A stretch of 64,000 bases of DNA from positions 5,474,501-5,538,500 of the forward strand of contig NZ_CP136051.1 of assembly GCF_032999765.1 (NCBI RefSeq). The letters are read 5' to 3'. The position numbers and the translations under genes are program-made. The stretch comes from Imperialibacter roseus. Lineage in GTDB: Bacteria; Bacteroidota; Bacteroidia; Cytophagales; Cyclobacteriaceae. Each line of letters starts with the position of its first letter. Position 1 is the first letter of the stretch. The notes under the pieces are model-generated. The model made no database searches. It saw only the letters and a program-made list of their open reading frames with translations, and was not told the origin of the DNA. Shown piece after piece: positions 1 through 64,000 of this stretch.

Positions 1-1
1 A

Positions 2-100
2 ATGCAGGCGCCAATTGAAGCCATTAGCTTCGCAGCCACACACTACGACAGCCTGCAGAATGTAGACAATTTTACTGTCACTATTATTGGAAGGAAATAG
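2..100 (+). CDS. C-terminal end of an unidentified protein (cut by left edge)
   Basis: An open frame enters from the left edge and stops at TAG 98-100, giving about 32 residues that end NFTVTIIGRK. The first in-window ATG (position 2) is probably internal. It is followed 22 nt later by a strong hairpin terminator, which fits the end of a plus-strand transcription unit. Too little is present to name a family. That it is coding at all rests on the open frame and the terminator placement. Confidence 0.4.
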   Translation: MQAPIEAISFAATHYDSLQNVDNFTVTIIGRK

Positions 101-122
101 GTAAAATTGCGACGAAAGACTA

Positions 123-165
123 TTAAACGAGAAAAGGGGAGCTGAGCTCCCCTTTTCTCGTTTAA
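123..165. terminator. Bidirectional hairpin terminator (21-bp perfect inverted repeat)
   Basis: Arms 123-143 and 145-165 are exact reverse complements around a single central base. The stem has GC-rich centre (GGGGAGCT) and A/T-rich ends, so each strand reads out through a T-rich arm. It sits between the plus-strand partial gene ending at 100 and the minus-strand TonB receptor ending at 217, and so can serve both convergent units. Confidence 0.85.
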
Positions 166-216
166 TGATTTCTATCCCAACTGTGGGCCGTTAAACTGCA
201 CTGCCCAAATAACATA

Positions 217-3027
217 TTAGAAAGTGTAGGTATACTTTAGAGAGAAGAGTCTTTGCGGCATGTATAGCGAGAACAACTCCTCCTGATCACCAAACTTATA
301 CACCTGCTGATCTTTTGCGTTAAGCAGGTTCTTTGCTGATAGGCTTAGCGCTGACTGGCGGCTTCCTCCAAACTGCTGTGTCACGTTCAGGTTCAGGCTA
401 TTGAATGGCTTTTGATAAACGTCAGGAATATTAGATATGCCGATGAAAGTGATTGTTTCGCCCTGCACATTGTAAGACAAGTTCGTAGAAAAACCAATTT
501 CATCATTTTGATACAACAGGTAAGCGTTTACGACATAGGGCGATTGCCCGGTCATTTCTCTGTAAAGTTTTACAGAAGATGCATCGCCACCTTTGTAGCT
601 CACTTCACTGTCGTATTCGGTTTGCCCCTGCTCACTTACCGTTACTGTCTTTCTGTTAACCCGTGAGGCCACAATCGACACGTTAGATCCTATTGAGAAG
701 TTCTGCAAAGCAGGAGTGATAAAGCTCAGGTCTTTCCTTACTTCAAACTCTGCACCATACACCTGGGCTTCGCCCACATTCCTTGGCTTTAGCTGACCGG
801 GATTGTTAGGGAAGAAAACCAATGCGATGTGGTCAGTAAAGTCTTTATAAAAAACTGATGCAGATACCATTTCGCCTGGGGTGAAGAAATACTCCCACCT
901 CAAGTCATAGTTGAGTATTTGTGCCTGCTTCAGGTCCAAATTACCCGAGAATTGTATTCTGGTGATAGGGTCTTCGATAAACGCCGAAGACTTCTCCTTG
1001 AAAGACGGCCGTGCCAGTGTTTTGTTGAATGAAGCTCTCAGGTTCATATTTTCCTGTAGCGCATATACAAAATTCAAAGACGGCAGCAGGTTAGTTTTGT
1101 CCAATGTTTTGGTGTTGTTTTCAAGCTGGCTGGAGTTGTCCTCGTTTAGCCTGACCCCAGTATAGAACATCTTGACATTTTCCACTCTCACACCATAAAT
1201 TGATTTCAACTTGCTAGTGATATTCATTTCGTTCATCACATAAGCTGCATATGTGGACTGGCTACCATCGTAGTTGTTGTATGCGTTGCTGTTGTTTTGA
1301 ATATAAAGCCCACCGGGGTTTTCTACAGAATACAGGTTAGGATTCGTTAACAACCAGTTTGGGTCATTCTGTTTAACCTCAAAAGTGGAAATAGGCGCAT
1401 AGTTAAAAGAGTTAACAGTGAACTCTCTCCACTTGAAGGCAACCATGCCTCCGGCCTTCAGCTTATTGTTGTCGTTTAGCTCGTAAACCAAGTCAGCCTT
1501 GAAGCTTTCATTCGTTTCTTTCAATTCTCTCCAGAACCTGTTAATCGTTCCGCCGTTCTTAAAAGCGAATTCTCCATCGTCTTCATTGATTCGGGTATCA
1601 CGATAGTCCGGATCTGAAATTCCTGAAACCAACAGCGAATTCGTCCAATCCACCCTCAGTTTACCAAACTGATGCTTGCCGTACAAGATATTGTTGGTCA
1701 TCTGGCGTTGCGTATAGGCCAGGATATCATTATGGACAAGGGTAGGGTTATTTAGGGTAGTGAAGTCTATTTCACGATCCAGCGCTGTACTTACACCATT
1801 CTGTGTGTGGAAGATGTTGGTTCCAATAGTGTGATTATCCACTTTGGCTGCCAGTGTTCCCAATGCACTCCAAAGCACGTTATTGGTGCTCAAATCGCCT
1901 GCGGCCGTAAAGTCTCTCTCAAGACTAACCTCGGCAGAAGTACGGTCTTTTTCAAAACGCTTTCTTGCGAAGCCTTCGTAAAAAGTGTTAGTGTTGGTGT
2001 AGTTGAATATGGCATTATAGCCCCAGGTCACTTTGTTTCTTTGCACCTGATTACCATGCGACAGAGAAAAATTGGTGTTCATGAAGTTGGTAGACCGGGA
2101 TGTTCCTAAAAGAGGTGAGAACTTCTTTGTTGTTTCTTCTACAAAAGAATTAGGCAATGTTGGAATAGAAGCGCTGGCTGATATTGGAAGCGCTCTTGCT
2201 CCGTTGTCCCAGCCCAGCGCATCAGTAGATGAGCCTTTGTAGGACACGGCGTTGCTATTGAAATGCATGGCTGGATTATAGCCAAAGCTCAAAGAAGCTG
2301 AACTGGTCTTCTCTTCAGGAAAAGCTTTGGTTTGAATATTAACCAAACCTCCGGCAAAATCCCCTACCAGATTTGGGGTGAATGTTTTGTAAACAATCAC
2401 ATTCTCCAGCACACCTGTTGGGAATAGGTCAACTTGCACGTCGTTTCTATCTGGGTCGAGGCCTGGGATGATCATCCCATTCAGCGACGTCTTTGTGTAC
2501 CTGTCGCCAAGGCCACGTACGTACACATACTTATCACCCTGAATGGTCACGCCAGTCACCCTGTTCATGGCTGAAGACAGGTTGCTATCACCTACTCTTC
2601 TGAAAGAAGCAGAAGAAATGCCATCCATGGTGTTGATAGACTTCTTTTGAACAGACAGCAAACCAACGTCGTTGTTTCTGATTACTTCAGCTGTAACAAC
2701 TACAGACTCGAGCTCCGTTACATCCTCACTGATAGGAATGTCGAGTGTGGTAGTTTGTCCGGCAACTATTTCAACACCTTCGATAGTTTTGGACTGATAA
2801 GAGACGAATTGCACTTCGATGGTATGGGTGCCTGGCTCAAGGGTCAATGAAAAGTTGCCATCGAAATCGGCAACGGCACCAGTGGTAGTGCCCTTCTTGA
2901 TAACAGCCGCCCCAAACAATGCTTCACCGGAAATTTGGTCGTAAACTTTCCCTCTTAAAAACCCGGTTTGAGAAAATGCCGACGAGGAGATACAAACCGC
3001 CAGCGCAACAATAAAGAACTTCTTCAT
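217..3027 (-). CDS. TonB-dependent outer membrane receptor with carboxypeptidase-regulatory N-domain
   Basis: A 936-residue outer membrane receptor that should import a ligand using TonB/ExbBD energy. It begins with a Sec signal peptide (MKKFFIVALAVCISSSAFSQ), followed by a CarboxypepD_reg-like beta-sandwich (about residues 24-110), a plug domain (about 115-235, with VRGLGDRYTKTSLNG) and a 22-strand-type barrel ending in aromatic F. An upstream TTG at 3039 would add four residues, but ATG 3027 starts directly on the signal peptide and is preferred. The beta-helix lipoprotein gene lies upstream on the same strand, but a terminator and a separate -7 box lie between them. The substrate cannot be told from sequence; no SusD partner is present, which argues against a glycan SusC. 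Confidence 0.93.
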   Translation of the reverse strand: MKKFFIVALAVCISSSAFSQTGFLRGKVYDQISGEALFGAAVIKKGTTTGAVADFDGNFSLTLEPGTHTIEVQFVSYQSKTIEGVEIVAGQTTTLDIPISEDVTELESVVVTAEVIRNNDVGLLSVQKKSINTMDGISSASFRRVGDSNLSSAMNRVTGVTIQGDKYVYVRGLGDRYTKTSLNGMIIPGLDPDRNDVQVDLFPTGVLENVIVYKTFTPNLVGDFAGGLVNIQTKAFPEEKTSSASLSFGYNPAMHFNSNAVSYKGSSTDALGWDNGARALPISASASIPTLPNSFVEETTKKFSPLLGTSRSTNFMNTNFSLSHGNQVQRNKVTWGYNAIFNYTNTNTFYEGFARKRFEKDRTSAEVSLERDFTAAGDLSTNNVLWSALGTLAAKVDNHTIGTNIFHTQNGVSTALDREIDFTTLNNPTLVHNDILAYTQRQMTNNILYGKHQFGKLRVDWTNSLLVSGISDPDYRDTRINEDDGEFAFKNGGTINRFWRELKETNESFKADLVYELNDNNKLKAGGMVAFKWREFTVNSFNYAPISTFEVKQNDPNWLLTNPNLYSVENPGGLYIQNNSNAYNNYDGSQSTYAAYVMNEMNITSKLKSIYGVRVENVKMFYTGVRLNEDNSSQLENNTKTLDKTNLLPSLNFVYALQENMNLRASFNKTLARPSFKEKSSAFIEDPITRIQFSGNLDLKQAQILNYDLRWEYFFTPGEMVSASVFYKDFTDHIALVFFPNNPGQLKPRNVGEAQVYGAEFEVRKDLSFITPALQNFSIGSNVSIVASRVNRKTVTVSEQGQTEYDSEVSYKGGDASSVKLYREMTGQSPYVVNAYLLYQNDEIGFSTNLSYNVQGETITFIGISNIPDVYQKPFNSLNLNVTQQFGGSRQSALSLSAKNLLNAKDQQVYKFGDQEELFSLYMPQRLFSLKYTYTF

Positions 3028-3052
3028 AAATAGACTCAAAATTAATTCGGTG

Positions 3053-3060
3053 CAAAGGTA
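3053..3060 (-). promoter_or_regulatory. Bacteroidota -7 box upstream of the TonB receptor
   Basis: On the minus strand the bases read TACCTTTG, an exact match to the Bacteroidota TAnnTTTG element, 25 nt before ATG 3027. I see no clear TTG -33 element at the usual 19-nt spacing. Confidence 0.5.
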
Positions 3061-3180
3061 GATACCGACAGGGCTAGAACTGATTAGGGGAACTTTATCA
3101 GTTTTTTAATAAAAAGACCAAAAATTGGGGATTTGATAACATTTCGGTAACACTGGACTGCCGAGAAATGCTCTTACAAC

Positions 3181-3212
3181 AAAAAAGGTAGCCGTGGAAC
3201 ACCACAACTACC
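3181..3212 (-). terminator. Rho-independent terminator of the beta-helix lipoprotein gene
   Basis: On the minus strand GGTAG and GTGG pair with CCAC and CTACC (3187-3212) across a small internal loop, and a run of six T follows (complement of A 3181-3186). It lies about 50 nt after the stop of the lipoprotein gene. Confidence 0.7.
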
Positions 3213-3260
3213 ATTTTCAGTACGAGTCTTATTTATGAATTATCTTTGCTTCGGTGCTTA

Positions 3261-4532
3261 TTATTTGAAGCTATCAGTGTAAATCTCGAATGCGGAAGTC
3301 TTTACCTTCGAGAAAACCAACGATCCGTCCGCTGTATTCTTCGACGCATCTTCAGTCTGCTCGTAAGTTGCTACGTCAAACGCAGCAGCCAATTTCACTT
3401 TTCCATTTTCAAACACAACGTTAGTAATAGTTCCTTTGGCTTTAGCCTTGAAGTCACCAGTAGTGGTTTTGTCACCAAGTCCCTTGATGGTGCCATTTTT
3501 GATTGTGAATGACTTATCGAGGCTACCTTCTCTGCCGTCGATCTCAAGTCCTTCATCTGAACCACCGTCTACGTATACAACGAAGTTGTCAACAGTTCCG
3601 GCATAAGATTGATCAACGTCCAAAGCATCATCACCTACCGAGTAGATGAGCACGTTCTTTACATTAACAGTTCCACCAAAAAACTCGATGCCGTCATCAG
3701 AGTTGTTATATACTTCGATGTTCTCGATGGTAGTACCCGTACCAACACCACCCAGTGTCAGACCATTGATCTCACTTCCTTCTGCTATTTCTGCGCCACC
3801 GTGACGAATAGATACATATTTGATAACGCCTGAATTATCGTCAGCAGCAGTTCCCCCATATCTACCATTAGTATCAGCTGCATCCACACCTTCTATTTGA
3901 GGATCTTCGGTTTTGGCACTTACAGGAGCCTTACCGAGAACAACCAATCCACCCCATTTTGTATCTTCGTCAGTCAAAGTAGTACCTGAAAGATCGCCAG
4001 GCTGAATGTCGTCATCGGTTGACGTCATGATAATTGGCTCCTCAGCAGTTCCCTCTGCCATGATCTTACCGCCTCTGGCGATCATAAGCACAGCAGCATT
4101 TGCACCGCTCAATTCTGCGTTTCCTTTTATAATTGTACCTGCTTCAATTGTTAGTGTTACTCCGTCAAGTACAGTAACACGAGTATCAAGCTGGTATACG
4201 TTGTCTTTTGTCCACTCTGTATCTTCCTCAATATTAGCCGCAACCTTTATAACTGGCGCAGCTGCTGAAGGAACGCTTGGCGTTTTGTCGGTTCCACCAA
4301 GAAGTCCCTTCACTGAGGATAACGTCCAATCGTCAAATACAGAATCGTCGGTAGCACCTGTTGCAGATGCATCTGAAGTAGCTTTGGCATCAACTGCCGC
4401 CTGAGCAGTGGCAATTGCTTCTGCCTGAAGCTCTTCTACAGTTTTTTCAGGCTCTGGCTCATCGTCGCCGCCACATGATGATGCGAACACTAAAACGCCC
4501 GCCATAAAAAGTAATGATAAGATCTTGTTCAT
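3261..4532 (-). CDS. Lipoprotein with parallel beta-helix-like domain, function unknown
   Basis: A 423-residue protein with an SPII signal (FASS-C20) followed by an acidic GGDDEPEPEK linker, which suggests anchoring and possible surface display. A helical, Ala/Thr-rich stretch covers about residues 30-70. From about 95 on there are right-handed beta-helix style repeats (LTIEAGTIIKG, GGLVVLGKAPVS, and ladders of I/V with N/G turns). Such lipoproteins are widespread in Bacteroidota, often beside TonB receptors, and lack a proven function. The neighbouring receptor downstream on the same strand is a plausible partner, but separate transcription signals make this only an inference. No catalytic motif is visible. 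Confidence 0.8.
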   Translation of the reverse strand: MNKILSLLFMAGVLVFASSCGGDDEPEPEKTVEELQAEAIATAQAAVDAKATSDASATGATDDSVFDDWTLSSVKGLLGGTDKTPSVPSAAAPVIKVAANIEEDTEWTKDNVYQLDTRVTVLDGVTLTIEAGTIIKGNAELSGANAAVLMIARGGKIMAEGTAEEPIIMTSTDDDIQPGDLSGTTLTDEDTKWGGLVVLGKAPVSAKTEDPQIEGVDAADTNGRYGGTAADDNSGVIKYVSIRHGGAEIAEGSEINGLTLGGVGTGTTIENIEVYNNSDDGIEFFGGTVNVKNVLIYSVGDDALDVDQSYAGTVDNFVVYVDGGSDEGLEIDGREGSLDKSFTIKNGTIKGLGDKTTTGDFKAKAKGTITNVVFENGKVKLAAAFDVATYEQTEDASKNTADGSLVFSKVKTSAFEIYTDSFK

Positions 4533-4637
4533 GATTCAACTTTGTTTTTTGATTTCAAAAGTCTTTGAGCCGCAAAGTTGAGCACTTAATGTTAAGAGGG
4601 AGGAAAAGCGATGTTACGATATGATTAAACTAATTTT

Positions 4638-4692
4638 AAAAAAATTACCCCTGCGTGACGTTTGTTAACATGGTGTTACGTCGCAGGGGTAA
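4638..4692 (-). terminator. Rho-independent terminator of the MoxR gene
   Basis: TTACCCCTGCG (4645-4655) and CGCAGGGGTAA (4682-4692) are perfect 11-bp arms, with an inner ACGT/ACGT pairing after a 2-nt bulge. On the minus strand the second arm runs straight into a T tract (complement of A 4638-4644), 35 nt past the MoxR stop. Confidence 0.88.
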
Positions 4693-4727
4693 ATCAATAT
4701 GGGTTCAGCAATAAGCTATCGAGTCGC

Positions 4728-5714
4728 TTATTTACCTATAGACACTTTGTTGAGCAATTCTTTAACGATCTGCTGGGTGGTAATTCCATCAGCCTCCGCC
4801 TCATAGTTAAGAAGAATACGATGGTTGAGCACGTCGCTGGCTATTTCCTTGATGTCTTCCGGTAACACATAATCTCTCTCATCAAAAAAAGCGATGGCCT
4901 TGGCCGCAAGGTTCAGGTTGATGGAAGCTCTGGGAGAAGCTCCAAATTGGATATAGCCGGCAAAGTCTTTAAGACCATTGTCAGCCGCCGTTCTTGTGGC
5001 AAAGACCAGCTCCACAATATATTTTTCAAGTGACTCGGAAATAGAAACCTGGTTGATTTCATCACGGATCGCAAAAATATCTTCTTTGGAAAGCACCGTA
5101 TCCACCTTGGCATTAAAGCTCATATTCGCCATTCTGCGCATAATCTCTAGCTCTTCGGCCTTGGTAGGGTATTCAATATTTACTTTCAGCATGAAACGGT
5201 CGACCTGCGCCTCTGGCAGCGGGTATGTGCCTTCCTGCTCCACTGGGTTCTGTGTGGCCAGCACCAGGAAAGGCCTGTCAAGGTAAAAAGTGGTTTCCCC
5301 AATAGTCACCTGCTTTTCCTGCATGGCTTCCAGTAGCGCCGACTGCACCTTGGCGGGCGAGCGGTTCACCTCATCGGCCAGGATAATGTTGGCAAAAATG
5401 GGGCCCTTTTTCACTTCAAAATCAGCCTTTTGCTGATTGTATATCATCGTACCCACCAAATCGGCGGGCAGCAAATCCGGCGTAAATTGTATCCTCTTAA
5501 AATCGAGATGCAACACATTGGCCAGCGTGTTCACGGTGAGGGTTTTTGCCAGCCCGGGCACACCTTCGAGCAGGATGTGGCCGTTGGTGAACAGGCCAAT
5601 CAACAGCCTGTTGATCATGTACTCCTGACCGACTACTACTTTTCCGACCTCACTTATTACCTTCTTTATTTTCTCCTGGTGCTCTCTTTTAAGATCTGTT
5701 GTCGATGTTTCCAT
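4728..5714 (-). CDS. MoxR-family AAA+ ATPase
   Basis: A 328-residue cytoplasmic AAA+ ATPase. Walker A is GVPGLAKT (51-58), Walker B is ILADE (111-115) followed by the VNRSPAKVQSALLEAMQE segment typical of MoxR, then sensor 1 (LATQNP) and an AAA lid domain. MoxR proteins act as chaperones that help insert cofactors or activate partners that carry VWA domains. The usual partners (DUF58, VWA/BatA-like genes) are not next to it here; the gene stands alone between a terminator and a 277-nt spacer. ATG 5714 is the only good start. Confidence 0.93.
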   Translation of the reverse strand: METSTTDLKREHQEKIKKVISEVGKVVVGQEYMINRLLIGLFTNGHILLEGVPGLAKTLTVNTLANVLHLDFKRIQFTPDLLPADLVGTMIYNQQKADFEVKKGPIFANIILADEVNRSPAKVQSALLEAMQEKQVTIGETTFYLDRPFLVLATQNPVEQEGTYPLPEAQVDRFMLKVNIEYPTKAEELEIMRRMANMSFNAKVDTVLSKEDIFAIRDEINQVSISESLEKYIVELVFATRTAADNGLKDFAGYIQFGASPRASINLNLAAKAIAFFDERDYVLPEDIKEIASDVLNHRILLNYEAEADGITTQQIVKELLNKVSIGK

Positions 5715-5991
5715 TATGCACGAACTTTTCCTGGATGTAAACTATGTATTGTTGAACTCCTGACACTTTAACAAACGGCTAAGTTACCTCAACCCTGTAT
5801 ACATAAACAAACATGGTTTACGTGGAAGTGTTAATTAATGTTAAAAACGGTTATAATATTGAAATCGATAGGTTTGGCTAGTCCCCGATGCACCGCAACA
5901 AATAGCATTTCATGTAGGGTGGATTTGATTCAACAATTAATTGACAGTCAGCTATTGAACACATATTTTCGAAAAAGAATAAAAGGAAACT

Positions 5992-6279
5992 ATGACTTTC
6001 GACGAATACAAGGTATCCATTCAGGGCCAAGCTCCACCGTTGAACTTGAGTGAAGAATTAAAAGGGCTCTGGTGGGACGGAAAGGGCAGCTGGGACAAGT
6101 CGCACGAAACAGTTCAGGACCTGGATAGTGAAAACGCCGCCTGGGTGCACGCCTATCTTCACCGCAAAGAAGGTGATGTTTGGAACGCTGACTATTGGTA
6201 CCGGCGAGCTGGCAAGGTGAGACCAAAAGTGACCCTTGACGAAGAATGGGAGCACATCGTGAAAGCTTTGCTGAACTGA
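5992..6279 (+). CDS. Conserved small hypothetical protein
   Basis: A 95-residue soluble protein, Trp-rich (LWWDGKGSWD, WVHAYLHRKEGD, WNADYWYRRAGK), with no signal peptide or membrane segment. The dense conserved-looking Trp/His/Arg pattern marks a real family that occurs in many bacteria as hypothetical, but I cannot give a function. A good ribosome site (AAAGGAAAC) precedes ATG 5992. The stop is 2 nt before the GNAT gene, so the two are translationally coupled. Confidence 0.75.
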   Translation: MTFDEYKVSIQGQAPPLNLSEELKGLWWDGKGSWDKSHETVQDLDSENAAWVHAYLHRKEGDVWNADYWYRRAGKVRPKVTLDEEWEHIVKALLN

Positions 6280-6281
6280 AC

Positions 6282-6806
6282 ATGCGTAAAAATATTTCAT
6301 TCAAAAGAGTCGGAACCGACCAGGCAGAAACCCTGCTTGACATAGCGGAGCTTACCTTTCGGGTGGGCTTCCAGCACCTCAACGACCCGGAGGATTTCGA
6401 AGCCTATATGGCAGAGGCCTTTTCGCTGCAGCAAACGAAAAAGGAACTGGGTACCGAGGGGTCGGAGTTTTACTTTGCCATCATGGGAGAGGAAGTTGTC
6501 GGTTATATCAAGCTGAATCATGGCGCAGCGCAAACGGACATCGCTACAGAGCCAGGCATCGAACTGCAGCGCATTTATGTAATGCCGGAGCATCAGGGGA
6601 AAGGAATAGGGCAACAGCTACTGGACTTTGCCATCGGTACTGGCAAAGAAAGGCAATTCCCTTACCTCTGGCTGGGCGTGTGGGAGAAAAATGATGGTGC
6701 CATCCGGTTTTACAAACGGCATGGCTTCCAGCAATTCGGTAGTCACACCTTTATGCTGGGCAACGACCCACAAACCGACCTTCTGATGAAGCTGCCATTG
6801 GGTTAA
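6282..6806 (+). CDS. GNAT-family N-acetyltransferase
   Basis: A 174-residue acetyltransferase that moves an acetyl group from acetyl-CoA to an amine, substrate unknown. The core acetyl-CoA site is clear: LQRIYVMPEHQGKGIGQQLL carries the Q/RxxGxG/A loop (HQGKGIG), followed by the strand and helix ending in GAIRFYKRHGFQ. The frame is open upstream to 6246, but ATG 6282, two bases after the stop of the preceding small gene, starts MRKNISFKRV and gives the usual family length. Confidence 0.9.
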   Translation: MRKNISFKRVGTDQAETLLDIAELTFRVGFQHLNDPEDFEAYMAEAFSLQQTKKELGTEGSEFYFAIMGEEVVGYIKLNHGAAQTDIATEPGIELQRIYVMPEHQGKGIGQQLLDFAIGTGKERQFPYLWLGVWEKNDGAIRFYKRHGFQQFGSHTFMLGNDPQTDLLMKLPLG

Positions 6807-6895
6807 TCTGAAAAGGTAACTTTAATTTATTCAAGAGCTTACCTTAATAATTTGAAAAAGGCGTATTTTCATACCCTTATTAAAATCCTACAACC

Positions 6896-7420
6896 ATGAA
6901 AAAGAATTTTTTATTAACGCTGGCTTTCCTGGCCTTCGTTGCCAGCAGCAAATGCTTTGCCGTTGACCCGGCCTTCCTTGTGAAAGAATGGGAAAGAGCC
7001 AAGGCCTTCACTTTAGAGTATCTGGAAGCGATGCCAGCTGACAAGTACGGCTACAAGCCTACACCTGAGATCAGGTCGTTCGAACAGCAGCTGCTGCATT
7101 TAGCAGACGCCAACTTCGGCTTTACAGCTGGAATCACCGGAACGGCTAGCCCTGTTGAAAGAGGAGGCGCCGAAAAATCAGCCGGGAAATCGAAAGAAGT
7201 CACCGTGAAAATGGTGTCGGACAGTTATGATTTCGTGATCAATGCGCTGAAAGGAATGACTGCGGCTCAGATGGCCGAAACGGTTAGTCTTTTTGGTATG
7301 GACATGACCCGGGAAGTTGCCTTCGGTAAAGCTTTTGAGCATCAAACGCATCACCGGGGTCAAACTACGCCATATATCAGGCTGGCTGGTGCTACTCCGC
7401 CGAACGAGAAGTTATTTTAA
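6896..7420 (+). CDS. Secreted DinB-family protein
   Basis: A 174-residue four-helix DinB/YfiT-type protein. It has a signal peptide (cleavage near KCFA-VDPAF), so it acts outside the cytoplasm. Metal-binding histidines are visible in LLHLADANF and in the C-terminal EHQTHHRGQ, the typical His triad of this fold. Such proteins bind a divalent metal and some are thiol-dependent S-transferases. The specific reaction is unknown. A strong hairpin terminator follows the stop. Confidence 0.88.
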   Translation: MKKNFLLTLAFLAFVASSKCFAVDPAFLVKEWERAKAFTLEYLEAMPADKYGYKPTPEIRSFEQQLLHLADANFGFTAGITGTASPVERGGAEKSAGKSKEVTVKMVSDSYDFVINALKGMTAAQMAETVSLFGMDMTREVAFGKAFEHQTHHRGQTTPYIRLAGATPPNEKLF

Positions 7421-7430
7421 TACTTTTTAA

Positions 7431-7466
7431 AACCTTACTAAGTCTTGCGGCTTAGTAGGGTTTTTT
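7431..7466. terminator. Bidirectional terminator between the DinB and NUDIX genes
   Basis: AACCTTACTAAG (7431-7442) pairs with CTTAGTAGGGTT (7451-7462) with one G-U wobble and an 8-nt loop, followed by a T run to 7466. The same T run overlaps the stop codon of the convergent minus-strand NUDIX gene (7465). Confidence 0.85.
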
Positions 7467-8220
7467 ACCAACTCCCTTTCAACCCAATTTTCAAGGCAGC
7501 GTTGTATTTCTTTACATCAAAGCTATAGAGATAAGGCGCTTTGTGTGCACCCCCTTTTCTTCTCTCGCCCAAATCTTTCAAAATGCCATAAGCGAGCATT
7601 TTACGTTGAAAATTTCTTCGATCCAGCTCTTTTCCTAAAATAGTTTCATACAACCTCTGAAGCTCTGGCATGGTAAACTTGACCGGAAGCAACTTGTGAC
7701 CAATAGGCTGGTAGTTGATCTGAAATCGTAGCGTATCCAGCGCTTTATCCGCTATCTCCCGGTGATCAAGTATCATGTCTGGCAGCTCGTCAACGCTTTT
7801 CCATTCGCAGGCGTCAGAAATATCATCAGGCCGTGGACTTGCCTTCGAAAATTCTATCAGGGCATAGTACCCCATGGTAATGAATCGCTGTAAAAACCAG
7901 TGATCCTTCACCGGATCCCGGCCACTTTGTTTGAAAAGCTCAAGATCCATTTCGTGATCATGCCTGTCCGGATCCCCAAACGTGTAGAACTGTTTTAGGA
8001 AGATATCCTTCAACCCGGTTCTGTTCTCCAGCACTCTAATAGCCGCCAGGTCAATATGCTCATTCTTCTCTACGAAACCTCCGGGCAAGGCCCATTTGGA
8101 GGTGTGCTTCATTTTCAGCAGCAGCACCTTTAATTCATTTTCATGAAACCCAAAAATCACACAATCTACCGAAAGACCGGGGTGGTATTTTTCAGCAGCT
8201 TTATCCAGAAATTCCGACAT
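7465..8220 (-). CDS. NUDIX-domain transcriptional regulator (NrtR/AraR type) with degenerate Nudix box
   Basis: A 251-residue protein with an N-terminal Nudix fold (about 13-150) and a C-terminal winged-helix part (about 165-240, ending RRNFQRKMLAYGILKDLGE). This order is that of NrtR-like and Bacteroidota AraR/XylR-like regulators, where the Nudix domain senses a nucleotide or sugar ligand. The Nudix box spans G48-L70: G48, E54, R62, G69 are kept, but the catalytic REUxEE reads R62-V-L-E-N-R67, so the key glutamates are lost. It is therefore expected to bind but not hydrolyse its ligand. It is divergent from the esterase gene at 8341, its likely target. Confidence 0.85.
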   Translation of the reverse strand: MSEFLDKAAEKYHPGLSVDCVIFGFHENELKVLLLKMKHTSKWALPGGFVEKNEHIDLAAIRVLENRTGLKDIFLKQFYTFGDPDRHDHEMDLELFKQSGRDPVKDHWFLQRFITMGYYALIEFSKASPRPDDISDACEWKSVDELPDMILDHREIADKALDTLRFQINYQPIGHKLLPVKFTMPELQRLYETILGKELDRRNFQRKMLAYGILKDLGERRKGGAHKAPYLYSFDVKKYNAALKIGLKGSW

Positions 8221-8298
8221 TTTCTAACGTATTCAATCAATCCGGCAAGTAAGAAAAAGAATATTACATCATTCAAGTTTAAAAAGAAAACTGTAGGT

Positions 8299-8315
8299 TG
8301 TGTCACTAATACACA
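8299..8315. promoter_or_regulatory. Candidate operator in the NUDIX regulator/esterase divergent region
   Basis: TGTGT (8299-8303) and ACACA (8311-8315) form an inverted repeat with a 7-nt spacer, 25 nt before the esterase ATG. Placement and symmetry suit a repressor site for the divergent NUDIX regulator, but nothing else supports the assignment. Confidence 0.3.
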
Positions 8316-8340
8316 TTTTACAATACCACCAACAAAAGTT

Positions 8341-9120
8341 ATGAAGAAATTAGTTGTGCTGATCATACTGCTCACATCATTTAAGGCAAAATCGCAGGAC
8401 TTCTCCCTTTTTGAAAAAAAAGAGTTTGTGAGCGAAAAAGGCGACGTGCTGCCCTACCGGGTTTTGTATCCGGAAAACTATGACAAGACTAAAAAGTACC
8501 CTTTGGTGCTGTTTCTGCATGGAGGGGGAGAACGAGGCACTGATAATGAAAAGCAGCTGGTAAATGGTGTGAAAGCTTTTCTGGAGCCTGAAAACAGAAG
8601 CAAGTTTCCCTGTATTGTTATAGCACCGCAGTGCCCCGAGGATAGCTACTGGGCATCGGTAAAGTTTGAACGAACCAAGTATCCGTTGGAGCTTGATTTC
8701 AACTATGGCTACGACATCACCAAAGGTTTGCAACTGGCCATTGGCCTTACGAAAAGCGTGATGAAAAGTGAGTCTGTCGATAGCAAGCGTGTCTATATCA
8801 CCGGGCTCTCCATGGGAGGCATGGGGTCGTTGGAGGCTGTGTATCGCTATCCAAAAATGTTCGCTGCCATTGCTGCCGTGTGCGGGGGTGCCGACCTCAA
8901 TGCCTACTCGAAAAAGCAGGCAAGAATACCCTTTTGGCTCTTCCATGGCAGTGTGGATGGCGTGATTGCCGTTGACAATTCAAGGAAACTTAACGAAAAG
9001 CTGAAGGAGATGGGGGCCGATGTGCAGTACACAGAATATCCGGGTGTCAATCACAATAGCTGGGAAAATGCATATGTAGAGCCTGGCCTGTTTCCCTGGA
9101 TGTTTTCAAAAAGCAGGTAG
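8341..9120 (+). CDS. Secreted alpha/beta-hydrolase (esterase, prolyl-oligopeptidase-like fold)
   Basis: A 259-residue hydrolase with an N-terminal signal peptide (MKKLVVLIILLTSFKAKSQ). The oxyanion segment is LFLHGGGERGTDNE, the nucleophile elbow GLSMGG carries the Ser, Asp lies in WLFHGSVDGVI and His in YPGVNHNSWE. This matches the phospholipase/carboxylesterase branch (feruloyl- and acetyl-esterase-like proteins). The frame is open upstream to 8143, but that region belongs to the divergent gene and ATG 8341 begins the signal peptide. Context with an acyl-CoA synthetase and a symporter suggests that it releases a carboxylic acid outside the cytoplasm. Confidence 0.88.
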   Translation: MKKLVVLIILLTSFKAKSQDFSLFEKKEFVSEKGDVLPYRVLYPENYDKTKKYPLVLFLHGGGERGTDNEKQLVNGVKAFLEPENRSKFPCIVIAPQCPEDSYWASVKFERTKYPLELDFNYGYDITKGLQLAIGLTKSVMKSESVDSKRVYITGLSMGGMGSLEAVYRYPKMFAAIAAVCGGADLNAYSKKQARIPFWLFHGSVDGVIAVDNSRKLNEKLKEMGADVQYTEYPGVNHNSWENAYVEPGLFPWMFSKSR

Positions 9121-9212
9121 CTTTCCCCGATCAAACCAAGCCGTCCCCAAGAGAAGTGAACACTTGTTGGTCGGGTCAATTTTACTTATGTTGTTAGTCT
9201 GGAACCTACTCA

Positions 9213-10697
9213 ATGCTACAACTCTTTCAAAAGGCTAAAATTTACGCTCAGAAAACTGCCATTGTATCAAATGGCGGCTCCTACACTTACCAACAGCTTC
9301 TTTTTGCTTCTCAGCAGCTTGCCGCTCTCCTTCTGGATAGGACTTCTGATTTAAAGGAACAGCGAATTGCCTTTCTTGTGGAACCCGGTTTTGACTACGT
9401 CAGGGTGCAATGGGGTATTTGGCAGGCGGGAGGCATTGCGGTGCCACTTTGTATCACACATCCGCTTCCTTCCCTTCAATACGTCATTGAAGACACCGAG
9501 GCCTCGGCTATCGTGGTGTCGCCTTCCTTCAGAGAGGTTTTGCAAGGCTATGCAGAAGATAAAACCATTAGGTTCGTAGTGCTGGAACCTGAGAACGATC
9601 GCAAGTCAGCAGAACTACCTGAGATTGACAAGTCTCGCCGGGCGATGATTCTGTATACCAGTGGCACCACCAACCTACCCAAAGGGGTGGTAACAACGCA
9701 TGCCAATCTGGAAGCGCAAATTTCAACGCTCGTGGCCGCCTGGGGCTGGACTTCTGCTGATCACACGTTATGCATTCTGCCACTGCACCACGTGCACGGC
9801 ATCATCAACGTAGTCAGCTGCGCTTTATGGTCAGGGGCGGTCTGTGAGTTCTTGCCCTCTTTTTCTGCGGAAAAGGTGTTCGAACTATTTGCAGCCAGCA
9901 GGCTCAATGTGTTCATGGCAGTGCCCACTATCTATTTCAAGCTCATTGCCCATTTTGAAAGCCTTGATGAAGGTGAACAGCAACGACTCACCGCCGCTAT
10001 GAAAAGGTTTCGGCTTATGGTGTCGGGCTCTGCCGCCTTGCCAGTTTCGGTAATGGAGAAATGGGAAACAATAAGCGGACACCGCCTGCTGGAGCGCTAC
10101 GGCATGACCGAGATAGGCATGGCCATCAGCAATCCCTATGTGGGCGAAAGAAAAGCGGGATTTATTGGACTACCGCTGCCAGGCGTCAGTATCAGGTTGG
10201 CTGACGAGGCAAACATTAAACTGGCAGATACTTCTGAGCCCGGGGAAATTCAGGTAAAGGGAGCAAATGTCTTCAAAGAATATTGGCGAAAGCCCGAGGC
10301 TACGACCACATCTTTCACCACGGATGGTTGGTTCAAAACAGGCGATATTGCCGAGGTTGAACATGGCTACTACAAAATTCTTGGCAGGAATTCAGTGGAT
10401 ATCATTAAATCGGGCGGATACAAAATATCGGCCCTGGAAATTGAAGAAGTCCTCAGAAGCCATCCGGCCGTCAGCGATTGCGCCGTAGTTGGCCTTCCCG
10501 ATGAAGAATGGGGGGAAACAGTGGCTGCGGCCATTGTTGGCGATGCCTCGCTCGACACTGAAGAGCTCACCCCCTGGCTCAAAGCCCGCATGCCGGGCTA
10601 CCGGGTACCGAGAAAATACCTGTCACTTTCAGAGCTTCCCCGAAATGCGATGGGCAAAGTGACAAAAAACGACGTGAAAAAGCTTTTCAACACCTAA
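9213..10697 (+). CDS. AMP-forming acyl-CoA synthetase (malonyl-CoA synthetase-like)
   Basis: A 494-residue ANL-superfamily enzyme that should activate a carboxylic acid to its CoA thioester through an acyl-adenylate. The P-loop is TSGTTNLPKG (149-158), A5 is ERYGMTE, A7 includes WFKTGDIAEVEHGYYKILGR, A8 KSGGYKISALEIE, and the catalytic lysine is K482 (NAMGK). Length and the YGMTE-GMA signature resemble MatB/ACSF3 malonate- or methylmalonate-CoA ligases, but the substrate is not proven. It is followed after 9 nt by the small membrane gene and the symporter. Confidence 0.9.
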   Translation: MLQLFQKAKIYAQKTAIVSNGGSYTYQQLLFASQQLAALLLDRTSDLKEQRIAFLVEPGFDYVRVQWGIWQAGGIAVPLCITHPLPSLQYVIEDTEASAIVVSPSFREVLQGYAEDKTIRFVVLEPENDRKSAELPEIDKSRRAMILYTSGTTNLPKGVVTTHANLEAQISTLVAAWGWTSADHTLCILPLHHVHGIINVVSCALWSGAVCEFLPSFSAEKVFELFAASRLNVFMAVPTIYFKLIAHFESLDEGEQQRLTAAMKRFRLMVSGSAALPVSVMEKWETISGHRLLERYGMTEIGMAISNPYVGERKAGFIGLPLPGVSIRLADEANIKLADTSEPGEIQVKGANVFKEYWRKPEATTTSFTTDGWFKTGDIAEVEHGYYKILGRNSVDIIKSGGYKISALEIEEVLRSHPAVSDCAVVGLPDEEWGETVAAAIVGDASLDTEELTPWLKARMPGYRVPRKYLSLSELPRNAMGKVTKNDVKKLFNT

Positions 10698-10706
10698 CCC
10701 AACGCT

Positions 10707-10832
10707 ATGAGCTTCTGGATCAGCTTTCCCTTTTGGATGATGCTTTTACTTCTTGTACTTAATAGCTTTCTGGTATCCGGCTTCAGCGATAGTATCAAAG
10801 ACGATGACACCAACAACCCCGTGGAACACTGA
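10707..10832 (+). CDS. 41-residue single-pass membrane peptide, probable symporter accessory subunit
   Basis: A short frame of 41 residues: MSFWISFPFWMMLLLL starts one hydrophobic transmembrane helix (about 3-25), followed by an acidic tail SIKDDDTNNPVEH. It starts 9 nt after the acyl-CoA synthetase and its TGA lies 5 nt before the symporter ATG, so all three are coupled. Small one-helix proteins encoded directly before solute:sodium symporters are known accessory subunits in other bacteria. The role here is inferred from position and shape only. Confidence 0.6.
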   Translation: MSFWISFPFWMMLLLLVLNSFLVSGFSDSIKDDDTNNPVEH

Positions 10833-10837
10833 TCAAC

Positions 10838-12355
10838 ATGGACTACCTATCACAACACGGGCTCACGCTCCTTTTAATTGCGGTTTATGTAGGACTTATT
10901 ATCTACATCGGCTGGCACTTTCAGAAGAGGGCTTCTCAAAATGTAAATGAGTATTATCTGGCCAACCGAAAAATCCCGGGTTGGGTAGTGTCCCTGGCCT
11001 TTTTCTCTACATTCATTAGCACCAGCACCTATATCGGTCAGGCAGGTGAGTCTTTCAAATACGGCCTTTCCTGGGCCTATGTAGCGCTGTTTTGGGTAGT
11101 ATTTTGCATGATTTCCTGGCTGGTGATGGGGCCCAGAATGCGTAGTCAATCCATCCGGCTAAAGTCAGTAACGGTGCCGGATTATTTTCACCTGCGCTAC
11201 CAAAGTAATCTCTCCAAGAGTATTCGGGTGCTCTCCTCCTTCATTATTCTTTTTGCCACGCTGTGGTACATGACTGGTATTGCCAAAGGTGGTGCCAATT
11301 TGCTCAATACCGTATTGGATGTCGACTATGGACTCGGTGCCTTTATCCTGATCTTCTTCACCTGTGGCTATACCATGGCAGGCGGCATGTACGGTGTGAT
11401 GTGGACCGATGCCATCCAGGGGATCCTCATGTTCCTTGTGGCCATTATTATGCTGATTATCCCTTTCTACTTTGCAGGCGGTTATTCACCACTAATGGAG
11501 AAGCTCGCCAACCTCCAGCATGTAACGCCCGATGGCTCCCCAATTGGCGACGGCATGATGACGTTTGGGGGAGTAGCCAGCATGTACTATATTATTGCGA
11601 TAGGCCTCACCATAGGCATGAAGCAGGTGTCCGACCCCAAGCTGATTATCCGGTTTTACTCCATCAAGGACAAAGCCAGCATGAAGTTTGCCATGACCTG
11701 GACGCCTATTTTCCTTGGTATTTCGCTGATTTGTGTGATGTGCGTGGGGGCTTTGGTGCATGTGATGGTGAGTGATGAAGAAGCTGCCTATCTCATCAAT
11801 AATACGGATGAAGTTGTTGGCGTAATGTTCAACAAGCTCAATAACCCAACAGTAACTGGCATTTGTATGATGGGGCTTTTTGCTGCAGGCATGTCCTCGC
11901 TAGCCTCGGTCACGTTTATCGCAGGCACGTCTATCGTTAAAGACATTTGGAATATCTGGAAGCCGATGGAGGAACAAAAGATTGTGAGACGCACGAAGTG
12001 GGCCATGCTCGGCTATTGCGTAGTGGTGTTCCTTTTCACACTCTATCCTCCGGCGGGCGTGGTAGAAATGTCTTCCTTTGCAGGATCAGTCTTCGCTGCC
12101 AGTTTTTTTCCAACCATCTTTGGAGGCCTTTACCTGCGCTGGGGCACCGACATCGGAGCGCTATCCAGCATGGTGGCTGGTATGGTGGTGAATGTGATCT
12201 GGCGCTTCGGAATCCGGTTCAATTTTGAAGGCATGGAGCAGGTGCATGAGGTCTTTCCGGCTTTTGTTATTTCCTTTTTGGTGTACGTGGTGGCTAGTAA
12301 ATTGACTTCAAATAGGGTACCTGACAAAGACCATCTGAAATTAGTTTTCAGCTAG
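10838..12355 (+). CDS. Sodium:solute symporter (SSS family)
   Basis: A 505-residue inner membrane carrier with about 13 transmembrane helices. SSS landmarks include the N-terminal NEYYLANRKIPGWVVSLAF with ISTSTYIGQAGE, the long TM4 region LWYMTGIAKGGANLL, GGMYGVMWTDAIQGILM in TM5, and FAAGMSSLASV in TM8 carrying the Na2-site serine pair. The family imports sugars, carboxylates or vitamins with Na+. Its position after an esterase and an acyl-CoA synthetase favours a carboxylate substrate. Confidence 0.92.
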   Translation: MDYLSQHGLTLLLIAVYVGLIIYIGWHFQKRASQNVNEYYLANRKIPGWVVSLAFFSTFISTSTYIGQAGESFKYGLSWAYVALFWVVFCMISWLVMGPRMRSQSIRLKSVTVPDYFHLRYQSNLSKSIRVLSSFIILFATLWYMTGIAKGGANLLNTVLDVDYGLGAFILIFFTCGYTMAGGMYGVMWTDAIQGILMFLVAIIMLIIPFYFAGGYSPLMEKLANLQHVTPDGSPIGDGMMTFGGVASMYYIIAIGLTIGMKQVSDPKLIIRFYSIKDKASMKFAMTWTPIFLGISLICVMCVGALVHVMVSDEEAAYLINNTDEVVGVMFNKLNNPTVTGICMMGLFAAGMSSLASVTFIAGTSIVKDIWNIWKPMEEQKIVRRTKWAMLGYCVVVFLFTLYPPAGVVEMSSFAGSVFAASFFPTIFGGLYLRWGTDIGALSSMVAGMVVNVIWRFGIRFNFEGMEQVHEVFPAFVISFLVYVVASKLTSNRVPDKDHLKLVFS

Positions 12356-12412
12356 AGTTTGTCGTACAGGTATTCATTTGCCTCTTCATATATTTAATAA
12401 TAAGAATTTTCA

Positions 12413-12441
12413 TTGAATTAGGCTTGTATTCTCTACTTTTG
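12413..12441 (+). promoter_or_regulatory. Bacteroidota promoter for the beta-propeller lipoprotein
   Basis: TTG (12413-12415) and TACTTTTG (12434-12441) are separated by 18 nt and lie 17 nt before ATG 12459, matching the phylum's -33 TTG / -7 TAnnTTTG pattern. Confidence 0.65.
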
Positions 12442-12458
12442 TCTTACATAGATACTGT

Positions 12459-13682
12459 ATGAGAAATAAGGCTTTTTCAATACTAGTTTTAGTAACTACG
12501 GCCTTTATCATGGCCGGGTGCGGAAATGATATTGAGTCGCCAGCCAAGTCTACCTGGGGCAAAACTTTCGGTGGAGCGGGCGATGACTTTGGAATTGATA
12601 TTAAGACTACTTCAGTTGGAGAAATTATTATACTTGGACAAGGTCAAAACTTAGCTTCGGATTCGTCATTTACAAGAGTCATCAAACTTTCCGCAGACGG
12701 CATCATCCTCTTTGATCGAACGATTAAAACAAGAAGGTTCTCTGTTCCAAATGGTTTGATGCTTAATGCCACAGATGAGATTATTGTCTTTGGCAAAACC
12801 TATGATATCGAAGGCGAGTCAAACTCCTATATTCTCAACCTGTCGTCTTCTGATGGATCAATTAACTGGGAAAAAGTTCATGACCTGGGAATCGGTGACG
12901 AAATAACGGGTATGATAGGAGGCGAGAATGGAAAGTACCTGGCTGTTGGAAATTTGAAAAATGAAGATGGCGGCTTTCCCGGAGCCGGCCTACAAATGAG
13001 TGTCGTTATAGAATTCAGTTCTACGGGCGACTTGCTGGGTTCCGGACATTATATTCGCTTCTACGATCCAGGATTAATTTCGAAAGGTATATCAATTGAT
13101 AAAAATGGCAACTACCTCGTTCTGGCGGCGACATCCCCTAGCGTCTCACCATATGAAAACGACACTTACAGAGGCTTTTCGTACTTCTACATGCGCAAAG
13201 ATAATTTTGGGCAAATATATTTCGCATATACTCTCGATTTCGAAATTGAAAACATCGCAAATAGTACCGGTTCCTATGCCCAGAAAATGGACGGCTCTGA
13301 TGTAGCTTTTCTGATGGCTTCAGGCACCAGTGCTGGAGGAGCAAAATCTCAGACCATTCTGCATGAGCTAAATTTGTCGTCTTCCGATGATCCAATGAAC
13401 GCTAGTTTTATTGACATATTCGCCAAAGACCTACTTCTAACTGCAGAAGGAAATTTCATTTTAGTTGGCGATCAGGCGTCTACCCGAGACCTGATGGTTA
13501 AAAAGGTGGGGCCGGGTTTGGTTGAGGAATGGTCCAAGGTATTTGGAGGTAAAAACAGGGACACTGGTAGCGGAATTATTCAGATAGGCGACTATTACTA
13601 TATCTTAGGCAGCACCGAGTCAGAAGGGGCCGGGCTAAATGATATCTGGGTACTTAAGATTGACGCATCAGGGAATTTATAG
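12459..13682 (+). CDS. Lipoprotein with beta-propeller-like repeats
   Basis: A 407-residue lipoprotein (IMAG-C21). Repeats of about 50 residues resemble the PQQ/delta-60 blade pattern: WGKTFGGAGDDFG near the start is echoed by WSKVFGGKNRDTG near the end, each followed by I-x-L-G strands, suggesting a closed propeller. Such proteins are common at the Bacteroidota cell surface, function unknown. It has its own promoter and ends 2 nt from the convergent GIN protein gene. Confidence 0.78.
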   Translation: MRNKAFSILVLVTTAFIMAGCGNDIESPAKSTWGKTFGGAGDDFGIDIKTTSVGEIIILGQGQNLASDSSFTRVIKLSADGIILFDRTIKTRRFSVPNGLMLNATDEIIVFGKTYDIEGESNSYILNLSSSDGSINWEKVHDLGIGDEITGMIGGENGKYLAVGNLKNEDGGFPGAGLQMSVVIEFSSTGDLLGSGHYIRFYDPGLISKGISIDKNGNYLVLAATSPSVSPYENDTYRGFSYFYMRKDNFGQIYFAYTLDFEIENIANSTGSYAQKMDGSDVAFLMASGTSAGGAKSQTILHELNLSSSDDPMNASFIDIFAKDLLLTAEGNFILVGDQASTRDLMVKKVGPGLVEEWSKVFGGKNRDTGSGIIQIGDYYYILGSTESEGAGLNDIWVLKIDASGNL

Positions 13683-13684
13683 TG

Positions 13685-14362
13685 CTAAACCCCAAAATTC
13701 ACATACTCAACTTCCCGCTGCTGCTGCACCGCCTCTTCTGACATGATCACACCACCACTGCCTGTGTTCTTGATCACTTTGGACGGAGAGCCGTTGTAAA
13801 TAACTCTCCCATTGTTAGTTGCTTCTATCTCCAGCGACTCGGTTGCATGTATGACGACCGATCCTTCATCCCAAATCCTCACTTCTGCACTCTTTGACTC
13901 AAGCCCTGACCCATACAGTCTGCCCTTCTCGGCCATCACATGCAGGTTTTCCACTTTACCTTCAAGCTTTACAGTACCCTTGAGTAAATCCAGGCTCAAG
14001 CTTTGTCCGTTTACGTGATGCATATAGATGATTGACTCCTGTGTCGACTCGATACGTGCCAGGTTAGGGGAACCGAGCTTCAAATTAATCGGGCCAGCCA
14101 CAGACTTGCCTTCCTTCGCAGAAATAATCAATGTTTCTCCCAGCAGCTCCCATTTTAGGTTTTCAAAATCAGCCTCTGACACCACCAAAGTTCCATGAGA
14201 AGGCTGGCTGGCATCCACCTCAATATTGGCCTGAACATCGACAACCAGGGAGGTGTAGTGGCCAAAGTCCCTTTCATGAGCTACATAATCGTTTGACTGC
14301 GACATTGATGGTGCAGCACTCAGAAGGCTAACGCCAATAAAAAAGGCTGAGAGTAGTTTCAT
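13685..14362 (-). CDS. GIN-domain (DUF2807-like) putative autotransporter adhesin
   Basis: A 225-residue exported protein with signal peptide (MKLLSAFFIGVSLLSAAPSMSQ). The remainder is a beta-rich ladder: FGHYTSLVVDVQANIEVD, LVVSEADFENLKWELLGETLIIS and repeating short strands ending GGVIMSEEAV, the pattern of the head GIN/DUF2807 family in Bacteroidota. No enzyme motif is present. It ends tail to tail with the propeller lipoprotein gene. Confidence 0.75.
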   Translation of the reverse strand: MKLLSAFFIGVSLLSAAPSMSQSNDYVAHERDFGHYTSLVVDVQANIEVDASQPSHGTLVVSEADFENLKWELLGETLIISAKEGKSVAGPINLKLGSPNLARIESTQESIIYMHHVNGQSLSLDLLKGTVKLEGKVENLHVMAEKGRLYGSGLESKSAEVRIWDEGSVVIHATESLEIEATNNGRVIYNGSPSKVIKNTGSGGVIMSEEAVQQQREVEYVNFGV

Positions 14363-14522
14363 AGTGGTGGAGATTTAACTTCAATATGATCATAACAAGT
14401 AAAGCGAGTGTCACCCTTGCGTTAATTTATGTCAATTTTTGTCACCAACTGACACTGAACTATTTCACTCACGCCAACTTCCTTGCCCCAGCTTTTAGTA
14501 ATTTGCACCCAACAAAACCACT

Positions 14523-16517
14523 ATGCAGATACCGATTCTTACTGAAATAGTCATCATCCTTGGCATTTCGGTGGTGATGATTCTCATCTTCAACCGCTTC
14601 AAGCTGCCTTCCATTTTAGGTCTTTTAGCTACCGGCATGGTGGCCGGACCACATGGCATGGGGCTCATTCAGGCCTCTCACGAAGTGGAGATGCTGTCGG
14701 AGATTGGTGTGATTTTCCTGCTTTTTGTCATTGGTGTAGAGTTTTCTTTCAAACATTTAACATCTATAAGGAAAACAGTATTTGTCGGCGGAACCGTGCA
14801 GGTGGCTGGCACCATTTTGGTCACATTTGGCATTGTTTACATGTTTGGGCTGTCGTTCAAGGAGTCGATTTTTGCAGGCTTTCTCGTATCGTTAAGCTCC
14901 ACCGCCATCGTGCTAAAGCTGCTGCAGGAAAAAGGCGAGATCAATACCCCTCACGGCCGCATTGCCCTGGGCATTCTGATTTTTCAGGACATCATTGTCG
15001 TTCCGATGATACTTTTTACCCCTATCATCGCCGGTAAAACCGGAAATATTGGCGAAACCATTCTCATTTTGCTGCTTAAAGTGGTTGCGGTAGTCGGGCT
15101 GGTGCTAATCATGGCTCGCTATATTGTTCCAAAACTGCTTTTCAGGGTGGCCCAGGCAAAAAGTCGTGAGCTCTTTATTCTGACGATAATTGTCATCTGC
15201 TTTGCTACAGCCTGGCTTACGTCCTCCATTGGTCTGTCGCTGGCCCTGGGTGCATTCTTTGCTGGCCTCATCATTTCCGAATCAGACTACAGTCATCAAG
15301 CCACTGCCAATATTCTGCCTTTCAGGGAAATATTTATCAGCTTCTTTTTTGTGTCGATCGGAATGCTACTCGATCTCAAATTCCTTTTTGACCACCTTAG
15401 CGTCATTTTACTATTAACCTTTCTAACACTTTTAGGAAAAGCGCTGATTGCAGGCTTCGGAGCGGTGCTGCTCAGGTATCCCTTCCGAACGGTTATTCTT
15501 TCCGGTCTCATGCTCTGTCAGGTAGGAGAATTTGCCTTCCTGTTGTCGGCAACAGGTATCGAAAACCAAATTCTCAGCCCATTGACGTATCAATATTTTC
15601 TCAGTGTGTCGCTGATCACCATGGGACTTACGCCATTCATTCTCAGTTACGCTTCCAAAATTACCGATGTGGTGCATAGCAAAACGCCGAACCCGCTGGT
15701 AAGAAAGATTCAGGCACTGTCGTCGGATGTTGAAGCAGAAGAGCCCGACGAGCATGAACTGAAGGATCATCTGGTGATCATTGGGTACGGTATCAACGGA
15801 AAAAATGTAGCGAAAGCAGCAAGAAAGGCCGCTATTTCTTACGCCATCGTTGAAATGAACCCGGCCACTGTTAAACAGGAGAAAGAAAGAGGGGAGCCGA
15901 TAATATATGGAGACGCCAGTGATGATGTGATTTTAAGGCACGTCCAGATTCAGTCAGCCCGGGTGGTGGTCATCGCCATATCGGATCCTTCTTCTACCAA
16001 ACGAATAGTCGCTAAGATCAGAGAGTTCTCCAACACGGTGCATATCATTGTTCGCACCCGCTACATCAACGAAATTGAAGAGTCGAAAAAGCTTGGAGCT
16101 GACGAGGTTATTCCGGAGGAATTTGAAACCTCCATTGAAATTTTTACCCGGGTACTTAGGCACTACCTGGTTCCGCTAAATGAGATAGAGGCCTTTACGC
16201 AGGAGGTTCGCTCAGGCAGCTATGAAATGCTCCGCAGCCCGCTGATGAGAACCGAGCAGGCAGCAAAAAATCTCAGCATTCAGGACCTGGAGATGGCATG
16301 TGTTGTATTGGAACGGGAGGATAGATCAATCGTTGGAAAAAGCATTGCAGAATCGAGAATAAAAAGCCGCTACAACCTCTTCATACTGGCCATCCAAAGA
16401 GGGCAAGAGCTGCTTACCGACATAGACGGAGACACGGAAATCAGGCTCGACGACAGGCTGTATGTGTTTGGTAAACCCGTTAACATCCTGAAGCTCAATC
16501 AGAAGGTAAAGGTATGA
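14523..16517 (+). CDS. Monovalent cation:proton antiporter-2 (KefB type) with RCK domains
   Basis: A 664-residue CPA2-family K+(Na+)/H+ antiporter. About 12-13 membrane helices (1-385) include the GPHGMGL and LLFVIGVEFSF signatures and a SSTAIVLKLL segment. A TrkA-N/RCK Rossmann domain follows (VIIGYGINGKNVAKAA, then IIYGDASDDVIL), and a TrkA-C domain covers the last 80 residues (AESRIKSRYNLFILAI). These domains gate the channel by NAD(H) or ligands. The gene abuts a calcium antiporter gene, stop to stop with no gap. Confidence 0.93.
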   Translation: MQIPILTEIVIILGISVVMILIFNRFKLPSILGLLATGMVAGPHGMGLIQASHEVEMLSEIGVIFLLFVIGVEFSFKHLTSIRKTVFVGGTVQVAGTILVTFGIVYMFGLSFKESIFAGFLVSLSSTAIVLKLLQEKGEINTPHGRIALGILIFQDIIVVPMILFTPIIAGKTGNIGETILILLLKVVAVVGLVLIMARYIVPKLLFRVAQAKSRELFILTIIVICFATAWLTSSIGLSLALGAFFAGLIISESDYSHQATANILPFREIFISFFFVSIGMLLDLKFLFDHLSVILLLTFLTLLGKALIAGFGAVLLRYPFRTVILSGLMLCQVGEFAFLLSATGIENQILSPLTYQYFLSVSLITMGLTPFILSYASKITDVVHSKTPNPLVRKIQALSSDVEAEEPDEHELKDHLVIIGYGINGKNVAKAARKAAISYAIVEMNPATVKQEKERGEPIIYGDASDDVILRHVQIQSARVVVIAISDPSSTKRIVAKIREFSNTVHIIVRTRYINEIEESKKLGADEVIPEEFETSIEIFTRVLRHYLVPLNEIEAFTQEVRSGSYEMLRSPLMRTEQAAKNLSIQDLEMACVVLEREDRSIVGKSIAESRIKSRYNLFILAIQRGQELLTDIDGDTEIRLDDRLYVFGKPVNILKLNQKVKV

Positions 16518-17483
16518 CTAGCCCCTGTAAACAAGGTAAACTATGTAGCCCACATAAAGGAGAACAAAAACAATTCCGTTTACCCTGTCTATGGCATTGC
16601 GCCTGCCTGTGGTGAGCGACAAAATCATGAGCGCACTGGCTACTATTAACACCAGAATGTCGGCATTGTTAACCAGAGAAAACTGCAGAGGTTTAATAAA
16701 AGCGCTGATCCCAAGTATCCAAAGAAGATTAAAAATATTTGAGCCTACTACGTTGCCAACTGCAATGTCCGTATTGCCTTTATAGGCTGCCATCGCCGAG
16801 GTAACCAGCTCCGGCAAAGAGGTGCCAATGGCAACGATAGTTAACCCAATAAAAGTTTGCGACATGCCAAAATACTCCGCCATAGCTACGGCTCCGTCAA
16901 CCACCCACTTACCTCCCAAAAACAAGCCGAGAATGCCAATGCCAATGTAAAGCACCGACTTTGGCAACAGCATAATTTCCACATGCTCCGTACTTTGTAT
17001 CTCCTGCTCCTTGTTTTCTCCGGCAATTTTGAAAATATAAGCCATAAAAAGTGCAAAGAACGCCAATAGTATCAGGCCATCCCAACGACTAATGCTTAAT
17101 GTTCCCGGGTCGCCAAACAAGGCGGCGTTGGCCAGGTAAGCAACCAGTAATGTGGCGGTCAGTGAAAAAGGTATTTCGGAAAGTACAGTGTTTCTCTGAA
17201 TGGGTAGCGGGCTAATAATTGAAGAGATTCCGAGAATCAGCAAAATATTGGAAATATTGCTGCCTATGATATTGCCGACAGCAATGTCTGCGTTACCGTC
17301 GAGGCTGGCAAAAATATTTACTATCAACTCCGGCATGGAAGTGCCAAAGGACACAATCGTCAGCCCAATAATAAAATCCGAAATATTGAATCGCTTCGCA
17401 AGTGAAGAGGCCCCTTCAACCAGCAAATCAGCCCCTTTAATCAGCGCCGGAAAACCCAGCACAAAAAGTAAGTACGTTAACAT
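16518..17483 (-). CDS. Calcium/sodium antiporter (CaCA family)
   Basis: A 321-residue inner membrane protein with ten helices in two inverted halves. Each half carries the alpha repeat: SFGTSMPELIVN with GNIIGSNISNILLILG, and AIGTSLPELVTS with GNVVGSNIFNLLWILG. The acidic residues in both PEL motifs bind the ion. YrbG-like proteins of this type exchange Ca2+ for Na+. The stop codon directly adjoins that of the KefB-type antiporter. Confidence 0.93.
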   Translation of the reverse strand: MLTYLLFVLGFPALIKGADLLVEGASSLAKRFNISDFIIGLTIVSFGTSMPELIVNIFASLDGNADIAVGNIIGSNISNILLILGISSIISPLPIQRNTVLSEIPFSLTATLLVAYLANAALFGDPGTLSISRWDGLILLAFFALFMAYIFKIAGENKEQEIQSTEHVEIMLLPKSVLYIGIGILGLFLGGKWVVDGAVAMAEYFGMSQTFIGLTIVAIGTSLPELVTSAMAAYKGNTDIAVGNVVGSNIFNLLWILGISAFIKPLQFSLVNNADILVLIVASALMILSLTTGRRNAIDRVNGIVFVLLYVGYIVYLVYRG

Positions 17484-17784
17484 AAGTAGTCCAGTTGATG
17501 GCTCCCCTGCAGCATATTCCCCACAAAAGAATAATTAAACTAATTCCTCTAATAGTACTAAATACTTGCGTGTGTAATAAAAGTAACCTCCTTGTCAGTT
17601 TACAAAAAATTGTTGTGAACCATATCAAAAAGCCTCAAATGGTCGATTTCACGGTAGTTATAGTTGAATTTGAGGTAGTTAGTCCTAAAGATATCATATT
17701 GCCATCGAAATACTATAATTGAAAAAAAATTCCTTATTCAAAGAAGCAATATCACTTATCGATGCAATAAATGCCGCTGGGTTT
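17484..17784. other. 301-nt spacer with no recognised element
   Basis: AT-rich spacer between two minus-strand genes. It should contain the promoter of the calcium antiporter, but I find no exact TAnnTTTG box in a suitable place and no hairpin with a T run. A 75-codon plus-strand frame inside it has no protein-like composition. Confidence 0.4.
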
Positions 17785-19983
17785 TCAAAAGTGAAAGATA
17801 AAACCTCCATTTGAAACAAATCCGTCAGTAGGGGCCCAAACCTCAGCAAAAGCAGGGTTGTTGTAAGGGGGAGTTACCATGGACTGATACCTCGATTGCC
17901 GGGTGTCAGTAAAATTTTCAAAGTTGAGGAACACACTAAACTTCTCCCATTCCTTCATAGCCATTATGCCCATGATCCAGAAGTCCGGAGTAGACGACCT
18001 GTCGTATCGGTACTGGCTTCCCGTATAGTAAAGCTCGTAGCCGATACGAAACGATTCATGTTTTTCGTACATCAACACAAAACCTGCAGCATGCTTTGGT
18101 GTTATTGCCTTCTGGCGGTAGCCCGATCCTTCATCAACATTTACCTGAGTGAGAGCGTACTGCAAGAATAGCTTCCAATGATCATATCCGAGCTTGAGGT
18201 TACTTTCAAAGCCCTTACTAACGACAGGCTCTTGCCTGTTGGAAAGGTAATAATTAGTGAAGCCATCCATCTCAACCTCATTCAGGAATACGGGCTTGTC
18301 AAGCTGAGTTAAAAAGAAGAGTTGGTTGGCCGACAGTGTCCAGTCGTCTCCGAGGGCGGTTCTGAAATTGACATCAAAATTTGAGCCCCACGACCTTTCC
18401 ATTTCGGGCTGCTGATTGAGGGCGTTGTAAGGCAGCACCCTGGTGAAGGCCCTTTGCTCAGCCTCCTCAAGGAAAATGGTCGGCAGTTTGTAACCTCTTC
18501 CTCCTCCCAGGCGCATGGTCAACTGCTTTGACGGCTTGACCATCCAGGAAAACCGGGGAAGCAAAACAGCGCCATACTCATTGTTAAAATCCGTGCGAAG
18601 ACCCAACTCCAGGGTGTTTTGCTCAGAAACTTCCCAGGTGTCTTGTGCAAATACTCCAGCTGTCAAAAAGTTGTATGATCTGTCCACATCTCCCAAGCCA
18701 GGCATAAAGTTGTCGCCTGGGTCTGAAAAATGGTCGGACACCAGGTTCATACCCGTAACCAGTTCGTGTTTCGCTACCTTAAAATTATAAGCCAACTCAG
18801 AAAATGAAGCCAACTGCTCACCATAAAAACTATAAATTGGAGAGTCGATATTCCTTGCAAACAGGTTGACACTGTTTTTGAAAGACCACTGTGAACCGTT
18901 CGAAGTCGTATGCACAAAGTTGATCAACGACCCGAGCCTTCCTGTGTAGTTCTCTTCACTAAAACTACGGCCGCTTACGCCTTCATTTTCAATCGCTACT
19001 ATATCGCCTCCTTCTCTGGCTTCATATGAGCTGTTCAAGCCTATGCTTAGCGTTGTGCGTTCGGATGGGTAGAAAAACACCTTCGGGTTGAGCGCTATAC
19101 CCCGCACTCTCGGAATATCAGAAAAATCGTCTTTGTTTGGGTCGTATGGCTGCTGACGATTAGCGGAAGCATACAGCGTGAAGCCCCTTTTTTCATTCCG
19201 GCCCGACAAGAAAGTGTTGAGTGTGGTGCCGCCTGCCGTAGTTTGGTTGAGCATGACGCTGCGCTCTGGCTCGCTACCCGGCGTTTTCGAAACCAGGTTT
19301 ACCAGGCCGGCAATAGCACCGCCGCCATAAAGAGTAGAGGCGCTGCCCTTGATTACCTCCACCTGCCGAAGATCCAGTGGGGGAATTTGCATGATGCTCA
19401 ACCCGCTGGAAAAACCACCGTACAAAGGAAGTCCGTCCCGAAGTAGCTGGGTGTAGCGACCATCCAGTCCCTGTATTCGAAGGGTTTGGTTGGCTGAGTT
19501 GGTAGAAGTCTGCTGCATTTGAATACCTGAGCTCTCTCTCAGCAGCATGGCAATGTTCGTGGAGTTCATAGCGGCCTTTTCATCCAGCTCTTCTCCGGAG
19601 ATTACCTCCATCCTGATGGGGATATCCTCGATGGTTCTGCTGCTACGGGTAGCAGTAACGATTACCTCATCAAGCGCCTCCTCGGGTTCCAAATTGAAAA
19701 CCAGCTCATTTGTACCCGTCACTACCTTTCTCTTTACAGAAGAATAGCCAACGAAAGATGCCACTAAACTTATTGGTTCAGTACCGGAAACGGTAATTTG
19801 ACCTTCTCCATTCAAGTCTGTTATCGTTCCTTGTGTGGTTCCCGCTATTTGAATGGTAGCGCCTACAAGAGGTTCTTGTGTGTCGGCGTCGAGCACCCTG
19901 ACTTTAAGAACAGATTGTGCGGAAACTTCAGTGGCGAAAAGCAAGACCCCAAAGAAAAAAGCATAAAAGAAAGACCGTTTCAT
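17785..19983 (-). CDS. TonB-dependent receptor with carboxypeptidase-regulatory domain
   Basis: A 732-residue outer membrane receptor: signal peptide (MKRSFFYAFFFGVLLFATEVSAQ), CarboxypepD_reg-like domain (about 25-105), plug (about 115-230, with IRGLD-like RIQGLDGRYTQLLRDG and VEVIKGSASTLYGGGAIAGLVN), and a barrel ending GGFIFHF. The frame stays open to 20130, but this overlaps the upstream gene and ATG 19983 starts the signal peptide. Plug motifs fit siderophore/vitamin receptors. It is the last gene of a minus-strand series (rhodanese, hydroxylase, flavin monooxygenase, receptor) with gaps of 26-41 nt. Confidence 0.92.
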   Translation of the reverse strand: MKRSFFYAFFFGVLLFATEVSAQSVLKVRVLDADTQEPLVGATIQIAGTTQGTITDLNGEGQITVSGTEPISLVASFVGYSSVKRKVVTGTNELVFNLEPEEALDEVIVTATRSSRTIEDIPIRMEVISGEELDEKAAMNSTNIAMLLRESSGIQMQQTSTNSANQTLRIQGLDGRYTQLLRDGLPLYGGFSSGLSIMQIPPLDLRQVEVIKGSASTLYGGGAIAGLVNLVSKTPGSEPERSVMLNQTTAGGTTLNTFLSGRNEKRGFTLYASANRQQPYDPNKDDFSDIPRVRGIALNPKVFFYPSERTTLSIGLNSSYEAREGGDIVAIENEGVSGRSFSEENYTGRLGSLINFVHTTSNGSQWSFKNSVNLFARNIDSPIYSFYGEQLASFSELAYNFKVAKHELVTGMNLVSDHFSDPGDNFMPGLGDVDRSYNFLTAGVFAQDTWEVSEQNTLELGLRTDFNNEYGAVLLPRFSWMVKPSKQLTMRLGGGRGYKLPTIFLEEAEQRAFTRVLPYNALNQQPEMERSWGSNFDVNFRTALGDDWTLSANQLFFLTQLDKPVFLNEVEMDGFTNYYLSNRQEPVVSKGFESNLKLGYDHWKLFLQYALTQVNVDEGSGYRQKAITPKHAAGFVLMYEKHESFRIGYELYYTGSQYRYDRSSTPDFWIMGIMAMKEWEKFSVFLNFENFTDTRQSRYQSMVTPPYNNPAFAEVWAPTDGFVSNGGFIFHF

Positions 19984-20024
19984 CCGGCAAAGGTAGGCAG
20001 CCGGTATTTGCAACAAAACAGTAT

Positions 20025-21074
20025 TTACACGTATTCTTTGATTTCTTCTACAGTGGATTTTGCAGACCGGCCAACGCCAATAAGCGTGGCCGAGGCGAAG
20101 CCCGTCCATTGGCCGTAACCCACCAGCCAAAGGCCTGGCACCTCGGCCGACCGGGTGGCAACCGTTGCCACTTTCCCCGCACTAACATTGAGGGCCAAGC
20201 CCTTGAGGTGGTTCAACGCCGGCCGAAACCCGGTGCAGAAAATCACACTGTCGACGAGTAGCTCCTGGCCATTCACCAACATAATTCCCAGATCCGTGAA
20301 ATGATCGATTGGCGGGTAAGCCCGCTCCAATACTCCTCTTTTCCTGGCTTCTTTTACCGGCGGAACCATCACCACATCCCCAAGCGACGGCGGAGTGAAT
20401 TCCCTCCCTGCCTTTTTGGCTTCATACATTTGAGTGGCTGCATCGAAAAGATAACGTCCGTCTACCTCATCAGGAAGGAACTTCGGCGGCTTTGACGTGA
20501 CCCAAAAAGTCTGCGCCACCTTGCTCACTTCAGCAAGTATCTGGGCACCAGAATTCCCTTCGCCGACAATTGCTACCTGTTGGCTCTTGAATGGATCCGG
20601 TCTTTTGTAGGCAGTGGAATGGAAAACCTTCCCTTTGAATTTGTCTCTTCCGGGCAACTCCGGCACCCACGGATTGGCAAATGATCCAGTGGCAGACACG
20701 ACCGTCTTCGACTGGTAAGCTCCTTTGCTGGTAACAATATCAAAACGCCCTTCTGCCTTTTTTACATCTTTTACCGTCACACCTCTTTGTACGGCGAATT
20801 TATATTTCTCCTCGTACTTTCTCAGGTAGTCGATCGTTTCGTTGCGGGTGGGATAATAGTCGGGGCCGCCAGTCATGAGCACGCCGGGTAGTGAGCTCCA
20901 TTGCGCAGGCGAAAACAAACGGAGCGAGTGCCAATAATGCTGCCAGCTTCCGCCGGCGTTGTCGCTGGCGTCAAGAACAACATAATTTAAACCGGCCCTA
21001 TTCAGATAATAAGCTACAGCAAGGCCACTTTGCCCTCCGCCAATCACAATGACGTCGTACACAGTTGGAGTCAT
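20025..21074 (-). CDS. NAD(P)/FAD-dependent flavin monooxygenase-like oxidoreductase (ArsO/CzcO-like)
   Basis: A 349-residue soluble flavoprotein. The FAD-binding motif is VIGGGQSGLA near the N-terminus, the NADPH Rossmann motif is IVGEGNSGAQI near residue 170, and the ATG(S) segment VVSATGSFANPW lies between them. The single-component FMO-like ArsO/CzcO group carries exactly this set. These enzymes oxidise small nitrogen, sulfur or arsenical compounds; the substrate here is unknown. It sits 38 nt downstream of the hydroxylase and 41 nt upstream of the receptor gene. Confidence 0.85.
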   Translation of the reverse strand: MTPTVYDVIVIGGGQSGLAVAYYLNRAGLNYVVLDASDNAGGSWQHYWHSLRLFSPAQWSSLPGVLMTGGPDYYPTRNETIDYLRKYEEKYKFAVQRGVTVKDVKKAEGRFDIVTSKGAYQSKTVVSATGSFANPWVPELPGRDKFKGKVFHSTAYKRPDPFKSQQVAIVGEGNSGAQILAEVSKVAQTFWVTSKPPKFLPDEVDGRYLFDAATQMYEAKKAGREFTPPSLGDVVMVPPVKEARKRGVLERAYPPIDHFTDLGIMLVNGQELLVDSVIFCTGFRPALNHLKGLALNVSAGKVATVATRSAEVPGLWLVGYGQWTGFASATLIGVGRSAKSTVEEIKEYV

Positions 21075-21112
21075 CCTGCAAAGAAAAGAATTTGCGAGGA
21101 AAAGGAGCGCAG

Positions 21113-22027
21113 TTACTTCGTGGGCTCTTTGCCAGCACTCACTTTCTCCCTCTTGTGCTCCGGCACTATTCCATGAAGGTTCTGCCCCACAAAATCGTGT
21201 GGAAACTGCTCCACGCCGGGGAAACCTAGCTTAATGTCCCGACCGTCGTAAGGAATATAATCTGTTTTGAACAGATAGTCCCAAATACTCAGCGTGATCC
21301 CAAAATTAACCCCATAGCCCCTCTCCCTAGGAAGGTCGTAGGCATGATGCCAGATGTGCATTTGAGGGTTGTTGAAAAGGTATTTAAAGGGCCCTAATGG
21401 CACTTTTATATTAGAATGATTGAAGTGCCCAACAGCCAGGGTAAAAATGTGAATAATGAAGAAGTCTCTCAACCCAATTCCGATCAGCGCCAACGGAATA
21501 TACTCGATAGTGCGGTACACCACGTTTTCCATCCAATGGTAGCGAAGGTGGGCCGCAAAACCCATTTGCTCCACGGAATGATGAACTTTGTGAAACTCCC
21601 AGAGCCAGGGCGACCGGTGAAGCAAGCGATGCACCCACCATTGCACAAAGTCACGCACCACAAACCCGATCAGCAGGTGCGACCACATGGGCCACTTCAT
21701 TACCTCAAAGGCCAAAAGGTTGTTGATACCGATAACTGCCAGGGCGTCGTTAAAAAGATTGACAACCGAGTTGGAGACAGCATTGTAAATAATGAGCGAA
21801 AAGAGAAAGAAGTTAAAGAACATGTAAAAGAAGTCCAGCCAGAAGTCCTTTCTGAACCTGGACTGATCCTTCCTCCAGGGCTTCACCCATTCGAGAATGA
21901 AGAAAAAGGCGGATACCAGCAGCAGCCAATAGAAATAATTGTGCCAGCTAGGGTGTAAAATCTCGTTGACCAGATAGTTCCAGTAACCCGTATACGAGCC
22001 AACGATGATGTTCCAATACTTTTCCAC
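21113..22027 (-). CDS. Sterol desaturase/fatty acid hydroxylase superfamily membrane protein
   Basis: A 304-residue di-iron membrane oxygenase with four to five hydrophobic segments. Histidine clusters typical of the family are HRLLH, HKVHH, HFNHS and HIWHH. Members hydroxylate or desaturate lipids, sterols or carotenoids. The start is GTG 22027: the frame reads TAA GAG AAA GTG, so no start lies further upstream and no early ATG exists inside. It is 26 nt downstream of the rhodanese gene. Confidence 0.88.
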   Translation of the reverse strand: MEKYWNIIVGSYTGYWNYLVNEILHPSWHNYFYWLLLVSAFFFILEWVKPWRKDQSRFRKDFWLDFFYMFFNFFLFSLIIYNAVSNSVVNLFNDALAVIGINNLLAFEVMKWPMWSHLLIGFVVRDFVQWWVHRLLHRSPWLWEFHKVHHSVEQMGFAAHLRYHWMENVVYRTIEYIPLALIGIGLRDFFIIHIFTLAVGHFNHSNIKVPLGPFKYLFNNPQMHIWHHAYDLPRERGYGVNFGITLSIWDYLFKTDYIPYDGRDIKLGFPGVEQFPHDFVGQNLHGIVPEHKREKVSAGKEPTK

Positions 22028-22053
22028 TTTCTCTTAGCTGATTTAACTAACTA

Positions 22054-22512
22054 CTACTGCTTTTCGGTGGCAAGTCCACTGGCGTTCCATGAAATTATTC
22101 CGCCTTCCAGCTCGAAAATTTGCTTGAAGCCCAACTCTTGAAATACTTTGGCTGCCCTGGCGCTCCTGCCTCCTACCTTACAGTAAACTGCAACCGGCTT
22201 ATTCGGGTCAAGCTTAGCGGCCATCTCCTCAAAATTGACGGTGTTGTAATCGATATTTATTGCATTGGGTATTTTGCCGGTAGCTACCTCCCCCGCTGTT
22301 CTCACATCTACAAGCTGAACTTCGGCTTCCTTCACTTTCTCAGCAAAGTCTGGCGCATTAAGCTGAACAATTTTTGCGGATGTCTGACCTGCTGGCTTGG
22401 TAACCACTTCCGAGGCAGCCTCCTTCTCAGTGGAAGACGAGCTGCATGCTGTGCCTATGGCTGAAACAAAAAGAAAAGCTAGCGATGCAACAATGTTTGT
22501 ACTGGTTTTCAT
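22054..22512 (-). CDS. Rhodanese-like lipoprotein
   Basis: A 152-residue SPII lipoprotein (IGTA-C23) with a single rhodanese domain (about 45-150). The active-site loop is C111-KVGGRS and the entry motif VDVRTAGEVATGKIPNAINI is intact, so sulfurtransferase activity is possible, outside the cytoplasm. It lies between a TauE/SafE sulfur-compound exporter gene upstream and the hydroxylase gene downstream, consistent with handling sulfane sulfur or sulfite. Confidence 0.9.
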   Translation of the reverse strand: MKTSTNIVASLAFLFVSAIGTACSSSSTEKEAASEVVTKPAGQTSAKIVQLNAPDFAEKVKEAEVQLVDVRTAGEVATGKIPNAINIDYNTVNFEEMAAKLDPNKPVAVYCKVGGRSARAAKVFQELGFKQIFELEGGIISWNASGLATEKQ

Positions 22513-22627
22513 ATCTCTTTTTTAAAATTGATCTGTTTATTGGTAACACATGTAAATGTAACAAAGTTGAGATTTTCGAAGAGGCTTCTCTCGAACTTAG
22601 AAGAAGTAGCTTCGCCAGGGTGTATCA

Positions 22628-23428
22628 TCAGAATATAAGTTCTTTGGTAAGGATAAAAACAGCCATAACAAGCACGAAATAGCCAAAACCTTTTTTTAGC
22701 GCTGTCCCTGATATGAAGCGGGAAAGATACTCTCCCAGAAAAAGCCCTCCAATAGACAAACTGGTAAATATCAGCATAAATGGCCAATCGATTGGCTGGG
22801 TTCCCAGGTCACCAGTGAATCCGATCAGCGATTTGGCAGCAATGATCAGCAACGAAGTGCCGACTGCCAACTTCATTGGGATATGGGCCAGCAGCACAAG
22901 TGCAGGAATGATAAGAAAGCCGCCGCCTGCCCCTACCAGGCCCGTTAACGCCCCCACCACCAGGCCTTCCAAAGCAATCATCGGGTAATTATAGGATAGC
23001 TCCTCTTCTATCGTCTTGTTTTCCTTCTTGTCTCTGATCATCGACCAGGCAGCCACCAGCATAATGACGGCAAACAGCACCATTATTGCCAAGTCCTTTG
23101 TTACCGGAAATCCCCCCAAAGAGAAAACCGGATCCGGGATGGCAGGAATGACGAATTTTCTGGTGACAAAGACAGAAATGAAGGAAGGAATGGCGAATAT
23201 GACAGCCGTTTTAAGACTTACCAACCCTTTTCTAAGAAAGTTGACCGACCCTACCAGGGCAGTGCTGCCGACCACAAACAAAGAGTAGGCTGTCGCCAGC
23301 ACTGGGTCGATGTGAATCATGTAAACCAGCACCGGCACGGTTAGAATGGAGCCCCCTCCTCCAATTAGCCCCAGGCTAACCCCTATAAGTATTGATGCTG
23401 CAAACCCCAAAATTTCGATAACCGGCAT
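22628..23428 (-). CDS. TauE/SafE-family membrane exporter
   Basis: A 266-residue inner membrane protein with about eight helices in two halves. Each half contains a Gly/Pro repeat: GVSLGLIGGGGSILTVPVLV near the start and GALTGLVGAGGGFLIIPALV in the middle. The family exports sulfite, sulfoacetate or related organosulfur anions. ATG 23428 is preceded by a Crp-like palindrome and an imperfect -7 box shared in layout with the Ric and nos promoters, so it probably belongs to the same regulon. Confidence 0.92.
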   Translation of the reverse strand: MPVIEILGFAASILIGVSLGLIGGGGSILTVPVLVYMIHIDPVLATAYSLFVVGSTALVGSVNFLRKGLVSLKTAVIFAIPSFISVFVTRKFVIPAIPDPVFSLGGFPVTKDLAIMVLFAVIMLVAAWSMIRDKKENKTIEEELSYNYPMIALEGLVVGALTGLVGAGGGFLIIPALVLLAHIPMKLAVGTSLLIIAAKSLIGFTGDLGTQPIDWPFMLIFTSLSIGGLFLGEYLSRFISGTALKKGFGYFVLVMAVFILTKELIF

Positions 23429-23462
23429 ACTGTGTGACTCTTACTGTGACATTGTCTGAACA

Positions 23463-23506
23463 CAAAAGTCTGAATAACAAAGGCGGCCGTCAGTGACTTA
23501 GATCAC
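23463..23506 (-). promoter_or_regulatory. Crp/Fnr-type operator plus -7 box driving the TauE/SafE gene
   Basis: GTGACTTAGATCAC (23493-23506) is a palindrome of type GTGA-N6-TCAC. On the minus strand GACTTTTG (23470 to 23463), one mismatch from TAnnTTTG, follows after 22 nt. The centre would lie about 41 nt before the predicted start of transcription, the class II activator position. Confidence 0.6.
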
Positions 23507-23571
23507 GCAGTCAGAAATTATGATGCACCTAGCAAATCACATCAAAAAAAAGTGACAATCTTACCCCCAGT

Positions 23572-23616
23572 ATGACTCAAGTCATAAAATAGTAGCCTTT
23601 GATGTCACCACATTTG
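23572..23616 (+). promoter_or_regulatory. Crp/Fnr-type operator plus -7 box driving the Ric/ScdA gene
   Basis: ATGACTCAAGTCAT (23572-23585) is a palindrome, flanked by T and A that extend it to 16 nt. CACATTTG (23609-23616), one mismatch from TAnnTTTG, follows after 23 nt and lies 28 nt before ATG 23645. Confidence 0.6.
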
Positions 23617-23644
23617 ACCATCAATAGTCAAAATCCAAAAACTT

Positions 23645-24538
23645 ATGGAATCTCCCATACGCATCGATGTTTCCCTTTTGCCCCCTGCAACCCGCCACGA
23701 TACCATTTTCAAAGCCTATGAAAGCCTTGACGAAGGGCAGTCGCTGGTGCTTGCCATCGACCACGATCCTCAGCCACTTTTTTACGAATTCAGCCACAAG
23801 TATCCTAAAAGCTTTGGCTGGGACTACCTTGATAAAGGGCCTGAAAAATGGCGGGTACTCATAACCCGCCAACAGTCGATCACCGACAGAATAGTGGCTG
23901 ACCTGGTCATGGAAGACCTCAGCCTGGGCAAAGTCTTCGACGCCTACGGCATAGATTTTTGCTGCCACGGCGATATTTCTCTCGAAGAGGCCTGTCGCTG
24001 CCAAAAATTGGATATCAACGAGGTGCTGGTGGCCATGAAAAAAAAGAGCGGGCCTGGTGCTTTTTGGCAGCCACATTTTGAGGAATGGTCGGTGTCTTTA
24101 CTCATTCAGTACATCCTTGAAAATCACCACAGCTGGGAAAGGCATACACTTTCCGACATCGAGGATCTCACTATCAAAGTGGCGGATCACCATGGAGCGG
24201 ACTTTCCGAATCTAAAAAAGGTAAAAGAGTTAGTCGGCCACCTTAAATACGCCATCATTGATCACTTCTTTGAGGAAGAGAATGAGCTCTTTCCAATGAT
24301 TTTGAAGGGCTCAAAAAGTGTTGAGTTGCTCAAAGAAATCGAGAAGATGAAGGTGGAGCACGCCGAAGTGGGTGCCATACTCACGGACCTCACCCTGCTG
24401 ACCAACAATTTCCAGCCTCCCCAGCAAGCATGTAGTTCATTTCGGCTGCTCTACTCAAAGCTGGGAGAGTTCAAACAGGATATTCTTCAGCATATTCATT
24501 TGGAAAACACGCTGCTCGTCGCCAAAGCTGTAGCATGA
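23645..24538 (+). CDS. ric: DUF2249-ScdA/Ric iron-sulfur cluster repair protein (di-iron hemerythrin-like)
   Basis: A 297-residue cytoplasmic protein in three parts. Residues 5-75 are a DUF2249 domain (RHDTIFKAYESLDEGQSL, IDHDPQPLFYEF). Residues 80-135 are the ScdA N-terminal domain with F-C106-C107-HG. Residues 145-297 are a hemerythrin-like bundle with H161/H162, H182/H183, H207, E211, H239 and H283/H285 as iron ligands. YtfE/ScdA/Ric proteins repair iron-sulfur clusters damaged by NO or peroxide. The added DUF2249 front is unusual compared with E. coli YtfE (about 220 residues). It stands between two Crp-like operators and a Crp/Fnr gene, just upstream of nos, which fits defence against NO made in denitrification. 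Confidence 0.92.
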   Translation: MESPIRIDVSLLPPATRHDTIFKAYESLDEGQSLVLAIDHDPQPLFYEFSHKYPKSFGWDYLDKGPEKWRVLITRQQSITDRIVADLVMEDLSLGKVFDAYGIDFCCHGDISLEEACRCQKLDINEVLVAMKKKSGPGAFWQPHFEEWSVSLLIQYILENHHSWERHTLSDIEDLTIKVADHHGADFPNLKKVKELVGHLKYAIIDHFFEEENELFPMILKGSKSVELLKEIEKMKVEHAEVGAILTDLTLLTNNFQPPQQACSSFRLLYSKLGEFKQDILQHIHLENTLLVAKAVA

Positions 24539-24602
24539 CAATAATTCACAGCTGGTAAGGTTGTGTTAAAATACAAAGCACAAATCTTACTAAATTGGCA
24601 CC

Positions 24603-25196
24603 ATGTCAATGATTCCTGAAGAGTTGCTTACGACGTTTGGTGCGAGAAAAGTTAAGCTCAACAAAGACGAGTTTCTGTTTGCAAAAGACACCGAGGCGCA
24701 TTTTTATTATCAGGTTTCGATCGGCACAATCAAAATGGTTAACTACAACTACGATGGCCAGGAGTTTATTCTAGGCATGTTTAAGGCTGGGCAAAGCTTT
24801 GGTGAACCTCCCATTTTCGGCCACTTTCCCTACCCGGCCAATGCTGTGGCTGTGGAAGATTGTGAAATATGCAAGCTGCCCAAAGACAACTTCTTCAGGC
24901 TTTTGGAAGCCAATTTTGATATCCATCGCAAATTCAACTACGAGCTTTCCAACAGGCTGCGCTACAAGGGAATGATTTTATCAGAGGTATCTTCCTACCC
25001 GCCGGAGCATCGCATTCTTACGCTCGTCAACTATTTGAAGGCGATGATGCCCAACCAGGATCTTTTCACTGTGCCATACACAAGGCAGCAGCTAGCCGAC
25101 ATGACAGGGCTGCGGGTAGAAACGGTGATCCGCACCATCAAAAAAATGGAGCAGGAGGGCAAAATTAAGCTCAAAAGCCACAAAATAGTTGTCTAA
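24603..25196 (+). CDS. Crp/Fnr-family transcriptional regulator
   Basis: A 197-residue regulator: cyclic-nucleotide-binding-like beta roll (about 15-115), dimer helix (about 115-135), and a C-terminal winged helix RQQLADMTGLRVETVIRTIK. The recognition helix keeps the Glu and Arg (V-E-T-V-I-R) that in Crp/FNR read the TGA half-site, which matches the palindromes found nearby. It lacks the N-terminal cysteine cluster of FNR, so it does not sense oxygen by a 4Fe-4S cluster. It probably senses NO or nitrosative stress, as DNR/NnrR-type members do, but the ligand is inferred from the neighbouring nos genes. Confidence 0.88.
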   Translation: MSMIPEELLTTFGARKVKLNKDEFLFAKDTEAHFYYQVSIGTIKMVNYNYDGQEFILGMFKAGQSFGEPPIFGHFPYPANAVAVEDCEICKLPKDNFFRLLEANFDIHRKFNYELSNRLRYKGMILSEVSSYPPEHRILTLVNYLKAMMPNQDLFTVPYTRQQLADMTGLRVETVIRTIKKMEQEGKIKLKSHKIVV

Positions 25197-25360
25197 TACC
25201 ATTTGCACTGAAAACCGCCGCCGCAGTAGGTTCAGCGGACTGAATTTGCCTTTCTCAAGGGCCAATATCTCTCGTTTTTCCGGCCTTGTCCCTCAACGAA
25301 ATCCATTCTAACTATCAATTTTTCAGGTAGTTAAAATTTTATGGAAAATCATGCTACTAT

Positions 25361-25405
25361 ATGATTTAGATCATAAAATGGGTGGGCAGGCTCAGTCTAC
25401 CTTTA
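25361..25405 (+). promoter_or_regulatory. Crp/Fnr-type operator plus -7 box driving the nos operon
   Basis: ATGATTTAGATCAT (25361-25374) is a palindrome and TACCTTTA (25398-25405), one mismatch from TAnnTTTG, follows after 23 nt, 25 nt before the cytochrome gene. The rest of the 233-nt gap after the regulator gene shows no convincing terminator. Confidence 0.65.
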
Positions 25406-25429
25406 CACTATCAAACAAAATAGTGTATC

Positions 25430-25906
25430 ATGAAAAAGTATTTTTTGAAAGCGTTCATATTCGCATTGCCCCTATCGATCATCCTCGCTAGCTGCGGAGA
25501 AACCAAAAAGAAAGACATCTCAGATTTCCAGGCAAAGCCAACAGAACAAGAAACCGCTAAAGCCTCAGACCCTCTGAAGAATAAAGGAGTAGGGCCTGTA
25601 AAAAGCGTTACGCTGGGAGAAATTGACCAGGCACTTGCAGATGCAGGCAAGGCCATTTTCGACGCCAACTGTACTGCCTGCCACAAGGTCGACAAAAAAT
25701 TCATTGGCCCATCCCCAAAAGACATCCTTAGCCGAAGATCTCCCGAATGGGTAATGAATATGATTCTCAACCCTGAGGTGATGATTCAGGAGGATCCGAT
25801 TGCTAAGCAATTGCTGGCAGAAGCCAACGGAGCACCTATGGCCAACCAAAACCTCACAGAGGAACAAGCCAGGCAGGTACTTGAGTACTTCCGAACCCTT
25901 AAATAA
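25430..25906 (+). CDS. Lipoprotein cytochrome c, electron donor candidate for NosZ
   Basis: A 158-residue lipoprotein (ILAS-C22) with one class I heme site C81-TAC-H85 and the distal methionine M137 in GAPMANQNL. The fold is the short mono-heme cytochrome c domain (about 65-158) tethered by a 40-residue linker. It is the first gene of the nos operon, 25 nt after a Crp-type promoter. In clade II nos clusters, c-type cytochromes carry electrons to NosZ; that role is inferred here from position. Confidence 0.9.
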   Translation: MKKYFLKAFIFALPLSIILASCGETKKKDISDFQAKPTEQETAKASDPLKNKGVGPVKSVTLGEIDQALADAGKAIFDANCTACHKVDKKFIGPSPKDILSRRSPEWVMNMILNPEVMIQEDPIAKQLLAEANGAPMANQNLTEEQARQVLEYFRTLK

Positions 25907-25913
25907 TCACTCT

Positions 25914-26480
25914 ATGAAAACACCCTTGAAATTTCTAGCCTTTGGCCTGATCACGCTCGTCGTGGCGAGCTGTTCGACGCCAACCAATAAGACCGAAGAG
26001 GCCGGTGCAGTAGCTGACGCAACGCCAAAAGGACAAGCTTCAGTGGTCGACGATGAATCTGCCAAGAACATCCTGCAAGTAGCCGCTTCATCGCCCGACC
26101 ATACCACACTTGTGGCGGCTGTCACCGCTGCTCAAATAGAGCATGTGCTGGTTAACGCAGGCCCACTTACCGTTTTTGCCCCCAATAATGCTGCCTTTGA
26201 AAAATTGCCAGCCGGGACTGTCGAAAATCTGCTAAAACCAGAGAACAAAGCACAGTTGGCTACGATTCTGACGAGGCACGCAGCACCAGGTTCCTACGAT
26301 GTGGCAGCGCTGAAAAAAATGGTAGCGAAAGGCCGCACGCTGTACATGGCCACCGGAGATTATCTTGAAGTAACCGTGGATGGAGACGACGTGCTGATCA
26401 ACGGGTGTAAAATCATTGGAACAATAAATACATCAAACGGAATAATCAATGTGGTGGATCAGGTGATCCTGCCAAAATAA
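25914..26480 (+). CDS. Fasciclin (FAS1) domain lipoprotein in the nos operon
   Basis: A 188-residue lipoprotein (VVAS-C20) with one FAS1 domain (about 50-188). H1 and H2 motifs are visible: GPLTVFAPNNAAFEKLPAGT and, at the C-terminus, NGIINVVDQVILPK. FAS1 domains usually mediate adhesion or protein contacts. Here the gene is 7 nt after the cytochrome and 3 nt before nosZ, so it must be co-expressed with them; a role in the outer or periplasmic N2O reductase assembly is possible but unproven. The frame is open upstream to 25800, but ATG 25914 opens the signal peptide. Confidence 0.9.
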   Translation: MKTPLKFLAFGLITLVVASCSTPTNKTEEAGAVADATPKGQASVVDDESAKNILQVAASSPDHTTLVAAVTAAQIEHVLVNAGPLTVFAPNNAAFEKLPAGTVENLLKPENKAQLATILTRHAAPGSYDVAALKKMVAKGRTLYMATGDYLEVTVDGDDVLINGCKIIGTINTSNGIINVVDQVILPK

Positions 26481-26483
26481 CCT

Positions 26484-28454
26484 ATGAACGTAAAAACTAT
26501 GAAAAAGCAACATATTATAAATAAGCTGTTTGCTCTGGTCGTTTTGGCCGGGGTTGTTACTTCGTGTGGCAGCAGCGAGAATTCAAAAGGAGCGCTGGGC
26601 AGCGACGTTGCCTCTCAGGCATATGTCACGCCAGGCGAACACGATGACTTTTACGCCTTTATGTCAGGCGGGTTCAGTGGACAAATATCCGTTTACGGCT
26701 TGCCTTCGGGCCGTTTGTTCAGGGTGATCCCGGTGTTTTCGCAGGATCCTGAAAAAGGATATGGCTACAACGAGGAAACCAAACCTATGCTCGAAACTTC
26801 GTTTGGCTTTGTGCCCTGGGATGATGCTCACCACCCCGAGCTATCTCAAACTAACGGTGTTCCCGATGGCCGGTGGATCTTTATCAACGGCAACAACACA
26901 CCACGTATCGCACGAATTGATCTTAAAACATTCGAAACCGCCGAGATCATAGAGATACCGAACAGCGGTGGTAACCACAGTTCTCCATTCACAACAGAGA
27001 ACTCAGAATATATTGTGGCCGGCACCCGATTCAGTGTGCCTTTTCCCCAGAAAGACGTAGCCATCGACACCTACAAAGAAAACTTCAAAGGCACCCTCAG
27101 CTTTATCAGTGTAGCCGAAGATGGTGACATGGACGTGGCCTTTCAAGTGCTGCTGCCTGGCTATGACTACGACCTTGCTCATGCGGGCAAAGGCAAGTCA
27201 CATGGCTGGATGTTCTTCACTTCCTATAACACGGAAGAGGAGCATACACTTTTGGAAGTCAACGCTTCACAAAGAGACAAGGACTATATAGCCGCTATCA
27301 ACTGGAAAAAAGCTGAAGAGTATATGGCTCAGGGCAAATTTAAAGAAATGCCTGCCAGCTATGTGGATAACCACTATGACGAAAGCAAGCAAATGGCCTT
27401 CTCAGAAACAAGGAACACTGTAAAAGTGCTGATCCCTTCAGAGTGCCCTGGCCTGGTGTATTTCCTTCCCACGCCAAAATCACCACACGGTGTAGACGTT
27501 GACCCCACCGGAGAATTCATCGTAGGCAATGGCAAGCTTTCCAGCGACATGAGTATTCACTCGTTTGATAAAATGATCAAGGCGATTGAAGGTGAGAAAT
27601 TCGAAACTACTATCGACGGCATTCCCATCCTTCAGTACGAAGAAGTGTTGAGCGGCATTGTGGCTCAACCAGGTCTGGGGCCATTACACACCGAGTTCGA
27701 CGGAAAAGGCAACGCCTATACATCGTTTTTTATCTCATCGGAGATTGTAAAGTGGAACCTGGAAACAAAGGAAGTGCTTGACAGAGTGCCAGCCTACTAC
27801 TCTATCGGTCACTTGATGATCCCCGGTGGCGACTCCAAAAAGCCCTGGGGAAAATATGTGGTGGCTCTTAACAAGATCACAAAAGACCGGTTTCTGCCCA
27901 CTGGCCCTGAGTTGACACAATCAGCTCAACTTTACGATATCTCGGGCGAAAAGATGAAACTGATTCTTGATTTCCCAACGATTGGCGAGCCGCACTATGC
28001 GCAAGGCATCGCCGCCGAGCTCATTGCACCCAATTCGCTGAAGTACTATAAGCTGGAAGACAATAACCACCCCCACGCTATGAAGTCACCCAACGACTCA
28101 CGTATAGTGAGAGACGGAAATGTGGTTCGGGTGTATATGGGTGCTATCAGAAGTCACTTTACTGTTGACAACCTGGAAGGGATCAAAGTAGGTGACAAGG
28201 TCTACTTCCACGTGACCAACCTTGAGCAAGACTGGGACGTCCCTCACGGCTTTAGCGTGATGGGTGCCAATAATGCAGAATTGTTGATCATGCCCGGCCA
28301 AACCGAGACCCTACTCTGGGAACCACAACGGGAAGGGGTTTACCCTTTCTACTGCACCGACTTCTGTTCCGCCCTTCACCAGGAGATGCAGGGCTATGCC
28401 CGGGTATCGGCCAAAGGCGCCACCACCGAGCTCAAGTGGAGCTTAGACGAATAA
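26484..28454 (+). CDS. nosZ: Nitrous oxide reductase, clade II, lipoprotein form
   Basis: A 656-residue copper enzyme that reduces N2O to N2. It has a Sec lipoprotein signal (VVTS-C28) and no twin-arginine motif, the mark of clade II NosZ in Bacteroidota. The seven-bladed propeller holds the CuZ histidines (seen in DDAHHPEL, GNHSSPF, AHAGKGKSHGW, SPHGVDV, PLHTEFDGKGNAYTSFFIS, EPHYAQ, NHPHAMKSP). The C-terminal cupredoxin has the CuA ligands H588 (VPHGF), C624, C628, H632 and M635 (CTDFCSALHQEM), all intact. A second ATG at 26499 is possible. It is flanked by cytochrome and FAS1 genes upstream and nosL-D-F-Y downstream. Confidence 0.97.
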   Translation: MNVKTMKKQHIINKLFALVVLAGVVTSCGSSENSKGALGSDVASQAYVTPGEHDDFYAFMSGGFSGQISVYGLPSGRLFRVIPVFSQDPEKGYGYNEETKPMLETSFGFVPWDDAHHPELSQTNGVPDGRWIFINGNNTPRIARIDLKTFETAEIIEIPNSGGNHSSPFTTENSEYIVAGTRFSVPFPQKDVAIDTYKENFKGTLSFISVAEDGDMDVAFQVLLPGYDYDLAHAGKGKSHGWMFFTSYNTEEEHTLLEVNASQRDKDYIAAINWKKAEEYMAQGKFKEMPASYVDNHYDESKQMAFSETRNTVKVLIPSECPGLVYFLPTPKSPHGVDVDPTGEFIVGNGKLSSDMSIHSFDKMIKAIEGEKFETTIDGIPILQYEEVLSGIVAQPGLGPLHTEFDGKGNAYTSFFISSEIVKWNLETKEVLDRVPAYYSIGHLMIPGGDSKKPWGKYVVALNKITKDRFLPTGPELTQSAQLYDISGEKMKLILDFPTIGEPHYAQGIAAELIAPNSLKYYKLEDNNHPHAMKSPNDSRIVRDGNVVRVYMGAIRSHFTVDNLEGIKVGDKVYFHVTNLEQDWDVPHGFSVMGANNAELLIMPGQTETLLWEPQREGVYPFYCTDFCSALHQEMQGYARVSAKGATTELKWSLDE

Positions 28455-28469
28455 ACTCATACCTTTTCG

Positions 28470-28500
28470 GTCGTTCTTCCTGATTCACAGGAAGAGCGAC
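28470..28500. promoter_or_regulatory. Intercistronic hairpin between nosZ and the nosL fusion
   Basis: GTCGTTCTTCCTG (28470-28482) pairs with CAGGAAGAGCGAC (28488-28500) over 13 bp with one G-U pair and a 5-nt ATTCA loop. No T run follows (TGCGAGGGTTAACCCC), so it is not a standard terminator. It may protect the nosZ message or lower read-through into the maturation genes. A perfect palindrome GGGTTAACCC follows at 28506-28515. Confidence 0.55.
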
Positions 28501-28524
28501 TGCGAGGGTTAACCCCTTTCGATT

Positions 28525-29580
28525 ATGAAAGTTAAATTCAATTACCTTTTCTTGCTGGCCATACTTTTGCCGCTTGCATTGTTTGCTTTTCCGCTATGGA
28601 AAATCACGCTACAAGCTCCCCAATACCCTGACGGTATTTCTATGTATATCTGGATCAATCAGATAACAGGGGACTCGCCCAGCACATTGCAAAATATCAA
28701 CATCCTCAACCACTACGTGGGCATGCAATTCATCGTACCCGACTCAATTCCTGAGCTGAAATATTTCCCCTGGATTGTAGGTGGCATGTCGCTTTTGGGG
28801 CTGCTGTTCTTCCAGATAAAAAAGAAATCACTCTACCTCACCTGGGCCATGATTATGATTGTCCTTGGAGGCCTCGGTGTCTACGACTTCTACCTCTGGG
28901 AATACGACTATGGGCACAATCTCAGCCCTAAGGCACCCATCAAAGTACCCGGCATGGCTTATCAGCCACCTGTAATTGGCTCGAAAATGCTGCTGAATTT
29001 TAAGGCTGACTCCTGGCCGTCAACAGGTGGCTACTTCCTTGGAGCAGGCATAGCACTTGCTCTCCTGGCATTTTGGCTTGAGAAGAAGAAAGCTAGCAAA
29101 ACAGCAGTGCTTGAAAAGGCCATGGCAATGATCGCTCTTATAACCATTTTTGGCCTCACGTCCTGCTCGATAACTCCACGCCCCCTTGCTCTGGGCAGCG
29201 ACCATTGTCATCATTGCAAAATGAAGATCGTACAGCCACAATATGGAGCTGAGCTGGTTTCCAGCACTGGCAAAATCTATACCTTCGACGCTGTGGAGTG
29301 CCTTGTGCAATATGCAGACGAAAACAAGATAAGTGCTGAGAATATAGCCTTTGAAATGGTGGTGCCCTACGACCAGCCAGGCACACTTATGGATGCGGCC
29401 AAATGCGTTTTCATCAGAAGTGCCAAGCTACCAAGCCCTATGGGCATGTACATCACAGCGTTGAGCTCCAAGTCCAAAATTGAGCCCATTATTGACGGAT
29501 ACGATGGAGAAATATATACTTGGGAGAAACTTCAATCAGGCATAGACAACCTGCCTGGCATTACCGCCCAGCTCCCATGA
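28525..29580 (+). CDS. nosL: Membrane domain fused to NosL copper-chaperone lipoprotein
   Basis: A 351-residue fusion. The N-terminal part has helices at about 7-24, 83-99, 104-121 and 169-185, with loops outside between them. A second signal-like helix 199-213 ends in an internal lipobox LTS-C214, after which a complete NosL domain follows (215-351) with the copper-binding DHC228HHC231KM. NosL delivers Cu(I) for the CuZ site of NosZ. The N-terminal part looks like the separate small membrane protein found near nosL in related clusters; function unknown. The stop overlaps the nosD start (ATGA). Confidence 0.9.
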   Translation: MKVKFNYLFLLAILLPLALFAFPLWKITLQAPQYPDGISMYIWINQITGDSPSTLQNINILNHYVGMQFIVPDSIPELKYFPWIVGGMSLLGLLFFQIKKKSLYLTWAMIMIVLGGLGVYDFYLWEYDYGHNLSPKAPIKVPGMAYQPPVIGSKMLLNFKADSWPSTGGYFLGAGIALALLAFWLEKKKASKTAVLEKAMAMIALITIFGLTSCSITPRPLALGSDHCHHCKMKIVQPQYGAELVSSTGKIYTFDAVECLVQYADENKISAENIAFEMVVPYDQPGTLMDAAKCVFIRSAKLPSPMGMYITALSSKSKIEPIIDGYDGEIYTWEKLQSGIDNLPGITAQLP

Positions 29581-30842
29581 GGTTTCCTAGTCGTTTCATC
29601 ATCCCATTTTTAGTTATCGCCACCTTTCAGGCCTTGGGTGCAGTGCCCGACACCCTGGAGGTGGGAAAAAAATACGCTTCAATCAAGCAGGCGCTGGCCG
29701 CAGCAGCATCAGGAGACGTAATAAAGGTGTTTCCTGGTGTGTACTTTGAAAACGAGGTGATCATTGACAAGCCATGCACCCTGTTGGGTGTGGGCTACCC
29801 CATTCTTGATGCCGGTCTTAAGAACGATGCGATCATTATCAGGGCGGATTCCGTCAGTATCATAGGCTTTCATATCCGAAACGTGGCCACCAACTATGTG
29901 AGAGACCTGGCGGCCATTCACGTGGAAGAAGCCCGGCACTTCAACATTCAGGACAACAAACTTGAAAACACCTTCTTTGGTATTTACCTGCAAAAGAGTC
30001 GGGACGGCAGGGTCGCCGGAAACTCCATCATCGGGCAGGCAGTGGTTGAAGCCAGCTCAGGCAATGCCATCCACCTTTGGTATTGCAAAAATGTAGACGT
30101 AAGTAACAACGAAGCCCGCCACCACAGGGATGGTATCTATCTGGAGTTTTCCGATAGCATCCGTATAGTGCGCAATGTGAGCCAGGACAACCTGCGGTAT
30201 GGCCTCCACTTTATGTTCTCAAATTACAATGATTACCTCGAAAACACCTTTCAGTCTAACGGTGCCGGAGTAGCGGTTATGTTTTCCTCTCAGATTGTGA
30301 TGAAGCGAAACAGGTTTATCGACAATTGGGGCAGTGCTTCTTATGGCATACTGCTCAAGGAAATTAAAGACGGGCTGATCAGCAACAACCTTTTTCAGGG
30401 CAACACCATCGGTATCTATGGAGAAAGCTCTGACAGAATGACCATCAGCCAAAACGATTTTACTGAGAACGGATATGCACTGCGAATACTCGGGAGCTGC
30501 AGAGACAACATTATTACCGAGAACAATTTTATAGACAATACCTTTGACGTAGGCACCAACGCCACCAGACAGTACAACCAATACACAAGAAACTACTGGT
30601 CGGAGTATACTGGTTACGACCTCGACAAAAATGGCGTGGGCGATGTGCCCTACCGGCCTGTGAAGCTTTTCTCTTTTGTAGTAGAAAAGGTGCCACAAGC
30701 CATTGTGCTCCTTCGAAGTCTTTTTGTTGATCTCATGAATTTCACTGAAAAAGTGACGCCGGTGTTCACGCCGCAAAACCTGTTCGACGATCAGCCACTT
30801 ATGAAACCTCATCCCCATGATCAATATTCAACATCTTCATAA
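29577..30842 (+). CDS. nosD: Periplasmic copper-processing protein NosD
   Basis: A 421-residue exported protein with a signal peptide (ending FQALGAVPD). The body is a right-handed parallel beta-helix of the CASH/NosD family: repeats such as NAIHLWYCKNVDVSNNEA, HRDGIYLEFSDSIRIVRN and GIYGESSDRMTISQNDFTE. The C-terminal NYWSEYTGYDLDKNGVGDVPYRP is the typical NosD end. NosD works with NosF/NosY in maturing CuZ, probably supplying sulfide or copper. ATG 29577 overlaps the nosL stop; the frame is open to 29520 but lies within nosL. Confidence 0.95.
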   Translation: MRFPSRFIIPFLVIATFQALGAVPDTLEVGKKYASIKQALAAAASGDVIKVFPGVYFENEVIIDKPCTLLGVGYPILDAGLKNDAIIIRADSVSIIGFHIRNVATNYVRDLAAIHVEEARHFNIQDNKLENTFFGIYLQKSRDGRVAGNSIIGQAVVEASSGNAIHLWYCKNVDVSNNEARHHRDGIYLEFSDSIRIVRNVSQDNLRYGLHFMFSNYNDYLENTFQSNGAGVAVMFSSQIVMKRNRFIDNWGSASYGILLKEIKDGLISNNLFQGNTIGIYGESSDRMTISQNDFTENGYALRILGSCRDNIITENNFIDNTFDVGTNATRQYNQYTRNYWSEYTGYDLDKNGVGDVPYRPVKLFSFVVEKVPQAIVLLRSLFVDLMNFTEKVTPVFTPQNLFDDQPLMKPHPHDQYSTSS

Positions 30843-31542
30843 GTCCTTTGGCAAACTGGAAGTGCTGAAGGACGTCCAACTGGAAATTCTTCCCGGAAAG
30901 GTAACCGCTGTGTTAGGACCCAACGGCTCTGGAAAAACCACCCTGATGAAAAGCATTCTGGGTATGACCCTACCTGATAAAGGAACTATCGAGGTAAGAG
31001 GCGAGCCTACCCGCCATGCATGGAACTACAGGAAACACCTGAGCTATGTGCCACAAATTGCACAGTTTCCCTCTAACCTCACAGTGCAGGAGCTGCTACA
31101 AATGATCAAAGAAGTGCGGCAGGAGCCCGCCAACGAGGGTTCCTTGGTCGACCGGCTTTCTCTTCAGCAGTTTCTCGACAAAAAGCTCGGGACGCTCAGT
31201 GGTGGCACCCGGCAAAAAGTGAACCTGGTACTTGCCCTCATGTTCGATGCGCCCATTGTGCTGATGGACGAGCCTACTGCGGGGCTTGACCCCGTAGCGT
31301 TGCTGGCACTGAAGCGACTGATACAGGACATGCGCAAGGCAGGAAAGTGCATCTTGGTCACCACGCATATCATGCCACTCGTGGAAGAACTGGCTGACGA
31401 AATCGTGTTCCTGCTAGATGGCAAGGTGTACTTCCAGGGAAGCCTGAGCGAGCTGTTTTCACTTACTGAAAAGAACACACTGGAAGAAGCCATCGCTCAT
31501 TTTCTCATTCAACGGAAGGACAGAACGTCCGTCAACGCTTAA
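30817..31542 (+). CDS. nosF: ABC transporter ATP-binding protein NosF
   Basis: A 241-residue ABC ATPase: Walker A GPNGSGKTT (about 33-41), Q-loop SYVPQ, signature LSGGTRQKVNL, Walker B IVLMDEP with the D-loop TAGLD, and switch His in TTHIMP. It powers the NosDFY complex. It overlaps the nosD end by 26 nt, an arrangement that couples translation. Confidence 0.95.
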   Translation: MINIQHLHKSFGKLEVLKDVQLEILPGKVTAVLGPNGSGKTTLMKSILGMTLPDKGTIEVRGEPTRHAWNYRKHLSYVPQIAQFPSNLTVQELLQMIKEVRQEPANEGSLVDRLSLQQFLDKKLGTLSGGTRQKVNLVLALMFDAPIVLMDEPTAGLDPVALLALKRLIQDMRKAGKCILVTTHIMPLVEELADEIVFLLDGKVYFQGSLSELFSLTEKNTLEEAIAHFLIQRKDRTSVNA

Positions 31543-31553
31543 TAAAAATCGCC

Positions 31554-32336
31554 ATGTGGAAAATATTCAAATACAGCTTTTTTGACCTCCTGCGCAGCCG
31601 GTGGACCTACTTCTATTTCCTGTTTTTTATGATTGTTACCGCTGGTCTCCTGCATTTAAGCGGGCAGGTGGCAGCAGCCATTACGAGCCTGCTCAATATT
31701 GTGGTGGTGCTTATTCCACTCATCAGTACATTGTACGGTATCGTCTACTTTTACAACTCCTCAGAATTTACCGAGCTGCTTCTTGCCCAACCTGTAAGGC
31801 GACGCTCGATTTTCCTGGGACAGTACCTGGGCCTATTCACGTCGCTCGCCGCCAGCTTCCTGCTTGGTATTTTGATTCCAGCCATATTTCTGGGCCACTT
31901 TGAGGTCAGGCTCTGGCTTGATTTGTTCTACCTGCTTGGCATCGGAACGCTGCTCACAGCCATATTTACGGCCATCGCCTTTCTCATTGCCCTCAGGCAA
32001 ACCAATCGCATGAAAGGATTTGCCATAGCCATCCTTACCTGGTTGTTCCTGGCCGTGCTGTACGACGGTCTGTTTATTATCTTTCTGCTCTTTTTTGAAG
32101 ACTATCCACTGGAAAAATTCTCCCTGATCGCTACCGTGCTCAATCCAATCGACCTGTCACGAACCTCCCTGCTGCTGAAATTGGATATGGCAGCGCTGAT
32201 GGGGTATACCGGAGCAGTATTCAATAAGTTTTTCGGCACGTCCATGGGTATGCTGGTATCCATCTCAGCACTGGTTCTGTGGGTAGTGGGCCCTTTGCTT
32301 GGTTTTCTGAGAGTGGCTGCCCGCAAAGACTTCTAG
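31554..32336 (+). CDS. nosY: ABC transporter permease NosY
   Basis: A 260-residue inner membrane permease of the ABC-2 type with six helices, starting MWKIFKYSFFDLLRSRWTYF as in NosY/YfkA proteins and containing FTELLLAQPVRRRSIFLGQ in the first cytoplasmic loop. It pairs with NosF. The stop TAG is one base before the next gene. Confidence 0.93.
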   Translation: MWKIFKYSFFDLLRSRWTYFYFLFFMIVTAGLLHLSGQVAAAITSLLNIVVVLIPLISTLYGIVYFYNSSEFTELLLAQPVRRRSIFLGQYLGLFTSLAASFLLGILIPAIFLGHFEVRLWLDLFYLLGIGTLLTAIFTAIAFLIALRQTNRMKGFAIAILTWLFLAVLYDGLFIIFLLFFEDYPLEKFSLIATVLNPIDLSRTSLLLKLDMAALMGYTGAVFNKFFGTSMGMLVSISALVLWVVGPLLGFLRVAARKDF

Positions 32337-32337
32337 T

Positions 32338-33399
32338 ATGAAATCAAAGCTCCCCTTCTTTGCGTTGGCGCTTATCGGGCTGCTGTCGGGAATTTGGGCT
32401 GGCTTAATCAGAATCGGCTTCAACCTGCCTGCTGTTGACCTGGCGACACTACACGGGCCGCTCATGGTGGGTGGCTTTGTGGGCACCCTGATTGGGGTAG
32501 AAAGAAGTCTGCTCACCGGCAATGGCAAATGGTGGCTCATTCCTGCGTTCTCGGGTGCGGCGGTCATTGCCTGGCTCCTCGGCTTTCAGCAGGTGGCTCC
32601 CTATTGCCTGGTGGCTGCTTCCGCATTGCTGGTTTTGCTGCAGGCTATTCACCTGCTGTCGTCCCGGCTCACGTGGGTCAGTATTGTCCAGCTTTGCGGT
32701 GCCCTGTGCTTTGCCGGTGGCAATATTCGCTTGTTGTACAATCCGCTAATGCCTGCTATCATCCCTTTCTGGATGGGCTTTGTACTTTGCTTCATCTTGG
32801 CCACCCGGCTCTCGGAAAACTCAGCAAAAAACATGTTCACGGGAAGCGTGATCAAGTTGGGGCTGATCCTGTTTATTGCCAGCCTGATGATTCCATTTCA
32901 CCTTGGTGGCTACTATCTCACGGGAGCAGGTCTGATTTTAATTGCATCTGGCATGTTTTTCATCGAGATCCAAACAGATCAGGGCATGGGCTGGAGCTAC
33001 GAAAAGTATTCGTTCATTGCCATCATGCTAGGCTGGTTTTGGCTGCTCACATCCGGCGTTGGTGTTATTCTGTGGAAGGAGCACATTTACGGCTACGATG
33101 CCACCACGCATTCGTTCTTTGTCGGCTTCCTTTTCTCCATGGTATTTATTCATGCCCTGGCCAAGGCTTCCTACCTTGCAGGCCTGGGCGCCCCTCCTTT
33201 TCACCCAGTGCTTTTTGTCTGGCTTATCCTCCTGTCTGCCTCTCTGTTGCTAAGGGTCTTCGCAGTCGATATTCTGCTTCTCACGACCGTAAAAAAATGG
33301 AGTGGTCTGCTCAATGCCATTAGCATACTGGGTTTTCTGTTGACCCTTATTAGTTTTACATTGATCAGAAAATATCGTTCTGCTCATGAGTCGGTTTGA
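32338..33399 (+). CDS. Polytopic membrane protein, NnrS-like
   Basis: A 353-residue protein with about ten to eleven transmembrane helices. Histidines occur within or next to helices: TLHGPLMVGGFVGTLIGVER, AIHLLSS, IPFHLGGYYL and TTHSFFVGFLFSMVFIHALAK. This set resembles the heme-copper NnrS proteins that protect against NO during denitrification. It starts 1 nt after nosY and overlaps the next gene by 14 nt. The assignment rests on topology, histidines and context, not on a decisive motif. Confidence 0.6.
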   Translation: MKSKLPFFALALIGLLSGIWAGLIRIGFNLPAVDLATLHGPLMVGGFVGTLIGVERSLLTGNGKWWLIPAFSGAAVIAWLLGFQQVAPYCLVAASALLVLLQAIHLLSSRLTWVSIVQLCGALCFAGGNIRLLYNPLMPAIIPFWMGFVLCFILATRLSENSAKNMFTGSVIKLGLILFIASLMIPFHLGGYYLTGAGLILIASGMFFIEIQTDQGMGWSYEKYSFIAIMLGWFWLLTSGVGVILWKEHIYGYDATTHSFFVGFLFSMVFIHALAKASYLAGLGAPPFHPVLFVWLILLSASLLLRVFAVDILLLTTVKKWSGLLNAISILGFLLTLISFTLIRKYRSAHESV

Positions 33400-34609
33400 T
33401 CCTGGCAAGTTTGCCCGTTTCCCTTTACTATATCTCGTCGCCTTATCCGCCCTTGGGCTGCTACTTCGCTGGCAAATGGTAAGCCCGCTGCCCATCAACT
33501 ACAGGTATTTTGTGCATGCCCACTCCCACACTGCCTTCATGGGGTGGGTATACAATGCGCTGTTTCTTCTCATGCTCCAACATTTTGTGGCCAAAGAAAA
33601 CAATGGCAAACTGTTCCGGGGCTGCTTTATCGCCCTGCAGATAGGCGTGCTGGGCATGCTGGGCAGCTTTCCCTTTCAGGGCTATGGCCCCGTGGCAATT
33701 GCCTTCAGCACGCTCCACATGGCAGTGACCATCGCCATTGCCGTATCAATATTCAAAGTGATAAGGGACGATAGCAGCCTTGCAGCAAGCTTTTTGCGCT
33801 GGGCACTGGTGTATGAGCTTATTTCGGGTGTCGGGCCACTGATGCTGGGCCCGCTTTCGGCCATGGGCTTAAAAGACAGCTCGTTCTACTCACTATCCAT
33901 CTACTTTTTTATGCACTTCCAGTTCAATGGCTGGTTTGTGCTTGCCTGCCTGGCCATGCTATTCAGGCTGCTGGAAAGAAGCGGCTGGAGCCTTGCCGAC
34001 ACTGAGAGGAAATGGCTCAAATACACCCTGCTGTACACTGTTGGGCCAGCCTATGTCATGAGCGCCTTGTGGACCGATCTGGGCGACTGGAAATATCTGT
34101 TGGCGATGGCTACCGGTGTCTTACAAATAGTCGGTGTCCTGCTATTGCTTAGGTTTGTTTGGAAGCACCTGAAGCAAAATTTACCAGTGCCCTGGGCCAG
34201 AAAGTGCCTTCAGTTAGGCATTACGCTACTCACCGTGAAATACTTTTTGCAACTGGCAGGCAGCATTCCCGGTATCGATAGCTGGGTGATGGCAAACAAT
34301 GGGATCATCATTGCCTTTATCCACTTGATTTTTATTGGCGTGGTTAGCTTTATGCTGCTGGGATTCTACATTTTAGGGGGCTGGTTGCACCTCAATGCCA
34401 TGTCAAAAACCGGAATATTGGTCTTCTTTGGTGGTTTTGCCATCACCGAAATAGCACTTGCTGCACTACCTTCTTTTTCGTTGGTGGGGCTTTCTGCTCA
34501 TTTTTCCTATTTTGAAACACTGGTGGTGGCAGCCGCCATGCTGTTGATCGGCAGTGTGTTAATGGCATTGGAAGTCAAACGGTTACAGGCTCAGCAGGCA
34601 ATATTTTAA
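33386..34609 (+). CDS. Polytopic membrane protein, heme-copper oxidase subunit I-like
   Basis: A 407-residue protein with about 12 helices. Conserved-looking histidines at helix ends are VHAHSHTAFMGWVYNALF, TLHMAVT, FFMHFQFNGWF and FIHLIFIGVVSF, a layout like the heme ligands of heme-copper oxidases and NorB but without the full HPxVY/HH copper site. Annotations of similar Bacteroidota proteins often read cytochrome oxidase subunit I-like. Last gene of the nos operon; it may bind heme and work with the NnrS-like partner in NO or N2O metabolism. Confidence 0.6.
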   Translation: MSRFDPGKFARFPLLYLVALSALGLLLRWQMVSPLPINYRYFVHAHSHTAFMGWVYNALFLLMLQHFVAKENNGKLFRGCFIALQIGVLGMLGSFPFQGYGPVAIAFSTLHMAVTIAIAVSIFKVIRDDSSLAASFLRWALVYELISGVGPLMLGPLSAMGLKDSSFYSLSIYFFMHFQFNGWFVLACLAMLFRLLERSGWSLADTERKWLKYTLLYTVGPAYVMSALWTDLGDWKYLLAMATGVLQIVGVLLLLRFVWKHLKQNLPVPWARKCLQLGITLLTVKYFLQLAGSIPGIDSWVMANNGIIIAFIHLIFIGVVSFMLLGFYILGGWLHLNAMSKTGILVFFGGFAITEIALAALPSFSLVGLSAHFSYFETLVVAAAMLLIGSVLMALEVKRLQAQQAIF

Positions 34610-34661
34610 AAGTTGCCTGGTAGCAGCTGAATAAAATGTGTGAAAAATTTCACTCAGAATA

Positions 34662-34691
34662 TTGCAGAATCATTCCCGCTCATTATTTTTG
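34662..34691 (+). promoter_or_regulatory. Promoter of tRNA-Gly
   Basis: TTG (34662-34664) and TATTTTTG (34684-34691) with exactly 19 nt between them, 31 nt before the tRNA. A model Bacteroidota promoter. Confidence 0.8.
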
Positions 34692-34722
34692 CAATCCGTT
34701 TCCGAAAGGAGCCGGGTCAAAA

Positions 34723-34798
<76 letters not shown>

Positions 34799-34847
34799 AA
34801 TCATTCTTTGATTTATTGATTTTGTTATTTGTTGATTTCCCTTCACG

Positions 34848-35213
34848 ATGACCTCGGAAGAGTTAAAGGATCGAACATTTAAGTTCTCTCTATCCATTTT
34901 GGCTGTTTTCCGACAGCTAAAATCCACAGATGAAGGGAGGATCATTGGCAGACAACTTCTTCGTTCTTCAAGCTCTGTTGCTGCTAACTACCGGGCAGCC
35001 TGTAGAGCAAGATCAAAACCTGAATTTTACGCCAAGCTTAATATCGTTTTAGAAGAGGCTGATGAAAGTCTTTTTTGGCTGGAATACGCCCGGGAGGGTG
35101 GCATTCTGGAAAAAGAGTTGTTATCACCTTATATTTCTGAAAGCCTCGAGCTGGTAAAGATTTTTTCAGCTTCCAGAAGCAAGATGAGGCAGGACAAATC
35201 ACAAAATCAATAA
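34848..35213 (+). CDS. Four-helix bundle protein (23S rRNA intervening-sequence family)
   Basis: A 121-residue all-helical soluble protein. Family landmarks of the IVP/TIGR02436 group are visible: LRSSSSVAANYRAACRARS and FYAKLNIVLEEADESLFWLEY. These proteins form small pentamers, are encoded in 23S rRNA intervening sequences or free in genomes, and have no settled function. Here it lies between tRNA-Gly (50 nt upstream) and tRNA-Leu (23 nt downstream), probably on the same transcript. Confidence 0.88.
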   Translation: MTSEELKDRTFKFSLSILAVFRQLKSTDEGRIIGRQLLRSSSSVAANYRAACRARSKPEFYAKLNIVLEEADESLFWLEYAREGGILEKELLSPYISESLELVKIFSASRSKMRQDKSQNQ

Positions 35214-35236
35214 ATACTAAAATCTTTCAATGCCCT

Positions 35237-35322
35237 GCCGGGATGGTGGAACTGGTAGACACGCAGGACTTAAAATCCTGTGACCCTTAAAGGTCGTGCG
35301 GGTTCGATCCCCGCTCCTGGTA
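35237..35322 (+). tRNA. tRNA-Leu (TAA anticodon)
   Basis: 86-nt class II tRNA: acceptor GCCGGGA pairs with TCCTGGT (wobble pairs at 1:72 and 4:69), anticodon stem CAGGA/TCCTG with loop CTTAAAA (anticodon TAA), a long variable arm (TGACCCTTAAAGGTCG) and T arm GCGGGTTCGATCCCCGC. No CCA is encoded (CTT follows the discriminator A). Confidence 0.97.
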
Positions 35323-35326
35323 CTTG

Positions 35327-35360
35327 ACGCCGAGCTGCAAAGTTCGGCGTTTTGGTTTTT
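35327..35360 (+). terminator. Terminator after tRNA-Leu
   Basis: ACGCCGA (35327-35333) pairs with TCGGCGT (35344-35350), 10-nt loop, followed by TTTGGTTTTT. Confidence 0.85.
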
Positions 35361-35376
35361 GTGTGATCTGAAAACC

Positions 35377-37995
35377 CTACTTCCCCTTCAACGTCGTAAT
35401 CACCTCATTCAGTTTCAACAAAGCCTCTACCGGCGAAACGGTGTTGATGTCGATCTTCCCCAGCAGCTCCCTCACTTTCTCAAACTTGGGGTCGGCTTCG
35501 AACAGAGCCAGCTGAAAGTTGGACTTCGGCATGGATTCCAGGATGTCGGCCGTTTCGTCCCTGATCTTGTCTTTCTCCAGGTTGTGCATGATCTCGTTGG
35601 AGCGGATCACCACAGTGTTGGGCATGCCGGCCATTTGCGCCACGTGGATACCGAAGCTGTGGTGGCTGCCGCCTTCCTGCAGCTTCCTCAGGAAGATCAC
35701 CCGGTTGTCGAGCTCTTTCACCGACACATTGAAGTTCTTCACCCTTGGCAGGTCGTTCGCCAGCTGGTTGAGCTCATGATAGTGAGTAGCAAACAGCGTT
35801 TTGGCCTTGAACTTGGGGTGGTTGTGCAGATACTCCACAATCGACCAGGCAATGGAAATACCATCGTAGGTACTCGTGCCCCGGCCTATTTCATCCATCA
35901 ATATCAGGCTGTCGCCACTCAGGTTGTTCAGAATGCTGGCCGTTTCGGTCATCTCCACCATAAAGGTAGACTCCCCACGGCTCAGGTTGTCAGAAGCACC
36001 CACCCTTGTAAAGACTTTGTCGACCAACCCCACATGCGCATAGGTTGCTGGTACAAAGCAGCCCATCTGTGCCATGAGCACCACCAGCGCCGTTTGCCTC
36101 AACAGGGCCGACTTACCAGCCATGTTTGGTCCGGTAATGACCATCACCTGCTGCGACTGGTCGTCGAGGTAGACATCGTTGGGCACATAGATTTCACCCA
36201 CCGGCAGCTGGCTCTCAATCACCGGGTGGCGGCCCTCTTTGATGTCAATAATTCTATCGTCGCTAATGACCGGCTTGGCGTAGCGGTTCTTTTTTGAAAT
36301 GGTGGCGAACGATGCCAGGCAGTCGATGCGGGCAAGCACCCGTGCATTCTGCTGAATGGCCTCCACGTAGTCGCAGGCAAACTGCACCAGCTCCAGGTAC
36401 AGCCGCTGTTCTATCACCGACATTTTTTCTTCGGCCGTCAGAATTCTGTCCTCATATTCCTTGAGCTCCGGCGTAATGTACCGCTCTGCATTTACCAGCG
36501 TCTGCTTACGGATCCACTCCACAGGCACCTTGTCTTTGTGCGCATGCGTCACCTCCAGGTAGTAGCCAAACACCTTATTAAAAGCGATCTTTAAGGAGCT
36601 GATCCCTGTCGCTTCCACTTCTCTTTGCTGAATTTGCAGGAGCACATCTTTTCCGTGAAAGGCTATGTTTCGCAGCTCGTCCAGCTCCTCATGCACGCCT
36701 TCTTTTATCACTTGCCCCTGGGCAATGGAAAGCGGAGGCTCGTCTTTCAGCTCCTTTTCAATTTTCTCAAGCAGCAACTCACAAGGGTTGAGCACATCAC
36801 CCAATCTTTTGAGTGAGGGCGATTCCGATTCCAGCAGCAACTCCTTCAGCGGCCCTATGTGCTTCAGGGCTTTCTTTAATTGCATGAACTCTCTGGGGTT
36901 CACCCGGCCAACAGCCACCTTGGAAATCAGCCTTTCCAGATCGCCGATGTTCTTTAGTATGTCTCTCGTCTTCTGTTGTAAGTCCTCGTTTTCATACAAC
37001 TCCTCCACCACCTGTAGCCTTGCCTCTATTTCGCTCTTGTCTTTCAAAGGCAGCACCAACCACTTGCGCAAAAGCCTGGCTCCCATGGGCGTAAGCGTTT
37101 GATCCATTACATGAAACAAAGCCACGCCGTCCGGTTGCTGCGGGTTGATCAGCTCCAGGTTGCGGATGGTGAACTTGTCGAGCCATACAAACTTCTCATC
37201 TTCAATCCTGCTGATGGAAGAAATATGGCTGACCTCCCTGTGCTCGGTGTCCTCCAGGTATTGCAGCACAGCGCCGGCAGCCGAAACGGCCAGTGCCAGA
37301 CCATCGATACCGAAGCCCTTCAGGTTTTTGGTTTTGAAATGCTTGGTGAGTTTCTCGAAGGAATAGTCAGGCCCATACACCCATTCGTCGAGGGCAAAGG
37401 TGGTGTTGTAGTCTCTGTACTTTTCCTTGAAAACCGCTTTTTGGTTTTTGGGATAAATCACCTCAGAAGGATCGAATCCCTGCATCAATTTCTCGACCTG
37501 CAAGTGTGTGCCCTCTGAGGCCATAAACTCACCCGTCGACAGGTCGAGAAATGCCACTCCTGCTTTCTCTTTGTCAAAATATAGTGAAGCCAGAAAGTTG
37601 TTGCTGCGTCTGTCAAGCACATTGTCGTTGAAAGAAAGCCCGGGCGTTACCAACTCAGTTACTCCCCGCTTCACAATGCCCTTCACCATTTTCGGGTCTT
37701 CCAGCTGATCACAAATGGCGACCCTATGGCCTGCCCTTACCAGCTTGGGAAGGTAATTGTCGAGGGAATGATGAGGAAAGCCTGCCAGTTCAATATGTGA
37801 GGCAGAGCCGTTGGCCCTTTTGGTAAGCACAATGTCGAGGATTTGGCTGGCTGTTACGGCGTCTTCACGAAAGGTCTCGTAGAAATCGCCCACTCTGAAA
37901 AGCAAAAGTGCGCCGGGATATTTTGATTTGATGGCATTGTATTGCTTCATCAGCGGGGTTTCCGCCACCTCATTTGTACTTGCTTTTTTAGCCAT
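35377..37995 (-). CDS. mutS: DNA mismatch repair protein MutS
   Basis: An 872-residue MutS1. Domain I carries the mismatch-reading Phe-x-Glu (VGDFYETF, near residue 38), followed by connector, lever/clamp domains and the C-terminal ABC-type ATPase: Walker A GPNMAGKSALLRQ, signature region ASDNLSRGESTFMVEM, Walker B LILMDEIGRGTSTYDG. It recognises base mismatches and small loops and starts repair with MutL. Full length for the family. The start ATG 37995 is divergent from the SpoU methyltransferase gene. Confidence 0.97.
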   Translation of the reverse strand: MAKKASTNEVAETPLMKQYNAIKSKYPGALLLFRVGDFYETFREDAVTASQILDIVLTKRANGSASHIELAGFPHHSLDNYLPKLVRAGHRVAICDQLEDPKMVKGIVKRGVTELVTPGLSFNDNVLDRRSNNFLASLYFDKEKAGVAFLDLSTGEFMASEGTHLQVEKLMQGFDPSEVIYPKNQKAVFKEKYRDYNTTFALDEWVYGPDYSFEKLTKHFKTKNLKGFGIDGLALAVSAAGAVLQYLEDTEHREVSHISSISRIEDEKFVWLDKFTIRNLELINPQQPDGVALFHVMDQTLTPMGARLLRKWLVLPLKDKSEIEARLQVVEELYENEDLQQKTRDILKNIGDLERLISKVAVGRVNPREFMQLKKALKHIGPLKELLLESESPSLKRLGDVLNPCELLLEKIEKELKDEPPLSIAQGQVIKEGVHEELDELRNIAFHGKDVLLQIQQREVEATGISSLKIAFNKVFGYYLEVTHAHKDKVPVEWIRKQTLVNAERYITPELKEYEDRILTAEEKMSVIEQRLYLELVQFACDYVEAIQQNARVLARIDCLASFATISKKNRYAKPVISDDRIIDIKEGRHPVIESQLPVGEIYVPNDVYLDDQSQQVMVITGPNMAGKSALLRQTALVVLMAQMGCFVPATYAHVGLVDKVFTRVGASDNLSRGESTFMVEMTETASILNNLSGDSLILMDEIGRGTSTYDGISIAWSIVEYLHNHPKFKAKTLFATHYHELNQLANDLPRVKNFNVSVKELDNRVIFLRKLQEGGSHHSFGIHVAQMAGMPNTVVIRSNEIMHNLEKDKIRDETADILESMPKSNFQLALFEADPKFEKVRELLGKIDINTVSPVEALLKLNEVITTLKGK

Positions 37996-38016
37996 GTTCT
38001 CTTTCCTGAAAAAGTT

Positions 38017-38024
38017 TACTTTTG
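38017..38024 (+). promoter_or_regulatory. -7 box of the SpoU methyltransferase gene
   Basis: TACTTTTG matches TAnnTTTG exactly and lies 43 nt before ATG 38068. No TTG at the standard distance. Confidence 0.45.
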
Positions 38025-38067
38025 CCGATACGCCGGGGACATCTTTTCCCTGAAAAAATACTTCTTC

Positions 38068-38601
38068 ATGAGAAAAATCAGTAACGACGAACTCAATCGG
38101 TTGTCAGTAGATGACTTCAAAACTACTAAAAAATTTCCGATCGCTGTGGTGCTCGACAATGTAAGAAGCATGCACAATGTGGGCGCTGCTTTCAGGACTG
38201 CCGACGCCTTTGCGGTGAAAAAAATACTGCTTTGTGGCATCACGGCAACGCCCCCTCACAGAGAGATTCACAAGACGGCCCTGGGGTCAACTGATACTGT
38301 TGAATGGAAGTATTTTCCAACAACTACAGAAGCTATCCAATCGCTGAAAAAAGAGGGATATAAAATTTTCGTGGTCGAGCAAACGGACGAAAAAATCTTT
38401 CTGCAAGACTTCCAACCAGTCACTGACGAAAAATACGCTTTCGTTTTCGGGCACGAGGTGTTCGGCGTGTCAGAAGAAGCAGTAGCCTTAGCGGATGCAG
38501 CCATTGAAATTCCTCAGTTCGGCACCAAGCACTCGCTCAATATCACCGTTAGCCTCGGCGTAGTTGTTTGGGATGTGGTGAGCAAAATGCTCAAAGCTTA
38601 A
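38068..38601 (+). CDS. SpoU/TrmH-family RNA 2'-O-methyltransferase
   Basis: A 177-residue SPOUT methyltransferase using S-adenosylmethionine. Motif 1 is NVRSMHNVGAAFRTADAF, motif 2 FVFGHEVFGVSEE and motif 3 IEIPQFGTKHSLNITVSLGVVVWD, the trefoil-knot cofactor site. It lacks the N-terminal substrate domain of RlmB, so it is closer to small TrmH/TrmL-like enzymes; the target RNA is unknown. ATG 38068 fits the -7 box; the frame is open to 37942 but would overlap mutS. Its end overlaps the convergent TonB receptor gene by 11 nt. Confidence 0.9.
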   Translation: MRKISNDELNRLSVDDFKTTKKFPIAVVLDNVRSMHNVGAAFRTADAFAVKKILLCGITATPPHREIHKTALGSTDTVEWKYFPTTTEAIQSLKKEGYKIFVVEQTDEKIFLQDFQPVTDEKYAFVFGHEVFGVSEEAVALADAAIEIPQFGTKHSLNITVSLGVVVWDVVSKMLKA

Positions 38602-41035
38602 TCCCAATCGAAAAGTAAATACTGCGACCATCGGAGGGGATAATACCAGGTCCCGGGTAACCAGCTGCTCGGCGGGTAAAGTACATATTGTCAGTCATGT
38701 TGTTTACTCCCGATTCAAAATAGAACCTATTCGGTGCATATCGTGCCGAAAAATCGACGACAAAATAGGCAGGAATAACGCCTTCCACCGCAGTGGGAAC
38801 AGGGGGGTTACTATCGGCATTGGAAGCGTCGGAAAACTGCTGGGACAGATAGGTATATTGTACCGACAACTGCAGGGGCCCTCCCCGGTAGGTTAACCCT
38901 GTACGGTAGCTCACTTTGGGCACCAGCTCCACCTGGTTACCTTCGATTCCAGGCTCGCCACTTCTCAGGTACACTGAGTGGATGATCGCCAGGTTATTGA
39001 AGAAGGCAAGCTGCCACCTATCCTGATCGGGGGCTATCAGCCTGTCGATATTCAGTTCGACAAGTGATTCAAGTCCTACAATACCAGCGTCTGCAATGTT
39101 GGTGCGGTAACGAAAAGTTCTGTCAATCAGGTTATCGAATCGTGGGTCAGGTTCGGTGCGCAGTACCGTCCCTATTCTATTATTGTAGCCAAGGTAGAAG
39201 CCACTTACATCGTAGCTTATCAGTTGGCCCCCCACGCCTCTGGCTCCCACATCCATATTATACCCCGTTTCATCCGTCAGGTTTTCGTCGACTGAGAGCG
39301 AGGGATTATTAACCCTGATATCATTGAAGTTAATTGCCCGATAGTTCTGAGAGAAGTTGCCATAGAATTCTATTTGACCAGTTGGCTTGAAGCTTAGTCC
39401 AATCCCGCCAAAGAGGAACTTTCTTTCATTGGTCTTATTCTCATACACGGTAGAATCATAAATCACATTTCCGGCAAGGTCTGTTCTTGTGTCCCTGTAA
39501 TAGCCGTCTGCGCCTGTTCGGATGTGCTCAAGTCGCAAGCCCGGCGTCACACTGAATTTTTCCGAGATGGAGAAAATATTTTCTACAAATGCGGCAGTAT
39601 TGAAGCTCGGCAAGTCAAAATCTGAGCCCTCCAGTCGTTCTGGGTTCAGGTACCTGAAATCTGCTTCTTTTCCGGCGGGTCCTGCACCCTGCTTTCGCAC
39701 TGTAAATCCATTGTAAATTCTTCCACCTACGAGTAGCGCCGAATACTGCCTGCCTACTTTATAATTCCAGATCAGGCGGGTTTCGTTACCGAAATTTCGA
39801 AAAGAATCGCTTAAAAAGTCCCTGTTTTGCGTCTCATCGTCTGGTCTGTCGATCCGGCCAAGGTTGCCCAGCGCCTCCCGGCCTGCCACGAGTCCGAAAA
39901 ATCTGGAATTCAACCTCAACGTCGACGTAAACGAATGATTAAGCTGTGCAGACATCAGGTTCCAGTTCACTTTGAACCAATTTCGCTCCCTTTTCGACTG
40001 CCTCGGGTCGGCATAAAATTCATTATCAGTAAGGCCGCCGGGTTGTTGGGCCAGATAGTATAAATGGGTATAATCTGCTTCCAGTGAGGTGCTGGCCGAC
40101 AGTTGGTAAGCCACCCTTCCGTAGGTGGTGGTTGAATTGAAATCTGAATTGCAACGCCAGCATTGGCCTGAAGCAGTGCGGTTATAGGCATAGTAATTCA
40201 CCTTGCCAACCTGCCCACCAGCCGACAAAAAGCTGTTGTAAAACCCGAGACTATTATAGGTTTGTTCGGTGCTTACGGCCAGTTTTCGATCAACAGGCCC
40301 CTTTTTCATGACAAAATTCACCAGTCCACCGAATTGTGTGCCATATTGAAGCGAAGCTGCTCCTCTCACAATCTCTATGCGATCCACTGCCTGAATAGCT
40401 GGCGAATAGTAACTTTCCGGGTAGCCGAGAGCGTCCGCTGCTATATCATATCCATTCTGGCGTGTATTAAAATTCGAGTTCCTGTTCGGACTGAGGCCCC
40501 TCGTGGCAACCCCTATTTGCAACCCGGCGCAGTCACTTTCCCAAACATTGGCACCAGGAATTCGGCTAAACACCTGCCTCGCATTATTGGCAGACTTATT
40601 TGCCACTATCTCCTCCAGCTGGATCACCTCTGTTTTCTTGGCTTCGTAGATGCTGGTTCCTTCCACACCCCTCAGCGTTTTCATGCTGAACATTTCATCT
40701 GATGATCCATCGATCACCAATTCATGCAGTTCCTTCTCGAGCTCTTTCAGGCGAAGCACAATGGGTGATATCCCCCGATCATCTAATTTATGCCTCAGTG
40801 TTTCGTAACCATAAAGGTAGGCTGTCAGCTCCCCGGTTCCCTTTGGTAATCCTGATAACGAAAAATACCCATCAGCATCTGAGACGACAAACAGCGACGT
40901 GCCCTCAACAAAAATTCTCACACCGGGAAGCGACGACCCGGCCATGTCTTCTATTCGGCCTTGCACTGTCTCCTGTGCCACAACAACAGCTGTAGGGAGT
41001 AATGCTATTAACACAATCAGAAGGCATTTTTTCAT
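38591..41035 (-). CDS. TonB-dependent receptor, FecA-like, of the imelysin locus
   Basis: An 814-residue outer membrane receptor: signal peptide (MKKCLLIVLIALLPTAVVVAQ), carboxypeptidase-regulatory domain (about 22-105), plug (about 130-245, with VWESDCAGLQIGVATRGLSPNR and IEIVRGAASLQYGTQFGGLVNF) and barrel ending SIGIKL. Plug sequence fits Fe(III)-siderophore/dicitrate receptors. It overlaps the HTTM gene by 4 nt and is the last gene of a unit led by imelysin-like proteins, which supports iron (or another metal) uptake. Cysteines in QCWRC within a loop are notable. Confidence 0.92.
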   Translation of the reverse strand: MKKCLLIVLIALLPTAVVVAQETVQGRIEDMAGSSLPGVRIFVEGTSLFVVSDADGYFSLSGLPKGTGELTAYLYGYETLRHKLDDRGISPIVLRLKELEKELHELVIDGSSDEMFSMKTLRGVEGTSIYEAKKTEVIQLEEIVANKSANNARQVFSRIPGANVWESDCAGLQIGVATRGLSPNRNSNFNTRQNGYDIAADALGYPESYYSPAIQAVDRIEIVRGAASLQYGTQFGGLVNFVMKKGPVDRKLAVSTEQTYNSLGFYNSFLSAGGQVGKVNYYAYNRTASGQCWRCNSDFNSTTTYGRVAYQLSASTSLEADYTHLYYLAQQPGGLTDNEFYADPRQSKRERNWFKVNWNLMSAQLNHSFTSTLRLNSRFFGLVAGREALGNLGRIDRPDDETQNRDFLSDSFRNFGNETRLIWNYKVGRQYSALLVGGRIYNGFTVRKQGAGPAGKEADFRYLNPERLEGSDFDLPSFNTAAFVENIFSISEKFSVTPGLRLEHIRTGADGYYRDTRTDLAGNVIYDSTVYENKTNERKFLFGGIGLSFKPTGQIEFYGNFSQNYRAINFNDIRVNNPSLSVDENLTDETGYNMDVGARGVGGQLISYDVSGFYLGYNNRIGTVLRTEPDPRFDNLIDRTFRYRTNIADAGIVGLESLVELNIDRLIAPDQDRWQLAFFNNLAIIHSVYLRSGEPGIEGNQVELVPKVSYRTGLTYRGGPLQLSVQYTYLSQQFSDASNADSNPPVPTAVEGVIPAYFVVDFSARYAPNRFYFESGVNNMTDNMYFTRRAAGYPGPGIIPSDGRSIYFSIGIKL

Positions 41036-42375
41036 TCGGCAGGGAGTATCCAGGTCTTTGGGGAAAATGATTCTTGTTGGCGCACCAGGTTAACCGTTGG
41101 GTCTATCAAAGGCCGGCTGCGTCTTCCATTGAGACTCACGGCACTCTCCGCCCTTATCTCTGGGTCAACCAATCCCTTCCTTTTAAGTTCTTCAGCCAGG
41201 AAATGTGCAAACTGTAGGATCATGTCAGGCTGTGTCGCCATCATCTTTTCTTGCTGAGGCGTCAAATACTCGTACGCAGCCACCTGGCCCTTGCGGCCAG
41301 AAGCCTGATCGTGCACGTGGAAGGTGACGGTGCCGGCCTTTTCCATCAGCATTACCCGCCAGCTAAATCTGTAACCTTCTTCCCGCCAAAACAATGGCCC
41401 CGGGTAAAGAACATATCGCATGGGCATGAGAAGCTGCCAGCTAACAAACAACACCAGGGCCATCCGCCAAGCTCCAACCAGCTCCGGCGAAGACCTGTCT
41501 GGCAGCTGGCTGGGCCGTTGTATCGAAAAGAAACCCTCCAGCTTTCCCAGCAACTTTTCATGAAAATCACCCGAAAAATAAATGAGCGTCAGGCCAACCA
41601 TGATAAATGGGAACATGCCGATCCCTGGAAATAACAGGCAGGTCAGCACATGAAAAACTACGACAAAGCCATAAGCAATTGGGCGGGACTTTGCCGATAG
41701 TAGAAAAAACACGATAAGCAGGTCGTACAGAGCTCCGCCCCAGCTTAGCAAATAGGCCGCCCATGGTTCTTCCAAGATGCTTCCGATAAGTGGAAGATTT
41801 GACTTGGCTGGTAGCCAGATTTTGAGAGGCTGAGCCTCCAAAAGCCAATCGGCATTGAGCTTGGCCACTCCGGCAAAAAAATATACCACTCCCAATTGAA
41901 ACTTGAGAAGAAATGGTGCCCAAGAGGGCGTTTGCCCCGAGAAAAGCTTTGGATTGCGGTGGCTGTCAATTGAAAATCGCCGATGAGCAGGCATAAAAAT
42001 CAGCAAAAAGCTGACCAGAGAAATGGCATAGTAGTGGTTGAGATAATTTGTTTTATCGATGAGTTCTACATAGGTAAACGATAAAAAAAAGACGATAGCC
42101 GACAATCGATAGCGCCAGCCCAATGCAATCGTTACTGCCGAGATGAAGATCAGGGCAAAGACGAAGTACATTCCTATTCCCGGCAGGGGTTTGACCCATT
42201 CAAACCCATAAAAAGTAAAAAAATACCTGGGCTCAATATACAGTTCGCTGATCCACCCTTTGGCTGCAAATCTGATGGTACTCAGGGCCATTAAGATGCC
42301 GAATAGCATTCTGAATATCACCAGAGGCGCAATCGACTCATGGCCGGAAAAAATTGACTGAGCCCTGAACATCAT
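41032..42375 (-). CDS. HTTM-domain membrane protein (vitamin K-dependent carboxylase-like)
   Basis: A 447-residue membrane protein with about seven to eight helices in the HTTM domain (about 10-300): PLVIFRMLFGILMALSTIRF, YLNHYYAISLVSFLLIFMPAHRRFSID, FLLKFQLGVVYFFAGVAKLNADWL. A C-terminal soluble part of 140 residues follows (FWREEGYRFSWRVMLMEKAG). HTTM proteins resemble gamma-glutamyl carboxylase; bacterial roles are largely unknown. The gene is placed between the second imelysin-like gene (3-nt gap) and the receptor gene (overlap), a combination seen across Bacteroidota iron loci. Confidence 0.88.
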   Translation of the reverse strand: MMFRAQSIFSGHESIAPLVIFRMLFGILMALSTIRFAAKGWISELYIEPRYFFTFYGFEWVKPLPGIGMYFVFALIFISAVTIALGWRYRLSAIVFFLSFTYVELIDKTNYLNHYYAISLVSFLLIFMPAHRRFSIDSHRNPKLFSGQTPSWAPFLLKFQLGVVYFFAGVAKLNADWLLEAQPLKIWLPAKSNLPLIGSILEEPWAAYLLSWGGALYDLLIVFFLLSAKSRPIAYGFVVVFHVLTCLLFPGIGMFPFIMVGLTLIYFSGDFHEKLLGKLEGFFSIQRPSQLPDRSSPELVGAWRMALVLFVSWQLLMPMRYVLYPGPLFWREEGYRFSWRVMLMEKAGTVTFHVHDQASGRKGQVAAYEYLTPQQEKMMATQPDMILQFAHFLAEELKRKGLVDPEIRAESAVSLNGRRSRPLIDPTVNLVRQQESFSPKTWILPAE

Positions 42376-42378
42376 TGT

Positions 42379-43506
42379 CTAGTCGCCATCGTTGTCCTGA
42401 TAAGAAATCACAACGCCTAAAATGGATGCCATATCAGTTTTTAGTAAGACCGAAAGCTTTTGAAGCTGCGCAAAAGCTTGCTGGGCCGGTGCCGGATCGA
42501 TAGAGATGGATGTGGAAAGAGGATCCTCCAGCGCCTGTAGCGAAGCGATAGATGCATCAAATTCCACAAGAATTGCTGCTTCAAGCGATAATTCATTGCT
42601 ATTACTGCTCACGCTGGAACGAGCTTGCAAATAGTCACTAAATCCCGTTCCCCGCTCACCATTAAAATTCTCCCCAAGAAACAACCTCTTAAAAGTCATT
42701 AAATTGGCCACCGCCAATTGTTTCGAATATCCTCCATAATAAGCTTCGGTGGCTTCCGGGATTATAATGCCCAGTGACCTGATTCCTGCGGGAATTCCAA
42801 TTTTTGCATCACGAGTGTTTCGCTCCAAACTTAGGTTCAATGCATTCACGAGTATTCCCAACGAGCTTCCGGCATCGGCCCCAAGGGCTCCGTCGCTGGT
42901 AAATTCCGCCAGATAATTCCCTCCGGATGGATCCCAGGCCGTAAAGACTGCCGCTGCCGATGTGCTAATGGTTTCGGCGACATCCAAAAGATAGGCAGCC
43001 CTCCGATCGTCATTTAGGAAATCGTTACCAATCTCCTCATCCGGCTTTTCGCTTCCGTAAAGCAAATACCCCAATGCCGGAAAGCCTTTCGCTGCATTGT
43101 TACTCAACAGCTTGAGGTCATAACTACCGCTAAGGATATTGGATTCAATCCTGTTTTTGTCCGTTGGAAATATGTTTAGGTCCGCTACCAGGCCCAGCTG
43201 CTCTGCAGGGCCAAACTGGTAGGGGGCACAGTACTGGAACGCCATCCTTGCCTCCAACAATGCATCCCTGGCAGCTTCCAGGTTTGATGGGTTAGGAGTT
43301 GCCACAAATGCCTGTATGCTGGCATAAAGTTCGTCAGACCTATCTTTCAGTTCAGCATAAGCCGGGACAATCAAGTTCGTCCCAATATTCACTAAAAAGC
43401 TTTTCTGATCGAAGTTGTCATCAACCCTTGGATCGTCATCCTCTCCACACGACCAGATAAACAGGCCCAGCGCAGTTAGCAGACTCCATGTAACTAATTT
43501 TTGCAT
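42379..43506 (-). CDS. Imelysin-family lipoprotein (second copy)
   Basis: A 375-residue lipoprotein (LFIWS-C20) with the imelysin/M75 helical double-bundle (about 35-370). The family metal motif GxHxxE reads GFPALG at 141-146, so His and Glu are lost, as in the imelysin-like subgroup without protease function. The family acts in iron uptake (EfeO, IrpA). It starts 2 nt after the DUF4856 gene and ends 3 nt before the HTTM gene. Confidence 0.9.
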   Translation of the reverse strand: MQKLVTWSLLTALGLFIWSCGEDDDPRVDDNFDQKSFLVNIGTNLIVPAYAELKDRSDELYASIQAFVATPNPSNLEAARDALLEARMAFQYCAPYQFGPAEQLGLVADLNIFPTDKNRIESNILSGSYDLKLLSNNAAKGFPALGYLLYGSEKPDEEIGNDFLNDDRRAAYLLDVAETISTSAAAVFTAWDPSGGNYLAEFTSDGALGADAGSSLGILVNALNLSLERNTRDAKIGIPAGIRSLGIIIPEATEAYYGGYSKQLAVANLMTFKRLFLGENFNGERGTGFSDYLQARSSVSSNSNELSLEAAILVEFDASIASLQALEDPLSTSISIDPAPAQQAFAQLQKLSVLLKTDMASILGVVISYQDNDGD

Positions 43507-43508
43507 TT

Positions 43509-44660
43509 TTATAATTGATCTTTCACTGGCTCCAATTCTTCATAAACGAGTACAAGTGTACTTTTTGCTTGATTGAGTCCTGCAATAGTCACGGTCCAAA
43601 AATCACCATCAGTTCCAAGGTCTTCGGATAGAATTTTTACGACCTGCGCCTGGGATATCCTTTTATAGGGACTGTACTGCAATGCCTTTACAAATGGATA
43701 GCCTTCGGAAAGGTGGTGAAACGCATTGCCAGTATCGCCATTGTTGAAGTCGCTGATCGCCTCGTTGATATAATGCAAGGCGCTGGCGGCAGCCACCAAT
43801 TCATGGCCTGCATACAAAACAGCCCGCTGTGCGTCACGCACCTGGTAGTCTTTATTGACTATCGCTGTTCGTCCGGTCAGGTAAGCATCCATGAGCAACT
43901 TGTTGGTGCCCAGGAAAGGATTCGCCTTGTGGGTATACTCAGCCCAAAATCGGTCTTCGTCGTCTTCAAGCACTACATCTCCCTGAGGAAAATCGAGAGG
44001 AACACCAAAGTATCCGAAGGCCTCGTCCCAATGGTGCTCCATGGCAGTATAGTTTGTACCTTCAACCACATTGGTGTTATCAACGCCGTCTCCCACCCGT
44101 CCGTCGGTGAGGTACACATTGTATATCTGATGATAAAAACAAGAGCCCATCAATCCCTTTTCGACAAACTGAGAAAACTCCCAGCCTTTTTCATTTACTA
44201 ATATATACCCTGATCCTCTTGGCAATTTTCCAGGTATTCCCTGTGCCGCCAGCGTACCGTTATCGGCTACGTCAGCACTTACTTCCGCCACCTTTGCGAA
44301 CATGTCTTTCAAAGCACCCGCCTCTGAAATCAGTGTTTTATCCTCCAATTTCCTTGTCGAACTGTTGAGCGCCTCATCGTCAAAAGGAGCGTTCAGATTT
44401 TGAAACATATCCATGATGTGTTCACCACTGATCTTGTCGCCGTTATTTGCTGAAGCGATGTACGCCTTTATCTCAGCTAACATGTTCAATCTGTCAGTCT
44501 GCCCACTAAAGTCTACCGTACTCAGCCCATTCCTCTCAAATGCATACGATGCAGGCACTTCAGCAGCCGGCGCCCCGGCATCGTCGTCGTTGTCGCATGC
44601 AGCGACCAATACAATTAACGTCAGCGGCCACAACACCCTGAATCTTTCGTATAATCTCAT
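43509..44660 (-). CDS. DUF4856 lipoprotein
   Basis: A 383-residue lipoprotein (VLVAA-C22, then acidic DNDDDAG). The N-terminal part PASYAFERNGLSTVDFSGQTDRLNMLAEIK is the DUF4856 hallmark; the rest is helical with a conserved EHHWDEAFGYFGVPLDFP block. Function unknown, but in this phylum it is nearly always next to imelysin genes and iron receptors, and EHHWDE could bind metal. First gene of the four-gene unit and preceded by a clear promoter. Confidence 0.88.
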   Translation of the reverse strand: MRLYERFRVLWPLTLIVLVAACDNDDDAGAPAAEVPASYAFERNGLSTVDFSGQTDRLNMLAEIKAYIASANNGDKISGEHIMDMFQNLNAPFDDEALNSSTRKLEDKTLISEAGALKDMFAKVAEVSADVADNGTLAAQGIPGKLPRGSGYILVNEKGWEFSQFVEKGLMGSCFYHQIYNVYLTDGRVGDGVDNTNVVEGTNYTAMEHHWDEAFGYFGVPLDFPQGDVVLEDDEDRFWAEYTHKANPFLGTNKLLMDAYLTGRTAIVNKDYQVRDAQRAVLYAGHELVAAASALHYINEAISDFNNGDTGNAFHHLSEGYPFVKALQYSPYKRISQAQVVKILSEDLGTDGDFWTVTIAGLNQAKSTLVLVYEELEPVKDQL

Positions 44661-44670
44661 TGTTTCAAAT

Positions 44671-44725
44671 TATTTAGATTAATTATAAACAACGGCAAAA
44701 TTATCTTTATTTAGATTTAATACAA
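44671..44725 (-). promoter_or_regulatory. Promoter with paired direct repeats for the imelysin/DUF4856/HTTM/receptor operon
   Basis: On the minus strand TTG (44725 to 44723) and TAATTTTG (44703 to 44696) are 19 nt apart, a perfect Bacteroidota promoter. Two near-identical sequences, TATTTAGATTTAATA (44708-44722) between the boxes and TATTTAGATTAATTA (44671-44685) just past the start, share their first ten bases and lie 37 nt apart; both suit repressor binding, for example by Fur. Confidence 0.65.
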
Positions 44726-44774
44726 ATAAAGGCGCTGGAAAAAATGCGGGATAATTGTTGGGCAGGAAGGGCCG

Positions 44775-45890
44775 TTAATATGTAATCTCTACTCTTAAGG
44801 CCGGAGCCATTTCTTCCTTGAGCAGATAAGACAAAGCCTTCAATTGATTGTTGAGCTCTTGCACCGCTGGCAGGTTGTTCACTATTTGATCTGAGAGTGG
44901 ATCGGTCATTAATTGGAGAGTGGTTAAAACCGAGTCCATGCCTGAAGCCAACGCCTCGGACAATTGCTGGTCTGTGCCAGAAAGCCTGGCCCCTTTGATG
45001 TTAAGGTATTCATCAAAGCCCAACCCATCTACTCCACTTCTTGAAGTGCCGGTAAAAATCAATTGATATGCTTCGATGCTTGCTTTGAGCAGCTCAAGAG
45101 AATAGCCACCATAGTGGCCCTCTGTTGCTTCGGGGGCAGCCAGTCCACCGCTATAGTCGCCTATAGGAATACCAACTTTGGCTTTCGTCACTGCCAGTTC
45201 AAGGCTTTTCGCAAGGCCATTGACCAGGTCTGAAACAGAACTTCCTTCCTTCACTCCCAGGGCGTCGTCATCAGTAAAAAAGACGTAATAAACGCCGCCT
45301 ATGGCCGGATCCCAGGAGCGATAAACCAAATTTGACGACAGCGAAATCTGGTCGGCAACTCCCAGCATATACCCATTTAGGGCAGTCTTTTTTTCGATTG
45401 TGGCAAGCAACTTTTCATCCGTGATAGATTTATTATTAAGAAGGTAGTCTAAGGTAGCAAAGCCTTTAGCGTGGCTGTTTTCCGGAAGATTCAAGTCAAT
45501 GCTAGTACTTTTCAGGTTTGCCTCTATTTGAGTCGTGTTGGCTGGAAACGAATTCAGGTCAGCCTTCAGGCCACGCAGTTCTGAGGGGCCGAATTCAAAC
45601 GGCAGGCAATACTGCCATGACAACCAGGCATCTTTCAGGCTTTGCCTTGCCACAAGTAAGTTGTTCTTGCCGGGCTGTTCGACTAAGCGAGTCAGGGCAG
45701 TGTCCAGGGCCATGTTCTTTTCAGTCAGGTCTTTGTAAGACGGAATGATCAAATTCTTCCCAATATTTTCAACAAACCCCTTCTGGTCAAAAAACCTAAA
45801 AAGTGATGGGTCAGGGCCTCTTTCATGGCACGATACGCCGGAGATCAAAAAAAACATTCCCAAAAAATAGACCTTTATTTTACTCTTCAT
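44775..45890 (-). CDS. Imelysin-family lipoprotein (first copy)
   Basis: A 371-residue lipoprotein (ISGVS-C21) related to the second copy over its whole length (shared DQKxFVENIGxNLIxPxY and FGPxExxGLxADLNxFP). The GxHxxE position reads GFATLD at 143-148, again without the metal His. It lies 114 nt upstream of the DUF4856 gene and probably has its own promoter. It likely serves the same iron-acquisition system. Confidence 0.9.
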   Translation of the reverse strand: MKSKIKVYFLGMFFLISGVSCHERGPDPSLFRFFDQKGFVENIGKNLIIPSYKDLTEKNMALDTALTRLVEQPGKNNLLVARQSLKDAWLSWQYCLPFEFGPSELRGLKADLNSFPANTTQIEANLKSTSIDLNLPENSHAKGFATLDYLLNNKSITDEKLLATIEKKTALNGYMLGVADQISLSSNLVYRSWDPAIGGVYYVFFTDDDALGVKEGSSVSDLVNGLAKSLELAVTKAKVGIPIGDYSGGLAAPEATEGHYGGYSLELLKASIEAYQLIFTGTSRSGVDGLGFDEYLNIKGARLSGTDQQLSEALASGMDSVLTTLQLMTDPLSDQIVNNLPAVQELNNQLKALSYLLKEEMAPALRVEITY

Positions 45891-46101
45891 TGACTGCTCA
45901 TTATATACTGTTGACTCTATTCCGGGAGAGAACGTTGCAAGTTATTTTACTCTTGCCAAAAATCTATTCGCAAAGCGCAAAAACCTGAAAGCGATTCTCT
46001 TTGCATCTCTTGCCACATGTAATAGAATAGCCGTAAGAAAATTAGGTGTCAATTCGGCTTGGTTTTTACTAATTTAGCCGTGAGAATTAACCAACAGTAC
46101 A

Positions 46102-47502
46102 ATGAGTATAAGAATAGAGAAAGATACAATGGGCCCGGTGGAGGTGCCCGCTGAAAAATATTGGGGCGCTCAGACACAACGATCAAGAGACAATTTCAAA
46201 ATCGGCGGAGACAGCGCCCGTATGCCTATTGAAATAATCAGGGCGTTTGCCGTACTCAAAAAAGCTGCTGCCCAGGCCAACAACGAGCTTGGGGTATTGC
46301 CAAAAGACAAGCTGGAGCTCATTTCCAAGGCTTGTGACGAGGTGCTGGAAGGGAAATTAGACGATCAGTTTCCGCTGGTGATCTGGCAAACCGGCTCAGG
46401 CACCCAGTCGAACATGAATGTGAATGAAGTGGTGGCCAACAGGGCCCACGTTATAAACGGCGGCAAGCTGCTCGATGAAAAGAAAATCATCCACCCCAAC
46501 GACGACGTCAACAAGTCACAGTCGTCTAACGACACCTTCCCCACCGCCATGCACATTGCCGGTTACAAAATGGTGGTTGAAGTGACGATCCCCAAAGTTC
46601 AGAAGCTTCGTGATACACTCGCTGCCAAGGCGGCCACCTTTAAAGATGTGGTAAAAATTGGCCGGACGCATTTTATGGATGCTACCCCGCTCACGCTGGG
46701 CCAGGAGTTTTCTGGCTATGTGTCGCAGCTGGATCATGCACTCAAGGCACTGAAAAACACCCTCCCTCATTTATCAGAGCTGGCCCTAGGTGGCACTGCT
46801 GTAGGTACAGGCCTCAACACACCAAAAGGATACGACGTGTTGGTGGCGAAAAAAATCGCTGCTATATCAGGTCACCCCTTTGTTACAGCCGAAAACAAGT
46901 TCGAGTCGCTGGCTGCTCACGATGCCATCGTTGAATCGTCGGGCGCACTCAAGCAGCTGGCTGTGAGCCTGATGAAAATTGCCAACGACATCCGGATGCT
47001 TTCCTCAGGCCCCCGCAGTGGTATAGGGGAAATCCTCATCCCTGAAAACGAACCTGGTTCGTCCATCATGCCTGGCAAAGTGAATCCTACTCAGTGTGAA
47101 GCACTGACGATGGTATGCGCTCAAGCCATTGGTAACGACTCAGCCATTACCGTGGGAGGCATGAACGGCCATTTTGAACTGAATGTATTCAAGCCGGTTA
47201 TGATTGCGAATTTTCTTCAATCAGCCCGCCTTTTAGGCGACGCCTGCGAGTCTTTCAACGACCATTGCGCCATTGGCATCGAGCCTAATCATCCTGAAAT
47301 AAAAGACAAGCTGGAAAAGTCATTAATGCTCGTAACAGCGCTGAATACGCATATCGGATATGAAAATGCAGCTAAAATCGCCAAGAAGGCGCACAAGGAA
47401 GGAACCACCCTCCGGCAGGCCGCTATTGAGCTAGGACTTCTTACCAATGAACAATTCGATGAGTGGGTAGTGCCTAAAAATATGGTTGGCAGCTTGAAAT
47501 AG
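46102..47502 (+). CDS. fumC: Class II fumarate hydratase
   Basis: A 466-residue fumarase of the TCA cycle that interconverts fumarate and L-malate without an iron-sulfur cluster. The superfamily signature [11 protein letters not shown] (near residue 320) is intact, with [27 protein letters not shown] and [17 protein letters not shown] as the other active-site regions. Full family length; single gene with 75 nt to the next promoter-led gene. Confidence 0.97.
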
Positions 47503-47508
47503 TGCAAA

Positions 47509-47539
47509 TTGAAATTTGACATTATCAAACATATTTTTG
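47509..47539 (+). promoter_or_regulatory. Promoter of the SPOR-like protein gene
   Basis: TTG (47509-47511) and TATTTTTG (47532-47539) are separated by 20 nt, 38 nt before ATG 47578. Confidence 0.7.
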
Positions 47540-47577
47540 TACATTGCTAACGAGTTATATTAAAATTTCAATTTAAG

Positions 47578-48183
47578 ATGAAAAAACTCTTCAAATTTTT
47601 ACCAATTATCTTTGGTCTTGCTGTAGCGCTGCCTACTCAGGCACAGATGTCGAAGAAAGAAAAAAAGGAATGGAAGAAAAGGACTAAGTCCCTGGAGCCA
47701 GAACAATATAAAACCCTATTAGAGGAAAACCAGTCGCTGAAGAGCCAGGTAAGTACATTAAAGAATCAAACAGCTGACTTTGACAGCAAACTGGCCGACA
47801 AAGATTCTCAGATCAGCGAGTATCAGGAAACGATCAGCTCTCTTCGCTCCGACTTGTCAGCAACCAGAAAGCAACTTCAGGATGCCAATGCTGCACCTGC
47901 AAAGCCAGCCGGCATCAACGCCAATGTTGGTGTTGTCTTCAAAGTACAGGTGGGTGCCTTCAAAAACAAGGATCTCACCAAGTTTGCCAAAGACAATGAG
48001 AACTTCAGTGCGGAAACAGATGGTGACGTGAACAAGTACACACTGGGCGTTTTCAAAGACTACTATGAAGCTGATGCTTTCAAAAAGTATCTCAGGGAAA
48101 TGGGCGTGAAGGATGCCTGGATTGTCTCTTTCAAAGATGGACAAAGAGTGCCTATCAAAGATGTGCTGGAAGGCATTATATAA
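47578..48183 (+). CDS. Exported coiled-coil protein with SPOR-like C-terminal domain
   Basis: A 201-residue exported protein: signal peptide (ending PTQAQ), Lys-rich segment, coiled coil (about 45-103, LLEENQSLKSQVSTLKNQ, then heptads), an Ala/Pro linker, and an 80-residue C-terminal domain (VVFKVQVGAFKNKDLTKFAK through IVSFKDGQRVPIKDVL) that looks like SPOR, which binds denuded peptidoglycan at division sites. A role in envelope or septum organisation is inferred. Terminated by a hairpin. Confidence 0.8.
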   Translation: MKKLFKFLPIIFGLAVALPTQAQMSKKEKKEWKKRTKSLEPEQYKTLLEENQSLKSQVSTLKNQTADFDSKLADKDSQISEYQETISSLRSDLSATRKQLQDANAAPAKPAGINANVGVVFKVQVGAFKNKDLTKFAKDNENFSAETDGDVNKYTLGVFKDYYEADAFKKYLREMGVKDAWIVSFKDGQRVPIKDVLEGII

Positions 48184-48204
48184 AAAATTCTACTTAACTG
48201 AAAG

Positions 48205-48228
48205 GGCGGCTACAAGGTCGCCTTTTTT
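48205..48228 (+). terminator. Rho-independent terminator after the SPOR-like gene
   Basis: GGCGGC (48205-48210) pairs with GTCGCC (48217-48222) including one G-U, loop TACAAG, then six T. Confidence 0.85.
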
Positions 48229-48278
48229 GTTTTCCCCTGGCACAAGGAGTAGAGCTACCTTTTGAGGATTATTTAGCT

Positions 48279-48286
48279 TATCTTTG
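48279..48286 (+). promoter_or_regulatory. -7 box of map
   Basis: TATCTTTG matches TAnnTTTG exactly, 65 nt before ATG 48352. A TTG at 48262-48264 is only 14 nt away, so the -33 element is uncertain. Confidence 0.45.
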
Positions 48287-48351
48287 TGGTCTTTTTGAAA
48301 GGCAGGCCCTGGTGCCGGGCCGATATTGATTACTGAGAGATTCTGATTTAT

Positions 48352-49137
48352 ATGATTCAATACAAGACCGCAGAGGAAATTGAGCTAATGAGAATAAGTG
48401 CCCAGCTGGTTTCACGCACACTGGGTATGCTGGCAAAAGAAGTACAACCGGGTGTCACGCCTCTGCATCTCGACAAACTTGCTGAAGAATTTATCAGAGA
48501 TCATAAAGCTATTCCGGGGTTTCTTGGTCTTTATGATTTTCCCAACTCCTTGTGTATGTCGCTCAACGAGCAGGTTGTGCACGGCATTCCTTCGGGCAAG
48601 CCACTCGCAGAGGGCGATATCATCTCAATTGACTGCGGGGTGCTGAAAAATGGCTACTATGGAGACCAGGCCTATACTTTTATGGTGGGAGAGGTGTCAG
48701 ACGAGATTAAAAAGCTTCTTAGGGTGACCAAAGAATGCCTCGCATTGGGCATTGAGCAGGCCACTTCCTCCAACAGAATTGGTGACATTAGTTTTGCTAT
48801 TCAAGCGCATGCCGAAGCCAATGGTTACGGCGTGGTGAGGGAGCTTGTAGGGCATGGCCTGGGCAAGAAAATGCATGAATCTCCCGAAGTACCCAATTAC
48901 GGAAGAAGAGGGAGTGGTCCAAAAATCAAAGAAGGTCTCGTAATAGCCATCGAACCCATGATCAACATGGGCACAAGAAGGGTAAAGCAACTCCGGGACG
49001 GCTGGACAATTATTACTGCCGACAACAGGCCTTCGGCCCATTACGAGCATGATGTAGCCATTGTTGATGGCAAGCCAGATGTACTTACCACCTTTGATTT
49101 CGTGGAAGAAGCGCTCGGCGTACTCCAGAGCAACTAG
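48352..49137 (+). CDS. map: Type I methionine aminopeptidase
   Basis: A 261-residue metalloprotease that removes the initiator methionine from new proteins. The pita-bread metal ligands are present: Asp in SIDCGVLKNGYYGDQAYTF (two), His in GHGLGKKMHE, Glu in IEPM and Glu in YEHDVAI. Standard type Ia length without an SH3 or zinc extension. It converges on the VOC gene with a 6-nt gap. Confidence 0.96.
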   Translation: MIQYKTAEEIELMRISAQLVSRTLGMLAKEVQPGVTPLHLDKLAEEFIRDHKAIPGFLGLYDFPNSLCMSLNEQVVHGIPSGKPLAEGDIISIDCGVLKNGYYGDQAYTFMVGEVSDEIKKLLRVTKECLALGIEQATSSNRIGDISFAIQAHAEANGYGVVRELVGHGLGKKMHESPEVPNYGRRGSGPKIKEGLVIAIEPMINMGTRRVKQLRDGWTIITADNRPSAHYEHDVAIVDGKPDVLTTFDFVEEALGVLQSN

Positions 49138-49143
49138 TATCTT

Positions 49144-49530
49144 CTACCAAAGCCCCGGGGGCACAATCTCAATCACATGCCCATCGGGGTCTTCAAAGTA
49201 GAAAGAGTAAATTTCTTCCTTCCACTTCTGCTCGTGCGTTATTTCGACACCCTTTTTTAGCAGTGCAGCCTTCCACCTGTCATACGTCGACGCCGGCACT
49301 TCAAATGCTATGTGTTGCTTGCCTTCAGCATAATGTGGCGGCAGCACCTTTTCATTTCGTGTGGCCGATGCATCGAAACAGAGCAACACTGTGTCTCCGA
49401 CGTCAAAAAAAACATGACGGCCGGGCACCATTGCAATGACCGGCAGGCTCAGGCATTCGTGGTAGAACTTCCGGGTAGCCTCAAGGTCAGACACATATAG
49501 ACATGTTTCTTTTATCCTTGTTATCTTCAT
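49144..49530 (-). CDS. VOC-superfamily (glyoxalase/dioxygenase) protein
   Basis: A 128-residue protein made of two beta-alpha-beta-beta-beta modules. Metal-ligand positions look conserved: KETCLYVSDLEATRKFYHECL, KQHIAFEVPA and FYFEDPDGHVIEIVPP, so a divalent metal enzyme is likely. Substrates in the family range from methylglyoxal adducts to catechols and fosfomycin, and none can be chosen here. Its start overlaps the end of a small upstream frame by 44 nt. Confidence 0.88.
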   Translation of the reverse strand: MKITRIKETCLYVSDLEATRKFYHECLSLPVIAMVPGRHVFFDVGDTVLLCFDASATRNEKVLPPHYAEGKQHIAFEVPASTYDRWKAALLKKGVEITHEQKWKEEIYSFYFEDPDGHVIEIVPPGLW

Positions 49531-49735
49531 TTAAATCTATCTCTTGAAAAAACTCGCTAAAGAGTTTACGTTCAATAAGTTTGGTCTGTTCGCCGTTTCC
49601 CCATTTCACAGAAATTTCGTACATTCCATTATACTTCCTTCCCTGGTAAACCGAACCCTGTTCATATCCGTTTAAACCAACAAATGGTTTTGGCGCCTTA
49701 ACGCACTCAAATCTAATTTTAAATTTATCAACCAA
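49487..49735 (-). CDS. Small conserved-looking hypothetical protein, TTG start
   Basis: An 82-residue frame with protein-like content: FECVKAPKPFVGLNGYEQG, VYQGRKYNGMYEISVKWG, ERKLFSEFFQEIDL. The frame is open to an ATG at 49816, but an exact -7 box (TATATTTG, 49767 to 49760) lies downstream of that ATG, so transcription should start near 49755 and TTG 49735 is the first usable start. It overlaps the VOC gene by 44 nt on the same strand. Function unknown; the start remains uncertain. Confidence 0.5.
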   Translation of the reverse strand: MVDKFKIRFECVKAPKPFVGLNGYEQGSVYQGRKYNGMYEISVKWGNGEQTKLIERKLFSEFFQEIDLNEDNKDKRNMSICV

Positions 49736-49759
49736 CGCCGTGCTATTTATTTTGGGGGG

Positions 49760-49767
49760 CAAATATA
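49760..49767 (-). promoter_or_regulatory. -7 box for the small hypothetical/VOC unit
   Basis: Minus strand TATATTTG, an exact TAnnTTTG match 25 nt before TTG 49735. No TTG at the -33 position. Confidence 0.45.
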
Positions 49768-50100
49768 GGCTTATCTCTAGTTTTGCTGTTACATTTCTTA
49801 CAATAATTGTTAACATTTATTTTTTGTACTTTTCCAATATGCTGTTTCTCTATTCCGTGTGTTCAAGTCATCCGATAGTTGGCAGAAATCCATGCTGGGG
49901 TTCTCGCTCTCCCGTTTACCAAACGCTCTGTAAATTAATTCTTAGCATAAAACCCTTGAATCCGTTATAATTTATTTAATTTAATCTCTAGAAGGCTTTA
50001 TCCTACGACTGTTTTGCTGTTTTGGGGTAAAATTCGGCACTTGAATCAGTATACTCTATTGTTTTCACAAATTGTACTCTTTACGTATTAGCACATTATA
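49768..50100. other. 333-nt AT-rich spacer without recognised genes
   Basis: Contains short plus-strand frames that look random and no hairpin with a T run. The last 60 nt must hold the promoter of the 519-residue gene, but I see no exact -7 box there. Confidence 0.4.
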
Positions 50101-51660
50101 ATGGAAGAACTAGTTAAGCTCATTGAAATTGCAAAAAAGAAAGGTCAGCGAAGCATACAGCTCGTTAACCAGAATTTTCGAAAGAAGGAAATCTCAAAAG
50201 ACAATCAACTTTATGAGGGGATTATAACAGGAGAGTTTCTCAACGATGATGATGCAGCCACGAAAATGTTTGACACTGATCCTGGCAACAGAAATTACAG
50301 AAACGCCAAGACAAAGCTAAAACAGCGGCTTCTCAATCATCTTTACTTTCTGGATTACGACAAGGACATCTACACGTTGCACAACAAGATGTCCTACGAA
50401 TGTCTTCATACGCTACATCAAACGAAGATTCTTTTCATGGAAGGATCTTCAGAAATCGGCATTCGGCTTATCCCCCAATTAATAAGGGCTACAACCGAGT
50501 TTGAATTCCATGAGATAAAAATCGAGGCACTCATTATTCTGAGGAACGAATATGCGCACATGGGAAAGCTGACTCCCTACCTTGAAACTCAGGCCGAAAT
50601 TGATGTTGTAACGAACACACTCAAAATAACCCGGCAGTGCGAGGAGCTTTACTTTAGCACCCTGGTAAACATTAATAAATCGGTAAGTGCGCAGCAGCGG
50701 GTTATTGATGCTATTCCGAAGACAATCAAGCAAATAGATGAGGCTGCTAAACAGCTCAAAAGCAATCGACTGGACGTGTTGTCGTACAAGCTAAAGTTAC
50801 TTTACAACCAGCTTACCTGGAAGTTCAAAGAGAACCTCACCATTTGTACAGACATAGAGAAAAAGTACCTCAACAAGCACAACCATGAGGTGGAGGTCGA
50901 TTTGAGCAAAAATCAGATTTCTCTGATCAAAATCTATTGCTACTACAATACAGGCGACGTCGAGAACGGAAAGGCGTATGCCACCAAGGCGCTTAGCCTC
51001 TTCAAAAACGGCAGCCCTGAGTGGTTTGACTTCATGGAGTACTACTTCCTGCTGCTAATGAAAGGGGAGATGTACAAAGACGCCGGAAAAGCCTTCAGAG
51101 CCATCAGAACCAACAAGAACTACGTGCATCTTGACGAGGTGGACAAAGATCGCTGGTTGATTTACAGAGCCTTCCTTGTTTTCGTAAACGACGAAAAGCT
51201 ACTCAAATGGGGCTTTGACCTTGAGGAGTTCCTCAACAAGGTGCCTGACTACTCTAAGGACATGAATAACTACGCCGTGGGCACACTGGTTATTCAATTC
51301 CTATATCTGTTGAGAGATGCGGAAGTTATCAAGCTCAAAGCAGTGCTTCAGGAGCTTGAGAAATACAATTCCGAGCATTTGGACAAGAGAACAAACTACC
51401 GGAACAGCATCTTCATCAGGCTGATCTCCATGGTAACTGAAAATGAGTTTAGTCACGACGCCATCAAAGACCGGGGCAAGGTATACTTCTCGAAACTGAA
51501 GAGAACAAAAATCCCTTGTGAGATCAAGGTAGACCTGGAAGTAATTCCTTATGAAATCCTTTGGAGTTACATCCTAAAGATTTTGTCGAGCAATAAGTTT
51601 TATGTACACTATCGTTTCTACGACATTCACTTTAAGCAGATGGCCGAACAAGCGAAGTAA
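50101..51660 (+). CDS. Unknown 519-residue helical repeat protein
   Basis: A soluble protein without signal peptide or membrane helix, rich in Lys/Glu/Leu and almost entirely helical. Repeating helix pairs such as YCYYNTGDVENGKAYATKAL and YYFLLLMKGEMYKDAGKAF look like TPR-type units in the middle third. The N-terminus (MEELVKLIEIAKKKGQRSIQL) is amphipathic. I do not recognise the family; proteins of this kind are common and unnamed in Cytophagales. It is followed 49 nt later by the ClC channel gene, without evident link. Confidence 0.75.
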   Translation: MEELVKLIEIAKKKGQRSIQLVNQNFRKKEISKDNQLYEGIITGEFLNDDDAATKMFDTDPGNRNYRNAKTKLKQRLLNHLYFLDYDKDIYTLHNKMSYECLHTLHQTKILFMEGSSEIGIRLIPQLIRATTEFEFHEIKIEALIILRNEYAHMGKLTPYLETQAEIDVVTNTLKITRQCEELYFSTLVNINKSVSAQQRVIDAIPKTIKQIDEAAKQLKSNRLDVLSYKLKLLYNQLTWKFKENLTICTDIEKKYLNKHNHEVEVDLSKNQISLIKIYCYYNTGDVENGKAYATKALSLFKNGSPEWFDFMEYYFLLLMKGEMYKDAGKAFRAIRTNKNYVHLDEVDKDRWLIYRAFLVFVNDEKLLKWGFDLEEFLNKVPDYSKDMNNYAVGTLVIQFLYLLRDAEVIKLKAVLQELEKYNSEHLDKRTNYRNSIFIRLISMVTENEFSHDAIKDRGKVYFSKLKRTKIPCEIKVDLEVIPYEILWSYILKILSSNKFYVHYRFYDIHFKQMAEQAK

Positions 51661-51709
51661 CTGATATCGAAGGTCGACATCTCTTATATTTTGTAGTACA
51701 TTTGACGAT

Positions 51710-53491
51710 ATGAGAGGAAATGATGTGCTTCTGAAATTTCTCATTTGGAGGCTCAGAAACATCAGCGATAAGAACTTCATTCTGATCCTGGCTGGGATTG
51801 TCGGGGCCATTGCAGGCATTGCTGCTGTGGTGTTGAAGAGCAGCGTCCACTTCATTCAACGAATGCTGGAGAGAAATTTTTATCTGTATGATATCAATTT
51901 CTCCTATCTGGTGTATCCGTTGATTGGTATTGTGATCACGCTGATCATTTCCAAATACGTCCTCAAAGAGAAGCTCGGCCACGGTATCACCCACGTCCTC
52001 TACTCGATATCCAAAAATTCGAGTATCATCAAGAGGTCGAAAATGTACTCCCGCATGATCACCAGTGCCATCACTGTTGGCTTTGGTGGTTCTGTGGGGC
52101 TGGAGGCCCCTATAGTGGTCACAGGCTCGGCCATTGGCTCCAATATTGCCCAGCTTGTTCATCTTAACTACAAAAAGAGAACGCTTTTAATAGGTTGTGG
52201 AACAGCTGGTGCCATCTCGGCTATATTCAACTCACCTGTTGCTGGCGTTATATTCGCCATCGAGGTAATCCTGGCCGATGTCACCATTTCATTGTTTATT
52301 CCGATTTTGATTGCCTCGGTAACCGGCTCCCTTGTGTCAAAAGCGTTGTTGGGAAACGACATCCTTTTCTCATTTCAGCTAAAAGATTCCTTTGCGGCGG
52401 CCGATACCCCCTATTATATTTTGCTTGGTGTAGCATGCGGTTTAGTCTCCTTATACTTTACCCGGCTCACCTATTTTGTTGAAGGGAAGCTGTCCCGAAT
52501 AAACAATGACTTTAACAGGGCCCTTATGGGTGGTGCTGCCCTTGCGCTCATCATTCTCATTCTTCCCCCAATTTATGGTGAAGGCTATGAAACCATTAAG
52601 TCGCTTCTCAATGGAAACGAAGATGAAGTGCTTCAGCGGAGCTTATTTTATGGCCTCAGGGAGAACGGGCTTATCATCATCTTCTTCTTGTTTGCAGTCA
52701 TGCTCCTCAAGCCAATCGCATCTGCCACCACCATTGGCGCTGGTGGCAGCGGTGGTATCTTCGCTCCCTCCCTCTTCCTGGGTGGCGTTACTGGCTACTT
52801 TTACGCCCGCACCATCACGCAGGTATTTCCATTTACCAACCTGAGTTTGAGCAATTTTACGCTGGTGGGCATGTGTGGCGTTATGAGCGGCGTGTTGCAT
52901 GCCCCGCTTACGGCCATCTTCCTTATTGCCGAAATCACAAGCGGCTATACGTTGTTCGTTCCATTGATGCTGGTTTCCGCTATATCGTATAGCACTATTT
53001 CCTATTTCGAAAAATATTCCATTTACACCAAGCACCTTGTGGAAAAGGGCGACCTCATCCCCAACGACAAAGACAGGCTCGTACTTAGCCAGATACTGCT
53101 TGAGAAAATAGTGGAAACTGATCTTTTAACCATTCATCCAAATGCCACACTGGATGACCTGGTGAAGTTGGTCAGGAAGTCGAGGCGCAATATCTTCCCT
53201 GTTGTGAATGACCTGGGTGAGCTGGAAGGAATCATCACTTTGGACGATGTGAGAGAGATCATGTTCAACGAAGAGGCCCGAAAAAGCATTATTGTGAGAA
53301 CCTGGATGACAGCGCCTCCGGCATTTGTCTCTTCTAATGAAAAAATGCAAAGCGTGATGAACAAGTTCGAAATTTCGCAGGCCTGGAATCTTCCGGTTAT
53401 CGACAACGGGAAGTACATCGGCTTCGTCTCTAAATCCAGTATTTTCAGCGCCTACCGCAGCAAACTCATCCGTCAAAACCAGGAAGAGTAA
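51710..53491 (+). CDS. ClC-family chloride channel/transporter with CBS domains
   Basis: A 593-residue protein. The membrane part (about 20-440) carries ClC anion-site motifs: GFGGSVGLEAPIVVTGSAIG (the gating Glu of GxEGP is kept as GLEAP) and GAGGSGGIFAPSLFLGG. The last 130 residues form a CBS pair (ETDLLTIHPNATLDDLVKLV, LGELEGIITLDDVREIM; WMTAPPAFVSSNEKMQSVM), which may bind ATP or adenosine ligands. It is a Cl-/H+ exchanger or channel. TACATTTG lies only 5 nt before ATG 51710, so the message may be leaderless. Confidence 0.94.
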   Translation: MRGNDVLLKFLIWRLRNISDKNFILILAGIVGAIAGIAAVVLKSSVHFIQRMLERNFYLYDINFSYLVYPLIGIVITLIISKYVLKEKLGHGITHVLYSISKNSSIIKRSKMYSRMITSAITVGFGGSVGLEAPIVVTGSAIGSNIAQLVHLNYKKRTLLIGCGTAGAISAIFNSPVAGVIFAIEVILADVTISLFIPILIASVTGSLVSKALLGNDILFSFQLKDSFAAADTPYYILLGVACGLVSLYFTRLTYFVEGKLSRINNDFNRALMGGAALALIILILPPIYGEGYETIKSLLNGNEDEVLQRSLFYGLRENGLIIIFFLFAVMLLKPIASATTIGAGGSGGIFAPSLFLGGVTGYFYARTITQVFPFTNLSLSNFTLVGMCGVMSGVLHAPLTAIFLIAEITSGYTLFVPLMLVSAISYSTISYFEKYSIYTKHLVEKGDLIPNDKDRLVLSQILLEKIVETDLLTIHPNATLDDLVKLVRKSRRNIFPVVNDLGELEGIITLDDVREIMFNEEARKSIIVRTWMTAPPAFVSSNEKMQSVMNKFEISQAWNLPVIDNGKYIGFVSKSSIFSAYRSKLIRQNQEE

Positions 53492-53498
53492 CCGTATT

Positions 53499-53692
53499 TG
53501 TGGAAAACGGGCGAACTTATCCACGAGGTTTCCATTCGGAGTACTTTTATATTCTATTGATAATCAAACTCTTGTGGAAAGGGCAGCGAGCGGATGTGGA
53601 TAACTCTTACTAAATGTGGATATCTGTGGGGTTAAGATCCACATCGCTTCGTTGACAAAAACATTACTGACGTATAATTCGTAAATTGTGGT
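53499..53692. other. Cluster of DnaA-box-like sites, candidate replication origin
   Basis: Within 125 nt the gap holds TGTGGAAAA (53499-53507, exact to TTWTNCACA), TTATCCACG (53517-53525, one mismatch), TGTGGAAAG (53573-53581, one mismatch), TGTGGATAA (53595-53603, perfect) and TGTGGATAT (53615-53623, one mismatch), with weaker CCACA/TGTGG copies at 53625 and 53635. AT-rich stretches lie between (53541-53571) and after (53654-53690). This is the look of oriC. dnaA itself is not adjacent, which is common in Bacteroidota. Confidence 0.6.
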
Positions 53693-54175
53693 ATGCCACG
53701 CTCAGTACTTTTGTTATTTTTTCTATTCGGTGCCAGTGCTACCATTGCGCAAGATGTAGAGGTAATAAAGTATCCGCAGCTGGGGGCTATTATCAATGCC
53801 AAAGAGGATGGTATCAAAGTCATTAACTTTTGGGCTACCTGGTGTAAACCGTGCGTAGAAGAAATAGGCTATTTTGAAGCTGCTGACAGTCAATTCAGAG
53901 ACAAAGGGGTTTCTGTTATTCTGGTCAGCTTTGACTTCGGCAAGGATGTTGAAAAGAAAGTACAAAAGTTCATTGATAAAAATGACCTTCACTCAAGAGT
54001 GCTTTTGCTAGACGAAACCGATTATAATTCGTTTATAGATAAAGTCTCTCCTTCGTGGTCGGGGGCCATTCCGGCGACACTCATTGTGAACTCAAAAACC
54101 GGCAAAAAACAGTTCTATGAAAAGACGTTTAAAGAAGGGGAACTGTCTGAGGTTATTGAAGCTTTTATAAACTAA
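53693..54175 (+). CDS. TlpA/ResA-like thioredoxin-fold protein
   Basis: A 160-residue exported protein with a signal peptide (MPRSVLLLFFLFGASATIAQ). The thioredoxin active site is W-A-T-W-CKPC in INFWATWCKPCVEEIGYFE, followed by the central insert and cis-Pro (AIPATLIV). ResA-like members reduce cytochrome c heme-site thiols or other exported disulfides. It lies 12 nt upstream of another thioredoxin-fold gene. Confidence 0.9.
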   Translation: MPRSVLLLFFLFGASATIAQDVEVIKYPQLGAIINAKEDGIKVINFWATWCKPCVEEIGYFEAADSQFRDKGVSVILVSFDFGKDVEKKVQKFIDKNDLHSRVLLLDETDYNSFIDKVSPSWSGAIPATLIVNSKTGKKQFYEKTFKEGELSEVIEAFIN

Positions 54176-54187
54176 ACCCTGCTTACT

Positions 54188-54799
54188 ATGAAAAAGACAA
54201 TCAGTTTGCTAGTGTTGCTGGCCATTGTTCAGATCAGTGCCGCACCTTTTGATGGGGGATACGAGGTAGGAGATATAGCCAGGGACTTTCAGCTTAAAAA
54301 TGTGGACGGTGCCTCAGTAAGCCTGTCAGACTACAAAGAGGCTAAAGGCTTTATTGTGGTTTTTACTTGTAACACCTGCCCCTATGCCAAGCTGTACGAG
54401 CAAAGGATCATTGCTCTTGACAAAAAATACAAGGGAGATGGCTATCCGGTCATTGCCATTCAGCCCAACAACGGCTCGCTGTCGCCCGGCGATTCGTTTG
54501 AAGCGATGCAGGCCAACAGCAAAACGAAAGGCTTTAGCTTCCCTTACCTGCTTGATGAAACCCAGGAAATAGCCCGTGCTTATGGTGCTGCCCGAACGCC
54601 TCATGTTTTTTTGCTGAATAAAAAAAGTGGCAAGCTTAGGGTCGCTTATATCGGCGCCATCGACAACAACCACCAGGACTCGGATAAGGCTGACAAGAAG
54701 TATGTAGAAGATGCCGTAGATGCGCTGATTTCCAGCAAGAAAGTTCCTGTAACGCTTACCAAAGCCATTGGCTGTACAATTAAATGGAGCGGCACCTGA
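54188..54799 (+). CDS. Exported thioredoxin-family redoxin (AhpC/TSA-like)
   Basis: A 203-residue exported protein (signal ending VQISAA). The redox site is FTCNTCPYAKLYEQRI, with C-x2-C shifted to the redoxin pattern found in proteins often annotated as thioredoxin family. Typical partners are RDFQLKNVDGASVSLSDYK near the N-terminus and cis-Pro RTPHVFLL. Probably co-transcribed with the TlpA-like gene; the target is unknown. Confidence 0.88.
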   Translation: MKKTISLLVLLAIVQISAAPFDGGYEVGDIARDFQLKNVDGASVSLSDYKEAKGFIVVFTCNTCPYAKLYEQRIIALDKKYKGDGYPVIAIQPNNGSLSPGDSFEAMQANSKTKGFSFPYLLDETQEIARAYGAARTPHVFLLNKKSGKLRVAYIGAIDNNHQDSDKADKKYVEDAVDALISSKKVPVTLTKAIGCTIKWSGT

Positions 54800-54804
54800 C
54801 CTTA

Positions 54805-54837
54805 ATGAGAAAGGCTGGGATCGCCAGCCCTTCTCAT
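54805..54837. terminator. Bidirectional hairpin between convergent genes
   Basis: ATGAGAAAGGCTGG (54805-54818) pairs with CCAGCCCTTCTCAT (54824-54837) over 14 bp with one mismatch and a 5-nt loop, midway between the redoxin stop and the TonB stop. T runs are short on both sides. Confidence 0.65.
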
Positions 54838-54842
54838 GTACT

Positions 54843-55508
54843 TTAATGAAGCTTGTAAATAATCGGCAGCACCATCCTCACTTTGACGGGCCGCCCGCCC
54901 TGCCTGCCTGGCTTCCACGCAGGTGCTTTGGAAAGCACCCTCAGCGACTCGCTATCGAAGTCTTCGTTGATGCCCTTAATCACCTTTAAGTCCGTCAGGT
55001 TGCCCTGCTCATCTACAATGAACTGCACATAGACCTTGCCCTGAATATCGTTTCTGATGCCGCTTTTTGGGTACCTGATATTCTTTCCCAGGAATGCCAT
55101 GAAATCAGCCATGCCGCCTACTGGATCGGGCATTACCTCGGCATAGTCTACAAACTCCGGGGCTACTTCTACTGGGAGTGGCTCTTCCAAAAATGGTATG
55201 TCACCGATCTCTTCGGCCTTTTCCATATCAATAATTACTGGGGGTTCGTCTAGTTCCTCGTTATTTGGTACTTCAATTATCTCTGGCATAACAATCTTGG
55301 GCTTTGGGGGCTCCGGAATTTTTGTCAGCGGTGCTTCGTCAACCACAATGAACTTATCCACAAATTCTTCTGGCGCTATCGGCGGCTCATACGCTGTGCG
55401 CCACTCAAAAGCCGTGACTACCAGCGCCAGGGCTACCATAAATCCAATCGACAGGTGCAGGCCGTATCGGCGCTGTACATCTGCCCGGGGGTTTTTCTTT
55501 GCTTCCAT
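54843..55508 (-). CDS. tonB: TonB-family energy transducer
   Basis: A 221-residue inner membrane-anchored protein: a short cytoplasmic N-terminus (MEAKKNPRADVQRRYG), one helix (about 19-35), a Pro/Glu/Val-rich periplasmic linker (TKIPEPPKPKIVMPEIIEVP) and a C-terminal TonB domain (about 125-221, PKSGIRNDIQGKVYVQFIVDE...APAWKPGRQGGRPVKVRM). It transfers proton-motive energy to TonB receptors such as the three in this window. It is the third gene behind the sigma factor and the small membrane protein. Confidence 0.92.
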   Translation of the reverse strand: MEAKKNPRADVQRRYGLHLSIGFMVALALVVTAFEWRTAYEPPIAPEEFVDKFIVVDEAPLTKIPEPPKPKIVMPEIIEVPNNEELDEPPVIIDMEKAEEIGDIPFLEEPLPVEVAPEFVDYAEVMPDPVGGMADFMAFLGKNIRYPKSGIRNDIQGKVYVQFIVDEQGNLTDLKVIKGINEDFDSESLRVLSKAPAWKPGRQGGRPVKVRMVLPIIYKLH

Positions 55509-55532
55509 TTTTGTAGTGTTTAAAGTTTACGG

Positions 55533-55718
55533 TTATCGAAATAGAAAAAAGAGTGCTACGCTTACTGCCACCAGAAATAGTAAATAGAACAATCTGGTCA
55601 TCACCTGTTTGATCCGTTCCTTCTTGTACCGACGGCTCAGCTGGTCGAAGTTTTTGTACCTCGACGTCCGCTTTTCCTGAAAAGCTCCCCTCCGTATCCG
55701 TATATCGTACTTCTTCAT
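55533..55718 (-). CDS. Small basic membrane protein in the sigma factor/TonB operon
   Basis: A 61-residue protein with a strongly basic N-terminal half (MKKYDIRIRRGAFQEKR, RYKKERIK) and one C-terminal helix (LFYLLFLVAVSVALFFLFR). ATG 55718 overlaps the stop of the sigma factor gene (ATGA). Position suggests a simple anti-sigma or membrane-tethered partner, but it has no zinc or known anti-sigma motif, so this is inference. Confidence 0.7.
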   Translation of the reverse strand: MKKYDIRIRRGAFQEKRTSRYKNFDQLSRRYKKERIKQVMTRLFYLLFLVAVSVALFFLFR

Positions 55719-56284
55719 TGCCCCGACACCTTTTCTTTTAACTTTTGCAACGCCCTGTAATACCTCATCTTCACTGTGCTCTCATTCTTTTCGAGGATGA
55801 AAGCGATCTCATAAAATGCCTTCCCTTCAAAAAACTTGAGGTCCAGAATGGCCACTTCGTCCTCATCGAGCAGGTCGATAAGGCTGATCACTTTTTCAGC
55901 CTCCATTTTTACATCTACCTCGTTCTGCAGAATCTCTCTCAGGTTGGTCTCATCAATGCTGATCACCATCCGCTTCTTTGTTCGCTGATAGTGGGCCAGC
56001 ACCTCGTTTCTGGCTATTTTCATCAGGTAGGCCTGATAGGGCACACCATTGTACTGAAACCTTTTTATTGCCAGCATGGCCTTGAGAAACACTTCTGAAA
56101 CAAGGTCGGCTGCCAACTCATCGTCGTCCGTTTTGCGCAAGACAAATCGGAAAATCGAGTCGTATTGCTGGTTATAAATCTTGCCGAAATGGTCAATATT
56201 TTTCTTCGAAAGAAGGAGGAGCTCTTCTTCGTTGTAGTCCGATCGTGCGTTTTCTATGTGAGTCTCCTCTTTCAAAAGAACCAA
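55715..56284 (-). CDS. RNA polymerase sigma factor, ECF type
   Basis: A 189-residue sigma factor: region 2 (YDSIFRFVLRKTDDDELAADLVSEVFLKAML) with the -10-binding segment, a short linker, and region 4 (DEVAILDLKFFEGKAFYEIAFILEKNESTVKMRYYRALQKLKE) with a helix-turn-helix. The start is a TTG at 56284 (MVLLKEE), with AGGAAAG directly before it; a second TTG at 56275 is better spaced from that ribosome site. It should control its own small operon or envelope genes. Confidence 0.9.
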   Translation of the reverse strand: MVLLKEETHIENARSDYNEEELLLLSKKNIDHFGKIYNQQYDSIFRFVLRKTDDDELAADLVSEVFLKAMLAIKRFQYNGVPYQAYLMKIARNEVLAHYQRTKKRMVISIDETNLREILQNEVDVKMEAEKVISLIDLLDEDEVAILDLKFFEGKAFYEIAFILEKNESTVKMRYYRALQKLKEKVSGQ

Positions 56285-56352
56285 CTTTCCTATTAAAATC
56301 AGGAGATCAGCAGAAAAGTCACAATAGAAGCAGAAAAAGTTTTAGTGGGGGT

Positions 56353-57393
56353 CTAATTATACTGTAGGTAGTGCTCCCATTTGTCGATTACAGAAGTGAA
56401 ATCTTCCGGCAAATCGGATTCAAATTGCACAAACTCTTTGGTGGCAGGGTGTATGAACCCCAGCGACTTGGCATGTAAGGCCTGTCGGGGTATCAGCTTG
56501 AAGCAGTTGTCCACAAATTGCTTGTACTTGGTGAAAATGGTGCCTTTCACTACCCTGTCACCTCCATAGGTAGCGTCGTTGAATATCGGGTGCCCGATGT
56601 ACTTCATATGTGCCCTGATCTGGTGAGTGCGGCCCGTTTCCAGGTTGCACTTGATCAGCGCTACATACCTCAAATCCTTCAGCATCTCATAATGCGTGAC
56701 AGCATTTCTGCCGAAGTCACCATCGGGGAAGGCTGTTGTAACCCGGCGGTCTTTCAGGCTTCTTCCGAGAAAGACATCAACAGTACCTTTTTCCTGCTCA
56801 GGCACGCCCCACACCAGGGCATAGTATGTGCGTTCGATAGAGTGGTCGAAAAACTGTTTGGCCAGAGAGTTCATGGCAAGCTCTGTTTTGGCAATTACCA
56901 GCAGTCCACTGGTATCTTTATCGATTCTATGCACCAAGCCTGGCCGCCCTTCGTTGCCTTTCATTTCCGGAAGCTGCTGAAAGTGGTAGGTAAGGGCATT
57001 TACAAGTGTGCCTGACCAGTTATTAAACGCCGGATGAACCACCATGCCAGCGGGCTTATTAACCACAAGCAGGTGCTCATCTTCATACACAATATTAAGT
57101 GGAATGTTTTCGGGCACCACTTCAGTGTCTCTGGGAGGCTCAGGCAGTGAAACCGTGATCACGTCATCCGGGTGAATCTTATAGTTTGGCTTTACAGCCT
57201 TTTCATTTACCTGAACAAACTCATCCCGAATGGCATCTTGTACTCTGTTGCGGGTAGTATTGGGAAGCCTGTCAGTCAAGTACTTATCTATTCGCACAGG
57301 GCTCTGCTTTTTATCCACCACAATCCTGTGGTGTTCAAAAAGCTCACCTTCTTCATCCAAAAAATCTTCTCCCAAATCAATTTCTTCGCTCAT
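56353..57393 (-). CDS. rluD: RluD-type 23S rRNA pseudouridine synthase
   Basis: A 346-residue enzyme that converts uridines in helix 69 of 23S rRNA (by family) to pseudouridine. An S4 RNA-binding domain (RIDKYLTDRLPNTTRNRVQD, about 30-90) precedes the catalytic domain with GLVHRIDKDTSGLLVIAK, whose Asp is catalytic. ATG 57393 (MSEEIDL) is preferred over the upstream frame extension. The -7 box TATTTTTG ends 4 nt before this ATG, so the message may be leaderless. Confidence 0.93.
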   Translation of the reverse strand: MSEEIDLGEDFLDEEGELFEHHRIVVDKKQSPVRIDKYLTDRLPNTTRNRVQDAIRDEFVQVNEKAVKPNYKIHPDDVITVSLPEPPRDTEVVPENIPLNIVYEDEHLLVVNKPAGMVVHPAFNNWSGTLVNALTYHFQQLPEMKGNEGRPGLVHRIDKDTSGLLVIAKTELAMNSLAKQFFDHSIERTYYALVWGVPEQEKGTVDVFLGRSLKDRRVTTAFPDGDFGRNAVTHYEMLKDLRYVALIKCNLETGRTHQIRAHMKYIGHPIFNDATYGGDRVVKGTIFTKYKQFVDNCFKLIPRQALHAKSLGFIHPATKEFVQFESDLPEDFTSVIDKWEHYLQYN

Positions 57394-57397
57394 GGTG

Positions 57398-57405
57398 CAA
57401 AAATA
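57398..57405 (-). promoter_or_regulatory. -7 box of rluD with leaderless spacing
   Basis: Minus strand TATTTTTG, an exact TAnnTTTG match, then CACC and ATG 57393. Transcription would start at or next to the A of the start codon. Confidence 0.5.
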
Positions 57406-57432
57406 CACAGAAGTTCTGCCAATTTTGAATCA

Positions 57433-58338
57433 ATGATTTATCCAGCAGCGCAGCCTGTTCCCGAGATTGAAATTAAGGCACCTTTTATTGAAAAGGCTGG
57501 CGTACAACTCATTGTACGAAGAGAAGACTTAAACCATCCTCACATTTCGGGAAATAAGTACTGGAAACTAAAATATAACCTTCTGGAAGCCGACAAACTC
57601 GGCCACCACACATTGCTGACCTTCGGTGGGGCGTTCTCTAACCACATCGCCGCTACTGCAGCCGCTTGCAAGGCCGTTGGGCTGAAGTCGATTGGTGTCA
57701 TCAGAGGCGAGGATGCCGACCTGACCAACCCCACCCTGGCGCAAGCGGTCAAAAATGGAATGGTCATACACCGGATATCAAGAGCCAAATACAGAGAGAA
57801 GGAATTTGCTTCATTTGCCGATGAAATGAGGATGCTATTCAGTGATTTCTTTCTCATTCCCGAGGGTGGCACCAACGACCTGGCTATAAAAGGAACGGCG
57901 GAGATGGTCAGTCGAATAGATACTCAGTATGACTATCTGGCTTTACCGGTGGGAACGGGTGGCACGATGGCTGGATGCATAGACTGCCTGAGGGGACAGG
58001 GGCAAATACTTGGCTTCTCAGCGTTGAAAGGCAATTTCCTTACCGAAGAAATAATAGCGCTGCAACAGCAATACAGCCTAAGCGCTTTTGGCAATTGGGA
58101 CATGATAAACCACTATCATTTTGGTGGATATGGAAAGGTCAAAGATGATTTGATTGTGTTTATGAAGGCCTTCGAAGACCAATATGCCATCCCTTTAGAG
58201 CCCGTCTACACTGGGAAAATGATGTTTGGCCTGCTTGAGATGATTAAAAATGCTTACTTTCGTAAAGGCTCTGTCATTTATACAATTCATACCGGCGGGC
58301 TACAGGGCAGGGCCGGTTTTAGGAGAATACCTGCGTAA
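57433..58338 (+). CDS. PLP-dependent ACC deaminase/D-cysteine desulfhydrase-like enzyme
   Basis: A 301-residue fold-type II PLP enzyme. The Schiff-base Lys is K42 in HISGNKYWKLKYN, followed by the FGGAFSNHIAATAAAC asparagine loop and the PVGTGGTMAG phosphate cup. The family includes 1-aminocyclopropane-1-carboxylate deaminase and D-cysteine desulfhydrase (DcyD); distinguishing them needs residues I cannot assign confidently. The frame is open upstream to 57172, within the divergent rluD; ATG 57433 is 5 nt after CAATTTTG, so it too may lack a leader. Confidence 0.9.
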   Translation: MIYPAAQPVPEIEIKAPFIEKAGVQLIVRREDLNHPHISGNKYWKLKYNLLEADKLGHHTLLTFGGAFSNHIAATAAACKAVGLKSIGVIRGEDADLTNPTLAQAVKNGMVIHRISRAKYREKEFASFADEMRMLFSDFFLIPEGGTNDLAIKGTAEMVSRIDTQYDYLALPVGTGGTMAGCIDCLRGQGQILGFSALKGNFLTEEIIALQQQYSLSAFGNWDMINHYHFGGYGKVKDDLIVFMKAFEDQYAIPLEPVYTGKMMFGLLEMIKNAYFRKGSVIYTIHTGGLQGRAGFRRIPA

Positions 58339-58405
58339 AGGAACAACATGCGTTTCTGCGTGACGACTTCTTCAGGATATTATTTTTTTTATACTATCGA
58401 CCTTA

Positions 58406-60034
58406 ATGACTTTTTTGGAGAAAAGTCCATTGTCCTGGCTAATGAAAGGGGCTTTGGCCATTCTGATTTCTGGCTGCGGAATAAATGACCTCGAATTTGG
58501 CAACCTGGATATTCCCGACTACCAGCCAACGCTCGCTGTTCCGTTGGGAGTGTCGAGATACACCATGCGGGAACTGGTAGGCGACCTTCAGGACAATGCG
58601 TTGACCATTGAAGAAGGTGAGGATTTGTTCATGACCATCGTGTATATGGACACCTCGTACAATGACGAACGGGAAGCTTTTCTCTATTTCCCCCCTATTA
58701 ATAAAAGTGATATAGTCTTTCCCTTCGTGTCTTCGTCTCCTGGCGGAGAGACCGAGGTGATGGAATTCGAAAAGGTGATCACCTTCTCTTTCGATGCCTT
58801 TTTTGGTGAGCAGGTCGATTCTATTTTTTTTAATAGCGGAAACCTGGCACTGGAAATTAACTCCCGCTTCCGGAGTGACGTCATTCTGGAGTTTGGCTTT
58901 CCTTCTATGTTTGAGACAGCCGACAATTCATCGGTTAGCATTTCGGATACGCTAAGCTTTGGCACCACAGTGCCGGTAACATCGATCACAAGAATGCCGC
59001 TGGGAGGCAAAAAGTTGCTTTTCCGAAGGCGGCAAGAAGCCAACGATTTTGATGTTATCATCAAAGGAAAAGTGGTTGTGAAGCCAGGCCAGTCCGTCGA
59101 TTTTTCAGATTTCTTTCGTTTTTCGATTGACTTCTCCGAAGCAACATACTCTCATGTGCATGGCTACTTCGACCGGAAAGAAGGGCTCCTGCAGGACAGA
59201 ACGATAGAGCTAAAGTTTTTTGAAACGTTTGGAGACTACGGGCTCGACTTTAAAGATCCCAAAATTATTCTCAAAGTTGATAACTCATTTGGGTTTCCAT
59301 CGGGCCTGTTGATGAACAACCTTTCCGCAAGTAATAATGACAGCACTTCAGTTGCGCTTACCGGATCAATAACCGAGTCGCTACAATTTGTGAACTATCC
59401 AAAGCTCGATTCCATCGGAAAAACCAGCCACTCAGAGTTTGTCATCAACGCACAAAACTCAAACATCAGGGAGCTTTTTGGCATCACCCCCGTCAAATTC
59501 AACTTGCCTTTGACAGTCATCTCCAACCCCGATGTTTTTGAAAAGGACTACCTGAATTTCATGACAGACAGCAGCAGGTTCAGGACCATCACTGTGGTGG
59601 AGTTACCCTTCGAAGTGAGGATGCAGGAGTTCACCACCAACCTTAAGTTTGGAACCGACGAAATCGACCTGAAAAATCTTCAGGAAGCAGCTTTGAGATT
59701 TTACACCGAAAATGAAATGCCCTTTGAGGGGCGACTCGCTGTCAACTTTGCTGACGAACACGACACCATTCTCTTCACCGTGCCAGAAGAGCTGGTGCTG
59801 TCAGCCCCGCAAGTTGACGCATCGGGGCGTACACTGGAATCAAAAAAGCTGCTTTCAGAAATTGTGTTGGGAACAGAGGGCACTCAGGCCCTAAAGAGCG
59901 CTGACCATCTCAATGTGGCCATTATAATCAATACGTTTAATGCCGCCGACGAGGAGTACGTCAAGCTGTATGCCGACTACAAACTTGACATCAATATTTC
60001 TGTTTTGGGCCGCTTGAAAATAAAAACCCAATGA
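58406..60034 (+). CDS. Unknown lipoprotein of 542 residues, paired with a DUF5723 protein
   Basis: A lipoprotein with a late lipobox (ALAILISG-C24). The remainder is beta-rich and shows repeated DFS/FxF strands (YFPPINKSDIVFPFVSSS, VDFSDFFRFSIDFSEATY) without helix-rich or catalytic regions. A later ATG at 58442 would give a shorter signal. Its stop overlaps the start of the next gene (ATGA), so the two proteins probably work together at the outer membrane. No family recognised. Confidence 0.75.
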   Translation: MTFLEKSPLSWLMKGALAILISGCGINDLEFGNLDIPDYQPTLAVPLGVSRYTMRELVGDLQDNALTIEEGEDLFMTIVYMDTSYNDEREAFLYFPPINKSDIVFPFVSSSPGGETEVMEFEKVITFSFDAFFGEQVDSIFFNSGNLALEINSRFRSDVILEFGFPSMFETADNSSVSISDTLSFGTTVPVTSITRMPLGGKKLLFRRRQEANDFDVIIKGKVVVKPGQSVDFSDFFRFSIDFSEATYSHVHGYFDRKEGLLQDRTIELKFFETFGDYGLDFKDPKIILKVDNSFGFPSGLLMNNLSASNNDSTSVALTGSITESLQFVNYPKLDSIGKTSHSEFVINAQNSNIRELFGITPVKFNLPLTVISNPDVFEKDYLNFMTDSSRFRTITVVELPFEVRMQEFTTNLKFGTDEIDLKNLQEAALRFYTENEMPFEGRLAVNFADEHDTILFTVPEELVLSAPQVDASGRTLESKKLLSEIVLGTEGTQALKSADHLNVAIIINTFNAADEEYVKLYADYKLDINISVLGRLKIKTQ

Positions 60035-61536
60035 GGCGCTGGCTAACAACCATATTGGTCATTATTTGCTGCTTCGCAACTGTGAAGGGGCAAAATGGGC
60101 TGGGACTATACACGCTGGGTGATGCTGTGCCGCAAAACAGCCGGTTGAATCCGGCGAATGAGATAAAAGGAAAACTGGTTTTGGGCCTGCCGGTCATTTC
60201 CGAAATGGGACTGCATGTTAACAACAGATTCGGTTACAACCGGGCGTTCACCAAACTGGAAAATGACTCCGTGAAGCTGGACGTTGACAAGGTGGTCTCT
60301 CACCTCAAAAAGAGGAATGCCCTGCTATTTGAAACTAGTATCCCCCTGCTCTATGTGGGTATCAAGCCGGAAAAGTCTTCCTTTGGCTACAGCTTCTTTG
60401 TCAACGAACGAATTAATGTGCGGGGCCAGTACACCAAAAATCTGATAAAGGCAGCCTGGGAAGGCACCAACTCGCTTGTAGGCCAGCCGCTCAATATAGG
60501 CAAGTCGGCTTTCAGCGCTTCCTACTTCAGAGAGTATGGCGTTGGCGTGAATACGTCCCTGATGAATGATGACCTGAAAATTGGCGCCAGAATAAAGCTG
60601 ATCCAGGGGATATACAATGTGAAAACACTATGGGGGATGGACGCCAGAGTGGATATTGAGCCGGAAACCTATAGCTACGGTTTTCTATTCAAAAGGGCTG
60701 GCTTAAATGCAGCCGGAGTAAGTGAATATCCCTCCGTTGGCTACCTGCTTTCGAACCCAAACAAGGGGGCAGCTATCGACCTCGGTGCCACGTGGACTCA
60801 TCAAAACCTGTACAGCCTGTCGGCCTCTATCACCGACCTCGGCTATGTCCGTTGGAAGGAGTTTAGCCAGAATTTCATTCTTAGCGACACCTCATTTGCT
60901 TTTCAGGGTGTCTATTTCACAGCTGATGGTGATATAGAAAGCACTATTGACTCACTAAAGAACGCCTTTACACCAAAGGAAACGGCCAATCCATATTCGG
61001 CCATGTTGAGTGCCAAATCAATACTAAGCGGATCTCTGCTACTTGGCCCTGTGGATAGAGTCACCGTTACGATGATGAATCAACTCCTCGTAGGCAAAGT
61101 AAAATCGGCCTTCGCCGTGTCTTATGTCAAACAGTTAACGCCAGGCATTGTTGCCTCAGGCAGCGTGGTGAAGCTTCCGCAGCAATGGCCCCGGCCAGGG
61201 CTCGCTTTGTCGATGACTGGCGGTCCTGTTCAGTATTATATCGCTTCAGACAATCTGATTGGATTTGCCAATGTAGGCAACATGAACACACTGGACTTTA
61301 AAATGGGGGTTAACCTTATTATCGGAAGTGGCAAAGCGAAGAAAGAAACTGATTTACCGCCAGCACACAGGTCCAAACCGAAGTTTTCCAGCAACGATGA
61401 AGGAGTGGACTACCCCACCGACCCAAGACTGAAAAAGCCTACTGTGGTCCGTAAAAAGGATATTTATACCATCATCACCAAAAAGAAGCAGCCAAAAAGC
61501 TGGAAGAACTGGTTCAAAAAGAAGTCGGATAACTAA
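60031..61536 (+). CDS. DUF5723-like outer membrane beta-barrel protein
   Basis: A 501-residue exported protein (signal ending FATVKGQ). Alternating aromatic/polar strands (SFGYSFFVNERINVRGQYT, YGVGVNTSLMNDDLKIGARIKL, AIDLGATWTHQNLYSLSASITDLGY) and Asn/Tyr girdles fit a barrel of the DUF5723/PorV-like type found in Bacteroidota. The last 60 residues are very basic (KKPTVVRKKD, KKKQPKSWKNWFKKKSDN), an odd cytoplasm-like tail for an exported protein, perhaps facing the periplasm. It is coupled to the preceding lipoprotein by a 4-nt overlap. Confidence 0.72.
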   Translation: MRRWLTTILVIICCFATVKGQNGLGLYTLGDAVPQNSRLNPANEIKGKLVLGLPVISEMGLHVNNRFGYNRAFTKLENDSVKLDVDKVVSHLKKRNALLFETSIPLLYVGIKPEKSSFGYSFFVNERINVRGQYTKNLIKAAWEGTNSLVGQPLNIGKSAFSASYFREYGVGVNTSLMNDDLKIGARIKLIQGIYNVKTLWGMDARVDIEPETYSYGFLFKRAGLNAAGVSEYPSVGYLLSNPNKGAAIDLGATWTHQNLYSLSASITDLGYVRWKEFSQNFILSDTSFAFQGVYFTADGDIESTIDSLKNAFTPKETANPYSAMLSAKSILSGSLLLGPVDRVTVTMMNQLLVGKVKSAFAVSYVKQLTPGIVASGSVVKLPQQWPRPGLALSMTGGPVQYYIASDNLIGFANVGNMNTLDFKMGVNLIIGSGKAKKETDLPPAHRSKPKFSSNDEGVDYPTDPRLKKPTVVRKKDIYTIITKKKQPKSWKNWFKKKSDN

Positions 61537-61539
61537 CGC

Positions 61540-62145
61540 CTAGCTCCTGTTGATCCCTCTGAGTCGCCCCAGCACTCCCTGGTAGGCAGCAGGCTGATCG
61601 AACACATCGTCGTCGCTTACCTTTTTCACACTCTCCACAGTGTAGTAAGCTTGGGGATTGTATTTTTTGATGATGTTAATGTAGGTTGGCAGCTCGTCCC
61701 TTTTCACAACGGTAAAAAGCACATTGACTTTGCCATCATTGCTTTCCGCATCGAGGTTAGAGTAGCGGTAGCCTTTCTCTTTTAAGAAGGCTGTCAGCTG
61801 CTCAGCGGGGTTTTGCGTAATTACTCTTACTACGACCCGGCCAAGGGCAAGTTTTTCTTCGATGACCATGCCCAGGAACGTGCCCGTCGCAAAGCCTCCT
61901 GCATAGGCAAAATAAGAATAGAAGGCATCGATATTGGTAATGATTTGACGGATAGCCAATAACCAGATAAAGGCCTCAAAAAAACCCAGAAGCGGTGCGA
62001 GCAACTTCTTACCATGCATCACAAAGATGATCCGTACCGTGTTAATGGACACGTCGCACACTCTGGCGAGAAATATCAGCGCAGGGATAACTACGTAGGT
62101 GAACACCGACTCACTGATACCCAAACCTTCGAAAAACTCTTTCAT
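61540..62145 (-). CDS. DUF2179/DUF5698 (UPF0316) membrane protein
   Basis: A 201-residue protein with three N-terminal helices (about 16-95: VIPALIFLARVCDVSINTVRI, LLGFFEAFIWLLAIRQII) and a soluble C-terminal DUF2179 domain (about 100-180) containing TYINIIKKYNPQAYYTVESVKKV. DUF2179 domains may bind nucleotides; some UPF0316 proteins act in stress responses. It lies 3 nt from the convergent barrel gene and 12 nt downstream of radA. Confidence 0.88.
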   Translation of the reverse strand: MKEFFEGLGISESVFTYVVIPALIFLARVCDVSINTVRIIFVMHGKKLLAPLLGFFEAFIWLLAIRQIITNIDAFYSYFAYAGGFATGTFLGMVIEEKLALGRVVVRVITQNPAEQLTAFLKEKGYRYSNLDAESNDGKVNVLFTVVKRDELPTYINIIKKYNPQAYYTVESVKKVSDDDVFDQPAAYQGVLGRLRGINRS

Positions 62146-62157
62146 TGCCTCTTTTAG

Positions 62158-63531
62158 TTAGCCAAACAAATCGGATATCACCTCGTGGATTCTTCCAAAC
62201 TGCCTGACGGCTATTTTAAACTTCTTTCCCTCTATTGCCCGTTGCGCAAACTTAGAAACATAAATGGCCTCAAAACCCAGTTTTTCAGCCTCCATGATTC
62301 TCCCATCGATCCTGTTCACTGCTCTGATCTCACCACCCAATCCCACTTCTGCAGCAAAGCAAACTTTTGAGGATACAGGGATTTCTTCCAGAGAAGAAAT
62401 CATGGCCATACAGATGGCCAAATCCGCTGCCGGATCATCCAGCTTCAAACCACCGGCCACATTCAGGAAAACGTCTTGCGTCCCCAACCGAAAGCCTCCC
62501 CTCTTCTCGAGCACTGCCAGCAGCATACTCAATCGCTTATTGTCAAAGCCTGTAGACGTCCTTTGAGGGTTGCCATAGGTGGCGGGGCTCACCAAACTCT
62601 GAATCTCGATCAGCAAAGGCCGATTGCCTTCCAGCGTAGCGGCAATGGCCACACCACTCACATCGCCATCTTTTTGTGAAATAAGGATTTCCGATGGATT
62701 TTTGACCTCCCGAAGCCCCTCCCCTTGCATTTCGTAAATGCCGAGCTCGGAGGCGGCGCCGAATCGGTTTTTAGTAGTTCGTAAGATGCGATATACTAAA
62801 TGCCGATCACCTTCGAACTGTAGTACCGTGTCCACCATGTGCTCCAACACTTTTGGCCCGGCGATAGCGCCCTCTTTGTTGATGTGGCCAATGAGAAACA
62901 CGGGGGTGTTAGTTTCTTTGGCGAACTTCATCAGCTCTGCTGTGCATTCCCTTATCTGAGAAATACTGCCAGCCGCTGATTCTACCTTATCGGAGTAAAG
63001 CGTTTGGATCGAATCGATGACCAAAAGCTGTGGCTCCAGCTCTTCGATTTGTCTGAACACATTGGCAATGCCTACCTCAGAAAGCACAAAACAGTTATTG
63101 TTTTTGATGCCAATTCGCTCCGCCCGCATTTTGATCTGCTGCTCACTTTCTTCACCCGATACGTACAGCACCTTGAGGTTGGGTAGCTGCAGCGCAATTT
63201 GCAGCAGCAGCGTCGATTTGCCGATGCCCGGTTCTCCGCCAATCAGCACCAGGCTTCCCGGAACAATGCCTCCTCCCAGCACCCTGTTGAGCTCTTCATC
63301 GGCAGTTTTGATCCGCTGCATAGCCACGGACTCCACCTGATCAATCGCCTGAGGCTTAGATGCACGGGCAGGGCCGCTGGCCTTATTCCAGGATGGAGAC
63401 GAAGCATGCTCCTTTTCTATTACCTCTTCAACGTAGGTGTTCCACTCTCCGCAAGAGGGGCATTTACCTGTCCATTTTGGCGACTGTGCGCCACAATTCT
63501 GACAAAAAAAAGCTGATTTTACTTTGGCCAC
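62158..63531 (-). CDS. radA: DNA repair protein RadA/Sms
   Basis: A 457-residue RecA-like branch-migration ATPase used in recombination and repair. A zinc finger (CQNC...CPSC, about 9-26) precedes Walker A GEPGIGKSTL, the RadA motif KNRFG, and a C-terminal Lon-like domain (about 270-457). The start is GTG 63531 (GTG GCC AAA GTA); no in-frame ATG is near. Standard length. Confidence 0.95.
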   Translation of the reverse strand: MAKVKSAFFCQNCGAQSPKWTGKCPSCGEWNTYVEEVIEKEHASSPSWNKASGPARASKPQAIDQVESVAMQRIKTADEELNRVLGGGIVPGSLVLIGGEPGIGKSTLLLQIALQLPNLKVLYVSGEESEQQIKMRAERIGIKNNNCFVLSEVGIANVFRQIEELEPQLLVIDSIQTLYSDKVESAAGSISQIRECTAELMKFAKETNTPVFLIGHINKEGAIAGPKVLEHMVDTVLQFEGDRHLVYRILRTTKNRFGAASELGIYEMQGEGLREVKNPSEILISQKDGDVSGVAIAATLEGNRPLLIEIQSLVSPATYGNPQRTSTGFDNKRLSMLLAVLEKRGGFRLGTQDVFLNVAGGLKLDDPAADLAICMAMISSLEEIPVSSKVCFAAEVGLGGEIRAVNRIDGRIMEAEKLGFEAIYVSKFAQRAIEGKKFKIAVRQFGRIHEVISDLFG

Positions 63532-63566
63532 GATGCGCCAAAATTAGAATAAAAATAAGAGAAGAC

Positions 63567-64000
63567 TTACTTACTGAATACTTTTCGGTAAATGGGTTTG
63601 CGGTAGAGGAATTGCAAGTACAGAATCGGATAAATTAGCCAATTGGTAAGCAACGCAGGCGTGGTAAATTCGATATCATCGGTGATGCTTGTGCCTTCTG
63701 CGTCGTTGGCTTCATTAAGGTGGTGATGCTTCCAGCTTTTCAGAAAGAAGGGCAGCCGCACGCCTTCGTCGACAAAAGAAAAAACGGTCTCATTTGTGAG
63801 ATCATGCGTGATGAGACTTTCCCAGGTTTGCTTAAAAAAGATAAAGTTCAGCTCAAGCTCCACCTTATCTCCTTTTTTGCAACCATCAAAGCGCCGGAGC
63901 TTCACAGGTGGAAAAGGGGGATTTAACTTTAAAAAAAGCTTGTCGGTGAACCCGGCTATTACCGTTTGCAAATCGGCTTTTACATGGGTCTTTATTCGAA
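63567..64000 (-). CDS. SRPBCC-fold protein, start cut by the right edge
   Basis: At least 144 residues remain, from an open frame that runs off the right edge (IKTHVKADLQTVIAGFTDKLF at the start). The fold pattern is SRPBCC/START-like: ITDDIEF and LNFIFFKQTWESL strands, an amphipathic C-terminal helix, and LIYPILYLQFLYRKPIYRKVF at the end, which looks membrane-facing. It probably binds a hydrophobic ligand; ligand unknown. The TTG at 63971 is an in-frame codon, not a convincing start. Confidence 0.75.
   Translation of the reverse strand, partial: RIKTHVKADLQTVIAGFTDKLFLKLNPPFPPVKLRRFDGCKKGDKVELELNFIFFKQTWESLITHDLTNETVFSFVDEGVRLPFFLKSWKHHHLNEANDAEGTSITDDIEFTTPALLTNWLIYPILYLQFLYRKPIYRKVFSK

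Follow-up and report, generated by a model that had tools for sequence, protein, structure and literature searches.

In denitrifying proteobacteria, the DNR and NnrR regulons place the nos and NO genes under a regulator of the Crp/Fnr superfamily, and the DNR site is given as CTTGATnnnnATCAAG in the relevant section of PMC1274295. NssR of Campylobacter and NssA/B/C of Wolinella are further Crp/Fnr regulators, tied to truncated haemoglobin and clade II N2O respiration in passages of PMC8139620 and PMC11539149. Within the Bacteroidota, HcpR (Porphyromonas gingivalis and others) is likewise a Crp-family regulator of the nitrogen-oxide response, as described in part of PMC12750200. PDO, SQR, TauE-type or similar sulfur genes are controlled by FisR, a sigma-54 activator, and BigR, a repressor (Acinetobacter baumannii; portions of PMC7315123). 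In Flavobacterium psychrophilum, the TAnnTTTG box is placed at -12 to -5 (section of PMC9723704). While the promoter class, DNR, NssR, and HcpR are already known, a literature search that covered few subscription journals, and thus gives weak evidence of absence, found no paper with both Crp and TAnnTTTG, no Bacteroidota Crp/Fnr regulator of nosZ, and no Crp-type persulfide regulator.

The locus presented here is a junction in the single-contig, 6.75-Mb genome of Imperialibacter roseus, contained in a window (the whole stretch of 64,000 nucleotides analyzed, contig NZ_CP136051.1, positions 5,474,501 to 5,538,500). A TauE-rhodanese unit diverges from a gene for a Ric-like protein and a Crp/Fnr regulator, hereafter the 24603 protein, followed by a nos unit (table). 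The predicted site of this regulator has the TGAT-N4-ATCA core of the DNR site as reported in PMC1274295 (in part); the outer bases are TA..TA here and CT..AG in DNR, which sets it apart from a DNR site, and the promoters carry a Bacteroidota -7 box where DNR/NnrR systems have a sigma-70 -10. The Nss proteins belong to another phylum and are likened to the 24603 protein by their described roles. The HcpR sites wTGTGAnnnnnnTCACAw, TTGACnnnnGTCAA, and GTAACnnnnGTTAC, as listed in the pertinent part of PMC1274295, differ from the TATGAY-N4-RTCATA form found here. The nearest named genome found is that of Imperialibacter sp. EC-SDR9, whose 24603-type regulator is 97% identical.

Features of the junction, in window coordinates, with start codons assigned mechanically
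Feature	Position	Strand	Remarks
Rhodanese-domain protein	22054..22512	-	behind TauE; PF00581, E 1.1e-19
TauE/SafE family protein	22628..23428	-	PF01925, E 1.4e-40
-7 box GACTTTTG of TauE	23463..23470	-	one mismatch, offset 22; predicted transcription start ∼23458
TauE palindrome GTGATCTAAGTCAC	23493..23506	-	centre -41.5; GTGA type; predicted site of second (sulfur-linked) Crp/Fnr protein
Ric palindrome ATGACTCAAGTCAT	23572..23585	+	flanks give TATGAY-N4-RTCATA; centre -42.5; predicted 24603-protein site
-7 box CACATTTG of Ric	23609..23616	+	one mismatch, offset 23; predicted transcription start ∼23621
Ric/YtfE-like di-iron protein	23645..24538	+	DUF2249, ScdA_N, hemerythrin domains
Crp/Fnr regulator	24603..25196	+	64 nt 3' of Ric; PF00027 and PF13545; helix RVETVIR (alignment A1)
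nos palindrome ATGATTTAGATCAT	25361..25374	+	flanks give TATGAY-N4-RTCATA; centre -42.5; predicted 24603-protein site
-7 box TACCTTTA of nos unit	25398..25405	+	one mismatch, offset 23; predicted transcription start ∼25410
Cytochrome c	25430..25906	+	PF00034
Fasciclin-domain protein	25914..26480	+	PF02469
Sec-dependent (clade II) nitrous oxide reductase NosZ	26484..28454	+	TIGR04246, 932 bits, cut-off 625
Membrane protein with NosL domain	28525..29580	+	PF05573
NosD	29577..30842	+	TIGR04247, 421.7 bits, cut-off 300
ABC transporter ATPase, NosF by position	30817..31542	+	PF00005

The Ric-like protein scores 192 bits against TIGR03652, slightly below the cut-off of 204.7. Two proteins 3' of the nos genes (32338-33399 and 33386-34609) are without a Pfam or NCBIfam match, and their homologs stand directly behind a palindrome with a -7 box in two related loci (L121 and L090).

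The sequence confirms what the first-pass annotation reported, namely three palindromes followed after 22, 23, and 23 nt by a -7 box with exactly one mismatch; over offsets 0 to 59, read in the direction of the gene, none of the three has a second box with at most one mismatch. With offsets 22 and 23 chosen after the fact, the probability of three boxed sites out of three is ∼2e-6 at the box frequency of the window. The pattern RTGAN6TCAY has eight matches in the window against 3.9 expected, a number reached in 3 of 100 shuffles. Across the genome, RTGAN6TCAY is commoner than its reversed control (571 vs 316) and discriminates weakly alone, and RTGAYN4RTCAY occurs 103 times against 79; such loose patterns, hardly above their controls, are of little use as evidence. 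The strict form RTGAYYYRRRTCAY, picked after the sites were known, has eight occurrences in the genome (control 2), of which three fall in the window cluster. Three of the remaining five (L008, L035, and L041) lie in open reading frames or at their start, and one (L036) is intergenic, 5' of a peroxiredoxin, with a two-mismatch box by eye. The fifth (L037, genome C1:2640117) is an intergenic GTGATTTAAATCAT palindrome ∼3 kb from another Crp/Fnr gene (L033), for which no fitting box was found by eye. One genome alone is suggestive evidence for a spacing that is not due to chance; the pattern can be taken as non-random because the same two offsets stand out in an independent test on related loci.

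That test uses the best 80 loci of a search for regulator orthologs (1.50 Mb in total), with queries drawn from 27 regulator sequences. These nos-type loci contain 117 ATGAY-N4-RTCAT sites, while other spacers from 0 to 8 give 3 to 16. When 144 sites are scanned in both directions, a TAnnTTTG box with at most one mismatch stands at offset 22 or 23 in 91 of 287 site-directions; other offsets average 2.25 and never exceed 9. Dereplication by named genus, with all other genomes kept, leaves 58 loci and 73 boxes at 22/23 against a mean of 1.65 elsewhere, and with five control palindromes, each represented by 13 to 25 sites, no offset between 18 and 27 has more than two boxes. The count of 287, in which each site enters once per direction, is cleaner than the oriented counts, which leave out the 25 in-gene sites of the 144 and give sites with two candidate genes two rows (161 rows). 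Of the usable non-genic sites, 85 of 115 have a box at 22/23 in at least one direction, and 27 of the 80 loci have no boxed site. The extended site reads TATGAY-N4-RTCATA, and sites at offset 23 continue with AAA.

Class II Crp/Fnr geometry, which the first-pass annotation had proposed from centres near -41 to -43, is borne out at the level of predicted starts: with the box set at -12 to -5 as in Flavobacterium psychrophilum, offsets 22 and 23 in the related loci would put the palindrome centres at -41.5 and -42.5. Its suggestion that imperfect boxes make the promoters dependent on the regulator is rejected, given that the box is perfect in 37 of the 91 boxed site-directions. The dependence is better explained by a missing -33 element, as a TTG starting at -33 occurs in none of the 91 boxed rows (double rows included); six start at -31 and one each at -30 and -27. 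The same features bear on the idea that the Crp/Fnr proteins act here as repressors, which we judge extremely improbable: the sites do overlap the promoter region, and a negative relation between a Crp/Fnr regulator and nosZ has been inferred in a campylobacterial thermophile (passage of PMC11539149), but two fixed offsets and an absent -33 TTG fit an activator, and a repressor needs neither.

The genes downstream of the 91 boxed rows are Ric (18), cytochrome c (14), the regulator (11), fasciclin (3), TauE, the 32338 protein, and the 33386 protein (one each), and 42 other proteins. The last include a group III truncated haemoglobin (PDB 2ig3, E 6e-13), HemN, a B12-dependent ribonucleotide reductase, and NadA, which is an anaerobic and nitrosative gene set; hcp is absent from the downstream genes identified, which are only part of the whole. 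A conserved protein of 90-103 amino acids, apparently membrane-bound, begins 28-59 nt 3' of the palindrome in 16 loci (L093, L098, L100, L106, L108, L110, L112, L117, L128, L134, L137, L141, L142, L145, L146, and L149), and in at least five of them it is followed by the group III truncated haemoglobin. A protein of ∼600 amino acids lies behind the site in three loci (L113:11061-12878, L104:8101-9894, and L086:6276-8093); the one in L113 matches nothing in Pfam or NCBIfam.

Which protein reads the Ric and nos sites can be approached through co-occurrence. An ortholog of the 24603 protein (E < 1e-40) is present in 28 of 146 related genomes, and TATGAY-N4-RTCATA with a box turns up in 19 of them, compared with 25 of the 118 that lack the ortholog (p 4e-6; here and below, related genomes or loci are treated as independent, which makes p-values optimistic). 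The 25 ortholog-less genomes indicate that other regulators can use the site. The association is sharper upstream of nosZ, where ∼3 kb of DNA, less at contig ends, was searched in each of 56 genomes with NosZ above the family cut-off: site and box occur in 16 of 21 genomes with the ortholog vs 3 of 35 without it (p 3e-7). In two of the 16 (G033 and G097), the site is 1.9 and 2.2 kb upstream and may belong to another promoter or gene. No box with at most one mismatch is present in five of the 21; in four of these (G025, G029, G016, and G065), a palindrome is accompanied by a box with two mismatches. In I. roseus itself, there are eight sites with NANNTTTN at 22/23 (control 3), two of which (L244 and L248) are inside open reading frames; the only promoters of the A..T type among the eight are those of Ric and nos, so the 24603 regulon looks local here.

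The core palindrome with a perfect box, flanks ignored, separates genomes poorly as a marker, with 23 of 28 against 52 of 118 by hand count; its reversed control is found in 5 of 146 genomes. In ortholog-less genomes such as G079, G030, and G052, many of the core palindromes that have a perfect box at 22/23 run into T-rich DNA and not TCATA, a hint of one more Crp/Fnr regulon built to this geometry.

These 52 ortholog-less genomes could also speak for another Crp/Fnr paralog that reads the Ric and nos sites. In I. roseus, 20 places score above the cNMP-binding family cut-off, and two paralogs have E and R at the matching helix places (PESVIR and IETLVR). We nevertheless consider a paralog very unlikely to be the reader since site and box upstream of nosZ track the ortholog of the 24603 protein. 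The part of the first-pass annotation in which this protein regulates Ric and nos is retained as likely on comparative grounds, with its own gene probably included in the Ric unit; for TauE, with its GTGA half-sites, it is not.

The 24603 protein has a Crp fold (AlphaFold2 mean pLDDT 89, pTM 0.67), and its best PDB profile match is DNR (E 2.9e-24), only slightly above CRP (E 2.4e-22). In a fold search, the 50 matches listed were CRP-like proteins, DNR was absent from them, and no ligand was indicated. Alignment A1 of 27 regulator sequences, from which the partial L065 was left out, has no cysteine among its invariant or nearly invariant columns, in disagreement with an FNR-type iron-sulfur protein. 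In CRP, Arg82 holds the cAMP phosphate; the residue aligned to it, Pro78, is invariant in the 27 sequences, at odds with a cAMP receptor of the CRP type. Without a conserved cysteine and with proline in place of Arg82, the protein is taken to fall outside both the iron-sulfur FNR type and the canonical cAMP receptors. NO through heme is a guess at its ligand.

The TauE palindrome is of another class, GTGAY-N4-RTCAC with half-sites GTGA..TCAC, while Ric and nos have TATGAY-N4-RTCATA. GTGA-type sites at offset 22 elsewhere in the genome precede two metallo-lactamase-rhodanese (PDO-like) genes and one thioredoxin, with two perfect boxes and, at one PDO-like gene, a box with two mismatches; a further GTGA-type site precedes a 1-Cys peroxiredoxin, with a two-mismatch box by eye. 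One of the PDO-like genes is directly 3' of a second Crp/Fnr gene (genome C1:1864320-1864967, L204), whose protein has homologs (E up to 1e-15) in 110 of the 146 related genomes. In 30 loci of this family (L335-L364), the palindromes are 19 G..C and 1 A..T, compared with 6 G..C and 117 A..T in the nos-type loci (p 2e-17). There are 14 boxed G..C site-directions at 22/23, which by hand count fall in 10 of the 30 loci. The order regulator, site, TauE, PDO is found in five (L337, L340, L341, L343, and L345), where TauE is 55-62% identical to that of the window; the window's own TauE, by contrast, has the second regulator gene at a great distance.

The two families also differ in the recognition helix. 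Arg180 of CRP contacts the outer G; in its column the nos type has Val, and all 30 loci of the second family have Arg. In 27 of the 30, the sensor domain of the latter carries a C-x5-C pair, as expected of a thiol sensor, which makes the family a candidate Crp-type reactive-sulfur sensor.

The first-pass annotation had assigned all three units to one regulon under the 24603 protein, and this is not borne out, as the TauE palindrome belongs with the GTGA sites seen around the second Crp/Fnr family, whose gene is next to TauE and a PDO-like gene in 5 of 30 loci. A single regulon in which the outer base is not discriminated would account for the core and spacing common to three sites within 1.9 kb, beside the regulator, and for 21 mixed sites (A on one side and C on the other, or the reverse) in the nos-type loci. 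It is unlikely in our estimation in view of the rarity of G..C sites in the nos-type loci, where one of the six is the same TauE site in EC-SDR9, and their prevalence near the other family, neighbor of TauE in relatives. Most likely, TauE came to the junction with its own switch, on which the 24603 protein may act too.

With two half-site classes tied to two regulator families, the junction probably holds two parallel class II regulons, and we are fairly confident that two separate Crp/Fnr regulons meet in this one divergent intergenic region. For the first, we infer that the 24603 protein would bind TATGAY-N4-RTCATA as a dimer centred at -42.5, replacing the missing -33 element, and would respond to NO or N2O. 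It would activate Ric and with it the regulator gene, in a positive loop, as well as the cytochrome c-fasciclin-nosZ unit. For the second, GTGAY-N4-RTCAC at -41.5 in front of the TauE-rhodanese unit would be read by the Crp/Fnr protein of genome C1:1864320-1864967, a predicted thiol or persulfide sensor that would respond to reactive sulfur and also serve the PDO-rhodanese and thioredoxin genes. The sulfur genes proposed for it resemble those of FisR and BigR, although the putative regulator is a Crp/Fnr protein. The residue at the Arg180 place, Val or Arg, probably sets the outer base as A/T or G/C through a residue-base contact.

The chances seem to us evenly balanced that, in the Bacteroidota at large, Crp/Fnr activators replace the -33 element at fixed positions of -41.5 or -42.5 and that a Val/Arg code for A/T or G/C separates their regulons, one of them run by a Crp/Fnr reactive-sulfur sensor. 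If this outer-base code is true, the Crp/Fnr regulons of the phylum would be readable from sequence. Clade II N2O reducers, including those of the Bacteroidota, are important as an N2O sink, but how their nos genes are controlled has been little studied. The junction offers a regulator, a site of 16 bp, and a promoter geometry, all open to direct testing, and with them a rule for finding Crp/Fnr targets in this phylum, whose promoters are of a type of their own. Nitrogen-oxide and sulfur responses would be told apart here even though one junction is common to both.
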